Assembly: GCF_003814705.1 (NCBI RefSeq)
Contig: NZ_RKRA01000001.1
Coordinates: 434,001-498,000 of the forward strand
Direction of reading: 5' to 3'
Source: Georgenia muralis
GTDB lineage: Bacteria > Actinomycetota > Actinomycetes > Actinomycetales > Actinomycetaceae
Length of the DNA stretch: 64,000 nucleotides
Shown here: piece by piece, positions 1 through 64,000 of the stretch
How positions within the stretch are numbered: the stretch's first letter is position 1
Layout of the letters: each line of letters starts with the position of its first letter
Notes under the pieces: generated by a model
The model's database searches: none
The model's input: only the letters and a program-made list of their open reading frames with translations
What the model was told of the DNA's origin: nothing
Translations under genes and position numbers: made by a program

Positions 1-1
1 G

Positions 2-1483
2 TCGGCGATCGAGGCCCTGGGCGACAAGGTCACCGCCCGGCACATCGCCCAGCGCGTGGGCGCCCCGCTGGTGCCCGGCACCGCCGACCCCGTCTCCGGC
101 CCGGAGGAGGTCCTCGCCTTCGCCGACGCGCACGGTCTCCCGGTGGCCATCAAGGCGGCGTACGGCGGCGGTGGACGCGGGCTGAAGGTGGCCCGGAGCC
201 GGGAGCAGATCCCCGAGCTCTTCGACTCCGCCGTGCGCGAGGCGACGGCGGCGTTCGGGCGCGGCGAGTGCTTCGTCGAGCGCTTCCTCGACCGTCCCCG
301 CCACGTGGAGACCCAGTGCCTCGCCGACGCGCACGGCACCGTGGTCGTGGTCTCCACCCGTGACTGCTCCCTCCAGCGCCGCCACCAGAAGCTCGTCGAG
401 GAGGCGCCGGCACCGTTCCTCACCGCCGAGCAGGAGAGCAACCTCGTGTCGGCCTCCCGGGCGATCCTGCGTGAGGCCGGCTACGTCGGCGCGGGCACGT
501 GCGAGTTCCTCGTCGGCACGGACGGGACCATCTCCTTCCTCGAGGTCAACACCCGCCTCCAGGTCGAGCACCCGGTCACCGAGGAGGTCTCGGGCATCGA
601 CCTCGTGCGCGAGCAGCTGCGGATCGCCGCCGGTGAGCCGCTCGGCTACGACGAGGTCGCCGTCCGCGGCCACAGCATCGAGCTGCGGATCAACGGCGAG
701 GACCCGGCCTCCGGCTTCATGCCGGCGCCGGGCACCATCAGCTCCCTGACGTGGCCGAGCGGCCCGGGCGTGCGGGTGGACTCCGGGGTGGTGGCCGGCG
801 ACGCCGTCTCCGGTGCCTTCGACTCCATGCTCGCCAAGGTCATCGTCACCGGCGCCACCCGCACCCAGGCCATCGAGCGGGCGCGCCGGGCGCTGCGCGA
901 GGCCGAGGTGGTCGGGCTGCCGACCGTGCTGCCGTTCCACCGCGGCGTGCTGGCCGAGCCCGACTTCGTGGCCGCGGACGGGGCGGAGTCCTTCCGGGTG
1001 CACACCACCTGGATCGAGACCGACTACGCCGAGCGCCTGCGGGCCCTGCCCTCCACCCGGACGCAGCCCTCCCCCGCCGCGGCCGAGGAGGAGGCCCCCG
1101 CGACCGAGCGGGTCGTCGTCGAGGTCGGCGGCAAGCGCCTGGAGGTGGTCATCCCCGCCGCGCTGGGCATCTCCGCCTCCCGGGGTGCCGGCCGCCGGCC
1201 GCTGCGACGCACCGCCCGGGCCACGGCGGGCGTCGGCACCAACGGCAAGGGCCTGACCTCACCGATGCAGGGCACGATCGTCAAGGTCGCCGTCGCCGAC
1301 GGCGAGATCGTCGCCGCCGGGGACCTCGTGGTGGTGCTGGAGGCGATGAAGATGGAGCAGCCGCTCCTCGCCCACCGCGCCGGCCGGGTGCACTCGATGA
1401 GCGCCGCGGTGGGGCAGAACGTCACCAGCGGCGCGGTCATCTGCCAGATCGACCCCCTCGACGACGGCGACAGCACGGACTGA
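2..1483 (+). CDS. Acyl-CoA carboxylase alpha chain: biotin carboxylase plus BCCP (5'-truncated)
   Basis: ATP-dependent carboxylation of biotin for an acetyl-/propionyl-CoA carboxylase, supplying malonyl- or methylmalonyl-CoA for lipid synthesis in the cytoplasm. The frame is open from the first bases and the residues there already match the family ([12 protein letters not shown]), so the start lies upstream of the window. Seen: the ATP-grasp glycine loop ([10 protein letters not shown]), the active-site segment [14 protein letters not shown], and a C-terminal biotinyl domain with the attachment lysine in EAMKMEQP. Carboxylase and biotin carrier are on one chain, as in actinobacterial AccA3-type subunits. 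No carboxyltransferase beta subunit is visible, so the substrate cannot be decided. Confidence 0.95.
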
Positions 1484-1486
1484 CCT

Positions 1487-2380
1487 GTGGGCCCGGAGGA
1501 ACACCGGCCGCCCGACGGCCGGGTGCACCGCCGGTCCGGCGACGGGTGGGTGGACTGCTCGTGCGGCGACGAGCACTGGGGCCTCAACGGCGCCGCGGGC
1601 CTGCTCGTCTGGCGGCGCGAGGCGGGCCGGGTCCGCGTGGTGCTCCAGCACCGCGCGCTCTGGTCCCACCACGGCGGCACGTGGGGCCTGCCCGGCGGGG
1701 CCCTCGGCGACGGCGAGTTCGCCGTCGACGGCGCGGTGCGCGAGGCCGTCGAGGAGGCCGGCGTGGTCCCCGGCGCCCTGCGGGTGCGGGCCGACCGGAC
1801 CCTGGCGCACCCGCAGTGGTCCTACACGACCGTCCTGGCGGAGGCCGTCGAGCCGTTCACCCCACGGGTCAGCGACGCCGAGAGCCTCGGGGTCGCCTGG
1901 GTGGACCTGGCCGAGATCACGGCTCTGCCGCTGCTGCCCGCGTTCGGCGCGGCCCTGCCCGAGCTCACCGCGATGGCGCGCCGCCTGGTCCTGGTCGTCG
2001 ACGCCGCGAACGTGGTCGGCTCCCGGCCCGACGGCTGGTGGTCCGACCGGGCCGGGGCGACGGCCCGGCTGCGGGACCACCTGGTGGGGCTCGCCGCGGC
2101 CGGCCTGCCCGCCACGGTCCTCGGCCTGCCGGGCGCACGGTGGTACCCCGAGGTCGTCCTCGTCACCGAGGGCGCGGCGCGGGGCGTGCCCCCGGCCGAC
2201 GGGGTGCGGGTCGTCGACGCCCCGGGCGGCGGCGACGACGCCGTGGTCGCCGCGGTGGCGGGCCTGACGGGCGACCCGGGGACCGTCGTCGCCGTGGCGA
2301 CGGCGGACCGGGAGCTCGCGGACCGCGTGCGCCGGGCGGGCGCCGTCGCCGTCGTCGGGCCGCGCCTCGTGCGGCACTGA
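1487..2380 (+). CDS. Nudix hydrolase with C-terminal NYN/PIN-like domain
   Basis: The N-terminal domain hydrolyses a nucleoside-diphosphate-linked substrate. The Nudix box spans residues 71-93 and fits G-x5-E-x7-REAVEEAGV exactly. From about residue 166 a second domain begins with VLVVDAANV, followed by an acidic GGGDDAVVAA segment and VATADRELADRV. That spacing of aspartates resembles NYN/PIN-like nucleases; this is inference from motif pattern. The GTG start lies 3 nt after the carboxylase stop, so the two are probably co-transcribed. The natural substrate cannot be read from the sequence. Confidence 0.85.
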   Translation: MGPEEHRPPDGRVHRRSGDGWVDCSCGDEHWGLNGAAGLLVWRREAGRVRVVLQHRALWSHHGGTWGLPGGALGDGEFAVDGAVREAVEEAGVVPGALRVRADRTLAHPQWSYTTVLAEAVEPFTPRVSDAESLGVAWVDLAEITALPLLPAFGAALPELTAMARRLVLVVDAANVVGSRPDGWWSDRAGATARLRDHLVGLAAAGLPATVLGLPGARWYPEVVLVTEGAARGVPPADGVRVVDAPGGGDDAVVAAVAGLTGDPGTVVAVATADRELADRVRRAGAVAVVGPRLVRH

Positions 2381-2408
2381 GGGGCCCTCGCCCACGTAGG
2401 CTGGGGCC

Positions 2409-3374
2409 ATGACCGACCGCACCGCATGGGCCTTCGGCCTGGCCACCGTCACCGACCCCGGTGAGACCCTCGACGTCTGGTACCCCGAGCCCGCGCTGGG
2501 GGCCGCCCCGGCGGGCGCGACCGCGCCGGCCGACCTCGAGCGGCTCGCCGGCACCGACCCCGACCGAGGCGTGCGCACGGAGGTGGTGCGTACCGAGATC
2601 GACCTCGACGCCGCCCCCGCCACGGTGGCCGACGCCTACCTGCGCCTGCACCTGCTCTCGCACACGCTCGTCGCCCCGAACACCATCAACCTCGACGGCC
2701 TCTTCGGCGTCCTGCCCAACGTGGTGTGGACCTCCGCCGGCCCGTGCGCCGTCGAGGGCTTCGAGACCACCCGGGCCCGCCTGCGGGCGGCCCGCGGGCA
2801 CGTGACCGTCCACGGTGTCGACAAGTTCCCGCGGCTGGTGGACTACGTCATGCCCGCCGGGGTGCGCATCGCCGACGCCGACCGGGTCCGCCTGGGCGCG
2901 CACCTCGCCCCCGGCACGACCGTCATGCACGAGGGCTTCGTCAACTTCAACGCCGGCACCCTCGGCCGCTCGATGGTCGAGGGCCGGATCTCCCAGGGCG
3001 TCGTCGTCTCCGACGGCGCCGACATCGGCGGCGGCGCGTCGATCATGGGCACCCTCTCGGGCGGCGGCAAGCAGGTCATCTCGATCGGTGCCCGCTCGCT
3101 GCTCGGCGCCAACGCCGGTCTGGGCATCTCCCTCGGGGCGGACTGCGTCGTCGAGGCGGGGCTCTACCTCACCGCCGGCACGAAGGTCTCGGTGATGAGC
3201 GGGGCCGGCACCCGCCCCGAGCACGGCCAGCTCGAGGAGCCGCGCGTGGTCTCCGCGCGGGAGCTCTCGGGCCGCGACAACCTCCTCTTCCGGCGCAACT
3301 CCGTCTCCGGGGCCGTCGAGGCGATCCCCCGCAAGGGCACGGGCATCGAGCTCAACGCCGCCCTGCACGCCTGA
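2409..3374 (+). CDS. dapD: 2,3,4,5-tetrahydropyridine-2,6-dicarboxylate N-succinyltransferase
   Basis: Succinyl-CoA-dependent acylation of tetrahydrodipicolinate in the succinylase branch of lysine and meso-diaminopimelate synthesis. The 321-residue length and N-terminus match the long actinobacterial DapD type. The middle and C-terminal parts are rich in the hexapeptide repeats of a left-handed beta-helix (for example [33 protein letters not shown]). The next step of the pathway, DapC, is encoded about 2.6 kb downstream on the other strand, supporting the assignment. Confidence 0.95.
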
Positions 3375-3375
3375 G

Positions 3376-4413
3376 GTGGCCCGGCCCGACGCGCGAGGAG
3401 CCGGACGGACCGGCGCGGGGCGGGGTCACCCGTCCGCCGCCCGGCGAGGTGGTGCCCGGCGGCGCGGCTGCCTCGGCGGCGCCGCGACCCTCCTCGGGGC
3501 GGTGGCGCTGGCGGTGGGCGCGGTCGTGGTCGGGCTCAACGTCCTGACCTCCCCCGGCGCGTCCGGGAGCTGCACCGTCACGCTGGCCGACGGCACCGCC
3601 GTCGCCCTCGACGACGACCAGGCCGCCAACGCGGCGCTGCTCTCCGGGGTGGCCCTGCGCCGGGAGCTGCCCGCCCGGGCGGCCACCATCGCCATCGCCA
3701 CCGCGCTGCAGGAGTCCAAGCTGCGCAACATCGACTACGGCGACCGCGACTCCGTGGGGCTGTTCCAGCAGCGGCCGTCGCAGGGGTGGGGCACGGTCGA
3801 GCAGATCATGGACCCCGTCTACGCCACGAACGCGTTCTACGACGTGCTCGTCACGGTCCAGGACTGGGAGGGCCAGGAGATCACCGAGGCGGCCCAGAAC
3901 GTCCAGCGTTCGGCGTTCCCGGACGCCTACGCCCAGCACGAGGACCGCGGCCGCGGGTTCGCCTCGGCCCTGTCGGGCTACTCGGCGGCGGCCCTCACCT
4001 GCGACCTGCCGGCGGACGACGCGACGGACGCCGGCTCGACCGGCGCGGGCGCCTCGGCGGACGCCGCCGGGCAGGACGCGACCGTCCCGCAGCGCCTGGC
4101 CCGCGTCGCCGAGCGCGTGGAGCGCGACCTGGACCTCACGGCCACGGTGACGGCCGGCGGCGTCCTCGCCGTCGACGCCACGGCGCTGCCCGGCGGGCGC
4201 GACCCCTCCCCCGAGCGCCTGGGCTGGGCCGTCGCGCAGTGGGCCGTGGCGACGGCGACCGACACCGGAGCCGAGGCGGTGGTCGTCGACGGGCGGGCCT
4301 GGGTGCGCGCGAGCGACGAGGGGTGGACCCCGGTCCCGGAGGCCGACCTGCCCGAGGCGGTCGCCGCGGCGGCGGGCGCCGCGGCACCGGGCGTGGTCGT
4401 GGTCCTGGCGTGA
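3376..4413 (+). CDS. Membrane-anchored protein with lysozyme/transglycosylase-like domain
   Basis: An Arg-rich cytoplasmic N-terminus is followed by one hydrophobic segment (about residues 34-56), then an extracytoplasmic part. Residues about 105-135 contain ALQESKLRN and SVGLFQQRPSQGWG, the ES...GLxQ pattern of soluble lytic transglycosylases, with a candidate catalytic Glu in QES. The family is common in actinobacteria and is often left hypothetical. A role in peptidoglycan turnover is inference. The C-terminal half is Ala-rich with no motif I recognise. The GTG start lies 1 nt after the dapD stop, implying co-transcription. Confidence 0.75.
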   Translation: MARPDARGAGRTGAGRGHPSAARRGGARRRGCLGGAATLLGAVALAVGAVVVGLNVLTSPGASGSCTVTLADGTAVALDDDQAANAALLSGVALRRELPARAATIAIATALQESKLRNIDYGDRDSVGLFQQRPSQGWGTVEQIMDPVYATNAFYDVLVTVQDWEGQEITEAAQNVQRSAFPDAYAQHEDRGRGFASALSGYSAAALTCDLPADDATDAGSTGAGASADAAGQDATVPQRLARVAERVERDLDLTATVTAGGVLAVDATALPGGRDPSPERLGWAVAQWAVATATDTGAEAVVVDGRAWVRASDEGWTPVPEADLPEAVAAAAGAAAPGVVVVLA

Positions 4414-4420
4414 CCTCACC

Positions 4421-4448
4421 CGTGGTGCCCGCCGCGGCGGGCACCACG
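4421..4448. terminator. Bidirectional terminator hairpin
   Basis: A perfect 28-nt palindrome with a GC-rich 14+14 stem sits between the convergent lysozyme-like gene and citrate synthase. It could serve both strands. There is no clear U-tract, which is usual at this GC content. Confidence 0.7.
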
Positions 4449-4479
4449 GAGCGGGATCAGCCGGGCACCACGGAGGCGG

Positions 4480-5778
<1,299 letters not shown>

Positions 5779-5936
5779 GTGTCCTCCTCGGAGTGGTCGG
5801 TGCCGTGACGGCACCTCTGCATCTGCGCCGGGCCCGGTGACGGCTCGGCCGTGTGATCGTCGACACCAAGATATGTCATCGGTCGGGTCTGCACCGAACC
5901 ATGACCCGGCCAGCCGACGCGGACGAGCCCGCCCGG

Positions 5937-7073
5937 TCAGGCGAGCAGGGGCCCGTCGGCCAGCCGCCCCGCCGCGGCGGCGACGCGCTCGTCCGACGCG
6001 GTGAGGGCCAGGCGCACGTACCCTTCGCCGGCGTGACCGTAGAAGCTGCCCGGCGCCACGAGGACCCCGCGGTGCGCCAGCGCGTCGACGATCTCCCAGG
6101 AGCCCGCTGCGCCGTGACGCAGCCACAGGTAGAGGCCCGCCGCGGAGTCGGGGTCGGGCTCCAGCCCGGCCCGGGCGACGGCGCCGAGGAGCACCTCCCG
6201 CCGGGCGCGGTAGCGCTCGCGCTGGGTCTCGACGTGCGTGTCGTCGGCCAGCGCGGCGGCCATCGCCGCCTGGACCGGCGCGGGCATCATCATCCCGGCG
6301 TGCTTGCGGATCTCGGTGAGCTGCCCGACCAGCGACGGGTCGCCGGCCAGCAGCGCGGCCCGGTACCCGGCGAGGTTGGACTGCTTGGACAGCGAGTACA
6401 GCACGAGGAGGTTCTCGAGCGACCCGCCGCTCACCCGGGGGTCGAGGAGCGAGGGCACGCCCTGGTCCGTCCACGGGGCCACCCACGGCAGCTCGGCGTA
6501 GCACTCGTCCGACGCGACGACGGCGCCGCGCTCACGGGCCCAGGTGACGACCGCCCGCAGCTGCTCCACGCCCAGGACGTGGCCGTCGGGGTTGCCGGGT
6601 GAGTTCAGCCAGACCAGCCGCACGCCCCGCGCGGGCCAGTCGGCCGGGTCGGGCCCCACAGGGGCCGGCGTCGCCCCGGCGAGCCGCGCGCCGACGTCGT
6701 AGGTCGGGTACGCCGCCCGGGGGTGCAGGACGACGTCGCCGGGGCCCAGGCCCAGCAGCGCGGGCAGCAGGGCGACCATCTCCTTGGACCCGATGGTCGG
6801 CAGGACCGCGGACAGCGGTAGACCGGGCACCGCCCGGCGCCGCGCGAACCAGCCCACCACGGCCTCCCGCAGCGTGAGCGTGCCCACGGTCGTGGGGTAG
6901 CCGGGGGCGTCGGCAGCGGCCCGCAGGGCGTCCCGGGCGACCGCCGGGGTGGGGTCGACCGGGGTGCCGACCGAGAGGTCGACGATGCCGCCGGGGTGCG
7001 CGGCGGCGCGGACCTTGGCCGGCCCGAGCGCGTCCCACGGGAAGTCGGGCAGCGCGCCGCCGTGGAGCGGCAC
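5937..7073 (-). CDS. dapC: Succinyldiaminopimelate transaminase
   Basis: PLP-dependent aminotransferase converting N-succinyl-2-amino-6-ketopimelate to succinyl-DAP in lysine biosynthesis. It is a class I/II fold with NSPGNP around residue 157 and the likely PLP lysine in YSLSKQSNLAGYR (K230). The GTG start at 7073 is 2 nt after the fdxA stop, and the first residues VPLHGGALPDFPWD fit the family. The fdxA-dapC pair is a frequent actinobacterial arrangement, and dapD lies nearby. Length is 378 residues, normal. Confidence 0.93.
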   Translation of the reverse strand: MPLHGGALPDFPWDALGPAKVRAAAHPGGIVDLSVGTPVDPTPAVARDALRAAADAPGYPTTVGTLTLREAVVGWFARRRAVPGLPLSAVLPTIGSKEMVALLPALLGLGPGDVVLHPRAAYPTYDVGARLAGATPAPVGPDPADWPARGVRLVWLNSPGNPDGHVLGVEQLRAVVTWARERGAVVASDECYAELPWVAPWTDQGVPSLLDPRVSGGSLENLLVLYSLSKQSNLAGYRAALLAGDPSLVGQLTEIRKHAGMMMPAPVQAAMAAALADDTHVETQRERYRARREVLLGAVARAGLEPDPDSAAGLYLWLRHGAAGSWEIVDALAHRGVLVAPGSFYGHAGEGYVRLALTASDERVAAAAGRLADGPLLA

Positions 7074-7075
7074 GC

Positions 7076-7393
7076 TCAGGCCTGCGGTGGCAGTGCCGCG
7101 ATCATCGGGTCGTCCTTGTCGATGACACCCATCTTCGCGGCGCCGCCCGGCGAGCCCAGGTCGTTGAAGAACTCCACGTTGGCGCGGTAGTAGTCCGACC
7201 ACACCGCCGGGACGTCGTCCTCGTAGTAGATGGCCTCGACGGGGCACACGGGCTCGCACGCACCGCAGTCGACGCACTCGTCCGGGTGGATGTACAGGGA
7301 ACGCTTGCCCTCGTAGATGCAGTCGACGGGACACTCGTCCACGCACGCCCTGTCCTTGACGTCCACACAGGGCTGGGCGATGACGTAGGTCAC
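7076..7393 (-). CDS. fdxA: 7Fe ferredoxin
   Basis: Small soluble electron carrier with one [3Fe-4S] and one [4Fe-4S] cluster. Cysteines at residues 9, 17, 21, 25 and 40, 43, 46, 50 give the two cluster motifs (first C-x7-C-x3-C-x3-C, second C-x2-C-x2-C-x3-CP). GTG start at 7393 with AGGAAG upstream; 105 residues. It is immediately upstream of dapC, with translational coupling likely. Confidence 0.96.
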
Positions 7394-7526
7394 GGGTGCT
7401 TCCTCTCCTTGACGACGGCGGGCACCACCGGTGCGCCACGCGTCCCCAGTATCGCGCAGGGCCGCCTGGTTGACGAACCGTCGCGCGCGCTGGCGCGGGG
7501 GCGGCACCCGGGGGCAGGCTGCTCCC

Positions 7527-7769
7527 GTGACCCGCGAACCGCCCGACCACGCCGGCCGGGCCCCTGCCCCGCTGCCCTGGATGGCGTGGCGCCCGGGCGA
7601 GCGGGTGGTCGTGCGCTACCGGGCACCCGACGGGGTGCACGACGCCCTCGGGGACCTCCTCGAGGTGGCGCCGGACGCCGTCGTCGTGCAGACCCGTCGC
7701 GGCGCCGTCCGCGTGGCGGCGGCCACCATGATCACCGGGAAGCGGGTCCCGCCGCCGCCCGGCCGGTGA
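7527..7769 (+). CDS. Small SH3-like domain protein (Rv0428c N-terminal-like)
   Basis: An 80-residue protein, probably a small beta-barrel: [13 protein letters not shown]...DALGDLLEV...[12 protein letters not shown]...[10 protein letters not shown]. The pattern resembles the N-terminal domain of actinobacterial acetyltransferases of the Rv0428c type, often encoded near fdxA, but the acetyltransferase domain is absent here. Function unknown. GTG start at 7527; coding on the strand opposite its two neighbours. Confidence 0.6.
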
Positions 7770-7772
7770 GAC

Positions 7773-9938
7773 TCAGCCCTCGGGCGTCGGCGAGCTCGAG
7801 GGCTCCTCGGGGTCCTCGGCGGGCGGGTCGCCGCAGACGACGTGGTTCCAGGGCCGGTAGGTCCACGTCCAGCTCTCGTCGTCGAACAGCGCACCGTCAC
7901 GGTAGCGCTGACGGTCCACCGAGACGGTGAAGCCGACCTGCCCGCCGGTCTCGGGCTTGCAGTCCTCGGCCGGGTTGTAGACCGTCGTGGGCTTGACGAT
8001 GTCGTACTTCTCCGACGTGGAGGTCTCCACGTCCCAGTACTTCGTGCCCCAGAGGCGCGAGTGGAGGCGCCCGTCGGCGACCCAGGCCTCGACCATGACG
8101 CCGCGGTCGGTGCTGTTGCGCCAGACCATGTCCGTGCTCGACTCCCACACGGTGGCCTCCCGCCCGGCGGGGTACCGGTCGAACCAGCGCGTGTGGGGCG
8201 TGTGCCGGACGTCGTCCATCCCGGCCAGGAAGCCGATGTTGAACATGTTCGTCGAGAGCTGGGAGAGCCCGCCGCCGAGCGCGGTGGTGGCGAAGCCGTC
8301 CTCGACGACGCCGGAGGAGACGTAGCCGTTCGCCTCGGTGATCGGAGCGATCTGCTCGAGGAGGGAGAACTCCTCGCCGGGCTCGATGATGACGCCGGTG
8401 ACCTTGCGCGAGCCCGCGACGAGGTTCGAGGTGCGCACGGGGTCCGGCGGCATCGGGGTGGAGAACTCCACGACGAGCTCCTTGATGCCCAGCGCCTCGG
8501 CGTCGGCGGTGGTGAAGTCGGGCTCGGCCTCGACGAGGTCCACCTCGGCGGTGCGCTCGGTGGAGGTGCCCGCCTCCAGGACGGCAGCGGCGAGCGCCTC
8601 CGCGTCGAACCCGCGGCCCGACGTCGACGGGATGATCGTGGGCCTGCCGTCGCGCAGGACGATCTGGGCGTCCTCGCCGCCGGCGACGATGTCGGGGTTG
8701 ACCTCGGTGACGGTGTCGGCCAGGGTCGGACCGTCGAGCTGGAGCTCGAGGCGGTCGCCGCTGGCGGTGAAGCTCGCGGCGGCGGCGAGCTGCTCGGGGG
8801 TGAGCTCGGCGAGCTCGTCCCCCACCGTGACGACGACGGGGCCGGAGACGAGCGGCTCGGCGAGCTCGGTCCGCGCCTCCTCCACGGCCGCGGCGTCGAC
8901 GGCGGGCTTGACCTCGCGGGTGGGCAGCTCGATGGGCCGCTCCGCCGTGAGCCACCCCTCGGTGACGACCGCACGGGCGGCCTCGACGTCCACCGCGGTG
9001 CCGGCGACGGGCTCGGTCACCTCCGGCGACGCGCCGTCGTAGGCGATGAAGCCCTCGACCGGGGCCACCTCGAGCTCGGTGGCCACCGACTGCAGGGCGG
9101 CGTCCAGGGCGGGCTCGTCCACCGTCGTCGCCGGGACGACGGCACCCATGCCGAACAACCGGCCCCACAGCACGCGCGGGTCGAGGGAGAACCCGGTGAC
9201 CGGATCGAGGGTGGAGTCCACGTCCAGGGTGAGGCTCACGCCGGCGGGGTCGATGCTCGAGAGCCCCTCCCCCACCGAGACCGGGATCGCGCCGGTGGTC
9301 CACGGGCCGAGCTCGCTCTCGAGCCGGTCGGTGGCGGCGGCCTGCGTCATCCCCCCGACCGGGACACCCGCCACGACGGTGCCGTTGGGCACCCGGTCGC
9401 CCAGGAACCACGCGGCCGCGCCGTACGCGAGAGCCAGGACGAGGACGACGACGCCCGCCACCAGCCAGCCGCGGCCCTTCCGTGGCTCCTCGGCGTCGAA
9501 CCGGTCCAGCGGCGACGGCGGCATGCGGGTCTCCTCGACCTGATGGTGGTCGTCCGCCCCGTCACGCGGGTGCACGGGGGGCGCGTCGGCGCCGCGGGGC
9601 GCGAAGAAGGGGGCTGTCACGCCCGGGCCCGCCGGAGCCGCAGCGGCGTCGATCGTCTCGGTGTCGGCGTCGTCGGCCTTCGCGGGCTCGACGTCCTCGA
9701 CGTCCCCGACGGCCGGCGCCGGGTCATCGGCGTCCGCGGGCTCGACGTCCTCGACGCGGTCCTCGGGCGTCAGCAGCTCGGTGTCGGCGTCGGGTGCGTG
9801 CCCGTCGGCGAGCACCGACCGCCGTGCGAGCACCGCGTCGAGGTCGCCCAGACCCGTGGGGCCGTGCTCCGCGGCGTCGCTCTCGCGGTCGGCTGAGGTC
9901 TGGGCGGTGCCGCCCTCGCGCCTGTCGTCGTGTGCCAC
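7773..9938 (-). CDS. VanW family protein with peptidoglycan-binding-like domains, membrane anchored
   Basis: Long acidic, low-complexity cytoplasmic N-terminus (residues 1 to about 145), one transmembrane helix (WLVAGVVVLVLALAYGAAAWF), then repeated YoaR-type domains and a C-terminal VanW domain (GGGLSQLSTNMFNIGFLAGMD, HTRWFDRYPAGREATVW). The family acts at the cell wall but its reaction is unknown. GTG start at 9938 with GGAGAAGGA upstream; the frame continues further upstream but that part is not protein-like. The 721-residue length is typical of actinobacterial members. Confidence 0.9.
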   Translation of the reverse strand: MAHDDRREGGTAQTSADRESDAAEHGPTGLGDLDAVLARRSVLADGHAPDADTELLTPEDRVEDVEPADADDPAPAVGDVEDVEPAKADDADTETIDAAAAPAGPGVTAPFFAPRGADAPPVHPRDGADDHHQVEETRMPPSPLDRFDAEEPRKGRGWLVAGVVVLVLALAYGAAAWFLGDRVPNGTVVAGVPVGGMTQAAATDRLESELGPWTTGAIPVSVGEGLSSIDPAGVSLTLDVDSTLDPVTGFSLDPRVLWGRLFGMGAVVPATTVDEPALDAALQSVATELEVAPVEGFIAYDGASPEVTEPVAGTAVDVEAARAVVTEGWLTAERPIELPTREVKPAVDAAAVEEARTELAEPLVSGPVVVTVGDELAELTPEQLAAAASFTASGDRLELQLDGPTLADTVTEVNPDIVAGGEDAQIVLRDGRPTIIPSTSGRGFDAEALAAAVLEAGTSTERTAEVDLVEAEPDFTTADAEALGIKELVVEFSTPMPPDPVRTSNLVAGSRKVTGVIIEPGEEFSLLEQIAPITEANGYVSSGVVEDGFATTALGGGLSQLSTNMFNIGFLAGMDDVRHTPHTRWFDRYPAGREATVWESSTDMVWRNSTDRGVMVEAWVADGRLHSRLWGTKYWDVETSTSEKYDIVKPTTVYNPAEDCKPETGGQVGFTVSVDRQRYRDGALFDDESWTWTYRPWNHVVCGDPPAEDPEEPSSSPTPEG

Positions 9939-10074
9939 TGCTGAGTGTCCTTCTCCCCCGGCTGCCGCGTGCTGCGACCCAGGCATCGTAAGCGCCCGGT
10001 CCGCCCGGACCGCGGCCGCGGCGCCCGCCGAAACCACATTGTGACCGTTCCGTCCGACACCCGGACAGGTGGTC

Positions 10075-10575
10075 TCACGGCACCGGGCGCAGCCTGCCGT
10101 GGTGGTGCACGAGCGCCCCCGTGCCCGTGGGGCCGAGCCGTGCGTCGAGGACCTCGCCCACGACGACGTCGTGGTCGCCGGCGGTGCGGACCCAGGCGGT
10201 GCGGCACTCGAGCCACCCCTGCGCGGCGTCGACCAGGGCCGCACCCGAGGCCTCGCCGCGGTGGTGACCGATCCCGGTGAGCTGGCCGATCGAGGGCCGG
10301 CCGGGCTCGGCGAGCCGTTCCGCGACCGGGGCGGCGGTGGCGTCGAGGAGACTGACGGCCCACGTGTCCGTCGTCTCCAGGGACTCGCGCAGCCGGGCGT
10401 CGGAGTAGACGCAGAACAGGATCATCGGCGGACGCAGCGAGACGGACGCGACGTCGGTCGCGGTCATCGCGAGGTCGAGGCCACCTGCCCGCACGGAGAC
10501 GACGGTGACTCCGACGGGCCGCCGGAGCACGACCGCCCGGAAGCGGTCGACCAGCTCCTCGCCCGGCTCAGCCAC
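10075..10575 (-). CDS. Flavin reductase family protein
   Basis: FMN-binding split-barrel flavin reductase domain over the whole 166 residues: FRAVVLRRPVGVTVVSV at the start, then MTATDVASVSLRPPMILFCV, and DHDVVVGEVLDARL near the end. Such proteins supply reduced flavin to monooxygenases. No partner oxygenase is nearby, so the role is open. Its start overlaps the end of the DUF6113 gene by 8 nt. Confidence 0.88.
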   Translation of the reverse strand: MAEPGEELVDRFRAVVLRRPVGVTVVSVRAGGLDLAMTATDVASVSLRPPMILFCVYSDARLRESLETTDTWAVSLLDATAAPVAERLAEPGRPSIGQLTGIGHHRGEASGAALVDAAQGWLECRTAWVRTAGDHDVVVGEVLDARLGPTGTGALVHHHGRLRPVP

Positions 10576-10987
10576 GCGACCCTCTCGACGCCAGCGCCGC
10601 CGGCTCCCCCGAGTACCAGCGCCGGGGGGTCATCGCGGCCGCCACGGTGCTCAGCGGCAGCCCGAGGAGCCACCCGTACCCGATCACCTCGTCGGTGACG
10701 AGGACGTCCCCGCCCGGGCTGACGAACGCCATCGTCTGGGACGTCACGACCGCGGCCAGCCCGAGGAGGACCACACCGACGGCCCCCGCCCCCGCCCGGG
10801 CCGTCACCGCGGCCAGGGCGGCGGTGACGAGCGCGAGGAGCAGGCCGGCGGGCCACCCGCCGGCGTCCCACCGGTGCACGAGCGTGCCGGCGGCGGCGAC
10901 GACCACGCCCAGGACGACGGCGGCGACCAGCGCCCCGGGCGTGCGCCCGAGGTCCTGGCGCCCGCCGGCGCGGGCGTGGTCGCTCAC
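10568..10987 (-). CDS. DUF6113 family membrane protein
   Basis: 139 residues with four hydrophobic segments (ALVAAVVLGVVVAAAGTLV, GLLLALVTAALAAV, VGVVLLGLAAVV, and a shorter one around GYGWLLGLPLSTVAAA). It matches the actinobacterial DUF6113 pattern, including MAFVSPGGDVLV between helices 3 and 4. Function unknown. It lies between typA (upstream, 13-nt gap) and the flavin reductase, so all three may form one operon. Confidence 0.8.
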   Translation of the reverse strand: MSDHARAGGRQDLGRTPGALVAAVVLGVVVAAAGTLVHRWDAGGWPAGLLLALVTAALAAVTARAGAGAVGVVLLGLAAVVTSQTMAFVSPGGDVLVTDEVIGYGWLLGLPLSTVAAAMTPRRWYSGEPAALASRGSRG

Positions 10988-11000
10988 CGTCGACGCCGGG

Positions 11001-12896
<1,896 letters not shown>

Positions 12897-13074
12897 ACGC
12901 GTAGCTCATTTCATCGGTGAGGACAGACCTCCGCGGGGCGACCGGATCGGCCACAGCCTGCGCGGGCTGGGCGCCGCGGCGGGCGCCAACGGACCAGTTT
13001 AGCGCCGTACCCCCGTCCGGCGGCACCCCCTGGCGTGTGCGCCCACTCACGGCCGCGTCGGCGATGATGGACCG

Positions 13075-13719
13075 ATGGGTCCCACGCTGGTCTTCCGCGC
13101 GCCCGCCGCCGGGCGGTACGCCGTCTTCTTCTGGGTGGCCGCGGCGTTGCTGCTCGTCGCCTTCGCGCTCAACGGCGGCCTGGCCGAGGTGGTGCGCTTC
13201 GGGGCCGTGCCCCTGGCGCTGGCCGTGGTCGGCTGGGTGGTGTTCTGGCGACCACGGGTGACGGTGGGTCCCGACGGGCTCGAGCTCGCCAACGTCTTCC
13301 GCACCGTCGTCGTGCCCTGGGACGACGTCGTCGGGGTCGAGACGCGCTGGGGCCTGAAGGTGCGCACCACTTCCGGGCGGTTCGGCGCCTGGGCAGCACC
13401 GGCCGCACCGGGGCGCCGTCGTCACGACCCCGTGCCCGACCAGCTCCTCGACGAGCGGGTCAGCGGCACCGCCCGGCTCGTCGGTGACTCCTCGACCGTG
13501 GGCTCGGTCATCGAGCTCGGCCTCGACCGGCGCGCCGCCGCCGGCTCGCCCGCAGCCGGTCCAGCGGGACCGGCTGCGGGCGGATCCGACCTCCCCGGCG
13601 GACCACCGGTTCAGGGCCAGGGGGCCGGCGGGGTCCGCGTCAGGGTGGACGTGCCCGCGATGGGTGCGGTCGTCGCGAGCCTCGCGCTGGCCGCCCTCAC
13701 GGTCGCCACGCTGGGCTGA
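13075..13719 (+). CDS. Membrane protein with bacterial PH domain
   Basis: Two adjacent hydrophobic helices (YAVFFWVAAALLLVAFAL and VPLALAVVGWVVFW) precede a PH-like beta domain (RVTVGPDGLELANVFRTVVVPWDDVVGVE, a characteristic PH_6-type segment). A further hydrophobic stretch lies at the C-terminus (MGAVVASLALAALTVATLG). Function unknown. Divergent from typA. Confidence 0.8.
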   Translation: MGPTLVFRAPAAGRYAVFFWVAAALLLVAFALNGGLAEVVRFGAVPLALAVVGWVVFWRPRVTVGPDGLELANVFRTVVVPWDDVVGVETRWGLKVRTTSGRFGAWAAPAAPGRRRHDPVPDQLLDERVSGTARLVGDSSTVGSVIELGLDRRAAAGSPAAGPAGPAAGGSDLPGGPPVQGQGAGGVRVRVDVPAMGAVVASLALAALTVATLG

Positions 13720-13822
13720 GCGGGGCACCGGCCTCGTCGGCCGGCGACCGCCGCCTCCGCCGACGACGGCGGCACTCCGCCTGCCACGCGCCCTTCGCGA
13801 GCACCGCCGTCAGCGGGCCCGC

Positions 13823-13891
13823 CGCACGCACCGTCACCGCCCGCGCGCACGGACGAACGCACGCACGCACGCACGCACCGTCACCGCCCGC
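13823..13891. repeat. Short direct repeat and (ACGC)n tract
   Basis: A 22-nt direct repeat occurs at 13823-13844 and 13870-13891, with five tandem ACGC units between (13857-13877). It lies in the 240-nt gap downstream of the PH-domain gene; nothing else is visible apart from the terminator that follows. Confidence 0.75.
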
Positions 13892-13904
13892 ACGCCCGCA
13901 CGTA

Positions 13905-13942
13905 CGACGAAGGGCCGGTGGTCTCCCACCGGCCCTTCGTCG
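13905..13942. terminator. Strong bidirectional terminator
   Basis: Perfect 17-bp GC-rich stem (13905-13921 with 13926-13942) and a 4-nt TCTC loop, between the convergent PH-domain and substrate-binding-protein genes. Confidence 0.85.
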
Positions 13943-13957
13943 CGCACTACGGGTGGA

Positions 13958-15703
13958 TCACTCGCTCACGAAGCCCCAGTTCTCCGCACGCGTGGTGCTG
14001 AAGCCGGTGGCGCCGAAGTTGGCGAGGTTGCTGACCGTGGCCACGAGCTCGGGGCGCTGGTACAGCGGGAGGGTGTGGCCCGACTCCCAGATCATGACGT
14101 CGGCCTCGTTGGCCAGGTCGATGCGGGTGGCGGGGTCGGTCTCGACGTCGATCTGCTTGATGAGCTCGTTGAGCTCGGGGTTGTTGAGCTTGGCGTAGTT
14201 CGACGTGTTGGTGGACGGGTCGCCGTAGAGCTGGGCGAGACCGTTCATCGGGTACGGCGTACCGATCCACGAGAAGGCCATGATCTCGAAGTCGCCGGCC
14301 TCCAGCGCGGGGCCGAACTCGTCGACGGGGAGCTGGACCAGCTCGAGGTCGATGCCGATCTCCTTGAGCTGGGCCTGGGCCAGCTGGCCCTCGTTCTCCG
14401 AGGCGCCGACGCCGGTCAGCACGGAGAACTTCACCGCGAGGGGCTCGCCGTCCTTCTCACGGATGCCGGTGTCCTCGTTGAGGACCCAGCCGGCCTCCTC
14501 CAGGTCGGCCTCCGCGCGCTCCGGGTCGTATCCGTACTCGCTGCCGTTGTCGACGAAGCCTTCCTGGTTCTCCATGAAGATGTGGTTGTTCAGGGGCTTC
14601 TTCTCGCCAGGGAGCCCGGCGAGGTCGGACTCCGCGATCGCCTGACGGTCGATGCCGCGCTGGATCGCCTGGCGGATCACCTGGTCCTGCAGCAGCCCGG
14701 CGGTGGAGTTGATCGTGAAGTGGCGCCAGTTCGGGCCCTTGGCCTCGCGGATCTCCGCGCCGGACACGGTCTGGGCGAGCGCGTAGGCGTTCGGGTCCGG
14801 GCCGACGTCGAAGACGTCGATCTCGTTGTTCTGGAACGCGGTGCCGGTGGCGTCGGGGGCGACGACCCGGAACTGGATCTCGTCGAGCATGGGGGCCGGG
14901 CCCCACCAGTTCTCGTTCGGGACGAGGGTGAGGACCTGCTGCGCCTCGTCGAGGTTGTCGACCTTGTAGGGCCCGGTGAACCAGTCGGCCGGGAACTCCA
15001 GCCAGCCCTCGTTGAAGGTCGCGGCGTCGGCGACCGACTCGGCCGGGACGACGGTGCTCACGAGGGAGGACCAGTCCGGGTAGGTCTCCTTGAAGGTGAC
15101 GACCACGTCGAACTCGGTCTCACCCTGCTCGACGGACTCGATCTGCTCGTACGGACCGGTCTGGACGCACTGGAACTCCGCGTTCTCGCCGTTGCAGGCG
15201 GTCAGCGAGGCCTGGTAGTCCTCCCAGTTGATCGGGTCGCCGCTGTTCCACACCGCGTCGGGGTTGAGGTTCAGGGTGATGACCTGCTGGCCGTCGACCG
15301 TCTCGTCGGAGAAGTCGAGCAGGTAGTTCTCGTTCGGCACCGGCGAGCCCTCGCCGTTGTAGTCCCAGGTGGCGGGGCTCATGGCGTCGCGGATGTCGGT
15401 GTAGTCCGCGTTGTTGCCGTTGACGTGCATGGGGTTCCACTGCGGGGGTAGCTCGGCCACCGCGCGGCGTAGCTGGCCGCCCTGCTCGAGCTGGTCGCGG
15501 GGGGTGGCCTTGACCTGGAAGAGGTCGCCCTCCCCCTCGGTGAGGACTCCGGCCTCCCCCTCGGCGCCGCCGCCCTCGGTCTCCTCGGCAGCCCCCGACG
15601 TGGTGTCGGTGGGCTCGTCGCCACCGCTGTCGCCGCAGGCCCCAAGGACCAGGGCGAGCGCCGCACCGGTCGCCAGGACCGCTGCACCCTTCTTCGTGCG
15701 CAC
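13958..15703 (-). CDS. Peptide ABC transporter substrate-binding lipoprotein (family 5), system 1
   Basis: Extracellular solute receptor for a Dpp/Opp-type importer. Signal peptide with lipobox LVLGAC near residue 20, then a Gly/Glu/Thr-rich linker and the SBP_bac_5 domain (SPATWDYNGEG, the DAVWNSGDPINWEDY motif, YKVDNLDEAQQVLTLVPNENWWG). GTG at 15703 was chosen for the preceding GGAGG and the immediate signal peptide VRTKKGAAVLATGA. 581 residues. It follows the system 1 permease/ATPase genes on the same strand but is separated from them by 900 nt of repeats, so it may have its own promoter. Confidence 0.93.
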   Translation of the reverse strand: MRTKKGAAVLATGAALALVLGACGDSGGDEPTDTTSGAAEETEGGGAEGEAGVLTEGEGDLFQVKATPRDQLEQGGQLRRAVAELPPQWNPMHVNGNNADYTDIRDAMSPATWDYNGEGSPVPNENYLLDFSDETVDGQQVITLNLNPDAVWNSGDPINWEDYQASLTACNGENAEFQCVQTGPYEQIESVEQGETEFDVVVTFKETYPDWSSLVSTVVPAESVADAATFNEGWLEFPADWFTGPYKVDNLDEAQQVLTLVPNENWWGPAPMLDEIQFRVVAPDATGTAFQNNEIDVFDVGPDPNAYALAQTVSGAEIREAKGPNWRHFTINSTAGLLQDQVIRQAIQRGIDRQAIAESDLAGLPGEKKPLNNHIFMENQEGFVDNGSEYGYDPERAEADLEEAGWVLNEDTGIREKDGEPLAVKFSVLTGVGASENEGQLAQAQLKEIGIDLELVQLPVDEFGPALEAGDFEIMAFSWIGTPYPMNGLAQLYGDPSTNTSNYAKLNNPELNELIKQIDVETDPATRIDLANEADVMIWESGHTLPLYQRPELVATVSNLANFGATGFSTTRAENWGFVSE

Positions 15704-15962
15704 TGTTGAACCTCCATGAGAATGACAAGAGAACGCCCGCGGACGGGGCCGCCCACGCCCGACATCGGTCGGCCGCACGTTCATCCTCGTACTGAACCAT
15801 GCCGCCTGTGACGTACCGCACCCTGACAGGGCTCTAGACGGACTTGTGACCTAATTGAGACCCGGACGAAACACTCGGGAGACTTAAGCGTTCTGATCGT
15901 TCCGAAACCGGTTCGGCGCTCCCGGGCGGCACCGGGTTTGAGCCCGCCGCGCCGCACCACGC

Positions 15963-16030
15963 GGCCGTCGACGCGGCGCGTGGCGGTCGACGCGGCGCGC
16001 GGCGGTCGACGCGGCGCGCGGCGGTCGACG
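15963..16030. repeat. Tandem 19-nt repeat
   Basis: About 3.5 copies of a 19-nt unit (GGCGGTCGACGCGGCGCGC), starting at 15963, 15982, 16001 and 16020. The first copy has two differences and the last is partial. Confidence 0.9.
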
Positions 16031-16078
16031 GCCGATGCGGCCCTCCGTCGCACCGGACGGAAGGTCCGGGGAGTTCAT

Positions 16079-16276
16079 CGGGGAAGATCCGGCCGCTCGG
16101 ACCCTTCGACAGCGCACCGGGGAAGATCCGGCCGCTCGGACCCTTCGACAGCGCACCGGGGAAGATCTGGGCACTCGGGACCCCTCGACAGCGCACCGGG
16201 GAAGATCCGGGCGCGCGGGACCCCCTCGACAGCGCACCGGGGAAGATCTGGGCATCGGGTCACTTCCGACGGCGCT
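16079..16276. repeat. Tandem 39-41-nt repeat, five copies
   Basis: Units begin with CGGGGAAGATC at 16079, 16118, 16157, 16197 and 16238. The first two are identical 39-mers, then 40 and 41 nt with small changes, and the last diverges at its end. Every full unit ends TCGACAGCGCAC. There are no unique spacers, so it is not a CRISPR array. Confidence 0.92.
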
Positions 16277-16378
16277 ACGCCGCCGAAACGTCCCCGACGA
16301 TGTCCCCGCTCACGGCGACGCGTCGATCCACCTCGCTCACCGTGGCAGCGAGCGAGAGTACTCGCCATGCCCGCGCTC

Positions 16379-16510
16379 GCGAGCCTGCTCACCTGCCCGC
16401 GGGCGCGAGCCTGCTCACCTGCCCGCGGGCGCGAGCCTGCTCACCTGCCCGCGGGCGCGAGCCTGCTCACCGTGCCCGCGGGCGGGAGCAAGCTCACCGT
16501 GCCCGCGGGC
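16379..16510. repeat. Tandem 26-27-nt repeat, five copies
   Basis: Units begin with GCGAGCCTGCTCACC at 16379, 16405, 16431 and 16457, with a variant at 16484. The first three are identical 26-mers; the last two gain one base (27 nt). Each carries the palindrome GCCCGCGGGC, so the array is a row of evenly spaced small hairpins. Confidence 0.92.
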
Positions 16511-16555
16511 ACTGGGCGGCTCGCCGTGCCCTCGTGCCCGCACACGCGACGGACC

Positions 16556-16575
16556 GCGCACCGTGTCCGGTGCGC
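16556..16575 (-). terminator. Possible weak terminator after ATPase gene
   Basis: A 7-bp perfect stem (16556-16562 with 16569-16575) with a 6-nt loop, about 40 nt past the stop of the system 1 ATPase. It is weaker than the other hairpins in the window. Confidence 0.35.
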
Positions 16576-16614
16576 AGCCCCTCCCTCGCCCGCGCGGCCT
16601 GCGGCACGCTTGTG

Positions 16615-18756
16615 TCAGAAGACCTCGACGGCCTGGGCGTAGTGACAGGCGGACCGCTGGTCCCCGCCCATCGGCATGAGCGCCGGCTCCTCCTCCACGC
16701 AGCGCCGCTGCTTGTCCTCGCTCAGGACGAGGAACTTCGGGCAGCGGGTGCGGAACCGGCAGCCCGACGGCGGGTCCGCCGGGGAGGGCAGGTCCCCCAC
16801 GAGGAGGATCCGCTCGCGCTGGCGCTCCTTGACCGGGTCGGGCACCGGGATGGCCGAGAGCAGCGCCTGCGTGTACGGGTGCGTGGGGGTCTCGAAGACC
16901 TTGTCCACCTCCCCGATCTCGACGATCTTGCCCAGGTACATCACGGCCACCCGGTCGGCGATGTGGCGGACCACCGACAGGTCGTGCGCGACGAAGAGGT
17001 AGCTGAGCGAGAGCTTGGCGCGCAGCTCGTCGAGGAGGTTGATGATGCCGGCCTGGATGGACACGTCCAGCGCGGAGACCGGCTCGTCGAGCACGAGGAG
17101 CTTCGGCTCGAGCGCGAGCGCGCGCGCGATGCCGATCCGCTGGCGCTGCCCGCCGGAGAAGTGCTGCGGGTAGCGGTTGGCGTGGGAGGGCTCCAGGCCC
17201 ACCAGCGCCATGAGCTCGCGGACCCGGTCCTCCAGCTGCCTCTTGGGGATCCCGTTGGCCTCCATGGGCTCGGCGATGATGTCGAAGACCGGCATGCGCG
17301 GGTCGAGGGAGGCCATGGGGTCCTGGAAGACCACCTGGAGGTCCCGGCGCACGGCCTTGCGGTCGCGCCGGCCGCCCAGGGACTCGACGTCCTTGCCCAG
17401 GACGACCACCTTGCCGTTGGAGGGCGGCTTGAGGTCGAGGATCTCCAGCAGCGTCGTCGTCTTCCCGGAGCCCGACTCGCCGACGAGGGCGAGCGTCTCC
17501 CCCGCGCGGATCTCGAACGAGACGCCGTCGACGGCATGGACGGTCCCGACGCGGCGCTTGAACACCGAGCCCTTCATGAGCGGGAAGTGCTTCTCCAGGT
17601 CCGTCACCGCGAGGACCTCCTCGCGCTCCGCGCGTGGCAGCCGGGCCAGCGGCCGCTCGATGATGCGCGGCACCGGGTACATCTCGAGGAACGTGAGGTC
17701 CTGCTCGGCGATCTCCTCCGAGCGGTGGCAGGCAGCGGTGTGGCCCTCGCCGCGGGTGGGCGCCAGGGCCGGCTCGACGGTGCGGCACACGTCGATCGCC
17801 ATGGGGCAGCGGGCGGCGAACGGGCACCCCGGCGGGAGGTCGAGGAGCGAGGGCGGGTTGCCCTCGACGGGGGCGAGCGCCTGCTTCTCCTCGGCGTCGG
17901 GGCGGGGCAGCGAGCCGAGCAGGCCGATCGTGTAGGGCATGGTGGAGCGGTAGTAGATGTCGTCGACCGGCCCGTGCTCGACGACCCGGCCGGCGTACAT
18001 CACCGCCACCTGGTCGGCCATGCCGGCGACGACGCCGAGGTCGTGCGTGATCATCATGACCGCGGCGCCGGTCTCGCGCTGGGCGGTCTTGAGCACCTCG
18101 AGGATCTGCGCCTGGATCGTGACGTCCAGGGCGGTGGTCGGCTCGTCCGCGATGATGAGGTCAGGGTTGTTGGCGATCGCCATGGCGATCATGGCCCGCT
18201 GGCGCATCCCACCGGAGAACTCGTGGGGGAAGGCCTTGACCCGCACCGCGGCGTTGGGGATGCCGACGAGGTCGAGCAGCTCCACGGCCCGCTTGCGCGA
18301 GGCCCCCTCGTCGGTCCGGCCGTGGGCCCGCAGGGCCTCGACGATCTGGTCGCCGATCGTGTACACGGGCGTCAGTGCCGAGAGCGGGTCCTGGAAGACC
18401 ATGCCGATGTTCTTGCCACGGATGGCGGACATGTGGGCGTCGGAGCGCCCGAGGAGCTCCTCCCCCTGCAGCCGCACCGAGCCGCTGACCCTCGCGCTCG
18501 GGGTGAGCAGTCCCATGACCGCCATGGACGTGACCGACTTGCCCGAGCCGGACTCGCCGACGATGCCCAGGACCTCCCCCGGGCGGACGGCGAAGGAGAC
18601 CCCGCGCACGGCGTGGACCGAGCCGTCCTCGGAGGGGAAGCGCACGTCGAGGTTCTCCACCTCGAGCACCGGCCCGCCACGCATGCGCGCCGACCGTTGG
18701 AGGCTGTCGGTCAGGGGTGCCGGCCGGTCGGCCTGGCTTCGACTGAGGATGTTCAC
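16615..18756 (-). CDS. Fused double ATPase of peptide ABC importer, system 1 (DppD-DppF type)
   Basis: Drives uptake by the neighbouring permeases. Two complete ABC ATPase modules lie on one 713-residue chain. First: Walker A GESGSGKSV, signature SGGMRQRAMIA, Walker B DLIIADEPTTALD, then the family-5 C-terminal cysteine-containing segment PPGCPFAARCP. Second: Walker A GESGSGKTTTL, signature SGGQRQRIGIARAL, Walker B LLVLDEPVSALD, and again FRTRCP. Its start overlaps the upstream permease stop (ATGA-type overlap). Usual systems encode these halves separately; fusions are frequent in actinobacteria. Confidence 0.94.
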   Translation of the reverse strand: MNILSRSQADRPAPLTDSLQRSARMRGGPVLEVENLDVRFPSEDGSVHAVRGVSFAVRPGEVLGIVGESGSGKSVTSMAVMGLLTPSARVSGSVRLQGEELLGRSDAHMSAIRGKNIGMVFQDPLSALTPVYTIGDQIVEALRAHGRTDEGASRKRAVELLDLVGIPNAAVRVKAFPHEFSGGMRQRAMIAMAIANNPDLIIADEPTTALDVTIQAQILEVLKTAQRETGAAVMMITHDLGVVAGMADQVAVMYAGRVVEHGPVDDIYYRSTMPYTIGLLGSLPRPDAEEKQALAPVEGNPPSLLDLPPGCPFAARCPMAIDVCRTVEPALAPTRGEGHTAACHRSEEIAEQDLTFLEMYPVPRIIERPLARLPRAEREEVLAVTDLEKHFPLMKGSVFKRRVGTVHAVDGVSFEIRAGETLALVGESGSGKTTTLLEILDLKPPSNGKVVVLGKDVESLGGRRDRKAVRRDLQVVFQDPMASLDPRMPVFDIIAEPMEANGIPKRQLEDRVRELMALVGLEPSHANRYPQHFSGGQRQRIGIARALALEPKLLVLDEPVSALDVSIQAGIINLLDELRAKLSLSYLFVAHDLSVVRHIADRVAVMYLGKIVEIGEVDKVFETPTHPYTQALLSAIPVPDPVKERQRERILLVGDLPSPADPPSGCRFRTRCPKFLVLSEDKQRRCVEEEPALMPMGGDQRSACHYAQAVEVF

Positions 18757-19751
18757 GCGCGTCCTCCGGACTTGGACGAGGGGTCAAGGGCGTCGCGCAG
18801 GCCGTCGCCGATGAAGTTGATGAAGACGAGCATCGTCGTCAGCGCCGTCGCGGGCGCCAGGAAGATCCACGGGTACGTCGCCGCGGTGCGCTGGCCCTCC
18901 CCGATGAGCGTGCCCAGCGACGTCTCGGGTGCCTGCACGCCGAAGCCGAAGAAGGACAGCGACGTCTCCGCGAGCACCGCCGAGGCGACGGCCAGGGTGG
19001 CGTCGATGATGAGGAGGGAGGAGATGTTGGGCAGGATGTGCCGCACGATGATCCGCGGCGTCGGTACGGACATGTACTTCGCCGCCGTGACGTACTCGAG
19101 GTTCTTGATGCCCAGCGTCATCGAGCGGACCACGCGCGCGGAGAGCATCCAGCCCAGCCCGGCCAGCAGCACGATGAGCATGAGCACCGAGCCGCGGCTG
19201 CCGCCGGTCTGGACCGACAGGATCGCGATGACGAAGAACGACGGCACGACGAGCAGCAGGTCGATGACCCACAGCGCCACCTTGTCGAACAGGCGCCCGT
19301 AGTAGGCGGCGAAGGCACCGACGGTGGCGGCGATCGCCGTCTGCAGGGCCGCGACGCCCAGACCGATCATCATCGACTTGCGCAGCCCCTCGACCGTGAG
19401 GGCGAAGACGTCGCGCCCGGCCTGGGTGGTGCCCAACCAGTGCGCCTCGCTCGGCGGCTTGAGGAACGCCGTCTGGTCGATCTGGGTGTAGGTCCACGGC
19501 GAGAGGGACGGGCCGAAAACGGCGAACGCGGCGAGGAGGACGTACCCCACCAGCCCCACGACGGCGGTCTTGTTCCTCAGGAACCGGCGCGCGACGATCG
19601 TGCGGCGCGACAGGCGCCGGGTGCCGACGGGCAGCCCGCCCGCCGCGACCTCCGGCAGCTGGGTCACGAGCGGCCCGGCGAGCTCCGAGGTGGGCTCGCG
19701 GTCGAGCTCGACACGCGGCGCGTCGTTGTCCTCCTGCTTGGTCGTGGTCAT
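18753..19751 (-). CDS. Peptide ABC transporter permease (DppC/OppC type), system 1
   Basis: Inner-membrane channel subunit of 332 residues. The N-terminal tail is followed by an OppC-type segment (RRTIVARRFLRNKTAVVGLVGY) and a BPD-type transport domain with about six membrane helices; the cytoplasmic EAA loop is near TAAKYMSVPTPRIIVRHILPN. It lies between the DppB-type permease (1-nt gap) and the ATPase (4-nt overlap), all on one transcript. Confidence 0.93.
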   Translation of the reverse strand: MTTTKQEDNDAPRVELDREPTSELAGPLVTQLPEVAAGGLPVGTRRLSRRTIVARRFLRNKTAVVGLVGYVLLAAFAVFGPSLSPWTYTQIDQTAFLKPPSEAHWLGTTQAGRDVFALTVEGLRKSMMIGLGVAALQTAIAATVGAFAAYYGRLFDKVALWVIDLLLVVPSFFVIAILSVQTGGSRGSVLMLIVLLAGLGWMLSARVVRSMTLGIKNLEYVTAAKYMSVPTPRIIVRHILPNISSLLIIDATLAVASAVLAETSLSFFGFGVQAPETSLGTLIGEGQRTAATYPWIFLAPATALTTMLVFINFIGDGLRDALDPSSKSGGRA

Positions 19752-19752
19752 C

Positions 19753-20736
19753 TCAGCTCACCCTCACTCGGGGGTCGAGGGCGGCGACGAGGACGTCGGA
19801 GAGCATCGCCCCGACGAGCACGCACACGCCGCCGAAGGCCGCGACGGCCACCGACCCGTTGACGTCCTGGCCCTGGAGCGCCTGGACGAAGTAGATGCCC
19901 ATCCCGTGCCAGCCGTAGACGAGCTCGGTGAACGTGGCACCGAGCACGAGGGTGGCGATGGTGAAGGCGAAGTAGGTCCCGGTCGGGATCAGCGCCGTCC
20001 GCAGGGCGTGACGGCGCAGGGCGACGTTCTGACGCAGACCCTTGGCGCGGGCGGTCCGGACGTAGTCGGCCCCGAGGGTGTCGAGCATGAGGTTGCGCTG
20101 GATCCTGCTGTAGGAGGCGACCCCGCCCACGGTGAGGGTGATGGTGGGGAGCAGCAGGTGCTGGAGCCGGTCCCACAGGGGTGACAGCGCGCTGTCGCCG
20201 CGCCGGCCGGTCTCGCCGAGGAACTCGAAGAACTGGGTGCCGGTGCTCTGGTTGAACTTCACCGCGAGGATCTGCAGGACGACCGCGATGACGAGGATCG
20301 GGGTGGAGATGACCACGAGCGAGCCGAGGGTGATCATCCGGTCGCTCACGCTGTACTGGCGCGTCGCGGTCCAGGCCCCGAGGGCCACGCCGATGGTGAT
20401 GCCCAGCAGCGACCCGATGGTCACCAGCCGGAGGGACACCCAGGCGCGGGTACCGATCTCGTCATTGACGAACTCGCCGAACGGGCTGCGGCCCCAGTCC
20501 CACGAGCCCAGGACGCCGGTGAGCCAGATCCAGTACCGCTCGAGCACCGGGGTCTTGTCGTTGAGGTTGAACGACGTCAGCGAGCTCTCGATCGCCGCCG
20601 GGTCGATCGGGGGGTTGCGCATCTCGTACAGGCTGCGCGGGTCGAGCTGCGTGGCCGCGAGCATGTACACCAGCGAGATCGCGATGAAGAGCAGGACCAG
20701 GTAGTTCAGGAACCTGCGAGCGAGGTACAGGAGCAT
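19753..20736 (-). CDS. Peptide ABC transporter permease (DppB/OppB type), system 1
   Basis: First gene of the system 1 operon. It begins MLLYLARRFLNYLVLLFIAISLVY, the conserved first helix of DppB proteins. The EAA loop is DYVRTARAKGLRQNVALRRHALR. The ATG at 20736 was chosen for this N-terminus; upstream in-frame sequence is not protein-like and no strong ribosome-binding site is visible. It also carries a periplasmic insertion typical of actinobacterial members. Confidence 0.92.
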   Translation of the reverse strand: MLLYLARRFLNYLVLLFIAISLVYMLAATQLDPRSLYEMRNPPIDPAAIESSLTSFNLNDKTPVLERYWIWLTGVLGSWDWGRSPFGEFVNDEIGTRAWVSLRLVTIGSLLGITIGVALGAWTATRQYSVSDRMITLGSLVVISTPILVIAVVLQILAVKFNQSTGTQFFEFLGETGRRGDSALSPLWDRLQHLLLPTITLTVGGVASYSRIQRNLMLDTLGADYVRTARAKGLRQNVALRRHALRTALIPTGTYFAFTIATLVLGATFTELVYGWHGMGIYFVQALQGQDVNGSVAVAAFGGVCVLVGAMLSDVLVAALDPRVRVS

Positions 20737-21099
20737 GGGGTGGCTTTCGTGCTCAGGAGGGACGCGGGTGGCCGCCCGGTGGGACGGGCGCCCGGCCTCA
20801 CCGACGGGGGGTTCCGCTGGCTCGGAGTGTGATCCACGCCATTGGTGACATCGAGACAGATTACATGCTCGTCCATGACCATCATGTTTCGGCCGACCGG
20901 TGTCCTGACATGGTTTGGACGGGCGGCGCACGGCGGTGTGGCCGGGGCAGCGGTGCGCCCTGCGGACCCGCCTCGGTGCGGGCCGCGCGGCGGACCCTCC
21001 TCGGTGCGAGCCCTCCGGCGAGCGTGCGCGCGTGCGGACACCGGCGACGAGCCCCCGGTGCAGCGTCCGGTCGGGCCGGTGCTTCCGGGTGCGTGCCGG
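20737..21099. other. Intergenic region upstream of system 1 operon
   Basis: About 360 nt with no credible gene. The part near 20830-20930 is less GC-rich and probably holds the promoter of the system 1 operon, reading leftward. A short direct repeat with CTCGGTGCG(G/A)GCC cores lies near 20970 and 21000. Confidence 0.5.
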
Positions 21100-21125
21100 A
21101 GGCCGCCCGCCGTGGCGGGCGGCCT
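21100..21125 (-). terminator. Terminator of system 2 operon
   Basis: A 12-bp GC-only stem apart from its outermost A-T pair (21100-21111 with 21114-21125) and a 2-nt loop. It lies just after the stop of the system 2 ATPase. Confidence 0.75.
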
Positions 21126-21130
21126 CGCGG

Positions 21131-22843
21131 TCACAGCTCCAGGCTGGCCCCGGGGATCGCGGCGAGAAGCTCCTGCGTGTACGCCTGCTTCGGGTGGTCG
21201 AAGACCTCGTCGGTGCTCGCCATCTCCACGATGCGGCCCTTCTCCATCACCGCGACCTCGTCGGCGATCTGCCGCACGACGGCGAGGTCGTGGGTGATGA
21301 AGAGGTAGGTCAGCCCCAGCTCGGTCTGCAGGTCGTTGAGCAGGGTGAGCACCTGCGCCTGGACGAGCACGTCCAGGGCGGAGACGGCCTCGTCGCAGAC
21401 CACGAGGCTCGGGCTCAGCGCGAGCGCCCGCGCGACGGCGACACGCTGGCGCTGGCCGCCGGAGAGCTCGTTGGGGTAGCGCCGCATCGTCGACGTCGGC
21501 AGGGACACCAGGTCGAGCAGCTCAGCGACGCGGGCCGCCCGCGACTTCTTGTCGCCCACACCGTGCACCCGCAGGGGCTCCTCGATGACCCGGAAGATCG
21601 AGTACATCGGGTCCAGCGAGCCGTACGGGTTCTGGAAGACGGGCTGCACCCGTCGCCGGAAGTCGAACAGCTCCTTGCGGCCGAGCGAGCCGACCTCCGT
21701 GCCCTCGAAGATCACCGAGCCCTCGGTGGGTTCGAGGAGGTTGAGCATGATGTTCGCCACGGTGGACTTGCCCGAGCCGGACTCGCCGACCAGCGCCGTC
21801 GTGCTCCCGCGCGGGATGGCGAAGGAGACGTCGTCGACCGCCTTGAAGTCCGTGCCGGCGCCGGGCCGCGCACCGCGCAGGTGGAACACCTTGGTGAGGT
21901 TCTTGACCTCGACGATGTTCGCGGCACGCGCGACCTGGCCCTCGTCGTGGGCGAGGAGCTCCTCGGACTGCTCGCCGCGCTCGTGCGCGCTCTGGATGCG
22001 GCGCGAGGCGAGCGACGGCGCGGAGGCCACGAGACGCTGCGTGTACGGGTGCTGGGGGTTGGCCAGGAGCTGCCGTGACGGGCCGGACTCGACCACCCGC
22101 CCGCGGTGCATGACGACGAGGTGCTCGGCCCGCTCGGCCGCCAGCCCCAGATCGTGCGTGATGAAGAGGACGGCGACGCCGCGTTCCCTGGTCAGGGTCT
22201 CGAGGTGGTCGAGGATCTTCTTCTGGACCGTGACGTCCAGCGCCGAGGTCAGCTCGTCGGCGATGAGCAGCCGGGGGTCGCCCGCCAAGCCGATGCCGAT
22301 GAGGGCTCGCTGGCGCATGCCGCCGGAGAACTCGTGCGGGTACTGCTTCGCGCGCCGCTCGGCGTCGGGCAGGCCGGCCTCGGCGAGCACCTCCGCAGTC
22401 CGCCTCTTGGTGTCGGCACGGTTCTTGGTGACGCCGTTGGCGCGCAGTGTCTCCTCGACCTGGAAACCGATCTTCCACACGGGGTTGAGGTTGGTCATCG
22501 GGTCCTGCGGGACCAGGCCGATCTCGCGGCCGCGCAGGTGCTCGATCTCGCTGCGGGACGCGGACGTGAGCTCCTTGCCCGCGAACTTGATGGACCCGCC
22601 GGTGATCTTCCCGGTCCCTGGGAGCAGGTCGATGATCGCGTGCGCGGTGGTGGACTTGCCTGAGCCGGACTCCCCCACGATCGCCACGGCCTGGCCGGGG
22701 TAGACCGTGAGGTTGGCCTTGCGCACCGCGGGCACCATCCCGGTGCTCGAGCGGAACGCGACCTCGAGGTCGCGGATCTCGAGCAGCGGGACCTTCGGGT
22801 CCACTGCCGTCGGCGACTCCTCCGTGGTCGTTCGGGTGGTCAT
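21131..22843 (-). CDS. Fused double ATPase of peptide ABC importer, system 2
   Basis: Two ABC modules in 570 residues. The first has Walker A GESGSGKSTTA, signature SGGMRQRALIGIGLA and Walker B LLIADELTSALD, in which the usual DEPT is replaced by DELT. The second has Walker A GESGSGKSTVA, signature SGGQRQRVAVARALA and Walker B LVVCDEAVSALD, with DEAV in place of DEPV. The C-terminal cysteine extension after the first module is shorter than in system 1. Overlaps the upstream permease by 4 nt. Confidence 0.94.
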   Translation of the reverse strand: MTTRTTTEESPTAVDPKVPLLEIRDLEVAFRSSTGMVPAVRKANLTVYPGQAVAIVGESGSGKSTTAHAIIDLLPGTGKITGGSIKFAGKELTSASRSEIEHLRGREIGLVPQDPMTNLNPVWKIGFQVEETLRANGVTKNRADTKRRTAEVLAEAGLPDAERRAKQYPHEFSGGMRQRALIGIGLAGDPRLLIADELTSALDVTVQKKILDHLETLTRERGVAVLFITHDLGLAAERAEHLVVMHRGRVVESGPSRQLLANPQHPYTQRLVASAPSLASRRIQSAHERGEQSEELLAHDEGQVARAANIVEVKNLTKVFHLRGARPGAGTDFKAVDDVSFAIPRGSTTALVGESGSGKSTVANIMLNLLEPTEGSVIFEGTEVGSLGRKELFDFRRRVQPVFQNPYGSLDPMYSIFRVIEEPLRVHGVGDKKSRAARVAELLDLVSLPTSTMRRYPNELSGGQRQRVAVARALALSPSLVVCDEAVSALDVLVQAQVLTLLNDLQTELGLTYLFITHDLAVVRQIADEVAVMEKGRIVEMASTDEVFDHPKQAYTQELLAAIPGASLEL

Positions 22844-23826
22844 CGGTTGCGCACCTTCGGGTCGAGGGCGTCGCGCACGGCGTCACCCATCATGATGAAG
22901 CCGAGCACGGTCAGCGCGAGTGCCCCGGCCGGGTAGAACAGCACCGAGGGTCGGGACCTGAGCGAGGTCTGAGCCTGCGAGATGTCACCACCCCACGAGA
23001 CGATGGACGGCGGCAGACCGATGCCGAGGAAGCTCAGCGTGGCCTCGGCCACGATGAACGTACCCAGCGCGACGGTGGCGTAGACGATGATCGGTGCCGC
23101 GGCGTTGGGCAGGATGTGCCGGGTCAGGATGCCGAACTTGCCCAGGCCCACCGACTTGGCGGCGGTGACGAAGTCGTTGTTCTTCACGCTCATCACCGAC
23201 CCACGGGTGATGCGGGCGATGGATGTCCACCCGAACGAGGCCAGAACCGCCACCACCATGAACGAGTTCCGGTACTGACTGAAGATCTGCATGATGACGA
23301 TCGCGGCGAGCACGAGCGGGATCGCGAAGAAGATGTCGGTGACCCGGGACAGGATCGTGTCGAACCAGCCGCCGAAGAAGCCCGCGATCGAGCCCACGAT
23401 CGTCCCGATGATCAGCACCGCCAGCGTGGTCAGCACGCCGACGGTGACCGACGCGCGCGCCCCGTAGATGGTGCGCGAGTAGATGTCGCAGCCCTGGCGG
23501 TCGTACCCGAACGGGTGCCCGGCCGTGGGGTCCCCGAGGCTGTTGCTCAGCTCGCAGAACCGCGGCTCGAGCGAGGTGAAGAGGCTCGGGAAAGCCGCCA
23601 CCGCCAGCACGGCCACGATGATGATCGCCGAGACCCAGAAGGTCGGCCGGCGCCGCAGCTTCTGCCAGGCCTCGCTCCACTGGCTGGAGGGCGCACCGGT
23701 GTCCTGGACGGCGTCGACGGCGCCGAGGCCCGTCTCGTCGAGCTCGGCGAAGAAGTGCTCCTGGTGTCGCCGGGCGGCGACAGGCTCCGGGACGCGCGGG
23801 GCGTTGGTGTGGACGATGTCAGGCAT
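22840..23826 (-). CDS. Peptide ABC transporter permease (DppC/OppC type), system 2
   Basis: 328 residues. A hydrophilic N-terminus of about 70 residues precedes the first helix (FWVSAIIIVAVLAVAAFPSL). The large periplasmic loop contains CELSNSLGDPTAGHPFGYDRQGCDIYSR, typical of OppC/DppC (GTDxxGRDIYSR equivalent). The EAA loop is DFVTAAKSVGLGKFGILTRHILPN. Overlaps both neighbours by a few bases. Confidence 0.93.
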   Translation of the reverse strand: MPDIVHTNAPRVPEPVAARRHQEHFFAELDETGLGAVDAVQDTGAPSSQWSEAWQKLRRRPTFWVSAIIIVAVLAVAAFPSLFTSLEPRFCELSNSLGDPTAGHPFGYDRQGCDIYSRTIYGARASVTVGVLTTLAVLIIGTIVGSIAGFFGGWFDTILSRVTDIFFAIPLVLAAIVIMQIFSQYRNSFMVVAVLASFGWTSIARITRGSVMSVKNNDFVTAAKSVGLGKFGILTRHILPNAAAPIIVYATVALGTFIVAEATLSFLGIGLPPSIVSWGGDISQAQTSLRSRPSVLFYPAGALALTVLGFIMMGDAVRDALDPKVRNR

Positions 23827-24745
23827 AGCGGATCCTCGGGTCCAGGGCGGCGTAGAGCAGGTCGACGAGGAGGTTCGCGACGATGTAGATCATCACCAGG
23901 ACGGTGGTGAGGGAGACGACGGTGGCCGACTCCCCCTGCAGGATCGCCCGGTAGAGGGTGCCGCCCACGCCGTTGATGTTGAAGATGCCCTCGGTGACGA
24001 TCGCGCCGGCCATGAGCTGGCCGAGGTCCGCCCCGAGGTAGGTCACGACCGGGATGAGCGAGTTGCGCAGCACGTGGACGGTGACGACGCGGTTGCGCGA
24101 GAGCCCCTTGGCCGTGGCGGTGCGCACGTAGTCCGCCGACATGTTCTCGGCCACCGAGGTCCTGGTCAGCCGCAGCACGTAGGCGAAGGAGACCGCGCCC
24201 AGCACGATCGCCGGCATGAGCAGGCTGCGGAAGCTGACGTTGCCGCCGACCGTCGTGGGTAGCCACCCGAGCTCGACGCCGACGGCGAACTGCAGGACGA
24301 AGCCGATGACGAAGGTCGGGACCGCGATGACGAAGAGGCTCGTGACGAGGGCGGTGGCGTCGAAGATGCCCCCCTTGCGCAGACCGGCGACGAGGCCGAC
24401 CGTCACACCGAGGATCGCCTCGAAGACCAGCGCCATGATGGCCAGGCGGAAGGTCACCGGGAGCGCCTGGGCGACGACGTCGATCACCTCGCGGCCGGAG
24501 AAGGTCACGCCGAAGTCGAGGGTGACGATGCCCTTGAGGTACAGGAGGTACTGGACGAGGAACGGCTCGTCGAGGTTGTACCTGTCCCGGATCTGCTGCT
24601 GCACCGCCTCCGGCAGGCCCCGGTCGCCACCGAGCGCGGCGACGGGGTCGCCCGGCATGGCGAAGACCATGGAGTAGATGAGCAGCGTGGCCCCGAGGAA
24701 CACAGGTATGACCTGCAGGACCCTGCGCCCGATGTACCAGAGCAT
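23819..24745 (-). CDS. Peptide ABC transporter permease (DppB/OppB type), system 2
   Basis: 308 residues starting MLWYIGRRVLQVIPVFLGATLLIYSM, the standard DppB N-terminus. The EAA loop is DYVRTATAKGLSRNRVVTVHVLRN. Its start is 160 nt after the system 2 lipoprotein gene; the gap holds a hairpin, so the receptor and membrane genes may be expressed at different levels from one promoter. Confidence 0.93.
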   Translation of the reverse strand: MLWYIGRRVLQVIPVFLGATLLIYSMVFAMPGDPVAALGGDRGLPEAVQQQIRDRYNLDEPFLVQYLLYLKGIVTLDFGVTFSGREVIDVVAQALPVTFRLAIMALVFEAILGVTVGLVAGLRKGGIFDATALVTSLFVIAVPTFVIGFVLQFAVGVELGWLPTTVGGNVSFRSLLMPAIVLGAVSFAYVLRLTRTSVAENMSADYVRTATAKGLSRNRVVTVHVLRNSLIPVVTYLGADLGQLMAGAIVTEGIFNINGVGGTLYRAILQGESATVVSLTTVLVMIYIVANLLVDLLYAALDPRIRYA

Positions 24746-24849
24746 CGAGTCGCCTCCTAGTTGGCTGTTGTTCGGATGGCAGCGGCGGGTGCGTCGCCGC
24801 GCGCATGCGAGGTACGACGATACGTCCTCACCCGGCGGCGGACATAGAC

Positions 24850-24877
24850 GGGGGCGGGACCCGTAGGCCCCGCCCCC
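24850..24877 (-). terminator. Hairpin between lipoprotein and permease genes (partial terminator)
   Basis: A 9-bp all-GC stem (24850-24858 with 24869-24877) just downstream of the system 2 lipoprotein stop. It may attenuate transcription into the permease genes or stabilise the lipoprotein mRNA 3' end. Confidence 0.6.
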
Positions 24878-24904
24878 ATCGTCAGTGACACGGAAAGGCT
24901 GGAC

Positions 24905-26557
24905 TCAGCCCTTCGTCACCTGGTACATCAGCGGCACGCTGTTCCAGGAGAACTCCACGTTCTCTACGCCCTCGGCCCAACCGCCGTTGACGTTGGAGTA
25001 CCACAGCGGGACCTGCGGGAGGTCCTCGAACAGGATCTCCTGGGCCCGCTGGAAGATCTCGTTGGCCTCCTCGACCGACTCAGCGGCGTTGCCCTGGTTG
25101 ATCAGCTCGTCGAACTCGGGGTTGGAGTACTGCCCGTCGTTCGAGCCCGCGCCGGTGTAGTACAGCGGGGCGAGGAAGTTGTTCAGACCGGGGTAGTCGG
25201 CCTGCCAGCCGGAGCGGAACGGTCCGGTCATGGTGCCGGCGTCACGGTCGTCGAGCAGCTCGGCGAACGTGGCGTAGGGCTGACCCTCGGCCTCGATGCC
25301 CAGCACGTTGCGCACGTTGTTGGTCACCGCGTCGGCCCAGGCCTGGTGGCCGCCGTCCGAGTTGTACGCCATGGTGAACGAGCCGGTGAAGGGCTCGATC
25401 GCCTCGGCCTCGGCCCACAGCTCCTTGGCGAGCTCCTCGTCGTACTCGAGCACCTCGGAGCCGGGGATGGAGTCCGACCACCCGTCGATGACCGGGGACG
25501 TGAAGTCGCTCGCTGGGGTACGCGTGCCCTGGAAGATCGTCTCGGTGATCTCCTCGCGGTTGATCGCGTGCGAGATGGCGGCGCGGCGCAGCTTGCCCGC
25601 CTCACCGGCCCACTCGGGCAGGTACTCGGGGAAGGTGAACGCCTGGAAGATGGCGGCCGGCTGGTTGACCGAGCGGCCCTCCAGCTCTTCCTCGTAGGTG
25701 CCGTAGGCGGAGTCGGGGATGGCGTCGATGACGTCCAGGTTGCCCGAGAGGAGGTCGTTGTACGCAGCGTCGAGACCCTCGTAGAAGCGCACCTCCACCC
25801 CACCGTTCGCCGGCGTGCGGCCACCCTGGTAGTCGGGGTTCGGCACGACGTCGACGCCGACGTTGTGCTCCCACGCACCCTCGCCGTCCATCATGTACGG
25901 GCCGTTGCCGATCGGGTTCTCGCCGAACGCCTCCATGTCCTCGAAGGCGACCTCAGGGAGCGGGTAGTACGCCGTGTAGCCCAGGCGCAGCGGGAAGTCG
26001 GCCTCGGGCTGCTTGAGGGTCACGGTGAAGGTGAGGTCGTCGACGACCTCGAGGCCCGTGAGCTCGGAGTCCTCGTCGTACGAGAAGCCCTCGATGCCCT
26101 CGAAGAAGTAGCTGTTGTTCTGCGCGTTGCTGAGCAGGGCGGTGTAGTTCCAGGCGTCCACGAAGCTGTTCGCGGTCACCGGCGAGCCGTCCGTGAAGGT
26201 CCAGCCGTCCTTGAGCGTGATCGTGTAGGTCTGGCTGTCCTCGGTCTCGATGGACTCGGCCACCTCGTTCTGCACGGCGCCCGAAGCGTCGTAGTAGAAC
26301 AGACCCGCGTAGAGCAGATCGACGATCTTGCCGCCACCGGTCTCGTTCGTGTTGCCCGGGACGAGGGGGTTCTGGGGCTCCACGCCGTTGACGCTGACGA
26401 TCTCCCCGCTCGCTGCACCGCCCTCGGCGGCCGTGGTCTCCTCGCCGCCGCCCTCGGTCTCCCCGCCGTTGCCGGAATCAGTGCCGCTGCACGCGGCGAG
26501 CACGAGCGATCCAGCAAGGATCGACGCAGCCACGCCAGCCATACGCCTGGTCTTCAA
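24905..26557 (-). CDS. Peptide ABC transporter substrate-binding lipoprotein (family 5), system 2
   Basis: Signal peptide MKTRRMAGVAASILAGSLVLAAC with lipobox LVLAAC (Cys 23), then a Gly/Glu/Thr-rich linker and the SBP_bac_5 domain (LKDGWTFTDGSPVTANSFVDAWNY is the family signature; it is followed by the usual two-lobe fold). 550 residues, normal. First gene of the system 2 operon. Confidence 0.94.
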   Translation of the reverse strand: MKTRRMAGVAASILAGSLVLAACSGTDSGNGGETEGGGEETTAAEGGAASGEIVSVNGVEPQNPLVPGNTNETGGGKIVDLLYAGLFYYDASGAVQNEVAESIETEDSQTYTITLKDGWTFTDGSPVTANSFVDAWNYTALLSNAQNNSYFFEGIEGFSYDEDSELTGLEVVDDLTFTVTLKQPEADFPLRLGYTAYYPLPEVAFEDMEAFGENPIGNGPYMMDGEGAWEHNVGVDVVPNPDYQGGRTPANGGVEVRFYEGLDAAYNDLLSGNLDVIDAIPDSAYGTYEEELEGRSVNQPAAIFQAFTFPEYLPEWAGEAGKLRRAAISHAINREEITETIFQGTRTPASDFTSPVIDGWSDSIPGSEVLEYDEELAKELWAEAEAIEPFTGSFTMAYNSDGGHQAWADAVTNNVRNVLGIEAEGQPYATFAELLDDRDAGTMTGPFRSGWQADYPGLNNFLAPLYYTGAGSNDGQYSNPEFDELINQGNAAESVEEANEIFQRAQEILFEDLPQVPLWYSNVNGGWAEGVENVEFSWNSVPLMYQVTKG

Positions 26558-26883
26558 TGTTCCTCCTGATAGATGAGCGGAACGTTCTCCGCCCTCGGGT
26601 CGGTACCAGCTCCGCCTTGACCGCGCGGAAGGTCCGTCCGCTTGCGCGGGATGCGGGAAACGATAGGTCGGTCGGGGGGCGACGAAAGCCCCCTGTCTGG
26701 ATCGTTACGCGATCGTGACCACATTGTGAGAATCCCGACACGAGGTATTCACAGGACCCGGCCGCGGGACTACAGTCACGGCCGGTGGTGACGTGGCCCC
26801 GAGCACGGGGGGCCCGGGGTTGCACCCCGTCGGACGTTCCCCGAGGGTGGATGGGTCCGTGCATTCAACACAGAGGGAGAGAC
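26558..26883. other. Divergent promoter region
   Basis: A 326-nt gap between the minus-strand lipoprotein and the plus-strand HesB-like gene. The central part (about 26690-26770) is less GC-rich and contains TTACGCGATCGTGACCACATTGTGAG, likely promoter/regulator sequence. I see no small gene. A GGAGAG Shine-Dalgarno sequence precedes the ATG at 26884. Confidence 0.5.
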
Positions 26884-27162
26884 ATGCTCACCCTGACCGA
26901 CACCGCCCAGGCCGCCGTCCGTGACCTCACCGCCCAGGCCGGGCTGCCCGCCGAGGGCGGCATGCGCATCGCCACGACCGAGAACGACGACCAGCTCGAG
27001 CTGACGCTGGTCCCCGCCCCCCAGCCGGCCGACGCCGTGATCGAGGACGACGGCGCCCGCGTGTTCGTCGCGGAGGACACCGCTCCCCTCCTGTCGGGCC
27101 ACGCCCTCGACGCCGGCGCCACCGAGCAGGGCGTGGGCTTCGCGCTCCGTCCCCAGGAGTGA
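26884..27162 (+). CDS. HesB/IscA-like protein lacking all cysteines
   Basis: 92 residues with the IscA/HesB domain outline: LTLTDTAQAAVRDLTAQAG at the start, GGMRIATTENDDQLELTL in the middle, VFVAEDTAPLLSGHALDAG near the end. Classical A-type Fe-S carriers use three conserved cysteines; this chain has none, so it cannot bind a cluster in the usual way. Similar cysteine-less paralogues occur in actinobacteria; their function is unknown. Confidence 0.75.
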   Translation: MLTLTDTAQAAVRDLTAQAGLPAEGGMRIATTENDDQLELTLVPAPQPADAVIEDDGARVFVAEDTAPLLSGHALDAGATEQGVGFALRPQE

Positions 27163-27182
27163 CCTCGGCGCACGACTGACGC

Positions 27183-27220
27183 ACGAGGGCGGCCCGGTCT
27201 GCGGACCGGGCCGCCCTCGT
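27183..27220. terminator. Strong bidirectional terminator
   Basis: Perfect 17-bp stem (27183-27199 with 27204-27220), 4-nt loop, followed by T-containing sequence. It lies between the HesB-like gene and the convergent amidase gene. Confidence 0.88.
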
Positions 27221-27319
27221 TCGCGCACCGGCGCTGCGGTGCCCCGCGGTGGGGTGTCGCACCGCCCGGACATCAGCCCTCCCGGACGGCCGCTCCGTAC
27301 CTATGCATGTCTGACCACG

Positions 27320-28129
27320 TCACTCATGCACGTCTGGGCGCACCCGGACGTCGAAGCGCCGGTTGGCCAGGCTCGGGTTGCGCTCGCGCACCCGCGCCAC
27401 CTCCCCCGGGTCGACGTCGGCGACGACGTACCCGGTCTCCGCACCCAGCCGGGCGAGGATCTCGCCGGCCGGTCCGACCACCATGGAACGGCCGGTGCAC
27501 GCCGGGCCGGTGAGGCCGGCGGCGATGACGTAGGCGGTGCTCTCGATGGCGCGGGCCCGCAGCAGGGTGTCCCAGTGGTCGGCCTTGCCCGGCCCGGCCA
27601 CCCAGGCGGCCGGCACGAGGAGGACGTCCGCCCCGGCGTCGAGCAGGAACCGGGCCATCTCGGGGAACCGCAGGTCGTAGCAGGTCATGAGGCCCAGGTG
27701 CAGCCCACCGAGGGGCACCACCACGGCCTCAGGCACGACCCGCCGGAGTCGCTTGGACTCGCGGTCCCCGAAGGCGTCGTACAGGTGGGCCTTGCGGTAC
27801 GCACCGAGCAGGCGCCCGTCCGGGCCGAGGCACACGAGGGTGTTGGCGGGGAGCTCGCCGGGGTCGCCGGTCTCGACCAGACCGGCCACGACGGCGGTGC
27901 CGTGGCGCTCGGCGAGCCGGGCCAGCCCGGTGACGAAGGGGCCGTCGAGCGGCTCGGCGACGGCGGTCAGCGCCTCGGCGGTCGGGTGCGGGTCGTAGGA
28001 CATGACGTACTCGGGCAGCACGACGAGTCCGGCACCCTCACCCGCCGCACCGGCTACGAGGGAGGCGACGGCGGCGAGGTTGTCCTGCGGGTCGCGCGTG
28101 GCCTCGAGCTGAGCGACGGCGATCCTCAT
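27320..28129 (-). CDS. Carbon-nitrogen hydrolase (nitrilase superfamily amidase)
   Basis: Hydrolyses a non-peptide C-N bond; substrate unknown. The Glu-Lys-Cys triad is visible: E40 in LPEYVMS, K113 in YRKAHLYD, C150 in MTCYDLRFPE. The 269-residue length is typical of omega-amidase/NIT-like enzymes. The ATG at 28129 overlaps the stop of the upstream DinB-like gene (ATGA), so the two are translationally coupled. Confidence 0.92.
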   Translation of the reverse strand: MRIAVAQLEATRDPQDNLAAVASLVAGAAGEGAGLVVLPEYVMSYDPHPTAEALTAVAEPLDGPFVTGLARLAERHGTAVVAGLVETGDPGELPANTLVCLGPDGRLLGAYRKAHLYDAFGDRESKRLRRVVPEAVVVPLGGLHLGLMTCYDLRFPEMARFLLDAGADVLLVPAAWVAGPGKADHWDTLLRARAIESTAYVIAAGLTGPACTGRSMVVGPAGEILARLGAETGYVVADVDPGEVARVRERNPSLANRRFDVRVRPDVHE

Positions 28130-28656
28130 CCGCGCACGTCCCAGGTGTGGTGGGCGACCTCGTGCAGGGCGTAGCGCCCGAGGGTCGTCGCGGTGAAGGT
28201 CGCACCGTCCGACCGACGGCCGGGCCGGTCGCGCTGCTCGGGCCGCAGGGCATCCAACGCAGCCGCGAGGTCCGTGCCGGCGTCGGCGAGCTCTCTCCAC
28301 ACCGCGGCGGGCCCGGCCCCGGCGTACCCCGCGGCGGCCGCGTCCTGGTCCCAGTCGGCGAAGACCGGGTCGTCGTCACGGAGCACGGCGTCGAGGCGGG
28401 TGCGCATGAGTCGGCAGACGTCGCGCACGTGGCAGCCGTACTCCAGCGGGGACCACGTCGCGGCGTCGGGACGCTCGCCGGCGTCCGGGCGGCCCAGGAC
28501 GCTCTGCCACCGTGGGAGGAGGTCGCGGAGACCGGCTCCGAGGTCCTCCGGCTCGACGGCGCGGGCGTCGAGCCCGCACTGGGGGCACGGGCGCTCGAGG
28601 ACCCAGGTCCAGTCCTTGGTGTCGGGCGCGATGGCGTCGTCCGGGGCGATGTCCAT
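28126..28656 (-). CDS. DinB-superfamily protein
   Basis: 176 residues with the four-helix DinB/mycothiol-transferase-like pattern: WSPLEYGCHVRDVCRLMRTRL in the middle and RYALHEVAHHTWDVRG at the C-terminus supply candidate metal-binding histidines. A CPQCG pair near residue 25 is an extra feature. Function unknown; the family includes thiol-dependent transferases. ATG start at 28656; alternatives upstream exist. Confidence 0.8.
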   Translation of the reverse strand: MDIAPDDAIAPDTKDWTWVLERPCPQCGLDARAVEPEDLGAGLRDLLPRWQSVLGRPDAGERPDAATWSPLEYGCHVRDVCRLMRTRLDAVLRDDDPVFADWDQDAAAAGYAGAGPAAVWRELADAGTDLAAALDALRPEQRDRPGRRSDGATFTATTLGRYALHEVAHHTWDVRG

Positions 28657-28713
28657 GCCCCGAGGATGCCGCCTCCCCGCGCCGTCGCGCACGCCGGTGG
28701 CTACGTTGGCCGC

Positions 28714-29016
28714 ATGAGCACGACATGGAACGGTCTCGCGGTGGCTCCGGCCCGTGCGGTCGACCGGGCGATCGACCTGTACCAGCGACGAATCTCCCCG
28801 CGGAAGGGCTGGTCGTGCGCGTACGGCGTCGCTCACGGTGACGCGACCTGCTCGGGCGCCGTCCGCGAGATCGTCGCCCGACGAGGCCTCGTGCGCGGGA
28901 CGCTGCCGGTCGCCCTGCAGCTGTGGGCCTGCTACCAGGCGGCGAGCCTGCTGCGGCAGTCGAACGTGCAGGGCGTGTGCTGCTGCGGCGGGATCCCCAT
29001 CCCGTTCAGGTTCTGA
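28714..29016 (+). CDS. yidD: Membrane protein insertion efficiency factor YidD-like
   Basis: 100 residues. The family core is seen in YQRRISPRKGWSCAYGVAHGDATCSGAVREIV, with the conserved cysteines C35 and C46, but the usual NPSCS motif is altered and the C-terminal part (QGVCCCGGIPIPF) is unusual. A stand-alone copy not next to rpmH/rnpA/yidC, so it may be a divergent paralogue. Confidence 0.8.
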   Translation: MSTTWNGLAVAPARAVDRAIDLYQRRISPRKGWSCAYGVAHGDATCSGAVREIVARRGLVRGTLPVALQLWACYQAASLLRQSNVQGVCCCGGIPIPFRF

Positions 29017-29137
29017 CCCGTCACCCTCGCGCCGACCAGCGCGGAGTGGTGGTGCCGATGTCCTCAGGCGAGCTCACGGCCGTGGTCCTTCTCCGCTGGA
29101 CCGCCGGTCGCCGTGCGGGCGGTCGCGGCCACGTCCG

Positions 29138-29842
29138 TCAGCCGGCCACCGCCGGAGCCTCGCTGCCCGCCAGTCGCACGCAGCAGCGGCCGGGCGCCGG
29201 GTCCAGCTCGGCAGCGACCGACGTCGCGCCCAGCCCCTCGATGACACCGCCGATGAGGGCGAGGTTCATCCCGCAGACGAGCGCGGTGTGTTCGGACGCG
29301 AGCCGGTCGAACGGGCAGTTGGCCAGGCACACGGCCCCGCCGGTGTCGCGGGGCTCGTAGCCGTACCGCGCCAGCACCTCGCTCGTCCGGGCCAGAGGGT
29401 CGCCGGCGGTGGCAGGCTCGCCCGCCGCCGCAAGACCCCGCCCTCGTGCCGACGCCGCCTCGCGCACCGCCGCGGCGACGGGGACGTCGTCGCGGACGGC
29501 GCGGTCGATGGCCTCGGCCAGCACGTCACCCGCGAGGTCGTAGCGACGCTCGGGCAGCGACACCCCGAAGTGCCGGCCCGACCGCCGGTACAGCTTCGAA
29601 GGCCGGCCCGCCCCCGGTCCGGTCCGGCCGGTCAGGCGACGGAACTCCACCTCGAGCAGGCCCTCCTCCACCAGCCGGTCGAGGTGGAACTTCGCCGTGT
29701 GCCGCGGAAGGTCCACCGCGGCCGCGGCCTCGTCGCGGCCCACCGCGTCCGGCCGGGAGGCGACGTAGAGGTAGAGCGCCTGGCGAGCGGGCTCCGCCAG
29801 GGACCCGATCCCCGCCACCTGCTCCGCGAACTCGTCCGACAT
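29138..29842 (-). CDS. HTH regulator with C-terminal cysteine cluster (SufR/ArsR-like)
   Basis: An N-terminal winged helix (EPARQALYLYVASRPDAVGRDEAAAAVDLPRHTAKFHLDRLVEEGLL) binds DNA. The C-terminal domain carries C172, C176, C190, C220 and C221 in a C-x3-C-x13-C pattern plus a CC pair, reminiscent of SufR-type iron-sulphur-sensing repressors. The start at 29842 follows AGAAGGAG. Divergent from the DoxX-like/FAD reductase pair, which it probably controls; redox or iron sensing is inference. Confidence 0.82.
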   Translation of the reverse strand: MSDEFAEQVAGIGSLAEPARQALYLYVASRPDAVGRDEAAAAVDLPRHTAKFHLDRLVEEGLLEVEFRRLTGRTGPGAGRPSKLYRRSGRHFGVSLPERRYDLAGDVLAEAIDRAVRDDVPVAAAVREAASARGRGLAAAGEPATAGDPLARTSEVLARYGYEPRDTGGAVCLANCPFDRLASEHTALVCGMNLALIGGVIEGLGATSVAAELDPAPGRCCVRLAGSEAPAVAG

Positions 29843-29862
29843 CCGGGCTCCTTCTATGGGAC

Positions 29863-29921
29863 AGAACCATTGACGAAACACCCTAGGGGTTCTAACGTCG
29901 ACATCATACGCTTATAGAACC
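29863..29921. promoter_or_regulatory. Candidate operator sites in divergent promoter
   Basis: Three copies of the half-site AGAACC/GGTTCT: AGAACC at 29863-29868, GGTTCTA at 29888-29894 and TAGAACC at 29915-29921; the last two form an inverted repeat. The palindrome CCCTAGGG lies at 29881-29888. They sit between the HTH regulator and the DoxX-like gene, where autoregulation and control of the reductase pair would be expected. Confidence 0.55.
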
Positions 29922-29931
29922 GGAGGCTGCG

Positions 29932-30402
29932 ATGACCACCACACGATCCACCACCAGCGTCACTCACACCCCACCATCGCCGCACGGGGCACGGCAGGCG
30001 TTCCTTCTCCTGCGGACGGTGTTCACGATCGCGCCCATCGTCTTCGGCCTCGACAAGTTCCTCGGGCTGCTCGCCGACTGGGACGCCTACCTGGCGCCGT
30101 GGGTCGACGGGCTCGTCCCCGGTTCCGCCCACCAGGCGATGCTGGCCGTGGGGGTGGTCGAGGTCGTCGCCGGTCTGCTCGTCGCCGTGCGGCCGGCGCT
30201 CGGCGGGTACGTCGTCGCCGCCTGGCTCCTCGGCATCATCGTCAACCTGGTGACCCTGGGCGAGTACTACGACGTGGCCCTGCGCGACCTCGGCCTCATG
30301 ATCGGTGCGCTCGCGCTCGCGCGCCTCGCAGCTCCCGTCCGGTCCGCGGTCCCCGCCCCGTCCGCCGCACCACACCGGTCCGCCGTCCGCGAGGAGCGGT
30401 GA
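29932..30402 (+). CDS. DoxX-like integral membrane protein
   Basis: 156 residues with four predicted helices (LLLRTVFTIAPIVFGLDKF, MLAVGVVEVVAGLLVAV, YVVAAWLLGIIVNLVTL, LGLMIGALALARLA). The pattern fits small DoxX-type membrane proteins that partner with oxidoreductases. GGAGG lies upstream of the ATG. Its stop overlaps the start of the FAD-dependent reductase (TGATG), so the two are coupled. Confidence 0.8.
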   Translation: MTTTRSTTSVTHTPPSPHGARQAFLLLRTVFTIAPIVFGLDKFLGLLADWDAYLAPWVDGLVPGSAHQAMLAVGVVEVVAGLLVAVRPALGGYVVAAWLLGIIVNLVTLGEYYDVALRDLGLMIGALALARLAAPVRSAVPAPSAAPHRSAVREER

Positions 30403-31616
30403 TGGACACGATCGCGATCATCGGGGCGGGCCTGACCGCCGCGTCGGCCGCCGGGGCACTGCGCGAGGACGGTTTCGACGGGCGCGTCGTCGTCGTCGGC
30501 ACGGAGCCTCATCTGCCCTACCAGCGCCCACCGCTGTCCAAGGGCTACCTCCTGGGCGCCGTGCGGCTCGACGAGGCGGCGGTCCATCCTGCGCCGTGGT
30601 ACGCCGAGCACCACGTCGACCTGCGGCTGGGCGTGACGGCCACGGCGATCGACCTGGACCGCCGCACGGTGGTCACCGACCGCGGGACGCTCAGGTACGA
30701 CCGCCTCCTGATCGCCACCGGCGCGCGGCCTCGCCGGCTGCCACTCGTCGATGACAGCGGCGCACCCGCGACGACCCTGCGGACCATCGAGGACAGCCGC
30801 CGCATCAAGGCCGAGCTGCGGCCCGGACGCCGGATCGTCGTCGTGGGCGGTGGGTGGATCGGCCTCGAGGTCGCCGCGGCCGCCCGTGCCGCCGGCGCGC
30901 AGGTCACCGTGCTGGAGGCAGGTCCCCTCCCGCTTGTCCGGCCGCTGGGCCCGGAGGTGGCGGAGCTCTTCCGCGCGCTGCACGTCGAGCACGGCGTGGA
31001 CCTCCGCACCGGCGTCGTGGTGACCTCCGTCCGTCACGACGGCGGTGAGGCGGTCGTGACCCTGCTCGACGGCACGACGTTGCGGGCCGACCTCCTCGTC
31101 GTCGGGATCGGGGCCGTCCCCGACGTCGGGCTGGCCGAGGCTGCGGGGCTCCGCACCGACGACGGTGTCGTGGTGGACGAGCACCTCCGCACCTCCCACC
31201 GCGATGTGTACGCCGCCGGTGATGTCGCCCAGGCCTACCACCCGCTCCTCGGGCGGCACGTGCGGGTGGAGCACTGGGACAACGCGCTCCGGCAGGGCCG
31301 TGCGGCCGCCCGAAGCATGCTGGGCGCGAGCGAGCCCTACGCCCGGCTGCCGTACTTCTTCACCGACCAGTACGACGTCGGCATCGAGTACGTGGGCAGC
31401 GTCGGCCCGGACGGGTACGACGAGCTCGTGCTCCGCGGCGACGTGCGCGACCGACGCTTCAGCGCCTTCTGGGTGAAGGAGGGCCGGGTGCTGGCGGGGA
31501 TGCACGCCAACGAACGCGGCGCGATGAGATGGATCCGAACCATCGTGACGGTGGGCCAGGTCGATCTCTCGGGCCTCCGCGACCGTCGGGTCGAGCTGAG
31601 CACCCTCGCCGCCTGA
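30402..31616 (+). CDS. FAD-dependent NAD(P)H:ferredoxin-type reductase
   Basis: 404 residues of the pyridine nucleotide-disulphide oxidoreductase fold without redox cysteines, like rhodocoxin/putidaredoxin reductases. FAD motif IAIIGAGLTAASAAGALRE, NAD motif VVVGGGWIGLEVAAAA, second FAD motif VYAAGDVAQA, and the reductase C-terminal domain (QYDVGIEYVGSV). No ferredoxin or P450 lies next to it, so the electron acceptor is open; the coupled DoxX-like protein may be the membrane partner. Confidence 0.9.
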   Translation: MDTIAIIGAGLTAASAAGALREDGFDGRVVVVGTEPHLPYQRPPLSKGYLLGAVRLDEAAVHPAPWYAEHHVDLRLGVTATAIDLDRRTVVTDRGTLRYDRLLIATGARPRRLPLVDDSGAPATTLRTIEDSRRIKAELRPGRRIVVVGGGWIGLEVAAAARAAGAQVTVLEAGPLPLVRPLGPEVAELFRALHVEHGVDLRTGVVVTSVRHDGGEAVVTLLDGTTLRADLLVVGIGAVPDVGLAEAAGLRTDDGVVVDEHLRTSHRDVYAAGDVAQAYHPLLGRHVRVEHWDNALRQGRAAARSMLGASEPYARLPYFFTDQYDVGIEYVGSVGPDGYDELVLRGDVRDRRFSAFWVKEGRVLAGMHANERGAMRWIRTIVTVGQVDLSGLRDRRVELSTLAA

Positions 31617-31706
31617 GATCTCCGCCGGAAACGACCGGGGCTACCGAGGCTGGACCGGTGCCCCCGGCACCGTGCACGCTGGAGACCTCATCCAGCCGGA
31701 GGCACC

Positions 31707-32273
31707 ATGGGCAAGCTGATCTACGCGGCCAACATCTCGCTCGACGGCTACCTCGAGGACGAGACCGGCTCGTTCGACTGGTCCGTGCCCGACGAGGAGG
31801 TGCACGCGTTCTGGAACGAGCACGAGCGGCACATCGGCACCTCGCTCTACGGCCGCCGCATGTACGAGACCATGCGCGTCTGGGAGGACGACGACTGGCT
31901 GACCGACGAACCGGCCGTCGTCCGCGAGTACGCGCGCATCTGGCGCGACGCCGACAAGGTCGTCTACTCCTCCACCCTCGACGAGGTCTCGACGGCCCGC
32001 ACGAGGATCGAGCGGACGTTCGACCCCGGGGCGGTCCGGCGGCTCAAGGACACCTCCGAGGCGGACCTGAGCATCGGCGGCGCGACCATCGGGGCCGAGG
32101 CCTTCCGCCACGGCCTGGTGGACGAGTGCGTGCTGCTCCTGTGCCCCGTGACCGTGGGCGGCGGCAAGCCCGCGCTGCCCCGGGGCCTCCGGCTCGACCT
32201 CGAGCTGCTGGACCACGGCCGGTTCCGCAACGGCGTGATCTACCTGCGCCACGCGGTGCGCAACGCCACGTGA
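31707..32273 (+). CDS. Dihydrofolate-reductase-family protein (RibD C-terminal-like), copy 1
   Basis: 188 residues: KLIYAANISLDGYLED at the N-terminus (NADPH-binding strand), YGRRMYETMRVWED, and the C-terminal DLSIGGATIGAEAFRHGLVDECVLLLCPVTVGGG. Probable NADPH-dependent reductase of unknown substrate. Almost identical to the gene at 39294-39860, a recent duplication or gene conversion. Start at ATG 31707 after a GGAGG. Confidence 0.9.
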   Translation: MGKLIYAANISLDGYLEDETGSFDWSVPDEEVHAFWNEHERHIGTSLYGRRMYETMRVWEDDDWLTDEPAVVREYARIWRDADKVVYSSTLDEVSTARTRIERTFDPGAVRRLKDTSEADLSIGGATIGAEAFRHGLVDECVLLLCPVTVGGGKPALPRGLRLDLELLDHGRFRNGVIYLRHAVRNAT

Positions 32274-32322
32274 GACCCGTGGTGGCGGTCGCGGAGCGAG
32301 ACCACCGCTCAGGATCCGCGAC

Positions 32323-33267
32323 TCAGGTAGCGGCGAGGAAGCCGAGCACGTGTCGGATGACAGCCTCCGGCTGCTCCTCGGCGAGGTAGTAGCCCGAACC
32401 GGGGACGTGCATGAGGGTGAAGTCGTCGGCGTACGGCTCGTACCCGCGAATCAGCGCGGGGTGGCCGGCGGTGTCCCGGTCGCTGTCGTCGAGCACGGCG
32501 CCGTACAGCCCGAGCGTCGGCGTCACCAGCCGGGTTCCACGATAGGCGCCGGCCGCAGCACGGTTGTTGGCGCGGACCGCGAGCGCCTGGTAGAGCGCGA
32601 CCGCGGCGCGGGCGCGAGAGGGGTCCCGCAGCCGGCTCAGGTAGAGCTCGAAATCCTCCGGGGACCAGAGGTCGGGGACCGTTGCGCCGTCCATCATCAT
32701 GCGGCGCGGGAGCCACTGTCGGCCCCGGCCCACGAGCCGCGGTCCGACGAGCGGAAGTGTGGTGGCGAAGCGGGGCCACAGACGCCAGGCCTTGAGCAGC
32801 ACCCGCACCAGCACCCGCAGCGACCTCGGCGTGTAGGGGTGCGGGGCGGCCAGGAAGACGAACCGTCGCACCCGCTCGGGATGGGCCAGGCACAGTCGGA
32901 AACCGAGGATGCCGCCGATGTCGAAGCCGACCAGGTGCACCCGATCGAGGTCGAGCGCGTCCAGGAGCTCGACGGTGTCCGCGACCAGCTGCTCCTCGGT
33001 GTAGCCGAGCGGTGGTGCGTCCGTCCAGCCTGCACCCCGCAGGTCGGGGACGATGACCCTGAAGTGCTCGGCCAGAGCGGGGAGGATCTTGTGCCAACCC
33101 CACCAGTGCTGCGGAAAGCCGTGCAGCAGGACCAGCGGCTCCCCCGTCCCGGCCTCTGCCACGTGCACCTGCAGTCCCGGCAGCTGCACGAACCGGTGCC
33201 GCACGCCGTCGAGAGGCGGAAATGGCGACGACCCGGGCGTACCGATGTCCCCTTCAGGGGTCTCCAT
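32323..33267 (-). CDS. Alpha/beta hydrolase (epoxide hydrolase/haloalkane dehalogenase-like)
   Basis: 314 residues. Oxyanion region LLHGFPQHWWGWHK, nucleophile elbow VGFDIGGILG with Asp as nucleophile, and a late catalytic His probably in LMHVPGSGYYLAEE or further on. The Asp nucleophile and HGFPQ motif fit epoxide hydrolases or dehalogenases rather than esterases. Substrate unknown. A single gene with opposite neighbours. Confidence 0.87.
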   Translation of the reverse strand: METPEGDIGTPGSSPFPPLDGVRHRFVQLPGLQVHVAEAGTGEPLVLLHGFPQHWWGWHKILPALAEHFRVIVPDLRGAGWTDAPPLGYTEEQLVADTVELLDALDLDRVHLVGFDIGGILGFRLCLAHPERVRRFVFLAAPHPYTPRSLRVLVRVLLKAWRLWPRFATTLPLVGPRLVGRGRQWLPRRMMMDGATVPDLWSPEDFELYLSRLRDPSRARAAVALYQALAVRANNRAAAGAYRGTRLVTPTLGLYGAVLDDSDRDTAGHPALIRGYEPYADDFTLMHVPGSGYYLAEEQPEAVIRHVLGFLAAT

Positions 33268-33471
33268 GGAGCAACGCTACTCCGCCGGCACTCGCGCCCT
33301 CCGCGGGGACAGCCTGGCGATCGCACGGAACGCAGGACGCGAGGTTCGAGCAGTCGGAGGAGCCGGCGGCCCCCGCCAACGCCACATGAGGGCAACCTGG
33401 GACCTGACCACCTCACGCAACGGGTAGGCCGGCGCGGGCGGGTGGCATGCTGTGCGGATGGCCTCACCGGT

Positions 33472-33702
33472 GTGGTTCCAGAGGGTCGAGAGCACGTCGC
33501 ACACAGCTACCTCGGGCCCGCCGCGCTGCTCGCTGTCACCTGGGCCAGCGACGCTCGGTGGCGGGCGTTCGTCGCCTTGACGTGGGCGTTCCACATCGCC
33601 GTCGACCGCCTGCTCGGCTACGGGCTCAAGTTCACGGACCGCTTCACACACACCCACCTCGGGGGGATCGGCAAGGGGCGGCAAAGCGCTCGGACGACCT
33701 GA
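33472..33702 (+). pseudogene. C-terminal remnant of a DUF4260 membrane protein
   Basis: The frame reads EHVAHSYLGPAALLAVTW...ALTWAFHIAVDRLLGYGLKFTDRFTHTHLGGIG, matching only the second half of DUF4260 proteins (usually about 115-130 residues). The first helices are missing and the upstream 200 nt (33268-33471) contains no frame that could supply them, so this is probably a decayed fragment. Alternatively a short gene starting at GTG 33472. Confidence 0.6.
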
Positions 33703-33796
33703 CTCCGCAGCACACGCCTCACGACAGCCCGAGGCGCTGAGGGGGTGTCGGCCGCGGCGAGCTGGGGCTCACGGTGACGTTCAGCAGCACCCACCA

Positions 33797-34415
33797 TCAT
33801 CCGGGGAAGGCCTCCTCGTGGTCTCCGCGCCCGGCTTCACCCGGCGGACGTCGGTCAACGCCGTCGTTCTCGTGCCGCCACTCCTCGGCGAGGACGGCGT
33901 ACACGTACTCGTCGGTCCACTCCCCCTTCCACCACACCGACTGGCGGTGGTGCGCCTCGCGGCGCATGCCGACGCGTTCGAGCAGCGCCGCCGAGCGGAC
34001 GTTCCGCACGTCGCACTCGGCGGAGATCCGGTGCACGCCGTGCGCGGTGAACAACAGCGACACGACGGCGTGCAGTGCCTCCGTGGCGTACCCGCGGCCT
34101 TGCGCGCGTCAGCGGCGAGCGTGAAGCCGACGGTGGCCTGTCGTGGCTCGTCCCCGTCGACGCGGACCGCGGCGTCACCGACCAGCCGCCCACCGGTCTC
34201 GACGGCGACCTGAAGCCATGCGCCGGGCTGCGCGAACCGCACGTCGCCCATCTCGGTGATGAGCGCCCGGGCGCTGTCCACGGGGTAGGGCGCTTCCCAG
34301 GACTGGTAGCGCGCCTGCACCGGATCGCTGCGGTACGCCGCCAGGGCGGCGGCGTCGCGTCCGTCATCCGGCGCAGCACCAGACGCTCGGTGACGGCGAA
34401 GATCTGCGCCACCAT
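33797..34415 (-). pseudogene. GNAT N-acetyltransferase broken by two frameshifts
   Basis: The family sequence is recovered only by using three frames in turn. It starts at ATG 34415 (MVAQIFAVTERLVLRRMTDA), continues in a second frame (AAALAAYRSDPVQARYQSWEAPYP to VGFTLAADAR), and ends in a third (LLFTAHGVHRISAECDVRN...WWKGEWTDEYVYAVLAEEW). Both shifts interrupt the acetyl-CoA-binding region, so no active enzyme is expected unless these are sequencing errors. Confidence 0.8.
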
Positions 34416-34535
34416 CGTGCTCAGCTCCTTGGATCTCGAGATGACGAGCATCGGGCGTCGCGTCGCGTCGGTGCAGGGGCACGGCAGCCGCCACGACAGC
34501 GTAGGCGGCGAGCACGACGAGGCTAGGGCGGGCAG

Positions 34536-35036
34536 TCACGCCTGCTGCGGCGTGCGGAGTGGCTCGCCGTCGAGGCTGGCTGCCAGGGCCGCCGGCGATG
34601 CGGTGCGGCGGGGCCAGGTCCAGGCGGAGCGCAGGATGAAGGCCAGGATCAGCACCTCGATCCCGATGTGAAGGCCGTAGTAGAAGGCCCAGTCCGCGGA
34701 CGCCCCTGCCGCGTTGAACACCATGACGGGGATGTAGAGCGATGCCACGACGAGGTTCGTGGTGCGGTTCACCCGGGCGGGCAACGCCATGGAGAGCATG
34801 ACCATCAGGGCCGGGATCCCGATGACCACGACGAAGATGGTCATCAACGTCGGGGTGATGTCGAACTCGAAGATGCCGCCACTCCGGATCTGGTCGATGA
34901 CGCCGGGCTGGTAGAGGTGGAAGTAGTCGATGTAGATGACGAAGAACATCAGGCTCGTCCAGGCTGCCGCGAGCTTGGCCGGCAAGGGGACCGGCGGGTT
35001 GTCGAGCAGGTTCGGGGTGTTCGTTCGGATGGTCAT
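34536..35036 (-). CDS. DUF6326 family membrane protein
   Basis: 166 residues with four helices (LMFFVIYIDYFHLYQPGVI, MTIFVVVIGIPALMVMLSMAL, NLVVASLYIPVMVF, GIEVLILAFILRSAWTW). Matches the DUF6326 pattern; function unknown. Downstream of the alcohol-dehydrogenase gene on the same strand with a gap of about 95 nt, so probably under the same TetR control. Confidence 0.8.
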   Translation of the reverse strand: MTIRTNTPNLLDNPPVPLPAKLAAAWTSLMFFVIYIDYFHLYQPGVIDQIRSGGIFEFDITPTLMTIFVVVIGIPALMVMLSMALPARVNRTTNLVVASLYIPVMVFNAAGASADWAFYYGLHIGIEVLILAFILRSAWTWPRRTASPAALAASLDGEPLRTPQQA

Positions 35037-35132
35037 CGGTTCTTCTCTCGAGAGGAGCGGTCCGTCCGCCGGAGTGGCGGCAGGTCTGGGCGTGCATCCG
35101 TACGGGTTGGGTCGTTCTGCTCGGTCCGGTCG

Positions 35133-36101
35133 TCAGACGGTGACGACGACCTTGCCTCGGGTGTGGCCGGCCCCGACGTAGCGGAGGGCGTCGGCTGCTT
35201 CCTCGAGGGGGTAGGTGCGGTCGATGACGGGCGTGACTCGCCCGGTCGCGAGGAGATCGGCCAGGGTGAGCAGGTCCTGGCGCTTCCCGATCGACGTGAA
35301 GGGCCTCAGCTGCTGACGGGTGAACCCGGACAGGACGCGCGCCTTGAGGATCCGACCGAGGGGGCCGAACCAGCGGCCACCGCGTCCGCTGTTGGGGATG
35401 AGCGTGCCGGTGGGCGTCAGCGCTCGGCGGACATCCGCCAGGGGCTGGACTTCGACGTTGTCGAGGATGACGTCGTAGCGCTTCTCGGTGCGGGTGAAGT
35501 CGGTCGTCGTGTAGTCGACGACGTGGTCGGCACCGAGCGACCGCACCAGGTCGACGTTGCGGGTGCTGCACACACCCGTCACCTCGGCGCCGAAGGCCTT
35601 GGCGATCTGGACGGCGAAGGAGCCGACGCCGCCCGACGCGCCCGTGACCAGCACCGTCTGGCCCGGTCGAACGTTCGCGATGTCGCGCAACGCCTGCAAC
35701 GCCGTCATGGCCGACGTGGGCACGGTCGCCGCTTCCACCACCGACAGGTTGGCGGGCACGGACACGAGATGGCCCGCCGGGACGCAGGCGTACTCCGCGA
35801 GCGTTCCCGCAGTGCTCCAGCCGAACACCTCCTCGTCGGGGCGGAAAGAGGTGACATCCGTCCCGACCGCGGCCACCACGCCGGCGAGGTCCATGCCAGG
35901 GATGCCGTCGCGCGGCCGGCGGAGCCCGAACACCAGGCGCACCATGTACGGCTCACCGGTCATGACGAAGTAGTCGCCGGGATGCACTGAGGCCGCGCCC
36001 ACCTGGACGAGCACATCACCTCGACCGGGCAGCGGTAGCCCGACCTCGGACGACTCGAGCACTGAGGGCGGGCCGTAGCGGTGCTGGACGGCGGCTCGCA
36101 T
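35133..36101 (-). CDS. NAD(P)-dependent zinc-less alcohol dehydrogenase/quinone oxidoreductase
   Basis: 322 residues of the MDR superfamily: GroES-like N-terminal domain (MRAAVQHRYGPPSVLE, GMDLAGVVAAVG), Rossmann motif VLVTGASGGVGSFAVQIAKAFGAEVTGV and C-terminal RTYPLEEAADALRYVGAGHTRGKVVV. No structural zinc cysteines. The start at 36101 gives the conserved N-terminus. Divergent from a TetR regulator across an unusual operator array; probable detoxification of quinones or aldehydes. Confidence 0.9.
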   Translation of the reverse strand: MRAAVQHRYGPPSVLESSEVGLPLPGRGDVLVQVGAASVHPGDYFVMTGEPYMVRLVFGLRRPRDGIPGMDLAGVVAAVGTDVTSFRPDEEVFGWSTAGTLAEYACVPAGHLVSVPANLSVVEAATVPTSAMTALQALRDIANVRPGQTVLVTGASGGVGSFAVQIAKAFGAEVTGVCSTRNVDLVRSLGADHVVDYTTTDFTRTEKRYDVILDNVEVQPLADVRRALTPTGTLIPNSGRGGRWFGPLGRILKARVLSGFTRQQLRPFTSIGKRQDLLTLADLLATGRVTPVIDRTYPLEEAADALRYVGAGHTRGKVVVTV

Positions 36102-36209
36102 CGTCGCCGCCCCGGCCGGACTCGCCCCCCGCCGGCGTGCTCCGGCATTCGAACGCTGTTCGGTTCCCACAGGGGCCTCCTCACATCCGAGCTGCGACCC
36201 TCGCGGCTC

Positions 36210-36287
36210 GTACACCGTACGTCGTACGTCGTACGTCGTACGTCGTACGTCGTACGTCGTACGCTGTACGATGCTCGTACGCTGTAC
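36210..36287. promoter_or_regulatory. Heptad GTAC array (candidate multi-site TetR operator)
   Basis: Nine GTAC tetramers begin exactly 7 nt apart (36210, 36217, 36224, 36231, 36238, 36245, 36252, 36259, 36266), most as GTACGTC units, followed by two more at 36277 and 36284. Every GTACGTCGTAC segment is close to a palindrome. The array fills the gap between the divergent dehydrogenase and TetR genes, ending about 37 nt before the TetR start. Confidence 0.85.
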
Positions 36288-36324
36288 GGTTGTCAAGCCG
36301 TTCGAGGGAGCGAGGAGCTGACCT

Positions 36325-36999
36325 GTGTCCGCGAGGGAACAACGCCAGGTCGCGTCAGACGCGGGGCTGAGCAAGCAGCGTGTGGTGGTCGAGGCTGTCC
36401 GGCTCGCCGACCTCGAGGGGGTCGACGGGCTGAGCATGCGCCGGCTGGCCGGCGCGCTCGGCGCGGGCGCGATGTCGCTCTACCACTACGTGGCGAGCAA
36501 GGAAGAGCTGCTGGACGCCATGATCGACGTCGTGTTCGAGGAGATCGAGCTCCCGCCCGAGGAGACCGACTGGCAGTCGGCGATGCGACGGCGGTCGGCA
36601 TCCGCCCGACAGGTTCTCGCACGCCACCCGTGGGCGATCGGCCTGATGGACTCGCGGACGTCGCCGGGGCCCGCTCACCTCCGCCACCGCGAGGCGGTCA
36701 CCGCCTGCCTGCGGAGAGCCGGCTTCCCGGTTCTGATGGCGACGCACGCCAACTGGTTGCTCGACAGCTATGTCTACGGGTACGCCCTGCAGGAAGCCAG
36801 CCTGCCGTTCGACACCGCCGGTGAGCTCGCGGACATGGTCGAGGACGTCTTCCTGCCCCAGCTTCCTCCTGACGAGTTCCCCTACCTCAACGAGTCCGCA
36901 GCGGCGCTCGTTGCTGCGGGCTACGACCCGACGGAGGAGTTCATGTTCGGCCTCGACCTCGTCCTAGCCGCCCTCGAGCCCCTGAGAGCCTCCGCATAG
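36325..36999 (+). CDS. TetR/AcrR family transcriptional regulator
   Basis: 224 residues. N-terminal HTH: VVEAVRLADLEGVDGLSMRRLAGALGAGAMSLYHYVASKEELLDAMID, a canonical TetR DNA-binding domain; the rest is the TetR_C ligand domain. GTG start at 36325. It probably represses the divergent dehydrogenase-DUF6326 genes and itself by binding the GTAC array. Confidence 0.93.
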   Translation: MSAREQRQVASDAGLSKQRVVVEAVRLADLEGVDGLSMRRLAGALGAGAMSLYHYVASKEELLDAMIDVVFEEIELPPEETDWQSAMRRRSASARQVLARHPWAIGLMDSRTSPGPAHLRHREAVTACLRRAGFPVLMATHANWLLDSYVYGYALQEASLPFDTAGELADMVEDVFLPQLPPDEFPYLNESAAALVAAGYDPTEEFMFGLDLVLAALEPLRASA

Positions 37000-37397
37000 C
37001 GACGCTCCACGCCCGCCGCGACCATCGTCGCGGGCCGAGCTCTCACCTCCCCACGCCTGCCACTTCACACGTTGAAGCGGAACGATATCGGCCGTTTTCG
37101 GGTGGTTATGGTCATCGTCGGTAGACCCCGACAAACGCGGTCTGACCTGCGCAAACGCTACTTTCGGACCGTTGGGCCTGGTTGGTCGCCATCGGCCTCC
37201 GCCGAACTTCTTGCGGACTGTTTGCGGACCGCTGGGCGCGGCGAGCTTGATCATGGTGGCCGAGCTCCGGGGTCGGCTCACAGCCTATCTTCCACGACGG
37301 CGGGCAGCCCCGGGCCGGGCTCGTCGATGATCCGTCGGCGCCGCGGTAACTGCCGGGGGCCGAGGCGTCCCCGGTGGTGCCGCGGGAACATTGCGGT
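37000..37397. other. Intergenic region, no gene seen
   Basis: About 400 nt between the TetR gene and the antitoxin gene. No reading frame here has convincing codon use or a known motif. A short imperfect repeat (TTGCGGACTGTTTGCGGACCG) lies near 37211. Possibly decayed sequence. Confidence 0.5.
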
Positions 37398-37628
37398 ATG
37401 AAGCTCAGCGTCAGCCTGCCGGACGAGGATGTGGCAATCCTCGACGAGTTCGCCCTCAAGTTCGGCCTGCCCTCGAGATCGGCCGCTTTGCGCCATGCTG
37501 TGCGAATGCTGCGTCTGCGCGACCTGGAGCAGGACTACGAAGCCGCATGGCGGGAGTGGGGAGCCTCGGGCGACCAGGCGGCGTGGACGGCGAGCGCTGC
37601 CGACGGGATCGCTGATGCTGCGCCGTGA
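37398..37628 (+). CDS. Ribbon-helix-helix antitoxin of a MazEF-like pair
   Basis: 76 residues: MKLSVSLPDEDVAILDEFALKFGLPSRSAALRHAVRMLR is a ribbon-helix-helix DNA-binding domain, followed by an acidic Trp-containing tail that would bind the toxin. Reading frame intact. It overlaps the start of a broken MazF-type toxin gene, so the antitoxin now appears to be without a functional partner at this locus. Confidence 0.85.
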   Translation: MKLSVSLPDEDVAILDEFALKFGLPSRSAALRHAVRMLRLRDLEQDYEAAWREWGASGDQAAWTASAADGIADAAP

Positions 37629-37954
37629 GATCCGGCTCGTCGATCTGCAGCCCGTGCAAGTGAGGCCAAGCGCCGTCCGGCTGTGACTGCGAGCAGCGGC
37701 CGACGAACTCGATCGCGGCGCGCCTGCGACGGGGAGTGGTCACTATGGTGCCGATCGCTAGCAACACCGAACGGATCTTCCCGTTCCAGACATTCCTGCC
37801 CGCAGCCTCGACCGGCCTGCGGCACGACTCCAAGGCCCAGGCCGAGCAGGTCCGCCCGATCTCAGTCGAGCGGCTCGGCGCCCTCCTTGGGCGAGCCCCG
37901 GCCGACGTCATGGCAAGCCTCGACGACGCACCGCGCCTCCACCTCCGGCTGTAG
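37615..37954 (+). pseudogene. MazF-like endoribonuclease toxin with two frameshifts
   Basis: The toxin would start at ATG 37615, overlapping the antitoxin stop, with MLRREIRLVDLQPV (the usual MLRRGEIR lacks its Gly). The frame is then lost; SEAKRRPAV continues in a second frame, and from about 37700 a third frame carries NSIAARLRRGVVTMVPIASNTERIFPFQ to the stop at 37954. Two frame changes inactivate it. The tail LHLRL is the expected MazF end. Confidence 0.82.
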
Positions 37955-37966
37955 TGACCGCTGCAC

Positions 37967-38151
37967 TCACGGCGCGACCCGAGCGACGGCGGCCTCGAAG
38001 AGCGTGCGGGCGACCTACTCGGCCTCCTCGGTCGCCGCGGCACGGCTTGGCCTCGTAGCGGTCCTGGTGCAGGCAGGACGTCGAGGCGCCCCGCTTCCAC
38101 CAGGGCGACGACCGTCGCCTGCTGGACGCGGCTGAGCGGGGTCAGCGCCAC
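37967..38151 (-). pseudogene. Remnant of a HEPN-like partner gene
   Basis: Starts at GTG 38151, overlapping the nucleotidyltransferase stop, with VALTPLSRVQQATVVALVEAGRLDVLP. It then breaks; DRYEAK is followed in another frame by AATEEAE, an in-frame TAG, and VARTLFEAAVARVAP up to the stop at 37967. The remnant is far shorter than typical HEPN partners, so it has an internal deletion plus a frameshift and a nonsense codon. The HEPN label is inferred from position next to the nucleotidyltransferase. Confidence 0.55.
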
Positions 38152-38726
38152 GGCAGCTCCCCAATCACCGCGACCGCCGGGCCGCTGCGGACGTTGTCCA
38201 GGAAGGCGGAGCGCTCGCCGAACTCCTCGGCGGTGAGGATGGTCGGGTTCACGGGTCGGTGCACCGCGGCCTCCGCCCGCGTGCACGCCTCGTAGACGGC
38301 GTCGACGTCAGGCTCGCCGAGCACCATGACGTCGATGTCGTGCGGTGCCGGACCCGTCTCCCCGAGCATCCGGGCCGCGAAGGACCCGTACAGGAACGCC
38401 GACCCGATCCGGTCGATACGGGCAAGCTCCTCGGCCAGGACGACCACCGGACCCGTGGCGACCATGAGGATCTCGCGCAAGGGCTTTACCAGCGGGCTCG
38501 AGTCGTTGGCGCGCAGCAGCCTCGTGCGGCCCACCTGCCGCTCGCTTAGGATGCCAGCCTCCAACAGCCGCGCGACCTCGCGATGGGCGGTCGGGTAAGC
38601 CAGGCCTGCTTGTCCGGCGAGATCGGTGATGCTGAGCTCGTCGCCGGTGAGCAGCAGTGTCGATAGCAGACGCGCCTGGCCGTCCGAACGGAAGATCGGA
38701 GCGAGAAGCGGCGCCTCAGTTCTCAT
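38142..38726 (-). CDS. Winged-helix plus MNT-type nucleotidyltransferase (antitoxin-like)
   Basis: N-terminal winged helix (LSITDLAGQAGLAYPTAHREVARLLEAGILSERQVGRTRLLRAN) and a minimal nucleotidyltransferase domain with the GSFAARMLG...HDIDVMVLG active-site pattern. Such proteins pair with HEPN RNases, the transferase acting as antitoxin. ATG 38726 is preceded by GTGGAGGACAA; a GTG at 38780 overlapping the DUF3024 stop is an alternative. The presumed HEPN partner downstream is broken. Confidence 0.82.
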   Translation of the reverse strand: MRTEAPLLAPIFRSDGQARLLSTLLLTGDELSITDLAGQAGLAYPTAHREVARLLEAGILSERQVGRTRLLRANDSSPLVKPLREILMVATGPVVVLAEELARIDRIGSAFLYGSFAARMLGETGPAPHDIDVMVLGEPDVDAVYEACTRAEAAVHRPVNPTILTAEEFGERSAFLDNVRSGPAVAVIGELPWR

Positions 38727-38736
38727 ATGACTGAGG
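38714..38736. promoter_or_regulatory. Inverted repeat over the nucleotidyltransferase start
   Basis: CCTCAGT (38714-38720) and ACTGAGG (38730-38736) form a perfect 7-bp inverted repeat with a 9-nt centre, spanning the ATG at 38726. It could be an autoregulatory operator for the winged-helix domain or an mRNA hairpin limiting translation. Confidence 0.5.
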
Positions 38737-38776
38737 TTGTCCTCCACGATATCGACAGTCAACGGTGGCGTCCGCG

Positions 38777-39109
38777 TCACCCCCAGAAGATCGGGTCGCC
38801 ACTGCTGTCGCTGTGGCTCAGGAGCGCCTGGATGTTCTTGGTCGGGCCCTTGCGCTTGTACTCATGGAACTTGAGGTGGCGGTCGCGCCAGTAGATCGCC
38901 CAGAGGCCGGTCGACTTCGTGTAGCGCAGCCGGGCGATCGGGAACCGCGTGTGCGCGCCGACGCCGTCGCACGGTGGGCGCACCTCGACGATGTCAACGT
39001 GGCGGTCCGCGACGTCAGCCTCAACCTTGACCTGATCCCACAGGTGCTCGGGCACACGCTCCCGCGCCCAGAGGCGGATGCGGTGTAGATCGGTCTCGGG
39101 CAGAGCCAT
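38777..39109 (-). CDS. DUF3024 family protein
   Basis: 110 residues: DLHRIRLWARERVPEHLWDQVKVEADVADRHVDIVEVRPP and RLRYTKSTGLWAIYWRDRHLKFHEYKRKGPTKNIQALL match the DUF3024 pattern. Function unknown. ATG at 39109. Its stop overlaps the possible GTG start of the nucleotidyltransferase gene, suggesting one operon. Confidence 0.85.
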   Translation of the reverse strand: MALPETDLHRIRLWARERVPEHLWDQVKVEADVADRHVDIVEVRPPCDGVGAHTRFPIARLRYTKSTGLWAIYWRDRHLKFHEYKRKGPTKNIQALLSHSDSSGDPIFWG

Positions 39110-39293
39110 CGGGTGAGCCTGCCTCCTCGGCGAGACTCGCACCAGCAGGCGGCGCGGACCCCCTTGCGGTCGTGCATCGAGTAGCACGCCTCCGTGGCTT
39201 CCGGCCCGCGGGGTCGCCGGCACTTCCCCGCCGGTGCTTGCCCGTGTCGCCGTGACCCGGGACTCTAAAGACCTCGTTCGACCGGAGGCATTC

Positions 39294-39860
39294 ATGGGCA
39301 AGCTGATCTACGCCGCCAACACCTCGCTCGACGGCTACCTCGAGGACGAGGCCGGCTCCTTCGACTGGTCCGTGCCCGACGAGGAGGTGCACGCGTTCTG
39401 GAACGAGCACGAACGGCACATCGGCACCTCGCTCTACGGCCGCCGCATGTACGAGACGATGCGCGTCTGGGAGAACGACGACTGGCTGACCGACGAACCG
39501 GCCGTCGTCCGCGAGTACGCACGCATCTGGCGCGACGCCGACAAGGTCGTCTACTCCACGACGCTCGCAGAGGTCTCCACGGCGCGGACGAGGATCGAGC
39601 GGGCCTTCGACCCTCAGGCGGTACGCCGGCTCAAGGAGACCTCCCACGCGGACCTGAGCATCGGCGGCGCGACCGTCGGGGCGGAAGCGTTCCGCCACGG
39701 GCTGGTCGACGAGTGCGTGCTGCTCCTGTGCCCCGTCACGGTGGGCGGCGGCAAGCCGGCGCTCCCCCGCGGCGTCCGACTCGATCTCGATCTGCTGGAC
39801 CACCACCGGTTCCGCAACGGCGTGGTCTCCCTGCGGTACGCGGTACGCAGCGCTGTCTGA
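39294..39860 (+). CDS. Dihydrofolate-reductase-family protein (RibD C-terminal-like), copy 2
   Basis: 188 residues, nearly identical to the product at 31707-32273 over the full length (for example KLIYAANTSLDGYLED against KLIYAANISLDGYLED), and also alike at DNA level. GGAGG lies before the ATG at 39294. Followed 26 nt later by a second, more distant member of the same superfamily. Confidence 0.9.
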   Translation: MGKLIYAANTSLDGYLEDEAGSFDWSVPDEEVHAFWNEHERHIGTSLYGRRMYETMRVWENDDWLTDEPAVVREYARIWRDADKVVYSTTLAEVSTARTRIERAFDPQAVRRLKETSHADLSIGGATVGAEAFRHGLVDECVLLLCPVTVGGGKPALPRGVRLDLDLLDHHRFRNGVVSLRYAVRSAV

Positions 39861-39886
39861 GGCCACAACAACGAGGAAGAGTGCCG

Positions 39887-40561
39887 ATGTCACGCACCCG
39901 GATCCATAACCTGTCCATCTCGCTCGACGGCTTCGCGACCGGAGAGCCCCAGTCCGCCGAGGCCCCCTTCGGCCACGCCGGCGAGCGCCTGCACGAGTGG
40001 ATGTTCGCCACCCGCTTCTGGTCGCGGCAAGGCGCCGCAGATGGCACAGATGCGGGCGGATCGGCGGGCGTCGACGACGCGTTCGCGCAGCTCCACAGCA
40101 TCGGCATAGGAGCCGAGATCATGGGCGCGCACAAGTTCGGCCCACCCGGCTGGCAGGAGAACCCGGACTGGCGAGGCTGGTGGGGCCCGAACCCGCCGTT
40201 CCACACCCCGACCTTCGTGCTCACCCATCACCCGCGACCCCCGCGGGAGATGGAGGGCGGCACCACCTTCCACTTCCTGGACGCATCCCCGGCCGACGCG
40301 CTCGCGACCGCCCGCTCAGCCGCCGATGGCCAGGACGTTCGGATCGGCGGCGGCCCCACGGTCGTGCGCGAGTTCCTCGCCGCGGGGCTCGTCGATCACA
40401 TGCACCTGGTCCAGGTGCCCATCGTGCTCGGCCGCGGCGTCCGGCTCTGGGACGGCCTGGAGGCCCTCGAGGACGCCTACGACGTCGAAGCCGTCTCCTC
40501 CCCCGCCGGCGTCACCCACCTCACCTTCACACGTAAGAACGCTCCAGAACACCGGCCTTAG
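39887..40561 (+). CDS. Dihydrofolate-reductase-family protein
   Basis: 224 residues: TRIHNLSISLDGFATGEPQ, IMGAHKFGPPGWQ, FVLTHHPRPPREMEGGTTFHFL, and the RibD-type C-terminus DVRIGGGPTVVREFLAAGLVDHMHLVQVPIVLGRG. Probable NADPH-dependent reductase, substrate unknown. Last gene before the low-GC operon. Confidence 0.9.
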   Translation: MSRTRIHNLSISLDGFATGEPQSAEAPFGHAGERLHEWMFATRFWSRQGAADGTDAGGSAGVDDAFAQLHSIGIGAEIMGAHKFGPPGWQENPDWRGWWGPNPPFHTPTFVLTHHPRPPREMEGGTTFHFLDASPADALATARSAADGQDVRIGGGPTVVREFLAAGLVDHMHLVQVPIVLGRGVRLWDGLEALEDAYDVEAVSSPAGVTHLTFTRKNAPEHRP

Positions 40562-40698
40562 CGCGATCGTTCAGCGCGCAGCAGGGCCGCGCAGACTCGC
40601 CTATAGACACACGTGCATGTACGGGGCTGCGACCAACCGTGCGACTGCTGTTGCCACACTCGATGGCGGGCCGCTGTAAGAGGCACCATGACCAATCA

Positions 40699-41700
40699 TT
40701 ATTGACACAATCGCTCAGGAGCGTACGTCTCGATCATCGTTCGATGCGCCCCAGAGGTCGGCATATCTCCGTTAACCAAAATCTCAAGAGTGCCAGCACA
40801 GCTGATACCTGCCTCTCCTCCAGCCGACGCGTGAGGAGACACTCGGGGCAGACCGAGATCCTTCGGTCCATCGAGGCAATTCTGCGACATTTGAGTACAT
40901 GCAAAATGAATGCCAGATGACGCTCGAGCGCGGACCGTGTCGACTACTAGCTCCAGCGGGTTCTTGTGCTTCCGTCTGCCATGAGAGGTAATGACTCGCG
41001 CGGGTTTTACAGCATCCATCAACCCGGAAATAACCTCTTCAGTCTGCGCAGGACTGCCAGAGAAGCCGCCGTGGTGAGGCAGAATCAGAACCTTCGCTTC
41101 CATCTCGGCAATAGGACTTTCAGGATAGTCGACGAGGTGCAAATAGCCCACGTAATCTATATCCCCTGGGCAAATAGCCAGCGGAAATGAGTCATGCATA
41201 ACACGGACAACCGCACTGATAGCATTTGTCGCGATCAACCGATCCCGCTTGTCCCTATTACCGACACCAAGCTGCAGGAGCCGCTGCCGGGGTGCTAGAA
41301 CTTCGATCGCCCAGCCTTCAAGTGAGCACTCGACAGCATTTCCTCTTGCCAGACCTACCGTCGTGACAACGACCCCTGCCTCCTGAAGGTCATCAAGTTC
41401 ATACGCGACGTCCTTCCACAAGTCCGAATCCTTGACTCCGTCTGGATTCACGTAGACGTTCTCGATCTCTACCTCTTTGGCGGCTAGCAGCCCAACCAAT
41501 CCGCCAAGATGATCGGCGTCGGCGTGTGAGACGATGATCGATTCGATGCGCTCAATACCGTTGTCTTTCAGGAACTGAAGTATTGAGGCTCCTGGCCCCA
41601 CGTCAATAAGAAGCGCGCTAGCGCCCTGTACCAGGGCAGCACAACTCCCGTGCCCGACGTCTAACACGAAGAACGAGTTGATGGCACCCGTACGACTCAC
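40699..41700 (-). CDS. MBL-fold metallo-hydrolase (ComEC-like), last gene of candidate defence operon
   Basis: 333 residues. Metal motif HADADHLGG at residues 59-67, an Asp in CPGDIDYVGY, LPHHGGFSGSP and a final His in SHGRRKHKNP: the layout of ComEC-type metallo-beta-lactamase hydrolases, which act on nucleic acids or nucleotides. No signal peptide and no membrane helices, so it is cytosolic. GTG start overlaps the stop of the receiver-like gene (GTGA). G+C is about half here, well below the flanks, suggesting transfer. A nuclease or nucleotide-degrading effector is inference. Confidence 0.85.
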   Translation of the reverse strand: MSRTGAINSFFVLDVGHGSCAALVQGASALLIDVGPGASILQFLKDNGIERIESIIVSHADADHLGGLVGLLAAKEVEIENVYVNPDGVKDSDLWKDVAYELDDLQEAGVVVTTVGLARGNAVECSLEGWAIEVLAPRQRLLQLGVGNRDKRDRLIATNAISAVVRVMHDSFPLAICPGDIDYVGYLHLVDYPESPIAEMEAKVLILPHHGGFSGSPAQTEEVISGLMDAVKPARVITSHGRRKHKNPLELVVDTVRARASSGIHFACTQMSQNCLDGPKDLGLPRVSPHASAGGEAGISCAGTLEILVNGDMPTSGAHRTMIETYAPERLCQ

Positions 41701-42350
41701 GCGCAGCCCCAGTCAGTGAAATACAAGTCCTCAAACTTCTCCGCGCCCAAGTTCGCACGTACGTGCGTGCAGAAACCCGGCGCGATCTGCCCCCTTAAGT
41801 CCCGCGGCAGGTCGGCGAGCCGAAATCGGAGGATAATATCAGTGGACCAACCGGGCATCTCGAACAGGAACGCCCCGGCGTCTCCAGGGTCTATCTCCAC
41901 CACGCGGATCAAAGTTCGATACGCCGTCCGAGACTGTCGGTAATGACCCGCAATTTCGCGAGCGACGACCTTAAGAGACTCCATCAACGAATCCGGGTTC
42001 AGTTCTGACGGCGTAAGTAGGCACGGGATCCACTCGCGATACGGACGAATCCTGTCTAGTTGCGCTTTTTCGAATCTCGTGCAAAGAACGGCTGGGACAC
42101 CAGACTTGTACCATTCCGAGACAAGCTCAGCGCCAGTGAAATGTGCGAAGTTCCTGGCGCCCAACTCGAAATCGCACACCGCCCCTGCGCGCTTCATCTC
42201 AAGGCCAGCCACGAATCCCTGAAGCGAATCGATGGGCCCATCGACTTGAACCGCCTGGAGTGACGCGTCCTCGACAGTAAGAGCGTAAGCTCTCCGGACG
42301 TTTGGATCGTCGTCGACGATTACGACCTTCTCAAATTCCGCCAAAGTCAT
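41697..42350 (-). CDS. Response-regulator-receiver-like protein with novel C-terminal part
   Basis: 217 residues. The first about 115 fit a receiver domain: acidic pocket IVDDDP (D13-D15), phospho-acceptor candidate D60 in VCDFELG, and T91 in LCTRFEK. The conserved Lys of the last active-site loop is absent (CLLTPSEL instead of xKP). The remaining 100 residues (EIAGHYRQSRTAYRTLIRVVEIDPGDAGAFLFEM onwards) match nothing I know and contain no DNA-binding motif. ATG overlaps the stop of the GHKL gene (ATGA). Confidence 0.75.
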   Translation of the reverse strand: MTLAEFEKVVIVDDDPNVRRAYALTVEDASLQAVQVDGPIDSLQGFVAGLEMKRAGAVCDFELGARNFAHFTGAELVSEWYKSGVPAVLCTRFEKAQLDRIRPYREWIPCLLTPSELNPDSLMESLKVVAREIAGHYRQSRTAYRTLIRVVEIDPGDAGAFLFEMPGWSTDIILRFRLADLPRDLRGQIAPGFCTHVRANLGAEKFEDLYFTDWGCA

Positions 42351-44395
42351 GCCTGCCCCCCAAGTATTGGCAATCGAACGACAATCTCGGCGCCACCCAG
42401 CGCCCCCTCAGCGATCGCCTCTACTTCGCCTGAGAGGTCGGTGGTCGCATCCCGCACAATGGTAAGCCCCAAGCCCGTACCGCCTGGTCTGCTACTCATC
42501 CCGGGAAGCCATATGTCACGAAGCCTGATGTCGGCAATTCCCGGTCCGTTATCCGCGACTCGTAGTTCCCACGAGAAGCCCTCACTTCTTGCGACCACCG
42601 ATAACCTACGTTGCGAGACCTGAACGCTCTCAAACGCAGCTAGGCTATTATTGATGAGGTTCGTAAGAATCGACTCAATGGCGGCTTCGGTCCCTTGAAG
42701 ATACGCGGCCTCGCGAGGAATATCCTCTTCCAACCTAACTTCGCGACCATCCAGGAACGGCTTGAAATTGTGAAGCACCTGCCGAAGTGTCTCGTGGAGA
42801 TCCACACGCCCGACGCGCCGCTTATCACCATCGACAAGGCGTAGTGTGGTCGACGACAGAACGCCTAGCGAGTCGATCGATTGGTGCAACATTTCGATCG
42901 GCGGACGAAACTTGCTGTCATAGTCCGGCAAGGTCTTCGTGCGCCGTTCCAAAGCGCCCGTGGCTTGAATGAGCACCTTCATCGGATTGCCCTGGCTCTC
43001 ATGCGCGAAGGTGGCTGCTGTGATGCCCGCCGTGCTAAGCGTGCGATAGAGCTGAATTTCACGACGAAGTGCATCAGCCTCTTGCTGCCTCACTCTATCG
43101 TACCGAGCGAAGGCGCTGGACAGGTTGCCCGAGTTGGGGGCTTTCTGAATCTCGCGTTCGACTGCATCTCTAGTCTTGGACGACGCCTTCTCCTCGTTCT
43201 TCCTTGTGGCCGCCCGGCGCTTTTCGGCAGCGTCAAGGCGCCTCGACGCCATCCATTCGAGACACTCGACTGCGAAAGCCCGCAAGTTTGCGAAGGCTTC
43301 GTTGTTTACAAATTCTCCCCGGTCCGTCGTCTGCTCGAGGCGCCCATGCCGGTCCGTTACAGCAATGCGACCGATCGAGTTGTTCGTCGATGGGCGTTCC
43401 TCCGGACTACGGACTCGACTGAGGTTGAGTCCCAGCCAGTCGTCTTCCGGATCGCCGTACGGCGATACTCTCAAACCGTTCCAGTAGATATGCGTGCCCC
43501 CGAAAGCACGGAGCCACTCACGGACCTGAGCGAGCGATGCTGAACGAGCAGTGAATGTCGTGGGATTAAAAATGAATGCCCAGAAGTCGAACGTGGCGTC
43601 TACGGTATCGAACAGCGACTCGGCCTGCTTTGGGCCGCGTATTTCAGCGTGGTCGGCGCGCCACATGACGTTCCCTCGCCAGTCCGAGACCGTCGCGGAC
43701 GCCCGACCTCTGTGAAGCGTGGCACTCAAGTGATACTCCGCCTCGCCGAAGTAGCGCGACTCCAACAACTCTGCCAGGTCATCGAACCCAGGGGCGATTA
43801 GGCGAGGTTGAAATCCGACCTTGGATTCCCCGAAAGGGTCGGCCAACAGAATCATCGACCTGGTTAGCCTCTTGACCTCGCTCCGGCCCACGCGACGCTG
43901 AAGGCCTTCGATCGTAATCCGGGAGCCTCGCTGCAATGTTTCGTTCGACGAAAGCCGCTTTGTAACAGGAACCGTCACGTTATCGACCATCTCCGCTGCA
44001 TCAAATTTCCGCCAGTCGAGCCTAACTACTACTTCTGGCCGGTTTCGACGCCGAGACTCGAGGATAGCTATGTCGCCCATTCGTAGGGCGGCAAGGCGCC
44101 CCAAACCCTTGTTTCCTGCCGGGACTCTTTGGAGTTTGGTAAGCCTCGTTTGCTTCTTACGCGACCTGCCGAGAACGAGCCAGCCGTTTAGGATGTCATC
44201 CTCCGACATGCCGACCCCGTCGTCTTCAATTACGATCTTTCCCCCGACGGCAGCATCCGTGAGGTCCACCGTGCAGGTGTGCGCGTCCGCGTCGTAGGCG
44301 TTCTTGACAAGTTCCAGGATGCCCTGATCGATGTTGGGATTCAACTCCTCGCCCAGGCGGCGAAGGATTTCTGTGGAGAACCTAATATGGGCCAT
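42347..44395 (-). CDS. Double-GHKL ATPase/histidine-kinase-like protein
   Basis: 682 residues with two ATP-binding modules. The N-terminus is a MORC/Hsp90-like GHKL domain: ELVKNAYDAD (28-37), EDDGVGM (57-63), GNKGLGRLA (94-102). The C-terminus is histidine-kinase-like: candidate phospho-acceptor His465 in TFAHESQGNP, N box NLINNSLAAF (about 579-588), DNGPGI (from 615), GGTGLGL (638-644). Between them lies a Lys/Arg/Glu-rich, probably coiled-coil stretch (residues about 380-430). No membrane helices, so a cytosolic sensor. Overlaps the methyltransferase gene by 14 nt and the receiver-like gene by 3 nt. Confidence 0.85.
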   Translation of the reverse strand: MAHIRFSTEILRRLGEELNPNIDQGILELVKNAYDADAHTCTVDLTDAAVGGKIVIEDDGVGMSEDDILNGWLVLGRSRKKQTRLTKLQRVPAGNKGLGRLAALRMGDIAILESRRRNRPEVVVRLDWRKFDAAEMVDNVTVPVTKRLSSNETLQRGSRITIEGLQRRVGRSEVKRLTRSMILLADPFGESKVGFQPRLIAPGFDDLAELLESRYFGEAEYHLSATLHRGRASATVSDWRGNVMWRADHAEIRGPKQAESLFDTVDATFDFWAFIFNPTTFTARSASLAQVREWLRAFGGTHIYWNGLRVSPYGDPEDDWLGLNLSRVRSPEERPSTNNSIGRIAVTDRHGRLEQTTDRGEFVNNEAFANLRAFAVECLEWMASRRLDAAEKRRAATRKNEEKASSKTRDAVEREIQKAPNSGNLSSAFARYDRVRQQEADALRREIQLYRTLSTAGITAATFAHESQGNPMKVLIQATGALERRTKTLPDYDSKFRPPIEMLHQSIDSLGVLSSTTLRLVDGDKRRVGRVDLHETLRQVLHNFKPFLDGREVRLEEDIPREAAYLQGTEAAIESILTNLINNSLAAFESVQVSQRRLSVVARSEGFSWELRVADNGPGIADIRLRDIWLPGMSSRPGGTGLGLTIVRDATTDLSGEVEAIAEGALGGAEIVVRLPILGGQA

Positions 44396-45605
44396 ATTTG
44401 CCCACCTCTGATCTTGGTGACCACCAAGGGATGCTTTTCACCGCGTCGACTGTGAGATGTCGACACCGGATCCGCTCATTCATGAACTGGTCGGTACGAG
44501 GATCTCGCAGGTTCGCCAGGAGATCTTGGCATGCAGCTACCCCGCCCGCGCACGGGCTAAGTACTATCAGGTGGTTCTCGACGCCAATCGACCGCATGTC
44601 GGCGATCAGGTTCGCCCGGATGCGTTGCCCGTCGCGCGGACTGGAAGTGCGTCGGACGACGACGAAGGGGCCACGATCAAGGCGGCTGGCGACAGCAGCC
44701 TCACCATCCACCCGGTCGATCGTCGCCCACGGTTGTACCTGGCGGGCAGCGAGGAATGGAGCTCGAGTAGCCGTCTGCGGCGTGCGATGAGGAACAACAG
44801 ATCCCACCCGGACCTTGAAGGCATCGCCGATCGTGCCAAAGGGCAAAGCACTGGCGGCGGTCCAGGGCTGATCGGGTTTAGGCCGCTGCGTCGTGGTAGA
44901 CCTAGAGCCAGCGACAGCGTTAAGCGAAAAGACGTCCACGTCGGTGTGCGAATCGAATGCCCCGAGACTTACAACCTCGATGTGAGACGAAAGGTTGCCT
45001 ACTTCACGCCGCCACCCGGCGTAGGAAGATCCCGAGCGAAGCACATCAGGCAGAATCGCGATCAATCTCGAACCAGATGTCATCTCTGCCAACGCCTTAA
45101 CCACAAACACGGCAGCAGCGTTCACCCTACGATTTGCCCACAGCGCCCCTGCTGGTCGATCCATCATTACGTACGGGGGGTTCATAATCACGTGGCTTGC
45201 GTGCCGCAGCGCGAGCGAACTCGAGAGCAGGAAGTCGCTTTGGCTGAATGCGTCTCGAGGCAGTTCGGCGCCCACGATCGCTGACAGCCGGTCTCGTGTC
45301 GCGTGCGCGAAGGCGCCATTCACGTCATGCCCGCGTAACTGATTAGCAGCAACAAAGGCACCGTATTGCTCTCGAAGGTAGTCAGCTGCCGGGATCAGGA
45401 GGTTTCCAGCCCCGCAGGCTGGGTCTGCAACGACCGACGTCGGGGCGAGCGTGGGAAGTACCGAGGCCCATACCTTCTGCACCAAGTCCGACGACGTGAA
45501 GAATTGACCCAGTTTCTTGCGGGTTGCTAGCGGTATCGATCGGCGAAGTTCCACGGCAATTGAGTCTGACCCTAGCCTCGGCGTTTCACGTGGGTGGGTC
45601 GACAC
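44382..45605 (-). CDS. N6-adenine DNA methyltransferase (TaqI/Eco57I-like)
   Basis: First gene of the four-gene operon; methylates adenine in DNA. With a GTG at 45605 the chain is 407 residues: KLGQFFTSSDLV near residue 31, SAM-binding motif I DPACGAGNLLIP (61-72), catalytic NPPYVM (142-147). The C-terminal 200 residues are probably the target-recognition part. No nuclease domain on the chain and no restriction nuclease next to it. GTG at 45554 is an alternative start. The promoter region borders an IS1380 element. Confidence 0.85.
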   Translation of the reverse strand: MSTHPRETPRLGSDSIAVELRRSIPLATRKKLGQFFTSSDLVQKVWASVLPTLAPTSVVADPACGAGNLLIPAADYLREQYGAFVAANQLRGHDVNGAFAHATRDRLSAIVGAELPRDAFSQSDFLLSSSLALRHASHVIMNPPYVMMDRPAGALWANRRVNAAAVFVVKALAEMTSGSRLIAILPDVLRSGSSYAGWRREVGNLSSHIEVVSLGAFDSHTDVDVFSLNAVAGSRSTTTQRPKPDQPWTAASALPFGTIGDAFKVRVGSVVPHRTPQTATRAPFLAARQVQPWATIDRVDGEAAVASRLDRGPFVVVRRTSSPRDGQRIRANLIADMRSIGVENHLIVLSPCAGGVAACQDLLANLRDPRTDQFMNERIRCRHLTVDAVKSIPWWSPRSEVGKYGPY

Positions 45606-45621
45606 GGGGCGGTAGATAGGA

Positions 45622-45692
45622 GGAAGTGCCTGTCTGGTGCGGAAAACTTGGGCTTGTCGAGAGTCCAGGTAGTCGCTCAGAGAGGCACTTCC
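45622..45692. repeat. 10-bp inverted repeat in IS1380 leader
   Basis: GGAAGTGCCT (45622-45631) and AGGCACTTCC (45683-45692) enclose about 50 nt and end 3 nt before the GTG start of the IS1380 transposase. In mRNA the right arm, next to the start codon, would be paired. Confidence 0.7.
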
Positions 45693-45695
45693 GAG

Positions 45696-46141
45696 GTGAA
45701 GCGTAACCGGTCGATCCGGCGGTTGAAGGTCAGCGCGGACGGCGAGGGTGTGGTGTCTCACGCCGGGGTCGGGATGCTGCGGGAGCTGGCCCAGGACAGC
45801 GGGCTGGTCGGCGCGCTGAACGCGGCGCTGGCCGACACCTATCGCGGGCCCTGGCGCCACGGCCCGGGGCGGGTGCTGACCGATTTGGCGGTCGCGATCG
45901 CCGACGGGGCCGAAGCCGTCACCGGGATCGAGGTCCTGGGCGACCGGCAGGACGTGTTCGGGCCGGTGGCCTCGATGCCAACCGCCTGGCGGGCGCTGGA
46001 CCGGGTCGACGCCGAGCACCTGCCGGCGGTGCGGGCCGCTCGGGCGGCAGCGCGGGAGAAGGCCTGGGCCGCCGGCGCGGGCCCGGACCTGTCCCAGGAG
46101 CTGGCCATCGACTTCGACGCCACGATCACGATCGCGCACTC
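45696..46141 (+). pseudogene. IS1380 transposase, N-terminal part
   Basis: Starts VKRNRSIRRLKVSADGEGVVSHAGVGML and includes the first catalytic region AIDFDATITIAHS, after which the frame runs into inserted DNA and stops shortly. Together with 49197-50133 the total is 1383 nt, exactly 461 codons, so the transposase was intact before the insertion. Confidence 0.88.
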
Positions 46142-46281
46142 AACTGGCATGGGCACAGGTTCGTAGGCGGGATCTCGCCTGTGACCTGGGGACATGGCCC
46201 GTTTGTCGTGTCGCGGTACTTCAGGCGGTACTTACATAGGTAAGGTAGTGCCTTCAGATATAAGCCGGGAAGAAGGTGTGC

Positions 46282-47382
46282 GTGGCCGTCGACGGGTTGC
46301 GTCTGGTTCAGGGCGGCGCCGGCCCCGCGGCGGTCATCGACGCGCCGGCGGCGGACCCGGTGGCGTTCCAGGACTCGTGTGTGGAGGCGTTCAAGACTTC
46401 CCAGGCGGTGCGAGGGTTCGCTCAGACCACGATGGAGAACAACGCTGGGGTGCTCGACCGCTTCCTCACCGCGTGCGACCGACCCGCGTGGGAAGTCACC
46501 GCCGAGGATGTCGACCGGGTCGTTGCCGGGCTTGTCGAGCAGGGCCTGTCGGCTGCGACGCGGCGGGGATATGTCCAGGCGTTCAAGGGATTCCACGCGT
46601 TCTTGTCCGCCCGCAAGGCCGGCGAGATCGAAACCGTCTTCGGTGTCCGGCTGGTCGACCCGGTCGACGACTTCAACGCGGCACGCCATGTCGACTCCTC
46701 CTCCCCGTCGGCGATCGCCCCGCCCGATGATGAACGGATGGAGGAGTTCTTCGACTTCCTCAAGCAGCGCATCGCCGGGGCGCGTAAGTACGCGGTCGCC
46801 GGACGCGACTACGCCTTGTTCCGCACGCTCTACCTCGCCGGGCTGCGGGCAGAGGAGACCGCATCACTCGATCGGGCAGACGTGCACTTCGGTCGCGGCC
46901 CGTTCGGCAAGGTTCACGTCCGCTTCGGCAAGGGAGCCAAGACCTCCGGCCCCCGACCCCGGTGGGTCCCCATGCTCGACGGGCTCGACCTCATCCTGAG
47001 GTGGTATTTGGAAGAGATCGCCCCTCGGCTGGGCGAGGGGCCGGCACTGTTCTGTGACGAGGGCGGCGGACGGATCAGCCGGGGCACCATCCGCAACCGG
47101 TTGGCCTACCTGCTCGTGCTCGAGCAGGCCGCCCGCGGCGAAGACCGCCCAGGCGCGGCGCCCCTGGTCGGGTTCAGCCCACACACGCTGCGCCACGCCT
47201 GCGCGACCCGCAACTACGAACGTGGGGTCGACCTCGTCGCCATCCAGCAGATGCTCGGCCACTGGCACGTGGGGACGACGATGCGGTACGTGACACCCTC
47301 GGCCACGTTCATCGAAGACGCCTACCGACGGGCGGTCTCGGGAACGCTGGCCGAGCTGGGAGGAGTGCGAGATGGAGATTAG
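46282..47382 (+). CDS. Tyrosine recombinase/integrase
   Basis: 366 residues. N-terminal SAM-like core-binding domain (AFKTSQAVRGFAQTTMENNAGVLDRFLTAC) and the catalytic domain with Arg in LYLAGLRAEETASL, HTLRHACATRNYERG, GHWHVGTTMRY with the nucleophilic Tyr. All R-H-R-H/W-Y residues are present. GTG 46282 lies at good distance from GAAGAAGG; GTG 46276 is an alternative. Overlaps the next gene. Confidence 0.88.
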   Translation: MAVDGLRLVQGGAGPAAVIDAPAADPVAFQDSCVEAFKTSQAVRGFAQTTMENNAGVLDRFLTACDRPAWEVTAEDVDRVVAGLVEQGLSAATRRGYVQAFKGFHAFLSARKAGEIETVFGVRLVDPVDDFNAARHVDSSSPSAIAPPDDERMEEFFDFLKQRIAGARKYAVAGRDYALFRTLYLAGLRAEETASLDRADVHFGRGPFGKVHVRFGKGAKTSGPRPRWVPMLDGLDLILRWYLEEIAPRLGEGPALFCDEGGGRISRGTIRNRLAYLLVLEQAARGEDRPGAAPLVGFSPHTLRHACATRNYERGVDLVAIQQMLGHWHVGTTMRYVTPSATFIEDAYRRAVSGTLAELGGVRDGD

Positions 47383-47677
47383 GTGGCGGCTGCGGATGGC
47401 CGCGGCCCAGCGGGAAGTCTGGACCGCGGCACAGCTGCGCCGGCTCCTGGCCGAACGCGCGGGCCTCGAGCTGTCCTCGGCGTCGGTATCGGCCCTGTTC
47501 GCCAAGCAGCCCAGCCAGGTCAAGCTCGACACCCTTGCCGCGCTCTGCACCGCGCTGGAGTGCACCCCCAACGACCTGATCGAGGTCGACACCACCCCGG
47601 TGACGCAGGCGGTGAAGCCGGCCCGGGCCAAGGACGAGCCGAAGGTCGCCCGCGGCCGCTCGATGCCGCCGCTTTGA
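47372..47677 (+). CDS. Cro/C1-type HTH protein of the recombinase element
   Basis: 101 residues with an XRE-like fold: AAQLRRLLAERAGLELSSASVSALFAKQPSQVKLDTLAALCTALECTPNDLIEVD. It overlaps the integrase stop (by 11 nt) and the start of the following gene (TTGA), so the three are translated as a unit. Likely regulates the element or assists recombination. Confidence 0.82.
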   Translation: MEIRWRLRMAAAQREVWTAAQLRRLLAERAGLELSSASVSALFAKQPSQVKLDTLAALCTALECTPNDLIEVDTTPVTQAVKPARAKDEPKVARGRSMPPL

Positions 47678-49137
47678 GCCGCTACCGCACGTGTCGCGAC
47701 TGCCCGGCACCGGTGAAGTTCAAGGATCGGGACCGCTGCCACGTCTGCCACCGCCGCGCCGAGCGCGCCGCACTGCGGCGGGCCTGCGTCCAGTGCGGGC
47801 GCTCACGTCACCTCCAGGACGACGGACGCTGCGCGGGCTGCCGCCGCGCCGCGGCGCCGCGCAAGCCGCCCAAGACCATCACCTGCCGGCACTGCGGCCA
47901 GCAACGACGCAACGCCGGGCACGGCCTGTGCAACCGCTGCTCGCTCGCCGACCCGGGGCGCCCGTTTCGATACGCCGCATCCCTGGCCAAACGGCTGCCA
48001 TCACCCCCGCCGTGGTGGAACCTGCTCGTCGAGTTCGCCGCCGCCCGCCACCACCCCAGCGGGACCATGGCGGTCCTGCGCGAGACCGGACGGGCCTTGA
48101 CCGCCAACCCGGCAACGACGCCACACCAGCTCCGCCGCGCGGCCGGCGCGCCGATCAGTCCCACGACCGAACGGGTCCTGACCGCGTTCTTCACCAGCCA
48201 GGGATTGATCCTCGCGCGGTCAGACACCCGAGAGCGCGCCGCCCTCGCGCGCCAGCGGTACCTCGACGCCGTCCCCGCCCCGCTGGGCCAGGCCGTGGCG
48301 CAGTTCAACGACGTCCAGGTCAGCGAGCAGGACCGCCGCACCCGCACCGGAAGACGGACCCTCAGCGACATCACCCTCGCGACCCGACTGCGCATCCTGC
48401 GCGATCTCGCCGCCGACATCGGCGCGAACCGCCCGGTCACCGGATGGGCCGAGGTGACCACCGCCGACCTCGAACGCTTCCTCGCCCGCAGCCCCGCCGC
48501 CCGGCACCAGCAGACCTACGTCCTGCGGCGCTTCTTCGCCTGGGCCAAAGGTCGTCGGCTCGTCCTGGCCAACCCCGCCCGCGCACTGGCCCTCGGCGCC
48601 CAACCGGCCTTCACCGGCATCGTGCTGGATCTGGCGACCCAGCGCGCCCTGTTCCGCCGCTGGACCACGGACACCACCCCGGCCCGGGAGCGACTCGTCG
48701 GTCTTCTCGCCCTCCTGCACGCCGCCACCAACGCCCAGATCCGCACGCTCACTCTTGCCGAGGTCGATCACGCACGGCAGGCGCTGACCCTCCACGGTCG
48801 CCCCGCCCCGGCACCGATGGACCCCGCGACCTGGGCCGCGATCCAGGCATGCCGCCGCGAGCGGGAGGCGACCGGAACCCTGAACCCTCACCTCATCGTC
48901 AGCCGGGTCACCCAAAGCAGAGCCACACCCGTTCACCAGACCTACCTCGCGCGGCTGCTCGCACCAGCCGGCACCAGCCCCGCCCTCTGCCGCCAGACCC
49001 GCCTCACCCAGCTCGTCACCGACCTCGACCCCAAGCTCACCGCCACCGTGCTGGGCATGCACGACACCGGGCTCGTGCGATACCTCGCCGACAACGTCGA
49101 CCGCGACCGACTCCGGCCCACCGCGCCCGGACGCTGA
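47674..49137 (+). CDS. Zinc-ribbon tyrosine-recombinase-like protein
   Basis: 487 residues from a TTG overlapping the XRE stop. The first about 95 residues hold six CxxC knuckles (CRDC, CHVC, CVQC, CAGC, CRHC, CNRC), a DNA-binding zinc-ribbon array. The C-terminal half resembles a tyrosine recombinase but is degenerate: Arg in NAQIRTLTLAEV, Arg in RQTRLTQL, His in GMHDTGLVRYL and a Tyr there. The usual HxLRH motif is altered, so it may be a helper rather than a catalyst. Confidence 0.75.
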   Translation: MSRYRTCRDCPAPVKFKDRDRCHVCHRRAERAALRRACVQCGRSRHLQDDGRCAGCRRAAAPRKPPKTITCRHCGQQRRNAGHGLCNRCSLADPGRPFRYAASLAKRLPSPPPWWNLLVEFAAARHHPSGTMAVLRETGRALTANPATTPHQLRRAAGAPISPTTERVLTAFFTSQGLILARSDTRERAALARQRYLDAVPAPLGQAVAQFNDVQVSEQDRRTRTGRRTLSDITLATRLRILRDLAADIGANRPVTGWAEVTTADLERFLARSPAARHQQTYVLRRFFAWAKGRRLVLANPARALALGAQPAFTGIVLDLATQRALFRRWTTDTTPARERLVGLLALLHAATNAQIRTLTLAEVDHARQALTLHGRPAPAPMDPATWAAIQACRREREATGTLNPHLIVSRVTQSRATPVHQTYLARLLAPAGTSPALCRQTRLTQLVTDLDPKLTATVLGMHDTGLVRYLADNVDRDRLRPTAPGR

Positions 49138-49196
49138 GGCGAACCCGGGCGCTGCAGGCGCCACCTTGCACACCTTGCGCGGAACCTGTGCGAGTT

Positions 49197-50133
49197 TGAG
49201 AAGGAGAACGCGGCCGCGACGTGGAAGCGGACCTTCGGCTTCCACCCGCTGCTGGCGTTCCTGGACCGGCCCGAGATCTCCTGCGGGGAGGCACTGGCAG
49301 GGCTGAACCGGGCCGGCAACGCCGGGTCGAACACCGCCGCGGACCACATCACCGTGCTGGACCTGGCGCTTGCGGCGCTGCCGGAGCAGGCCCGGCCACG
49401 TCCCGGTGACCCGGACTCGGTACGGGTGCTGGCCCGGTCGGACTCGGCCGGGGCAACGCACGCCTTCGCCGCCGCATGCCGAGACCGCGGGGTTGGCTTC
49501 TCCTTCGGCTTCCCCGTCGACTTCCGCATCAAGGACATCGTCGACGCCATCCCCGAGGCGGCCTGGTACCCCGCGATCGAGACCGACGGACTGCGAGAGG
49601 GCGCCTGGGTCGCGGAGGTCACCGGCAACGTAGACCTGTCCGCCTGGCCCGAGGGCTCACGGTTGATCCTGCGCAAAGAGCGCCCGCATCCCGGCGCGCA
49701 GCTGACCTTCACCGATGTCGACGGCATGCGGATCACCGCGTTCTTGACCGACACCCCACCCGGGGTGGTCCCCGGCCAGCTCGCCGGTCTGGAGCTGCGC
49801 CACCGTCAGCACGCCCGCGTCGAGGACCGCATCCGCCAGGCCAAGGCCACCGGGTTGCGGAACCTGCCCTGCCGGGGCTGGGCAGAGAACAACGCCTGGC
49901 TCGAGGTCGTCCTGATGGCCACCGACCTGATCGCCTGGACCAAGCTCATCGCCTTCGCCGACCACCCGGTCCTGGCCAAGTGCGAGATCGCCGCGTTCCG
50001 CTACCGCGTCCTGCATGTCGCCGCCCGCGTCACCCGCGGCGGCCGCCAGATGCGGCTGCGCATAGACAAGGCCTGGCGCTGGGCCGCCGCGATCGCCACT
50101 GGCTGGGGCCGATTACGCACCGCGTTCGGCTGA
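49197..50133 (+). pseudogene. IS1380 transposase, C-terminal part
   Basis: Begins in mid-frame with EKENAAATWKRTFGFHPLLAF, then LARSDSAGATHAF (second catalytic Asp region) and CRGWAENNAWLEVVLMATDLIAW, ending TAFG. In frame with the N-terminal part once the 3055-nt insertion is removed. Confidence 0.88.
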
Positions 50134-50302
50134 CCCGCCGACACCCTGTCCCGACGACCCGAGGACCACGGAACCCGCCCACCCGGCGCGACAGCCGGGC
50201 CTCACCGCTGCCCTGACACCTCAGCGAACGCCAGAACCCACCGATTCCCGGCGAGCCGGTCCCCATCACCGGCCGCATGAAAGACCGAGGTTAGGAACTT
50301 GG

Positions 50303-50929
50303 TTAATCGGCTTCCGACGCCTGCTTGCTTTGACGAGCCTCTCGGACCCGCGCCAAGCGCGCCGGCGACTGATAGACCTCGTCGAGAATCTCGGCCATTA
50401 GCTCTATAACCTCCGCCGCTTCCTCCGAAGTGACGGGGTCGGTGAAGTCACCGTGCGCCATGCCGTTGCCGAAGTGCCGAACCTCGTGTGCCTGATCCTT
50501 TGTGTGAGTTCTTACGTAGCCGGCCGTACCGAGTGCTTCAATGCGCTGGTACAGATCGCGACCGACAGCACCCTTGTCCTTGGCCGTGGCTTCAACGACG
50601 GCTCGTGCTAGGGATCCCGCGGCGCGGTAGGCACCGACCGAGAAGCATAAAGTCGCCTCGCTCGCTGCATCGGCTATGTGTCCGGGCACGTCGATGAACT
50701 CCCTACGCTCCCCAGAGCGGGGATACCACTCCTCCCGGCCCCTGAAGGCGTGAACGGAGTGGGACACCCCCTTCGGCTGAATGCTCGAAAGCATGTTCAT
50801 TCGGCCACAGTTGTCACACGTAAACGCCCGCTCCAGTATATTCAAATCATACGTGTCTAGCTTGAACTCCCCAGTCGCCTCCGTCATGTGGGTTAGTCGC
50901 CCGCATCGGCCACACGTAGTGCTCGCCAT
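50303..50929 (-). CDS. DUF4145-containing protein
   Basis: 208 residues. Two CxxC pairs near the N-terminus (CGRC, CDNC) form a zinc ribbon; the DUF4145 core follows with ADAASEATLCFSVGAYRAAGSLARAVVEATAKDKG and EVRHFGNGMAHGDFTDPVTSEEAAEVIELMAEILDEVY. The domain is often linked to restriction or defence loci; function unknown. Directly beyond the right end of the IS1380 element. ATG at 50929. Confidence 0.8.
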   Translation of the reverse strand: MASTTCGRCGRLTHMTEATGEFKLDTYDLNILERAFTCDNCGRMNMLSSIQPKGVSHSVHAFRGREEWYPRSGERREFIDVPGHIADAASEATLCFSVGAYRAAGSLARAVVEATAKDKGAVGRDLYQRIEALGTAGYVRTHTKDQAHEVRHFGNGMAHGDFTDPVTSEEAAEVIELMAEILDEVYQSPARLARVREARQSKQASEAD

Positions 50930-51468
50930 GGGTCCACCCTACGATCGCGTCCACTACGGCACCGAAGACACGCGCTCATGGCCCCCTATTGTTGCGCTGG
51001 CTGTCAATCCGGTACTAACCGTTCGGGTTGTCGGCGTCGCGGCTAGCGTGAAGCTCGCGGGTCCGGGAAGTGGCTGATCCGAAGTGTCGGTGTCCTGGGG
51101 CATCCGTGAATGTCTGGCTCTGCCGCTGAGACGGCGAGCTCGGGCGTCGGCCGACGGTCGACTGGCTCGTGCGGGGCAACCGCGCCTCGTTTGGCACGAG
51201 GCCGGCGGCACCAGCTTCAGCGGTTGGCCGACCTTACCGGCGCTCTCGTGTCACCCGCGGCGACCACGAACGGGGCAAGTGGAGTCTCGGAGAACTTCCG
51301 AGCGTGACCGCCGCCCAAGGTGGTGAACAGTCTGGCGTCGATGGCCGGGCGTGGAGCGAGGGTGTGAGCGGCGATCTCTGTAATAACCCGCTGATTTCAC
51401 CGTGGGGACGGCATGGGGCTGGCCGCCCAAGTCGCTAGGCTCATCGAGTCTGGCATGGCGCCAGCCGG
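50930..51468. other. Intergenic region, no gene seen
   Basis: About 540 nt between divergent genes. No frame shows a known motif, a ribosome-binding site with good spacing, or codon use typical of the neighbours. It presumably contains promoters for the DUF4145 and DUF4839 genes. Confidence 0.5.
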
Positions 51469-52239
51469 ATGGGGAACGGGGCACCGCACATGGCCGACGG
51501 CGGCATCAGGTACGAGACAAAAACCGTGCGGGCTATCCGCGGCACAGAGTCTCGGACCGTGTCGAAGTGGGAGAAGGAAGGTTGGGAGGCTACCTCTCAG
51601 CTGCAGGGAAAGCTGCACACGGAGATCACCATTCGTCGGCCCAGGCCGAAGACGCCCTGGCCTCTCATCGCCATCGGCAGTGGGATTCTCGCGGCACTGA
51701 TCATCGCGATTGTCGTGAACGGGATCATCCGCGAACAGAGCAGCGCCGCGCCACCTGAGACGGCTGCAGACTCCACGAGCGAGAGCGCCCCCACTCCTGG
51801 CTCGACACCCTCCGAGGAACCGAGCCCCGCCGAATCGGCCCGACCCGCCGACGTCGCAATCACCCCTGACGGCAACGCGGAACTTGCGGCGGTCCTCAAT
51901 CTCGGCGACTACTGCGACGTTTCGATCGCAGCCTTCGCGGAGAAGTATCGCGGTCAGACGATCGCCTTCGACGGACACATCGGCGTGATGAACAGCCACG
52001 ACGGCGCAAGCACGCGTTACGACATCCTGATCGGCGCAGGCGACTTCAGCGAGACCTCAGCACTCGGTCCGTCGTTCCAGTTCCGGGACGTGAACACCAC
52101 GAGCGACCTGCATTACACCGGCGAGACGCCGGCCACGATTGGCGTAGGCACCAACCTCCGAGTCACGGCCGAGGTCGACCAGTACGAGTCCGGCTCCTGC
52201 CTGTTCCTCCTGAAGCCGGTTGAGACGGTATTCCGCTAG
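51469..52239 (+). CDS. DUF4839 family membrane-anchored protein
   Basis: 256 residues: a cytoplasmic N-terminal part (TVRAIRGTESRTVSKWEKEGWE), one transmembrane helix (WPLIAIGSGILAALIIAIVVNGII), a Ser/Pro/Glu-rich linker, and a C-terminal domain with YRGQTIAFDGHIGVMNSHDGASTRYDILIGAGD, matching DUF4839. Function unknown. ATG 51490 is an alternative start. Confidence 0.8.
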   Translation: MGNGAPHMADGGIRYETKTVRAIRGTESRTVSKWEKEGWEATSQLQGKLHTEITIRRPRPKTPWPLIAIGSGILAALIIAIVVNGIIREQSSAAPPETAADSTSESAPTPGSTPSEEPSPAESARPADVAITPDGNAELAAVLNLGDYCDVSIAAFAEKYRGQTIAFDGHIGVMNSHDGASTRYDILIGAGDFSETSALGPSFQFRDVNTTSDLHYTGETPATIGVGTNLRVTAEVDQYESGSCLFLLKPVETVFR

Positions 52240-52452
52240 TCGGTCCGGTAGCTCGAGGCTCGCTCTTGGATCGACCCGGTGCGAACTCCTTCACGCGTCC
52301 CGCCTACGTCCGCACATGCCGCAGACGGCGTGGCGCTGAGTTGCGATAGCTGCGCGGTGCGAAGGGCGCAGAGCGAAGGGACACGGTTGGCGGTGCCTGA
52401 TTCGCGGCGTGTCACCGAGCGCCACGCCTCGGACACATGATCGAGTGCAGCC

Positions 52453-52998
52453 ATGATCCTGGAGATCGTCACCGCGGGTGGGGCGGCCGTGGCGGCCCTC
52501 GTCGCGGCTTGGCAGTTGTGGAACTTGAGGAAAGACGCGTTGGACGCGCGAGTAGCCGAAATCGTCGGCGTCGCGGTTAGCACGAACGTCGTGTTAAATC
52601 CAACGCCGGACGAGGTCGTCGGTGGTATTGGCAACTGGATTTATGAATACTCGATAACGAATCCTGGCCGACTTCCGATCAGCCAGGTCGAAGTCTCTGT
52701 GGAATTTCCGTGTGCGGTGCGTCGGCGCCGCTGGAACGACGAACTCGAGGAACCTACGAGAACACTGCGCTTACATGTCCCGGTGGTGCCAGCGCATACC
52801 ACGCACCCTCCTCGCACCCGCAAACTCGCTATCGACGATGCCTTTCGCGATGACTTGAAAGATTCAAAAATCACTATCGAGTTCGACACACCCGACGCAG
52901 GTCGCTGGACAAACGTTTGGCCGCGCCCTCCCGGCGTCGCCAGCACTTCCCGGGCTCTCAATCGCCGCCTGAGGCGGTCGCGGGGGCGCGCGGACTAA
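52453..52998 (+). CDS. Hypothetical protein with N-terminal membrane helix
   Basis: 181 residues. An N-terminal hydrophobic segment (VTAGGAAVAALVAAWQLWNL) is followed by a soluble beta-rich part (NWIYEYSITNPGRLPISQVEVSVEFP resembles an Ig-like/transmembrane-anchored fold) and a basic tail. I recognise no family. Codon use agrees with a real gene. Confidence 0.65.
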   Translation: MILEIVTAGGAAVAALVAAWQLWNLRKDALDARVAEIVGVAVSTNVVLNPTPDEVVGGIGNWIYEYSITNPGRLPISQVEVSVEFPCAVRRRRWNDELEEPTRTLRLHVPVVPAHTTHPPRTRKLAIDDAFRDDLKDSKITIEFDTPDAGRWTNVWPRPPGVASTSRALNRRLRRSRGRAD

Positions 52999-53130
52999 GG
53001 AAGGAGCCCACCGGCTGGACCAGTTCTTGTCGCGTGAGCATCCACTCATGCCGAAACTGCATGAAAGGACTGAATCACTCGAAAGCCTGACGACCCCTAC
53101 CCCGCGGTCCTTCAACGTGCGCTCGAGCGA

Positions 53131-53338
53131 GTGGCGGGCAGTGACATGGCGGCCGCACGGGCAACCCTCGAGGACATCCGCTTTCAACCGCAAGCCAAAG
53201 TCGCCGAGCGATGGCCCAGCCTACTGGTAATCGCGGGGATCTACGCGCGAGACAAGTATCAGTGCAGGTACTGCGGTGAGAAAGTCATCCTCACACCGGT
53301 AATGCGGCTCGTCGCCAGGTTGTTCTCGGACGTGTTTC
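53131..53338 (+). pseudogene. HNH endonuclease gene, 5' part (split by IS3)
   Basis: VAGSDMAAARATLEDIRFQPQAKVAERWPSLLVIAGIYARDKYQCRYCGEKV...LFSDVF: the N-terminal half of an HNH nuclease with the CRYCG zinc knuckle. GTG 53131 is the first possible start in frame; homology-like sequence (PDDPYPAVLQRALER) extends upstream to an in-frame stop at 53071, so the true start is uncertain. Joins the 3' part in frame when the IS and one TTC are removed: 540 nt, 180 codons. Confidence 0.8.
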
Positions 53339-53406
53339 TGGACCGTTCCCGGTTAAGTGGACAGTGGGGTCCGTAACGCGAGTTCCCTGAACGAAGGGAG
53401 TCGACC

Positions 53407-53697
53407 GTGGGATCAACCCGTCGCAGCTTTACCCCGGAGTACAAGGCCAACGCTGTTAGTTTGGTCCTGAATGATGGCCGAGCGATCGCCGAGGTGGCGC
53501 GGAGCATCGGCGTCCATGAGATGACATTGGGGAAATGGGTGAAGAAGGCCCGGGACGAGGGGAAAGAGCCCGAGCGTCCGTTGAACGAGGACGAGCGGGC
53601 CGAGCTCGAGCGCCTGCGCGAGGAGAACAAGCGGCTGCGCATGGAGGCGGAGTTCGCAAAAAAAGTGGCGACCTGGTTCGCGAAAGACCAGCGGTGA
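53407..53697 (+). CDS. IS3 transposase orfA
   Basis: 96 residues: helix-turn-helix RRSFTPEYKANAVSLVLNDGRAIAEVARSIGVHEMTLGKWVKKAR and a leucine-zipper-like C-terminus (DERAELERLREENKRLRMEAEF). A run of seven A plus G (53658-53665) within the AKKVA codons is a classical -1 slippery site; frame -1 is open from there into orfB. Confidence 0.92.
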   Translation: MGSTRRSFTPEYKANAVSLVLNDGRAIAEVARSIGVHEMTLGKWVKKARDEGKEPERPLNEDERAELERLREENKRLRMEAEFAKKVATWFAKDQR

Positions 53698-54578
53698 AGT
53701 TTGCTGCGATCGCGGACTGGGCTGACTCGAATGCGTTCCCGGTGTCGTTCATGTGCGACCAGCTCGGGGTGTCGACCTCGGGGTACTACAAGTGGCGCGG
53801 CAAGGCCCCCTCGGCCCGTGAGGTCGCCGACGCCGAGCTGATCGAGTTGATCAAGCACCACTACGACCACCTCAACGGCCGGCCGGGGGTGCGGCGCCTG
53901 CGCGCCCACCTGGCGGCCGCCGGCCACAAGGTCTCCCACAAGCGGGTCTGGCGGCTGATGCGCGCCGCGGGCCTGAAGGGCCGCCATCCCAAGGCCTGGA
54001 AGCGCACCACGGTGCCCGGCGAGAACCCCGTGGGCGCCCCGGACCTGATCGGCCGGGATTTCACCGCCGCCGAGCCGAACACCCGCTGGTGCGGGGACAT
54101 CACCTACGTGCGCACCTGGGACGGGTGGGCCTACCTGGCCACCGTCATCGACTTGCACTCGCGCATGGTCATCGGCTGGGCCCTCGCGGACCACATGCGC
54201 ACCGAGCTGGTCACCGATGCCCTGGAGATGGCCATCGCTCACCGCCGCCCACCCAAGGGGGTGATCTTTCACAGCGACCGCGGCACGCAATACACGTCCA
54301 AGGATTTCGACAAATTCTGCCGGCGTCACCATGTCCGCCGCTCGCTGGGCCGGACCGGTATCTGCTATGACAATGCCGTCGCGGAATCATTCTTCGCGAC
54401 CTACAAGAAGGAACTTATCCACACCCGCCCCTGGCCGGCCATCACTGACCTGAAGAAGGCCACGTTCACCTGGATCGAGGAGTACTACAACCGCGCCCGA
54501 CGCCACTCCACCCTCGGGTATTTGACACCAGCAGAGTATGAACTAGGATTACGACACATCAACGAACTCGCGGCGTAA
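53694..54578 (+). CDS. IS3 transposase orfB (DDE integrase domain)
   Basis: 294 residues from the GTG overlapping the orfA stop. An HTH_21 segment (LIKHHYDHLNGRPGVRRLRAHLAAAGHKVSHKRVWRLMRAAGL) precedes the rve integrase core with catalytic Asp in RWCGDITYV, Asp in IFHSDRGTQYTS and Glu in DNAVAESFFATYKKE. Most likely made as an OrfAB fusion by frameshifting. Confidence 0.93.
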   Translation: MKFAAIADWADSNAFPVSFMCDQLGVSTSGYYKWRGKAPSAREVADAELIELIKHHYDHLNGRPGVRRLRAHLAAAGHKVSHKRVWRLMRAAGLKGRHPKAWKRTTVPGENPVGAPDLIGRDFTAAEPNTRWCGDITYVRTWDGWAYLATVIDLHSRMVIGWALADHMRTELVTDALEMAIAHRRPPKGVIFHSDRGTQYTSKDFDKFCRRHHVRRSLGRTGICYDNAVAESFFATYKKELIHTRPWPAITDLKKATFTWIEEYYNRARRHSTLGYLTPAEYELGLRHINELAA

Positions 54579-54610
54579 TTCCCCGAGTCCACTTTTTCGG
54601 GAACACTCCA

Positions 54611-54945
54611 TTCCCTATCACCCGAATTGGAAGGCAGACGCTACTCATCCTGCGTTCATCACCAGATCGGCGACGCTTGATCACGTCGAGCCGATCGCCC
54701 TCGGAGGCGACCCCTTAGCCGAGGGGAACCTCGTGACGGCGTGCTGGGGCTGCAACCGTCGGAAGGGAGACCTCCGCCTGGACGAGCTCGGCTGGGCTCT
54801 GCGGGAGCCAGCAGACCCAGACTGGAAGGGCCTAGCGGACCTGTTCGAGCCTGCGTGGATCGGCGCGGGCAGGCCTCTGCTCGGCGAGGACGAGAAGGCA
54901 TGGATGCGAGCCATCCGCGCCACAGCACCCGATGCAGGGCAGTGA
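54611..54945 (+). pseudogene. HNH endonuclease gene, 3' part
   Basis: After the duplicated TTC the frame continues PYHPNWKADATHPAFITRSATLDHVEPIALGGDPLAEGNLVTACWGCNRRKGD, containing the HNH catalytic His (LDHVEPIALGG), Asn (EGNLVTACW) and the second knuckle CWGC. Ends at 54945. The break lies between the two zinc knuckles, so neither part is active. Confidence 0.85.
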
Positions 54946-55060
54946 TCGCAAGGGGTTGGCGCGCATAGAAATCGCTGCAGTGACTCCGAAGTCACCGCCG
55001 CATGGGGCGCGCATGCAGCATGCGCTTATGCCTCGGGCAGCGCGGCCTACGGTGGAGGCT

Positions 55061-55202
55061 ATGGATGCAACCGTGACGCCGGCAGACCTCGCGCGTGAGC
55101 TGGGGGTCAGCCAGCGGACGATCCGAAAGTGGCTCCGTGAGCAGGGTTGGCAGAGCGTCCCGTACACCCGTTGGCGGCTCTCACCCGAACAGGCGGCGGA
55201 GG
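55061..55202 (+). pseudogene. Small HTH DNA-binding protein, truncated by IS21
   Basis: MDATVTPADLARELGVSQRTIRKWLREQGWQ...TRWRLSPEQAAEV is a helix-turn-helix protein of the MerR/Xis-like kind. After about 47 codons the frame runs into the IS21 left end, so the C-terminus is lost. Its 3' remainder is not in the window. Confidence 0.65.
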
Positions 55203-55208
55203 TGTCGG

Positions 55209-55253
55209 CGACGGTTAAAAACGAGGCCATAGCGACGGTCGAAAACGAGGCCA
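55209..55253. repeat. IS21 terminal direct repeats
   Basis: Two 21-nt copies, CGACGGTTAAAAACGAGGCC and CGACGGTCGAAAACGAGGCC (each plus A), at 55209 and 55233, two mismatches apart. Multiple direct repeats near the ends, bound by IstA, are usual for IS21 elements. Confidence 0.75.
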
Positions 55254-55271
55254 CCCCGACAGATTGGGTGG

Positions 55272-55930
55272 GTGATCTCGGTGGAGGATTGGGCTTTGAT
55301 CCGGCGGCTGGTCGCGGACGGTGTTCCGCAGCGTCAGGTCGCGAAGGATCTTGGGGTGGGACGGTCGACGGTGGCGCGGGCGCTGGCTTCGGACCGGCCG
55401 CCGAAGTACGAGCGGGCGGCGGTGGTGACGGCGTTCGCGCCGTTTGAGCCGTTGGTGCGCCAGCTCCTGGCGGCGACGCCGGACATGCCGGCCACGGTGA
55501 TCGCCGAGCGGGTTGGCTGGACCGGATCGATCAGCTGGTTCCGTGAGCACGTGCGTCGGCTGCGGCCCGAGCATGTACCGGTCGACCCCTCGGACCGGTT
55601 GACCTGGCTGCCCGGTGACGCGGCGCAGTGCGACCTGTGGTTCCCGCCGAAGAAGATCCCGCTGGAGGACGGCAGCGACATGCTGCTGCCGGTCATGGTG
55701 ATCACCGCGACGCATTCGCGGTTCATGGTCGGGCGGATGATCCCGACCCGGCACACCCAGGACCTGCTGTTGGGGATGTGGGAGCTGCTGCAGATGCTCG
55801 GCCGTGTGCCGCGGCGGCTGATCTGGGACAACGAGTCCGGCATCGGTCGCGGGAAACGGCACGCTGAGGGCGTCGGCGCGTTCACCGGCGCCCTGGCCAC
55901 CACGCTGGTGCGGCTCAAGCCGTACGACCC
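55272..55930 (+). pseudogene. istA: IS21 transposase IstA, 5' part
   Basis: GTG start. N-terminal HTH (VPQRQVAKDLGVGRSTVARAL), first catalytic Asp in DAAQCDLWFP and second in LIWDNESGIG. The frame ends at KPYDP where a Tn554-like element begins. With 59328-59913 the total is 1245 nt, exactly 415 codons, reading KPYDP|ESKGIVER across the junction. Confidence 0.9.
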
Positions 55931-55934
55931 TCTC

Positions 55935-55947
55935 TTAACCGGCTAAT
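55935..55947. repeat. Left terminal inverted repeat of Tn554-like element
   Basis: TTAACCGGCTAAT, the perfect reverse complement of 59313-59325; it begins 4 nt inside the deduced left junction. Confidence 0.8.
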
Positions 55948-56026
55948 TGAGGTAGGAGCTCGGTAGAAACGCCGGATCTCCCGGGGTGTTTGACCGCCGG
56001 TGATCCGGCTGGGATACCTACGTCTC

Positions 56027-57106
56027 ATGAGCAACGACGCTCTGGTGGTGCAGTGCACCGACGGCGAGTGGCAACTGGCCGGTCCCGCCGCGGGCGGATT
56101 CGGCCTGGTCAACGAGTTCTTGGGGTATCTGGCCGACCGGAACTACTCGCCGCGGACCCGGCGCGCCTACGCCTTCGATCTTCTCGCGTTCGCGCGGTGG
56201 CTTCATGGCGAGGGCGTGGCGCTCGATGAGGTCGACACCGACGTGCTGTTGCGGTTCCTGACCGCGTGCCGGGAGGCGGTGTTGCCCGGCCGGCCCGGCG
56301 GTAACGTCTTCTCCATCCGGGATGGCCGCAACATCGGCTACGCGCCGACGACCATCAACCGTCGCCTCGCCGCGATCTCGGCGATGTTCACCTTCCGGCA
56401 GATGCGCGATCCGGGCGCGCGCAACCCGGCGCCGTCGGGACGACACGCTCGGTCGGTGTCCCGGGCGCCGCGGACCGGGCTGCTCGCGCACGTGGCCAAG
56501 CCGCGTTCCCGCTCACCGCTGCGGGTCCGGGAACCGCGCCGGCTGCCCCGCGGGTTGACGGCCCGGGAGTCCACCGAGCTGCTGGCCAGCTTCCGCACCT
56601 GGCGCGACCGCGCGATCGCGGGGTTGATGCTGCTCTCCGGGTTGCGTTCGGCCGAGGTGCTGGGCCTGGACGTCAGGGACGTCGATATTGCGCGGCGGTG
56701 GGTGCGGGTGATTGGCAAGGGCGACAAGGAACGGCGGGTGCCGATCGACCACGACGTCGCCGGCGCCATCCAGATCTATCTGCTCGTCGAGCGTCCGGAG
56801 ACCGACGCCCCCGCGCTGTTCGTCGTCGCGAAGGGGCCCAACCGCGGCCAGCGGCTGAGCGTGGCGGGGCTGCGCACCATCTTCCGCTACCACCGGGCCA
56901 GGGCCGGGGTGCCGGCGGGACACCCCCACGCGCTGCGGCACTCCTTCGGCACCGCGCTGGCCGAGGCCGGTGTGGATCTGTCGGTCATCCAGGCGCTCAT
57001 GGGCCACGACCACGTCGATTCCTCCGCCGCCTACATCCACCTGGCCCCCTCGTATCTGCGTGAGGAGTTCGATGCTGCCCGTTCGCGCCTGCGCGCCCGC
57101 ACATGA
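56027..57106 (+). CDS. Tyrosine recombinase TnpA-like (Tn554 type)
   Basis: 359 residues. N-terminal core-binding domain (LVNEFLGYLADRNYSPRTRRAYAFDLLAFARWL) and catalytic domain with Arg in MLLSGLRSAEVLGL, HALRHSFGTALAEAGV, GHDHVDSSAAYIHLA containing the nucleophilic Tyr. The ATG at 56027 is preferred; GTG 56000 is an alternative. Overlaps the next gene by 35 nt. Confidence 0.9.
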   Translation: MSNDALVVQCTDGEWQLAGPAAGGFGLVNEFLGYLADRNYSPRTRRAYAFDLLAFARWLHGEGVALDEVDTDVLLRFLTACREAVLPGRPGGNVFSIRDGRNIGYAPTTINRRLAAISAMFTFRQMRDPGARNPAPSGRHARSVSRAPRTGLLAHVAKPRSRSPLRVREPRRLPRGLTARESTELLASFRTWRDRAIAGLMLLSGLRSAEVLGLDVRDVDIARRWVRVIGKGDKERRVPIDHDVAGAIQIYLLVERPETDAPALFVVAKGPNRGQRLSVAGLRTIFRYHRARAGVPAGHPHALRHSFGTALAEAGVDLSVIQALMGHDHVDSSAAYIHLAPSYLREEFDAARSRLRART

Positions 57107-58984
57107 CGTCGACCTGCTGGCGGCCTTCACCGAGCACGCCGCCCGCACGGGCCTGCACGGCCGCAACCAGCAGTGGGCGGCACACGCCTTCTTGCGCCGC
57201 TGGCCCGACCCACAGGACTGGGCGGCCGAGCCGCTGACCACCCGCCTCGCCCTGCCCACCGCGGCGGGCTCGTTCCTGATGTTCCTGCTGCTCGGCGGCC
57301 ACCTGCGGCCGGGCTATGACTACCTGCTGCGGCGCAAGCTCACGAGCTTTTGGCGGGAGGCGCCGCACGGGCCGATGGCCGCGGACCTCGAACGCTTCCT
57401 CGCCGCCGCGGCCGAGCTGGGGTTCACCGAACGGACCCGCAGCGCCGTCGGCTCCCAGGTCGTCGGCCGCCTGCTCATCCAGACCGGACAGCCGCTCGAT
57501 CAACTCACCGAGGACGACCTCGACGACCTGCTCGACGCGTGCCGGCAGCGCCAGGACGCCGAGCACACCGGGCTCAGGCACTACGTCCGGGCCGTTCGCA
57601 CCACCCGGCAGGTCCTCTTCCATCTCGGCGTCCTGGCCACCCCGCCGCTCAACGCCGCCACGCTGCTGCGGCAAAGCTTCCCCGAGCGGATGCGCGACGC
57701 CACCGAGGTCCTGCGGCCGGTCTTCGTGGCCTACCTCGACCGGCTGCTGGCCACGCACACGCGCTCGACGGTGACCGGCACCGCGAGCCGGCTCAACCAC
57801 TTCGCCGCCCACCTGGCCCGGGTGGAACCAGGCCTGACCACCCTGGCCGACCTGGACCGGCGCCGACACATCGAGACCTACCTGACCATGACCGCCACCG
57901 GGCGCAGCTCCCGCGGCGGCGGCCCGCTGTCGGCCTCCGAGCGCCGCGGCCGGGTGCTGGCGATCCACTGCATGCTCAACGACATCGCCGAATGGGGCTG
58001 GCCCGACGCCCCGGCCCAGCGGCTGGTCTTCCGCTCCGACCTGCCCAAGCTGCCCCGCTCCCTGCCGCGCTATCTGCCACCAGACACCGACCGGCGCCTC
58101 GCCGCCGCGCTGGAGGCCTGCCCGGACAGGTTGGCCGCCGACGCCCTGCTGCTCCAGCGGGCCACCGGCCTGCGCATCGGTGAGCTCGTCGACCTCGAGC
58201 TGGACTGCGTCCACGAGATCCCCGGCGAGGGCGCCTGGCTGAAGGTCCCGCTCGGCAAGCTCGCCACCGAACGGATGGTCCCCCTGGACGAGGAGACCCT
58301 CGCCCTGGTCGACCGCATCGTCGCCACCCGCTCGCCCGGACGCCCGCTGCCGCACCCGCGCACCGGCCGGCCCACCGACTTCCTGCTGACCCATCACGGC
58401 CAGCGGGTCTCCGCCTACCAGCTCCGTGACGTCCTGACCCGGGTCTGCAGCCAGGCCGGCCTGCCGCACACCACCCCGCACCAGCTCCGGCACACCTACG
58501 CCACCACGCTGGTCAACGCCGGGGTGTCGCTGCAAAGTCTCATGGCCCTGCTCGGGCACGTCTCGGCAGAAATGAGCCTGCGCTACGGCCGCCTGTTCGA
58601 CTCCACCGTCAAGGCCGAGTACGAACGCGCCCTCACCGCCGCCAAGGACCACCTGGGCGCCCTGCCCTGCGAACCGCCCGGCAGCCGCAGCGGCCTGCCC
58701 GTAGCGGACCAGGACTGGCGGACAGGGCCGGGTATCAAGGCACGCCTGGGCGGCGGGTTCTGCGTCCGCGCTCCGGCCCAGGGCCCTTGCGCCTACGCCA
58801 ACATCTGCGAGCACTGCCCCAGCTTCCGCACCGACATCACCTTCCTGCCCGTGCTCACCGCCCAACGCGCCGACGTCCAAGCCCTGGCCAGCGATGCGGA
58901 GGCCCGCGGCTGGGAAAGCGAGATCGAACGACACCGCCGCCTCATCGACCGGCTCGACGCCCACATCGAACGGACCGGAGCTTG

Positions 58985-58985
<1 letters not shown>
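57072..58985 (+). CDS. Tyrosine recombinase TnpB-like (Tn554 type)
   Basis: 637 residues. A long N-terminal region precedes the recombinase fold: Arg in LLQRATGLRIGELVDL, HQLRHTYATTLVNAGV, GHVSAEMSLRYGRL with the nucleophilic Tyr. After it comes a Cys-rich tail (GFCVRAPAQGPCAYANICEHCPSF), the zinc-binding end typical of TnpB-type recombinases, and a terminal helix. Starts inside tnpA and ends at the tnpC ATG. Confidence 0.9.
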
Positions 58986-59312
<327 letters not shown>

Positions 59313-59317
<5 letters not shown>

Positions 59318-59325
59318 CCGGTTAA
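59313..59325. repeat. Right terminal inverted repeat of Tn554-like element
   Basis: ATTAGCCGGTTAA, perfect reverse complement of 55935-55947, 2 nt inside the deduced right junction. Confidence 0.8.
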
Positions 59326-59327
59326 CC

Positions 59328-59913
59328 GGAGTCCAAGGGCATCGTGGAGCGGCGCAACGGGTTCTTCGAGACCTCGTTCATGCCCGGGCGGACCTTTGCC
59401 TCGCCGGCCGACTTCAACAGCCAGTTCACCGACTGGTTGCAGGTCGCGAACGCCAGGGTCGTGCGCACCATCAAGGCCAGGCCGGTCGACCGGTTCGACG
59501 CGGACCGGGCCGCGATGCTCCCGCTGCCACCGGTCGCGCCGGCGCTCGGGTGGGTCAACCGGGTCCGGCTGGGACGGGACTACTACGTCCGTGTCGACTC
59601 AACGGACTACTCGGTAGACCCGGCGGTGATCGGCCGATTCGTCGACGTGACCGCGGACCTGACCCGGGTCGAGGTCCGCCACGCCGGGCGCCTGGTCGCC
59701 GCCCACGACCGGGTCTGGGCACGTGGGATGACCATCACCGACCCCGCCCACGTGGCAGCAGCGAAGGTGCTGCGTGAGCAGTTCCAGCGGCCCCGGCCCG
59801 TAGTTGATCCCGACGACGGGCTGGTGCGGGATCTGGCCGACTACGACCGCGCCTTCGGCCTGACCGGCGCCGGCCTCCCCGATGGCCTCACCGACGGCGA
59901 GGAGGTGGCCTGA
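59328..59913 (+). pseudogene. istA: IS21 transposase IstA, 3' part
   Basis: Continues as ESKGIVERRNGFFETSFMPG, which holds the last catalytic Glu, then the C-terminal mu-type beta domain (GRDYYVRVDSTDYSVDPAVIGRFV). The insertion thus sits exactly in front of the catalytic ESKG motif. The stop overlaps the istB start (TGATG). Confidence 0.9.
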
Positions 59914-60434
59914 TGGCCGGCAAGACGGACGCGGCCGAGGCGCTGAAGCAGCTGACCTACCTGGCAGCAGCGTTGAAGGCGCCCCGGATCACCGAGGCAG
60001 CCGGCCGGCTCGCCGACCACGCCCGTGACGCCGGCTGGACGCACGAGGAGTACCTCGCCGCGGTCCTCGACCGCGAGGTCGCCGCCCGCAACGCCTCCGG
60101 CGCCCAGCTGCGGATCCGGGCCGCCGGGTTCGGTTCCCGAAAGACGCTCGAGGAGTTCGACTGGGACGCCCAACCCACCGTCCGTCAGCAGATCGCCGCT
60201 CTGGCGTCGGGCGGGTTCCTCACCGAAGCACGCAACGTCGTCCTCCTCGGCCCGCCCGGCACCGGCAAGACCCACCTGGCCACCGGCCTGGGCATCGCGG
60301 CCGCCCACCACGGCCACCGGGTGCTGTTCGCGACCGCGACCGAGTGGATCACCCGACTCACCGACGCCCACCGGGCGGGCCGGCTACCCCACGAGCTCAC
60401 CCGGCTGCGGCGCTACGGCCTGATCATCGTCGAC
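59913..60434 (+). pseudogene. istB: IS21 ATPase IstB, 3'-truncated
   Basis: AAA+ helper of IstA. N-terminal helical part (AAEALKQLTYLAAALKAPRI) and Walker A LLGPPGTGKTHLATGLGIAA. The protein stops matching right after YGLIIVD, at the Walker B Asp, where DNA of another element begins. The C-terminal half, about 90 residues, is lost. Confidence 0.88.
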
Positions 60435-61676
60435 CTATGCCGATGTCGCGACTATGGCGAGGGTCGTGACCGAGCGGTACCGGCGACCGTGATGACACGG
60501 CGGTTCCTGCGCCCTGCCGGCCCTTGCTCGCCTCGGCATAGTTCCGGGCTGAGAGCAGCCTCGTTCGTGGGAGCACCGCGCTCCCGTGAAGGAGGCGAGT
60601 GCAATGTCAGGAACGCGGCGGAAGCCCGGGCAACTCGGCCCACACGTCGAGGGCTATCGGTCTTGGTTGGCGCAGCGGGGGTACACGCCCGGGACGATCC
60701 GGAACATGCTCAAGGATCTCGGTCGGGTCGGTCGGTGGCTCTCCGGGGAGGGTCAGGTCGCCGGTCAGCTCAACGAGGAGCGGATGGAGGCGTTTCGCGC
60801 TTCCCTGGGAGCGGCCGGCCGGCGCAGAGTTCCCGGGACGCGCGCGTTGGCGCCACTGTTGGGCTATCTCCGCGAGGTCGGGGTCGCCCCGGCGGCGCAG
60901 CCGTCACCGACGGCGTTGGGTGAACTGCTGAGGTGCTACCGGTCCTGGATGGTTCAGGAACGAGGCTTGGCCCCGACAACGGTGCTGCGTTATGAGAACA
61001 CCGCACGCCGCTTCCTGCAGGAGCAGGCAACCGGAGATGGGGTGTTTGCACCCTCGGCCCTGACCGGCGAGGACGTTAACGCGTTCCTCCTGCGTGAGTG
61101 CGCTCGGGTCTCGTCCGGGGCGGCGAAGGGGCGGGTCGCCGAGCTCCGCTCGGTCTTGAGGTTCTTGTACTTGCAGGAGATCACGCCGCTAGGGCTTGGG
61201 TCGGCCGTGCCTGGGGTGGGTGGGTGGCGGTTGGCCACGCTGCCGCCCACGGTCAGCGCCGCGGACGTCCAGCTGCTACTCGACAGCTGTGACCGCAACA
61301 CCTCGGTAGGCCTGCGCGACTTCGCGATGATGACCGTGGTCGCGCGGCTGGGGCTGCGGTCCATCGAGGTCGCCCGGCTGGAACTGCGGGACGTGGAGTG
61401 GCGAGCCGGTGAGCTCCTGGTCCGTGGCAAGGGCCGCAGGCAGGACCGGCTACCGCTGCTGGCGGACGTCGGCGAAGCGTTCGCCGACTACCTCTCGGCC
61501 GGCCGCAACCCTGCCGGGGCCCGTCACGTCTTCTTGACCTGTCGTGCTCCCCGCGGACCGATCCGCGCCGACCTCGTCGGTGATGTGGTCGAGCGGGCCT
61601 GCAAACGAGCCGGGCAGCCGGTGGTCGGACCACACCGGCTCCGGCACGCCCTGGCTGGCGATCTGCTTCGTCACGG
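60435..61676 (+). mobile_element. Tyrosine-recombinase element in istB (right part missing)
   Basis: Begins at about 60435 with CTATGCCGA, whose inverse TCGGCATAG lies at 60533-60541, possibly recombinase binding sites. It carries one tyrosine recombinase gene, cut by an IS3 copy at 61677. Elements of this type often have two or three such genes; the rest would lie beyond the window. Confidence 0.65.
60604..61676 (+). pseudogene. Tyrosine recombinase, 3'-truncated by IS3
   Basis: Starts MSGTRRKPGQLGPHVEGYRSWLAQRGYTPGTIRN after GGAGGCGAG. Core-binding domain (LRCYRSWMVQERGLAPTTVLRYENTARRFL) and part of the catalytic domain: Arg in VARLGLRSIEVARL, and HRLRHALAGDLLRHGG. The chain enters the IS3 end immediately afterwards, losing the second His and the nucleophilic Tyr, so it is inactive. 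Confidence 0.85.
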
Positions 61677-61708
61677 TGGAGTGTTCCCGAAAAAGTGGAC
61701 TCGGGGAA

Positions 61709-61930
61709 TTACGCCGCGAGTTCGTTGATGTGTCGTAATCCTAGTTCATACTCTGCTGGTGTCAAATACCCGAGGGTGGAGTGGCGTCGGGCGCGGTTGT
61801 AGTACTCCTCGATCCAGGTGAACGTGGCCTTCTTCAGGTCAGTGATGGCCGGCCAGGGGCGGGTGTGGATAAGTTCCTTCTTGTAGGTCGCGAAGAATGA
61901 TTCCGCGACGGCATTGTCATAGCAGATACC
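61709..61930 (-). pseudogene. IS3 orfB, 3' part (second copy)
   Basis: Encodes CYDNAVAESFFATYKKE to the normal end INELAA, with the catalytic Glu. Cut off from its 5' part by the ISL3 insertion just upstream of CYDNA. Confidence 0.88.
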
Positions 61931-63387
61931 GGCTCATCGGAGAATCGGTGGGGTGAGGCCGCCTCCGACGAGGAGCATCCTGAGTCGGTAGTTGTCCTTG
62001 TTGCGGAAGCCGCGGGCGATGCGGCGGTGGAGCTCGATGATCCCGTTCAGGGCCTCGGTGCCGCCGTTGCTGGCGCGGTTGGTGGTGAAGTAGCCGAGGA
62101 ACTGGGTCTTCCACCGGCGCAGGGTCCGGCCCAGGCGGGCGACCTCGGGGACCGGGCAGGTGTGGAAGGTGGCGACGATGTGCTCGGCGACCTTCCTCGC
62201 CTCCGCGAGGTCGGGAAGGTGGTAGACCGAGCGGAGGCGCTGGTAGCACTGCCAGGCCAGGAGGACCTCACCGTCGGGGTCGCCAGCGGGTAGGTCCCGT
62301 TCGAGGCGGTCCCACTGCCGGCTGGTGAGCCGGTCCGCGCCGGCGCGCAGGACGTTGCGGACCTTGTACAGCGGGTCGTCCCGGCGGCCGCGGTGGCCGG
62401 TGGTGTGCTGCTGGACGCGGCGGCGGACCTCGTCCACGACGTCGACACCGAGCTTGGTGACGTGGAAGGCGTCCAGCACCGCGGCGGCGTCCTCGAGCTC
62501 GGCGTCGATGGCGTTCTGGTACCCGCGGAAGGGGTCCAGGGTCGCGACCTTGACCCCGGCGGTGAAGGTAGGCCCGCGGTCCTGGAGCCACTTCTCGTAG
62601 ACCTTCCCCGACCGGCCTGGCACCAGGTCGAGCAGCTTCGCCCGGGTGCGGCCCGTGGCGTCGCGGGTCAGGTCGACCATCCCGGTCATCTCTTTGGGGC
62701 CCTTGTCCTTGATCCGGTGCGGGGTGTGGTGCCACACGTGCTCGTCCACTCCCAAGGCGTTGACGCCGGCGAAGCGGGACTCGTCCTTCGCCATCGCGTC
62801 GAGCTCGGGGCGGACGGTGTCCCACAGGGTGTGCCAGTCGACGCCGAGCTGGCGGGCCAGGCCGGCGATGGAGGCGTGCTCGCGGCGCAGCTGTCCGATC
62901 GCCCACCGCACCGCCCGGGCGGTCAACTTGGCCCCACCGATGACGAGGTCGGCGACGTCCTCCGAGAACGAGCCGGCCGGGCAGCCCGGGTCCGGGCACA
63001 CCCAGGTCCGCCGCCGCCACACCACCGTCACGGGCGCGGCGTGGGAGGGGACGTCGTGCAGGACCCGGACCCGCCGGCCGTGCCCGACCGCGACCACACC
63101 GCACCGTCGGCACCCCTCGACCCGCGGCGGTGTCTCGACTGTCAGCACCAGACCGGTCTCGGTACGTCGGACGTCTGTCACATGCACGCCCGCGATGCCG
63201 AACAGGGTGTCAGTACGCGAGCAGTAGGTGCCGCCGCGAAGGCAGCACGACGTAGGGTGATCCACCGTCGAGGTCCTCTTCGAACAGGTTGCTTGGTCGC
63301 TCCTGATCGTGAGGACCTCGACCCCTATTCAGATGGAACTCGTCCCAGTCGGCGTGTCACCCCACCCCACCGATTCTCCGAAGAGCC
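61931..63387 (-). mobile_element. ISL3-family insertion sequence
   Basis: 1457 nt with terminal inverted repeats GGCTCATCGGAGAATCGG and, at the other end, the complement of GGCTCTTCGGAGAATCGG (one mismatch). The 8-bp target duplication CAGATACC flanks it at 61923-61930 and 63388-63395. ISL3 elements typically make 8-bp duplications. The youngest insertion of the nest. Confidence 0.95.
61934..63265 (-). CDS. ISL3-family transposase
   Basis: 443 residues. N-terminal zinc-binding part (CRRCGVVAVGHG, CPDPGCPAGSF), an HTH (ASIAGLARQLGVDWHTLWDTV), DDE_Tnp_ISL3 core with Asp in GVDEHVWHH, Asp in VLDAFHVTKLGVDVV and Glu near NGGTEALNGIIELHRRIARGF. Intact and full length; stop lies 3 nt from the element end. 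Confidence 0.94.
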   Translation of the reverse strand: MDHPTSCCLRGGTYCSRTDTLFGIAGVHVTDVRRTETGLVLTVETPPRVEGCRRCGVVAVGHGRRVRVLHDVPSHAAPVTVVWRRRTWVCPDPGCPAGSFSEDVADLVIGGAKLTARAVRWAIGQLRREHASIAGLARQLGVDWHTLWDTVRPELDAMAKDESRFAGVNALGVDEHVWHHTPHRIKDKGPKEMTGMVDLTRDATGRTRAKLLDLVPGRSGKVYEKWLQDRGPTFTAGVKVATLDPFRGYQNAIDAELEDAAAVLDAFHVTKLGVDVVDEVRRRVQQHTTGHRGRRDDPLYKVRNVLRAGADRLTSRQWDRLERDLPAGDPDGEVLLAWQCYQRLRSVYHLPDLAEARKVAEHIVATFHTCPVPEVARLGRTLRRWKTQFLGYFTTNRASNGGTEALNGIIELHRRIARGFRNKDNYRLRMLLVGGGLTPPILR

Positions 63388-64000
63388 CAGATACCGGTCC
63401 GGCCCAGCGAGCGGCGGACATGGTGACGCCGGCAGAATTTGTCGAAATCCTTGGACGTGTATTGCGTGCCGCGGTCGCTGTGAAAGATCACCCCCTTGGG
63501 TGGGCGGCGGTGAGCGATGGCCATCTCCAGGGCATCGGTGACCAGCTCGGTGCGCATGTGGTCCGCGAGGGCCCAGCCGATGACCATGCGCGAGTGCAAG
63601 TCGATGACGGTGGCCAGGTAGGCCCACCCGTCCCAGGTGCGCACGTAGGTGATGTCCCCGCACCAGCGGGTGTTCGGCTCGGCGGCGGTGAAATCCCGGC
63701 CGATCAGGTCCGGGGCGCCCACGGGGTTCTCGCCGGGCACCGTGGTGCGCTTCCAGGCCTTGGGATGGCGGCCCTTCAGGCCCGCGGCGCGCATCAGCCG
63801 CCAGACCCGCTTGTGGGAGACCTTGTGGCCGGCGGCCGCCAGGTGGGCGCGCAGGCGCCGCACCCCCGGCCGGCCGTTGAGGTGGTCGTAGTGGTGCTTG
63901 ATCAACTCGATCAGCTCGGCGTCGGCGACCTCACGGGCCGAGGGGGCCTTGCCGCGCCACTTGTAGTACCCCGAGGTCGACACCCCGAGCTGGTCGCACA
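63388..64000 (-). pseudogene. IS3 orfB, 5' part (second copy, runs off window)
   Basis: Encodes CDQLGVSTSGYYKWRGKAPSAREV through RSLGRTGI, with catalytic Asp in RWCGDITYV and HSDRGTQYTS, and then enters the ISL3 end. Start codon and orfA lie beyond the window. Confidence 0.88.

Follow-up and report, generated by a model that had tools for sequence, protein, structure and literature searches.

Between the divergent genes of a TetR-family repressor and an oxidoreductase in Georgenia muralis, the tetramer GTAC recurs many times at short and mostly regular distances. Two questions arise from this arrangement: whether the adjacent repressor has its operators in the array, and which of the repeated elements it would use.

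The GTAC array and its flanking genes

Exactly 11 GTAC tetramers were counted at positions 36210-36287 of the window, i.e., of the whole analysed stretch of 64,000 nucleotides. Eight 7-bp steps separate the first nine of them, which start at 36210, 36217, 36224, 36231, 36238, 36245, 36252, 36259, and 36266, while the last two start at 36277 (after an 11-bp step) and 36284 (after a 7-bp step), the latter ending the array at 36287. The description in the initial annotation (eleven GTAC sites, nine of them spaced by exactly 7 bp, between TetR and dehydrogenase genes) agrees with these counts and coordinates. The spacers are not uniform: ACC is followed by six copies of GTC, by GCT, by a 7-nt gap (GATGCTC), and by a second GCT. 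Tandem Repeats Finder (TRF) describes the same region as a 7-bp array (36208-36263) or an equivalent 21-bp array (36208-36270). Three GTAC in a row at 7 bp, with at most one mismatch, occur seven times in the window, always at the array, as compared with 0.04 expected from 100 shuffles, and no such 7-bp-spaced triples were found elsewhere in the 4.14-Mb genome, where the reversed control pattern also gave none. A chance origin of the array was rejected on these grounds. A coding explanation was rejected as well; mechanical open reading frames cross the array, yet its 7-bp unit is not a multiple of a codon, and both flanking genes have good starts outside it. Elsewhere in the window, positions 16079-16531 contain tandem arrays of 39-bp units (4.4 copies) and 26-bp units (7.5 copies).

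On the plus strand, the tetR gene (36325..36999) starts 37 bp past the last GTAC and encodes a 224 aa TetR-family repressor with TetR_N and TetR_C_1 domains, both scoring above the curated cut-offs (34.7 bits vs. 24, and 70.3 bits vs. 21, respectively). Its best relatives in the PDB are ActR (E 8.5e-24) and SimR (E 1.7e-23), and it is presumed to be the protein that binds the array. The divergent gene on the minus strand (35133..36170) has a GTG start and the ribosome site GAGGAGG. Its product, a 345 aa zinc-type NAD(P)H/quinone oxidoreductase with ADH_N, ADH_zinc_N, and ADH_zinc_N_2 domains, is presumably encoded by the repressed gene. A gene for a DUF6326 protein (Pfam PF19851) follows on the same strand (34536..35036) and is presumed to be the second gene of the repressed unit. 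Its assignment to the controlled unit is supported by 26 of 81 related loci, in which the array is followed by a DUF6326 gene of the same orientation and the oxidoreductase gene is missing beside it. Near the array, the DUF6326 gene is more constant (64/81 related loci) than the oxidoreductase gene (46/81).

Three putative operators on a conserved promoter

A scan of 84,980 genomes yielded 80 orthologous loci with TetR proteins of 83-94% identity, distributed among Micromonosporaceae, Streptosporangiales, Arthrobacter, Agromyces, Kineosporia, and others. One of them, N-masked across the array, was left out; the remaining 79 and the locus of a congener (G005, locus L086, 90% TetR identity) make up the readable set of 80. 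The idea of a TetR operator, which the initial annotation would have abandoned if the array proved absent from orthologous loci, is not refuted by this comparison: a GTAC array lies just upstream of tetR in 80 of the 80 readable loci and overlaps a conserved promoter. The comparative sequence evidence thus lends good support to the array as the operator region of this repressor. The usual layout in the orthologs may be written as 4+2: four tetramers spaced by 7 bp are followed, after 7-8 nt, by another two. Six tetramers are thus the usual number in the 80 loci. Only two of nine genomes of the genus carry the ortholog, and therefore the cassette is probably mobile.

The rules that govern the spacers were derived from 55 canonical relatives, namely loci with exactly six tetramers. 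In these, spacers 1, 3, and 5 are 3 nt long in all 165 dyads, while spacer 2 is of 2, 4, or 10 nt in 8 of the 55 loci. The spacer type differs in the same manner, with RSY present in 142 of 165 dyads (and RWY in all others) vs. one of 55 linkers; the associated p-value of 1e-31 is inflated, as the loci are related and not independent. Since the dyad spacers are fixed in length and of the RSY type and spacer 2 is variable, the functional unit appears to be the dyad GTAC-RSY-GTAC in three copies, with spacer 2 as a linker. Accordingly worded, the conserved cluster would comprise three putative operators joined by linkers that differ in sequence and length. The initial annotation had envisaged a dimer binding in many overlapping registers, and as a conserved design this does not hold, because the relatives have three discrete dyads and variable linkers.

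In G. muralis, the putative operator 1 (distal; 36210..36220) reads GTAC-ACC-GTAC and fits GTACRSYGTAC, and operators 2 (36259..36269) and 3 (36277..36287) both read GTAC-GCT-GTAC; none of the three was assigned a strand. The pattern GTACRSYGTAC occurs five times in the whole genome, three of them in the array (reversed control: two), and thus the repressor looks like a local one rather than the head of a genome-wide regulon. The RSY rule has exceptions. Operator 1 is of the RSY type in 41 and of the RWY type in 14 of the 55 canonical relatives, the spacer being ATC in many loci of the Nonomuraea group, so that GTC pairs could also bind well. Part of the Nonomuraea-type loci (L012, L014, L016, L017, and others) have the operator of the promoter spacer degraded to GTCCAGCGCAC; in these, intact dyads are present further downstream, and the use of operators in this group is shifted.

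The promoter of the oxidoreductase side lies on the minus strand. Its -35 element, TTGACA (36291..36296), is conserved in relatives: in the 80 loci in which a TTGAC was found, it reads TTGACA in 73 and TTGACG in five. The predicted -10 element, CATCGT (36268..36273), was placed by alignment at 17 bp from the -35; it is weak, the commonest form among relatives being CATAGT. The 17-bp distance between TTGACA and a CATAGT-like hexamer recurs in most of the loci. A strict consensus promoter scan found nothing at the locus because of this weak -10, and the promoter was recognised by conservation instead. Transcription is expected to start near 36261, inside the array. With respect to this predicted promoter, operator 3 fills the spacer between -35 and -10, operator 2 reaches with its end into the -10, and operator 1 falls within the early part of the transcript.

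A rival reading is that of an RNA element, in which the transcribed array would form a leader hairpin controlling the oxidoreductase. The leader strand does fold at -48.2 kcal/mol (z -3.5), although GTAC is self-complementary and hairpins in such a leader arise automatically. Spacers 1 and 3 exhibit no pairing covariation among relatives (61 of 141 positions complementary vs. a shuffled mean of 61.06), and no Rfam match was found. An RNA leader was therefore rejected as the main explanation, and we regard it as very improbable.

Distant relatives of the repressor support a wider validity of the dyad. GTACN3GTAC is present within 200 bp upstream of the match in nine of 23 distant TetR homologs (31-53% identity), where random stretches from the loci concerned would give about 0.6, and two of these homologs (34-35% identity) have a four-site 7-bp run. 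These data support the view that GTACN3GTAC may serve a broad TetR_C_1 group as its recognition unit, and that the members of this group would differ in the spacer letters. Four-site 7-bp GTAC runs of their own accompany the distant homologs at loci L119 (genome G002), L120 (G004), and L123 (G189), which are divergent to a gene whose product starts with MNIT or similar; the identities of 34-35% refer to those of G002 and G004. Among the other 7-bp GTAC runs of the family, those with mixed spacers (G002, G004, G005, and G189) adjoin TetR homologs, and those with uniform spacers (G001, G006, G027, and G078, as well as G552 of another class) do not. The latter were rejected as operator arrays and assigned as unrelated simple repeats, since no TetR homolog adjoins them. 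Two of them come from congeners: L118 (G001:C3:132220-132300) is a pure (GTACTTG) repeat of about 12 sites, and L122 (G006:C6:122617-122662) a pure (GTACGAG) repeat of about seven. No TetR homolog was detected within about 1.5 kb of either, and both are probably unrelated simple repeats.

Expansion of the linker in Georgenia muralis

The array of G. muralis differs from the usual layout by five extra GTACGTC units (36224-36258, 35 bp), inserted between operators 1 and 2. The expanded linker, with half-sites 3-7 (36221..36258, strand not assigned), corresponds to a single GTC linker in the orthologs, including that of G005, the sole congener with an ortholog, whose spacers follow the ordinary 4+2 order: ACC-GTC-GCT, gap, GCT. 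The 7-bp run has thereby grown from four to nine sites and the leader by 35 nt, and the centres of operators 1 and 2, formerly 14 bp apart, are now separated by 49 bp. All three operators are still RSY dyads, and the extra half-sites have the linker-type GTC spacer and not the dyad-type one. The identity of the units and their 7-bp period fit slippage of a CGTACGTCGTACG seed, which is probably how the expansion arose. The suggestion in the initial annotation that the repeat may expand or contract is borne out as regards expansion, seen in the G. muralis lineage. On this reading, the array would be an operator cluster of a known kind that has undergone a lineage-specific expansion.

The consequences of this expansion can be viewed in several ways. 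We give an even chance to one of them, that the slippage was neutral and the extra units have no measurable effect; the units are uniform and identical, they are confined to one lineage, and the three canonical operators are intact. Operators 1 and 2 are, however, rephased on the helix and the leader is longer, so that zero effect is not assured. Most likely the expansion has little effect; a tuning of repression by it is possible. The extra half-sites may bind the repressor weakly, and the basic switch would not need them.

Rather unlikely is a titration array along the lines of the initial annotation, in which all GTACN3GTAC pairs would be bound in shifting registers, the nine-site run would hold up to four dimers, and the repeat number would tune repression. 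Each 7-bp step does make a GTACN3GTAC pair, operator 1 of the relatives tolerates RWY spacers, and nine half-sites arithmetically fit four non-overlapping dimers. The conserved design, by contrast, has separate dyads, three in number, and linkers whose length is free, site gains in relatives concern mostly whole dyads (L009, L038, L049, and L072), and no comparable run was found in other orthologs, of which the longest (L049) has six sites with dyad-type spacers alternating. Likewise, no other TetR-linked arrays of at least five sites were found among 213 genomes of the family and 396 of the phylum. Even less probable, in our opinion, is that slippage made nine half-sites that are interchangeable within a self-similar lattice, with dimers sliding between registers; were this true, the repeat number would determine how steep and how strong repression is, and the operator would be tunable and evolvable. 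We consider similarly doubtful that the array is a contingency (phase-variation) repeat, whose number would shift often within a species and switch expression. A short, pure 7-bp tandem repeat does overlap the -10 and the early part of the transcript, and the run changed from four to nine sites between congeners. The number of GTAC tetramers is, on the other hand, nearly constant over the 80 orthologous loci; with one genome per species compared, the difference seen is one between species.

The putative switch and known operator systems

Results of our analysis make it highly probable that a divergently encoded TetR_C_1-type repressor has its operator cluster in the array, the cluster being composed of three dyads, with one linker expanded by slippage. 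The direct basis of this reading consists of the anatomy of the array, its conservation, the spacer rules, the promoter position, and the lineage-specific expansion; protein binding, repression, a ligand, and slippage are steps that we infer. Each TetR dimer would recognise one GTAC-RSY-GTAC dyad, and the three operators would cover the promoter from which the oxidoreductase/DUF6326 unit is transcribed. Bound repressor would block RNA polymerase there and probably also limit tetR, its own gene, until a small molecule released it from the operators; promoter occlusion and ligand release are suggested by the TetR family and the anatomy of the locus. In the G. muralis lineage, slippage would have copied the 7-bp linker unit between operators 1 and 2 five more times. 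The operator rule gained, namely three copies of GTAC-RSY-GTAC in a fixed position on a TTGACA promoter, applies to an actinobacterial TetR that is widespread and little studied and that would control an oxidoreductase/DUF6326 unit. The expansion amounts to an experiment of nature, in which half-sites were added and two operators rephased while the three canonical operators stayed intact, and hence the 4-site and 9-site versions are directly comparable.

A close known parallel concerns the Pip repressor, which is released by pristinamycin I and for whose operator the consensus GTACRSYGTAC was reportedly given by Folcher et al. in 2001. Among the two best structural relatives of the TetR described here, ActR of Streptomyces coelicolor is the best sequence match in the PDB, and its target gene is different. 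SimR, the other of the two closest solved structures, is likewise a TetR_C_1-type repressor, and its similarity to the TetR described here is only about 86 bits. SimR of Streptomyces antibioticus acts on two operators between divergent genes (SimR/simX; PMC5812520), and a single dimer of it recognises a 17-bp site (PMC4150764). Unlike in the locus described here, the SimR operators are two separate ones and the target is an efflux pump. In operators of the QacR/CprB type, two overlapping dimers share one long site (PMC4150764), whereas the linkers of variable length in our loci indicate separate dyads rather than an obligatory dimer-of-dimers site.

The Pip-repressed ptr promoter of Streptomyces pristinaespiralis (TetR/Pip-OFF) has three operators (PMC5743821). 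Each of them is built of a 4-bp palindrome that is directly repeated after a 3-bp spacer; two of the operators overlap the -10 and -35, and the third is located 10 nt past the start site (PMC5743821). The dyads found here are of the same build, two direct 4-bp palindromes with a 3-nt spacer in 165 of 165 dyads of the relatives, and the three dyads occupy matching places relative to the predicted -35 and -10, the start here being only a predicted one. Differently from ptr, the putative target is an oxidoreductase/DUF6326 unit, and operators 1 and 2 lie on one 7-bp lattice, with their linker expanded by five units.
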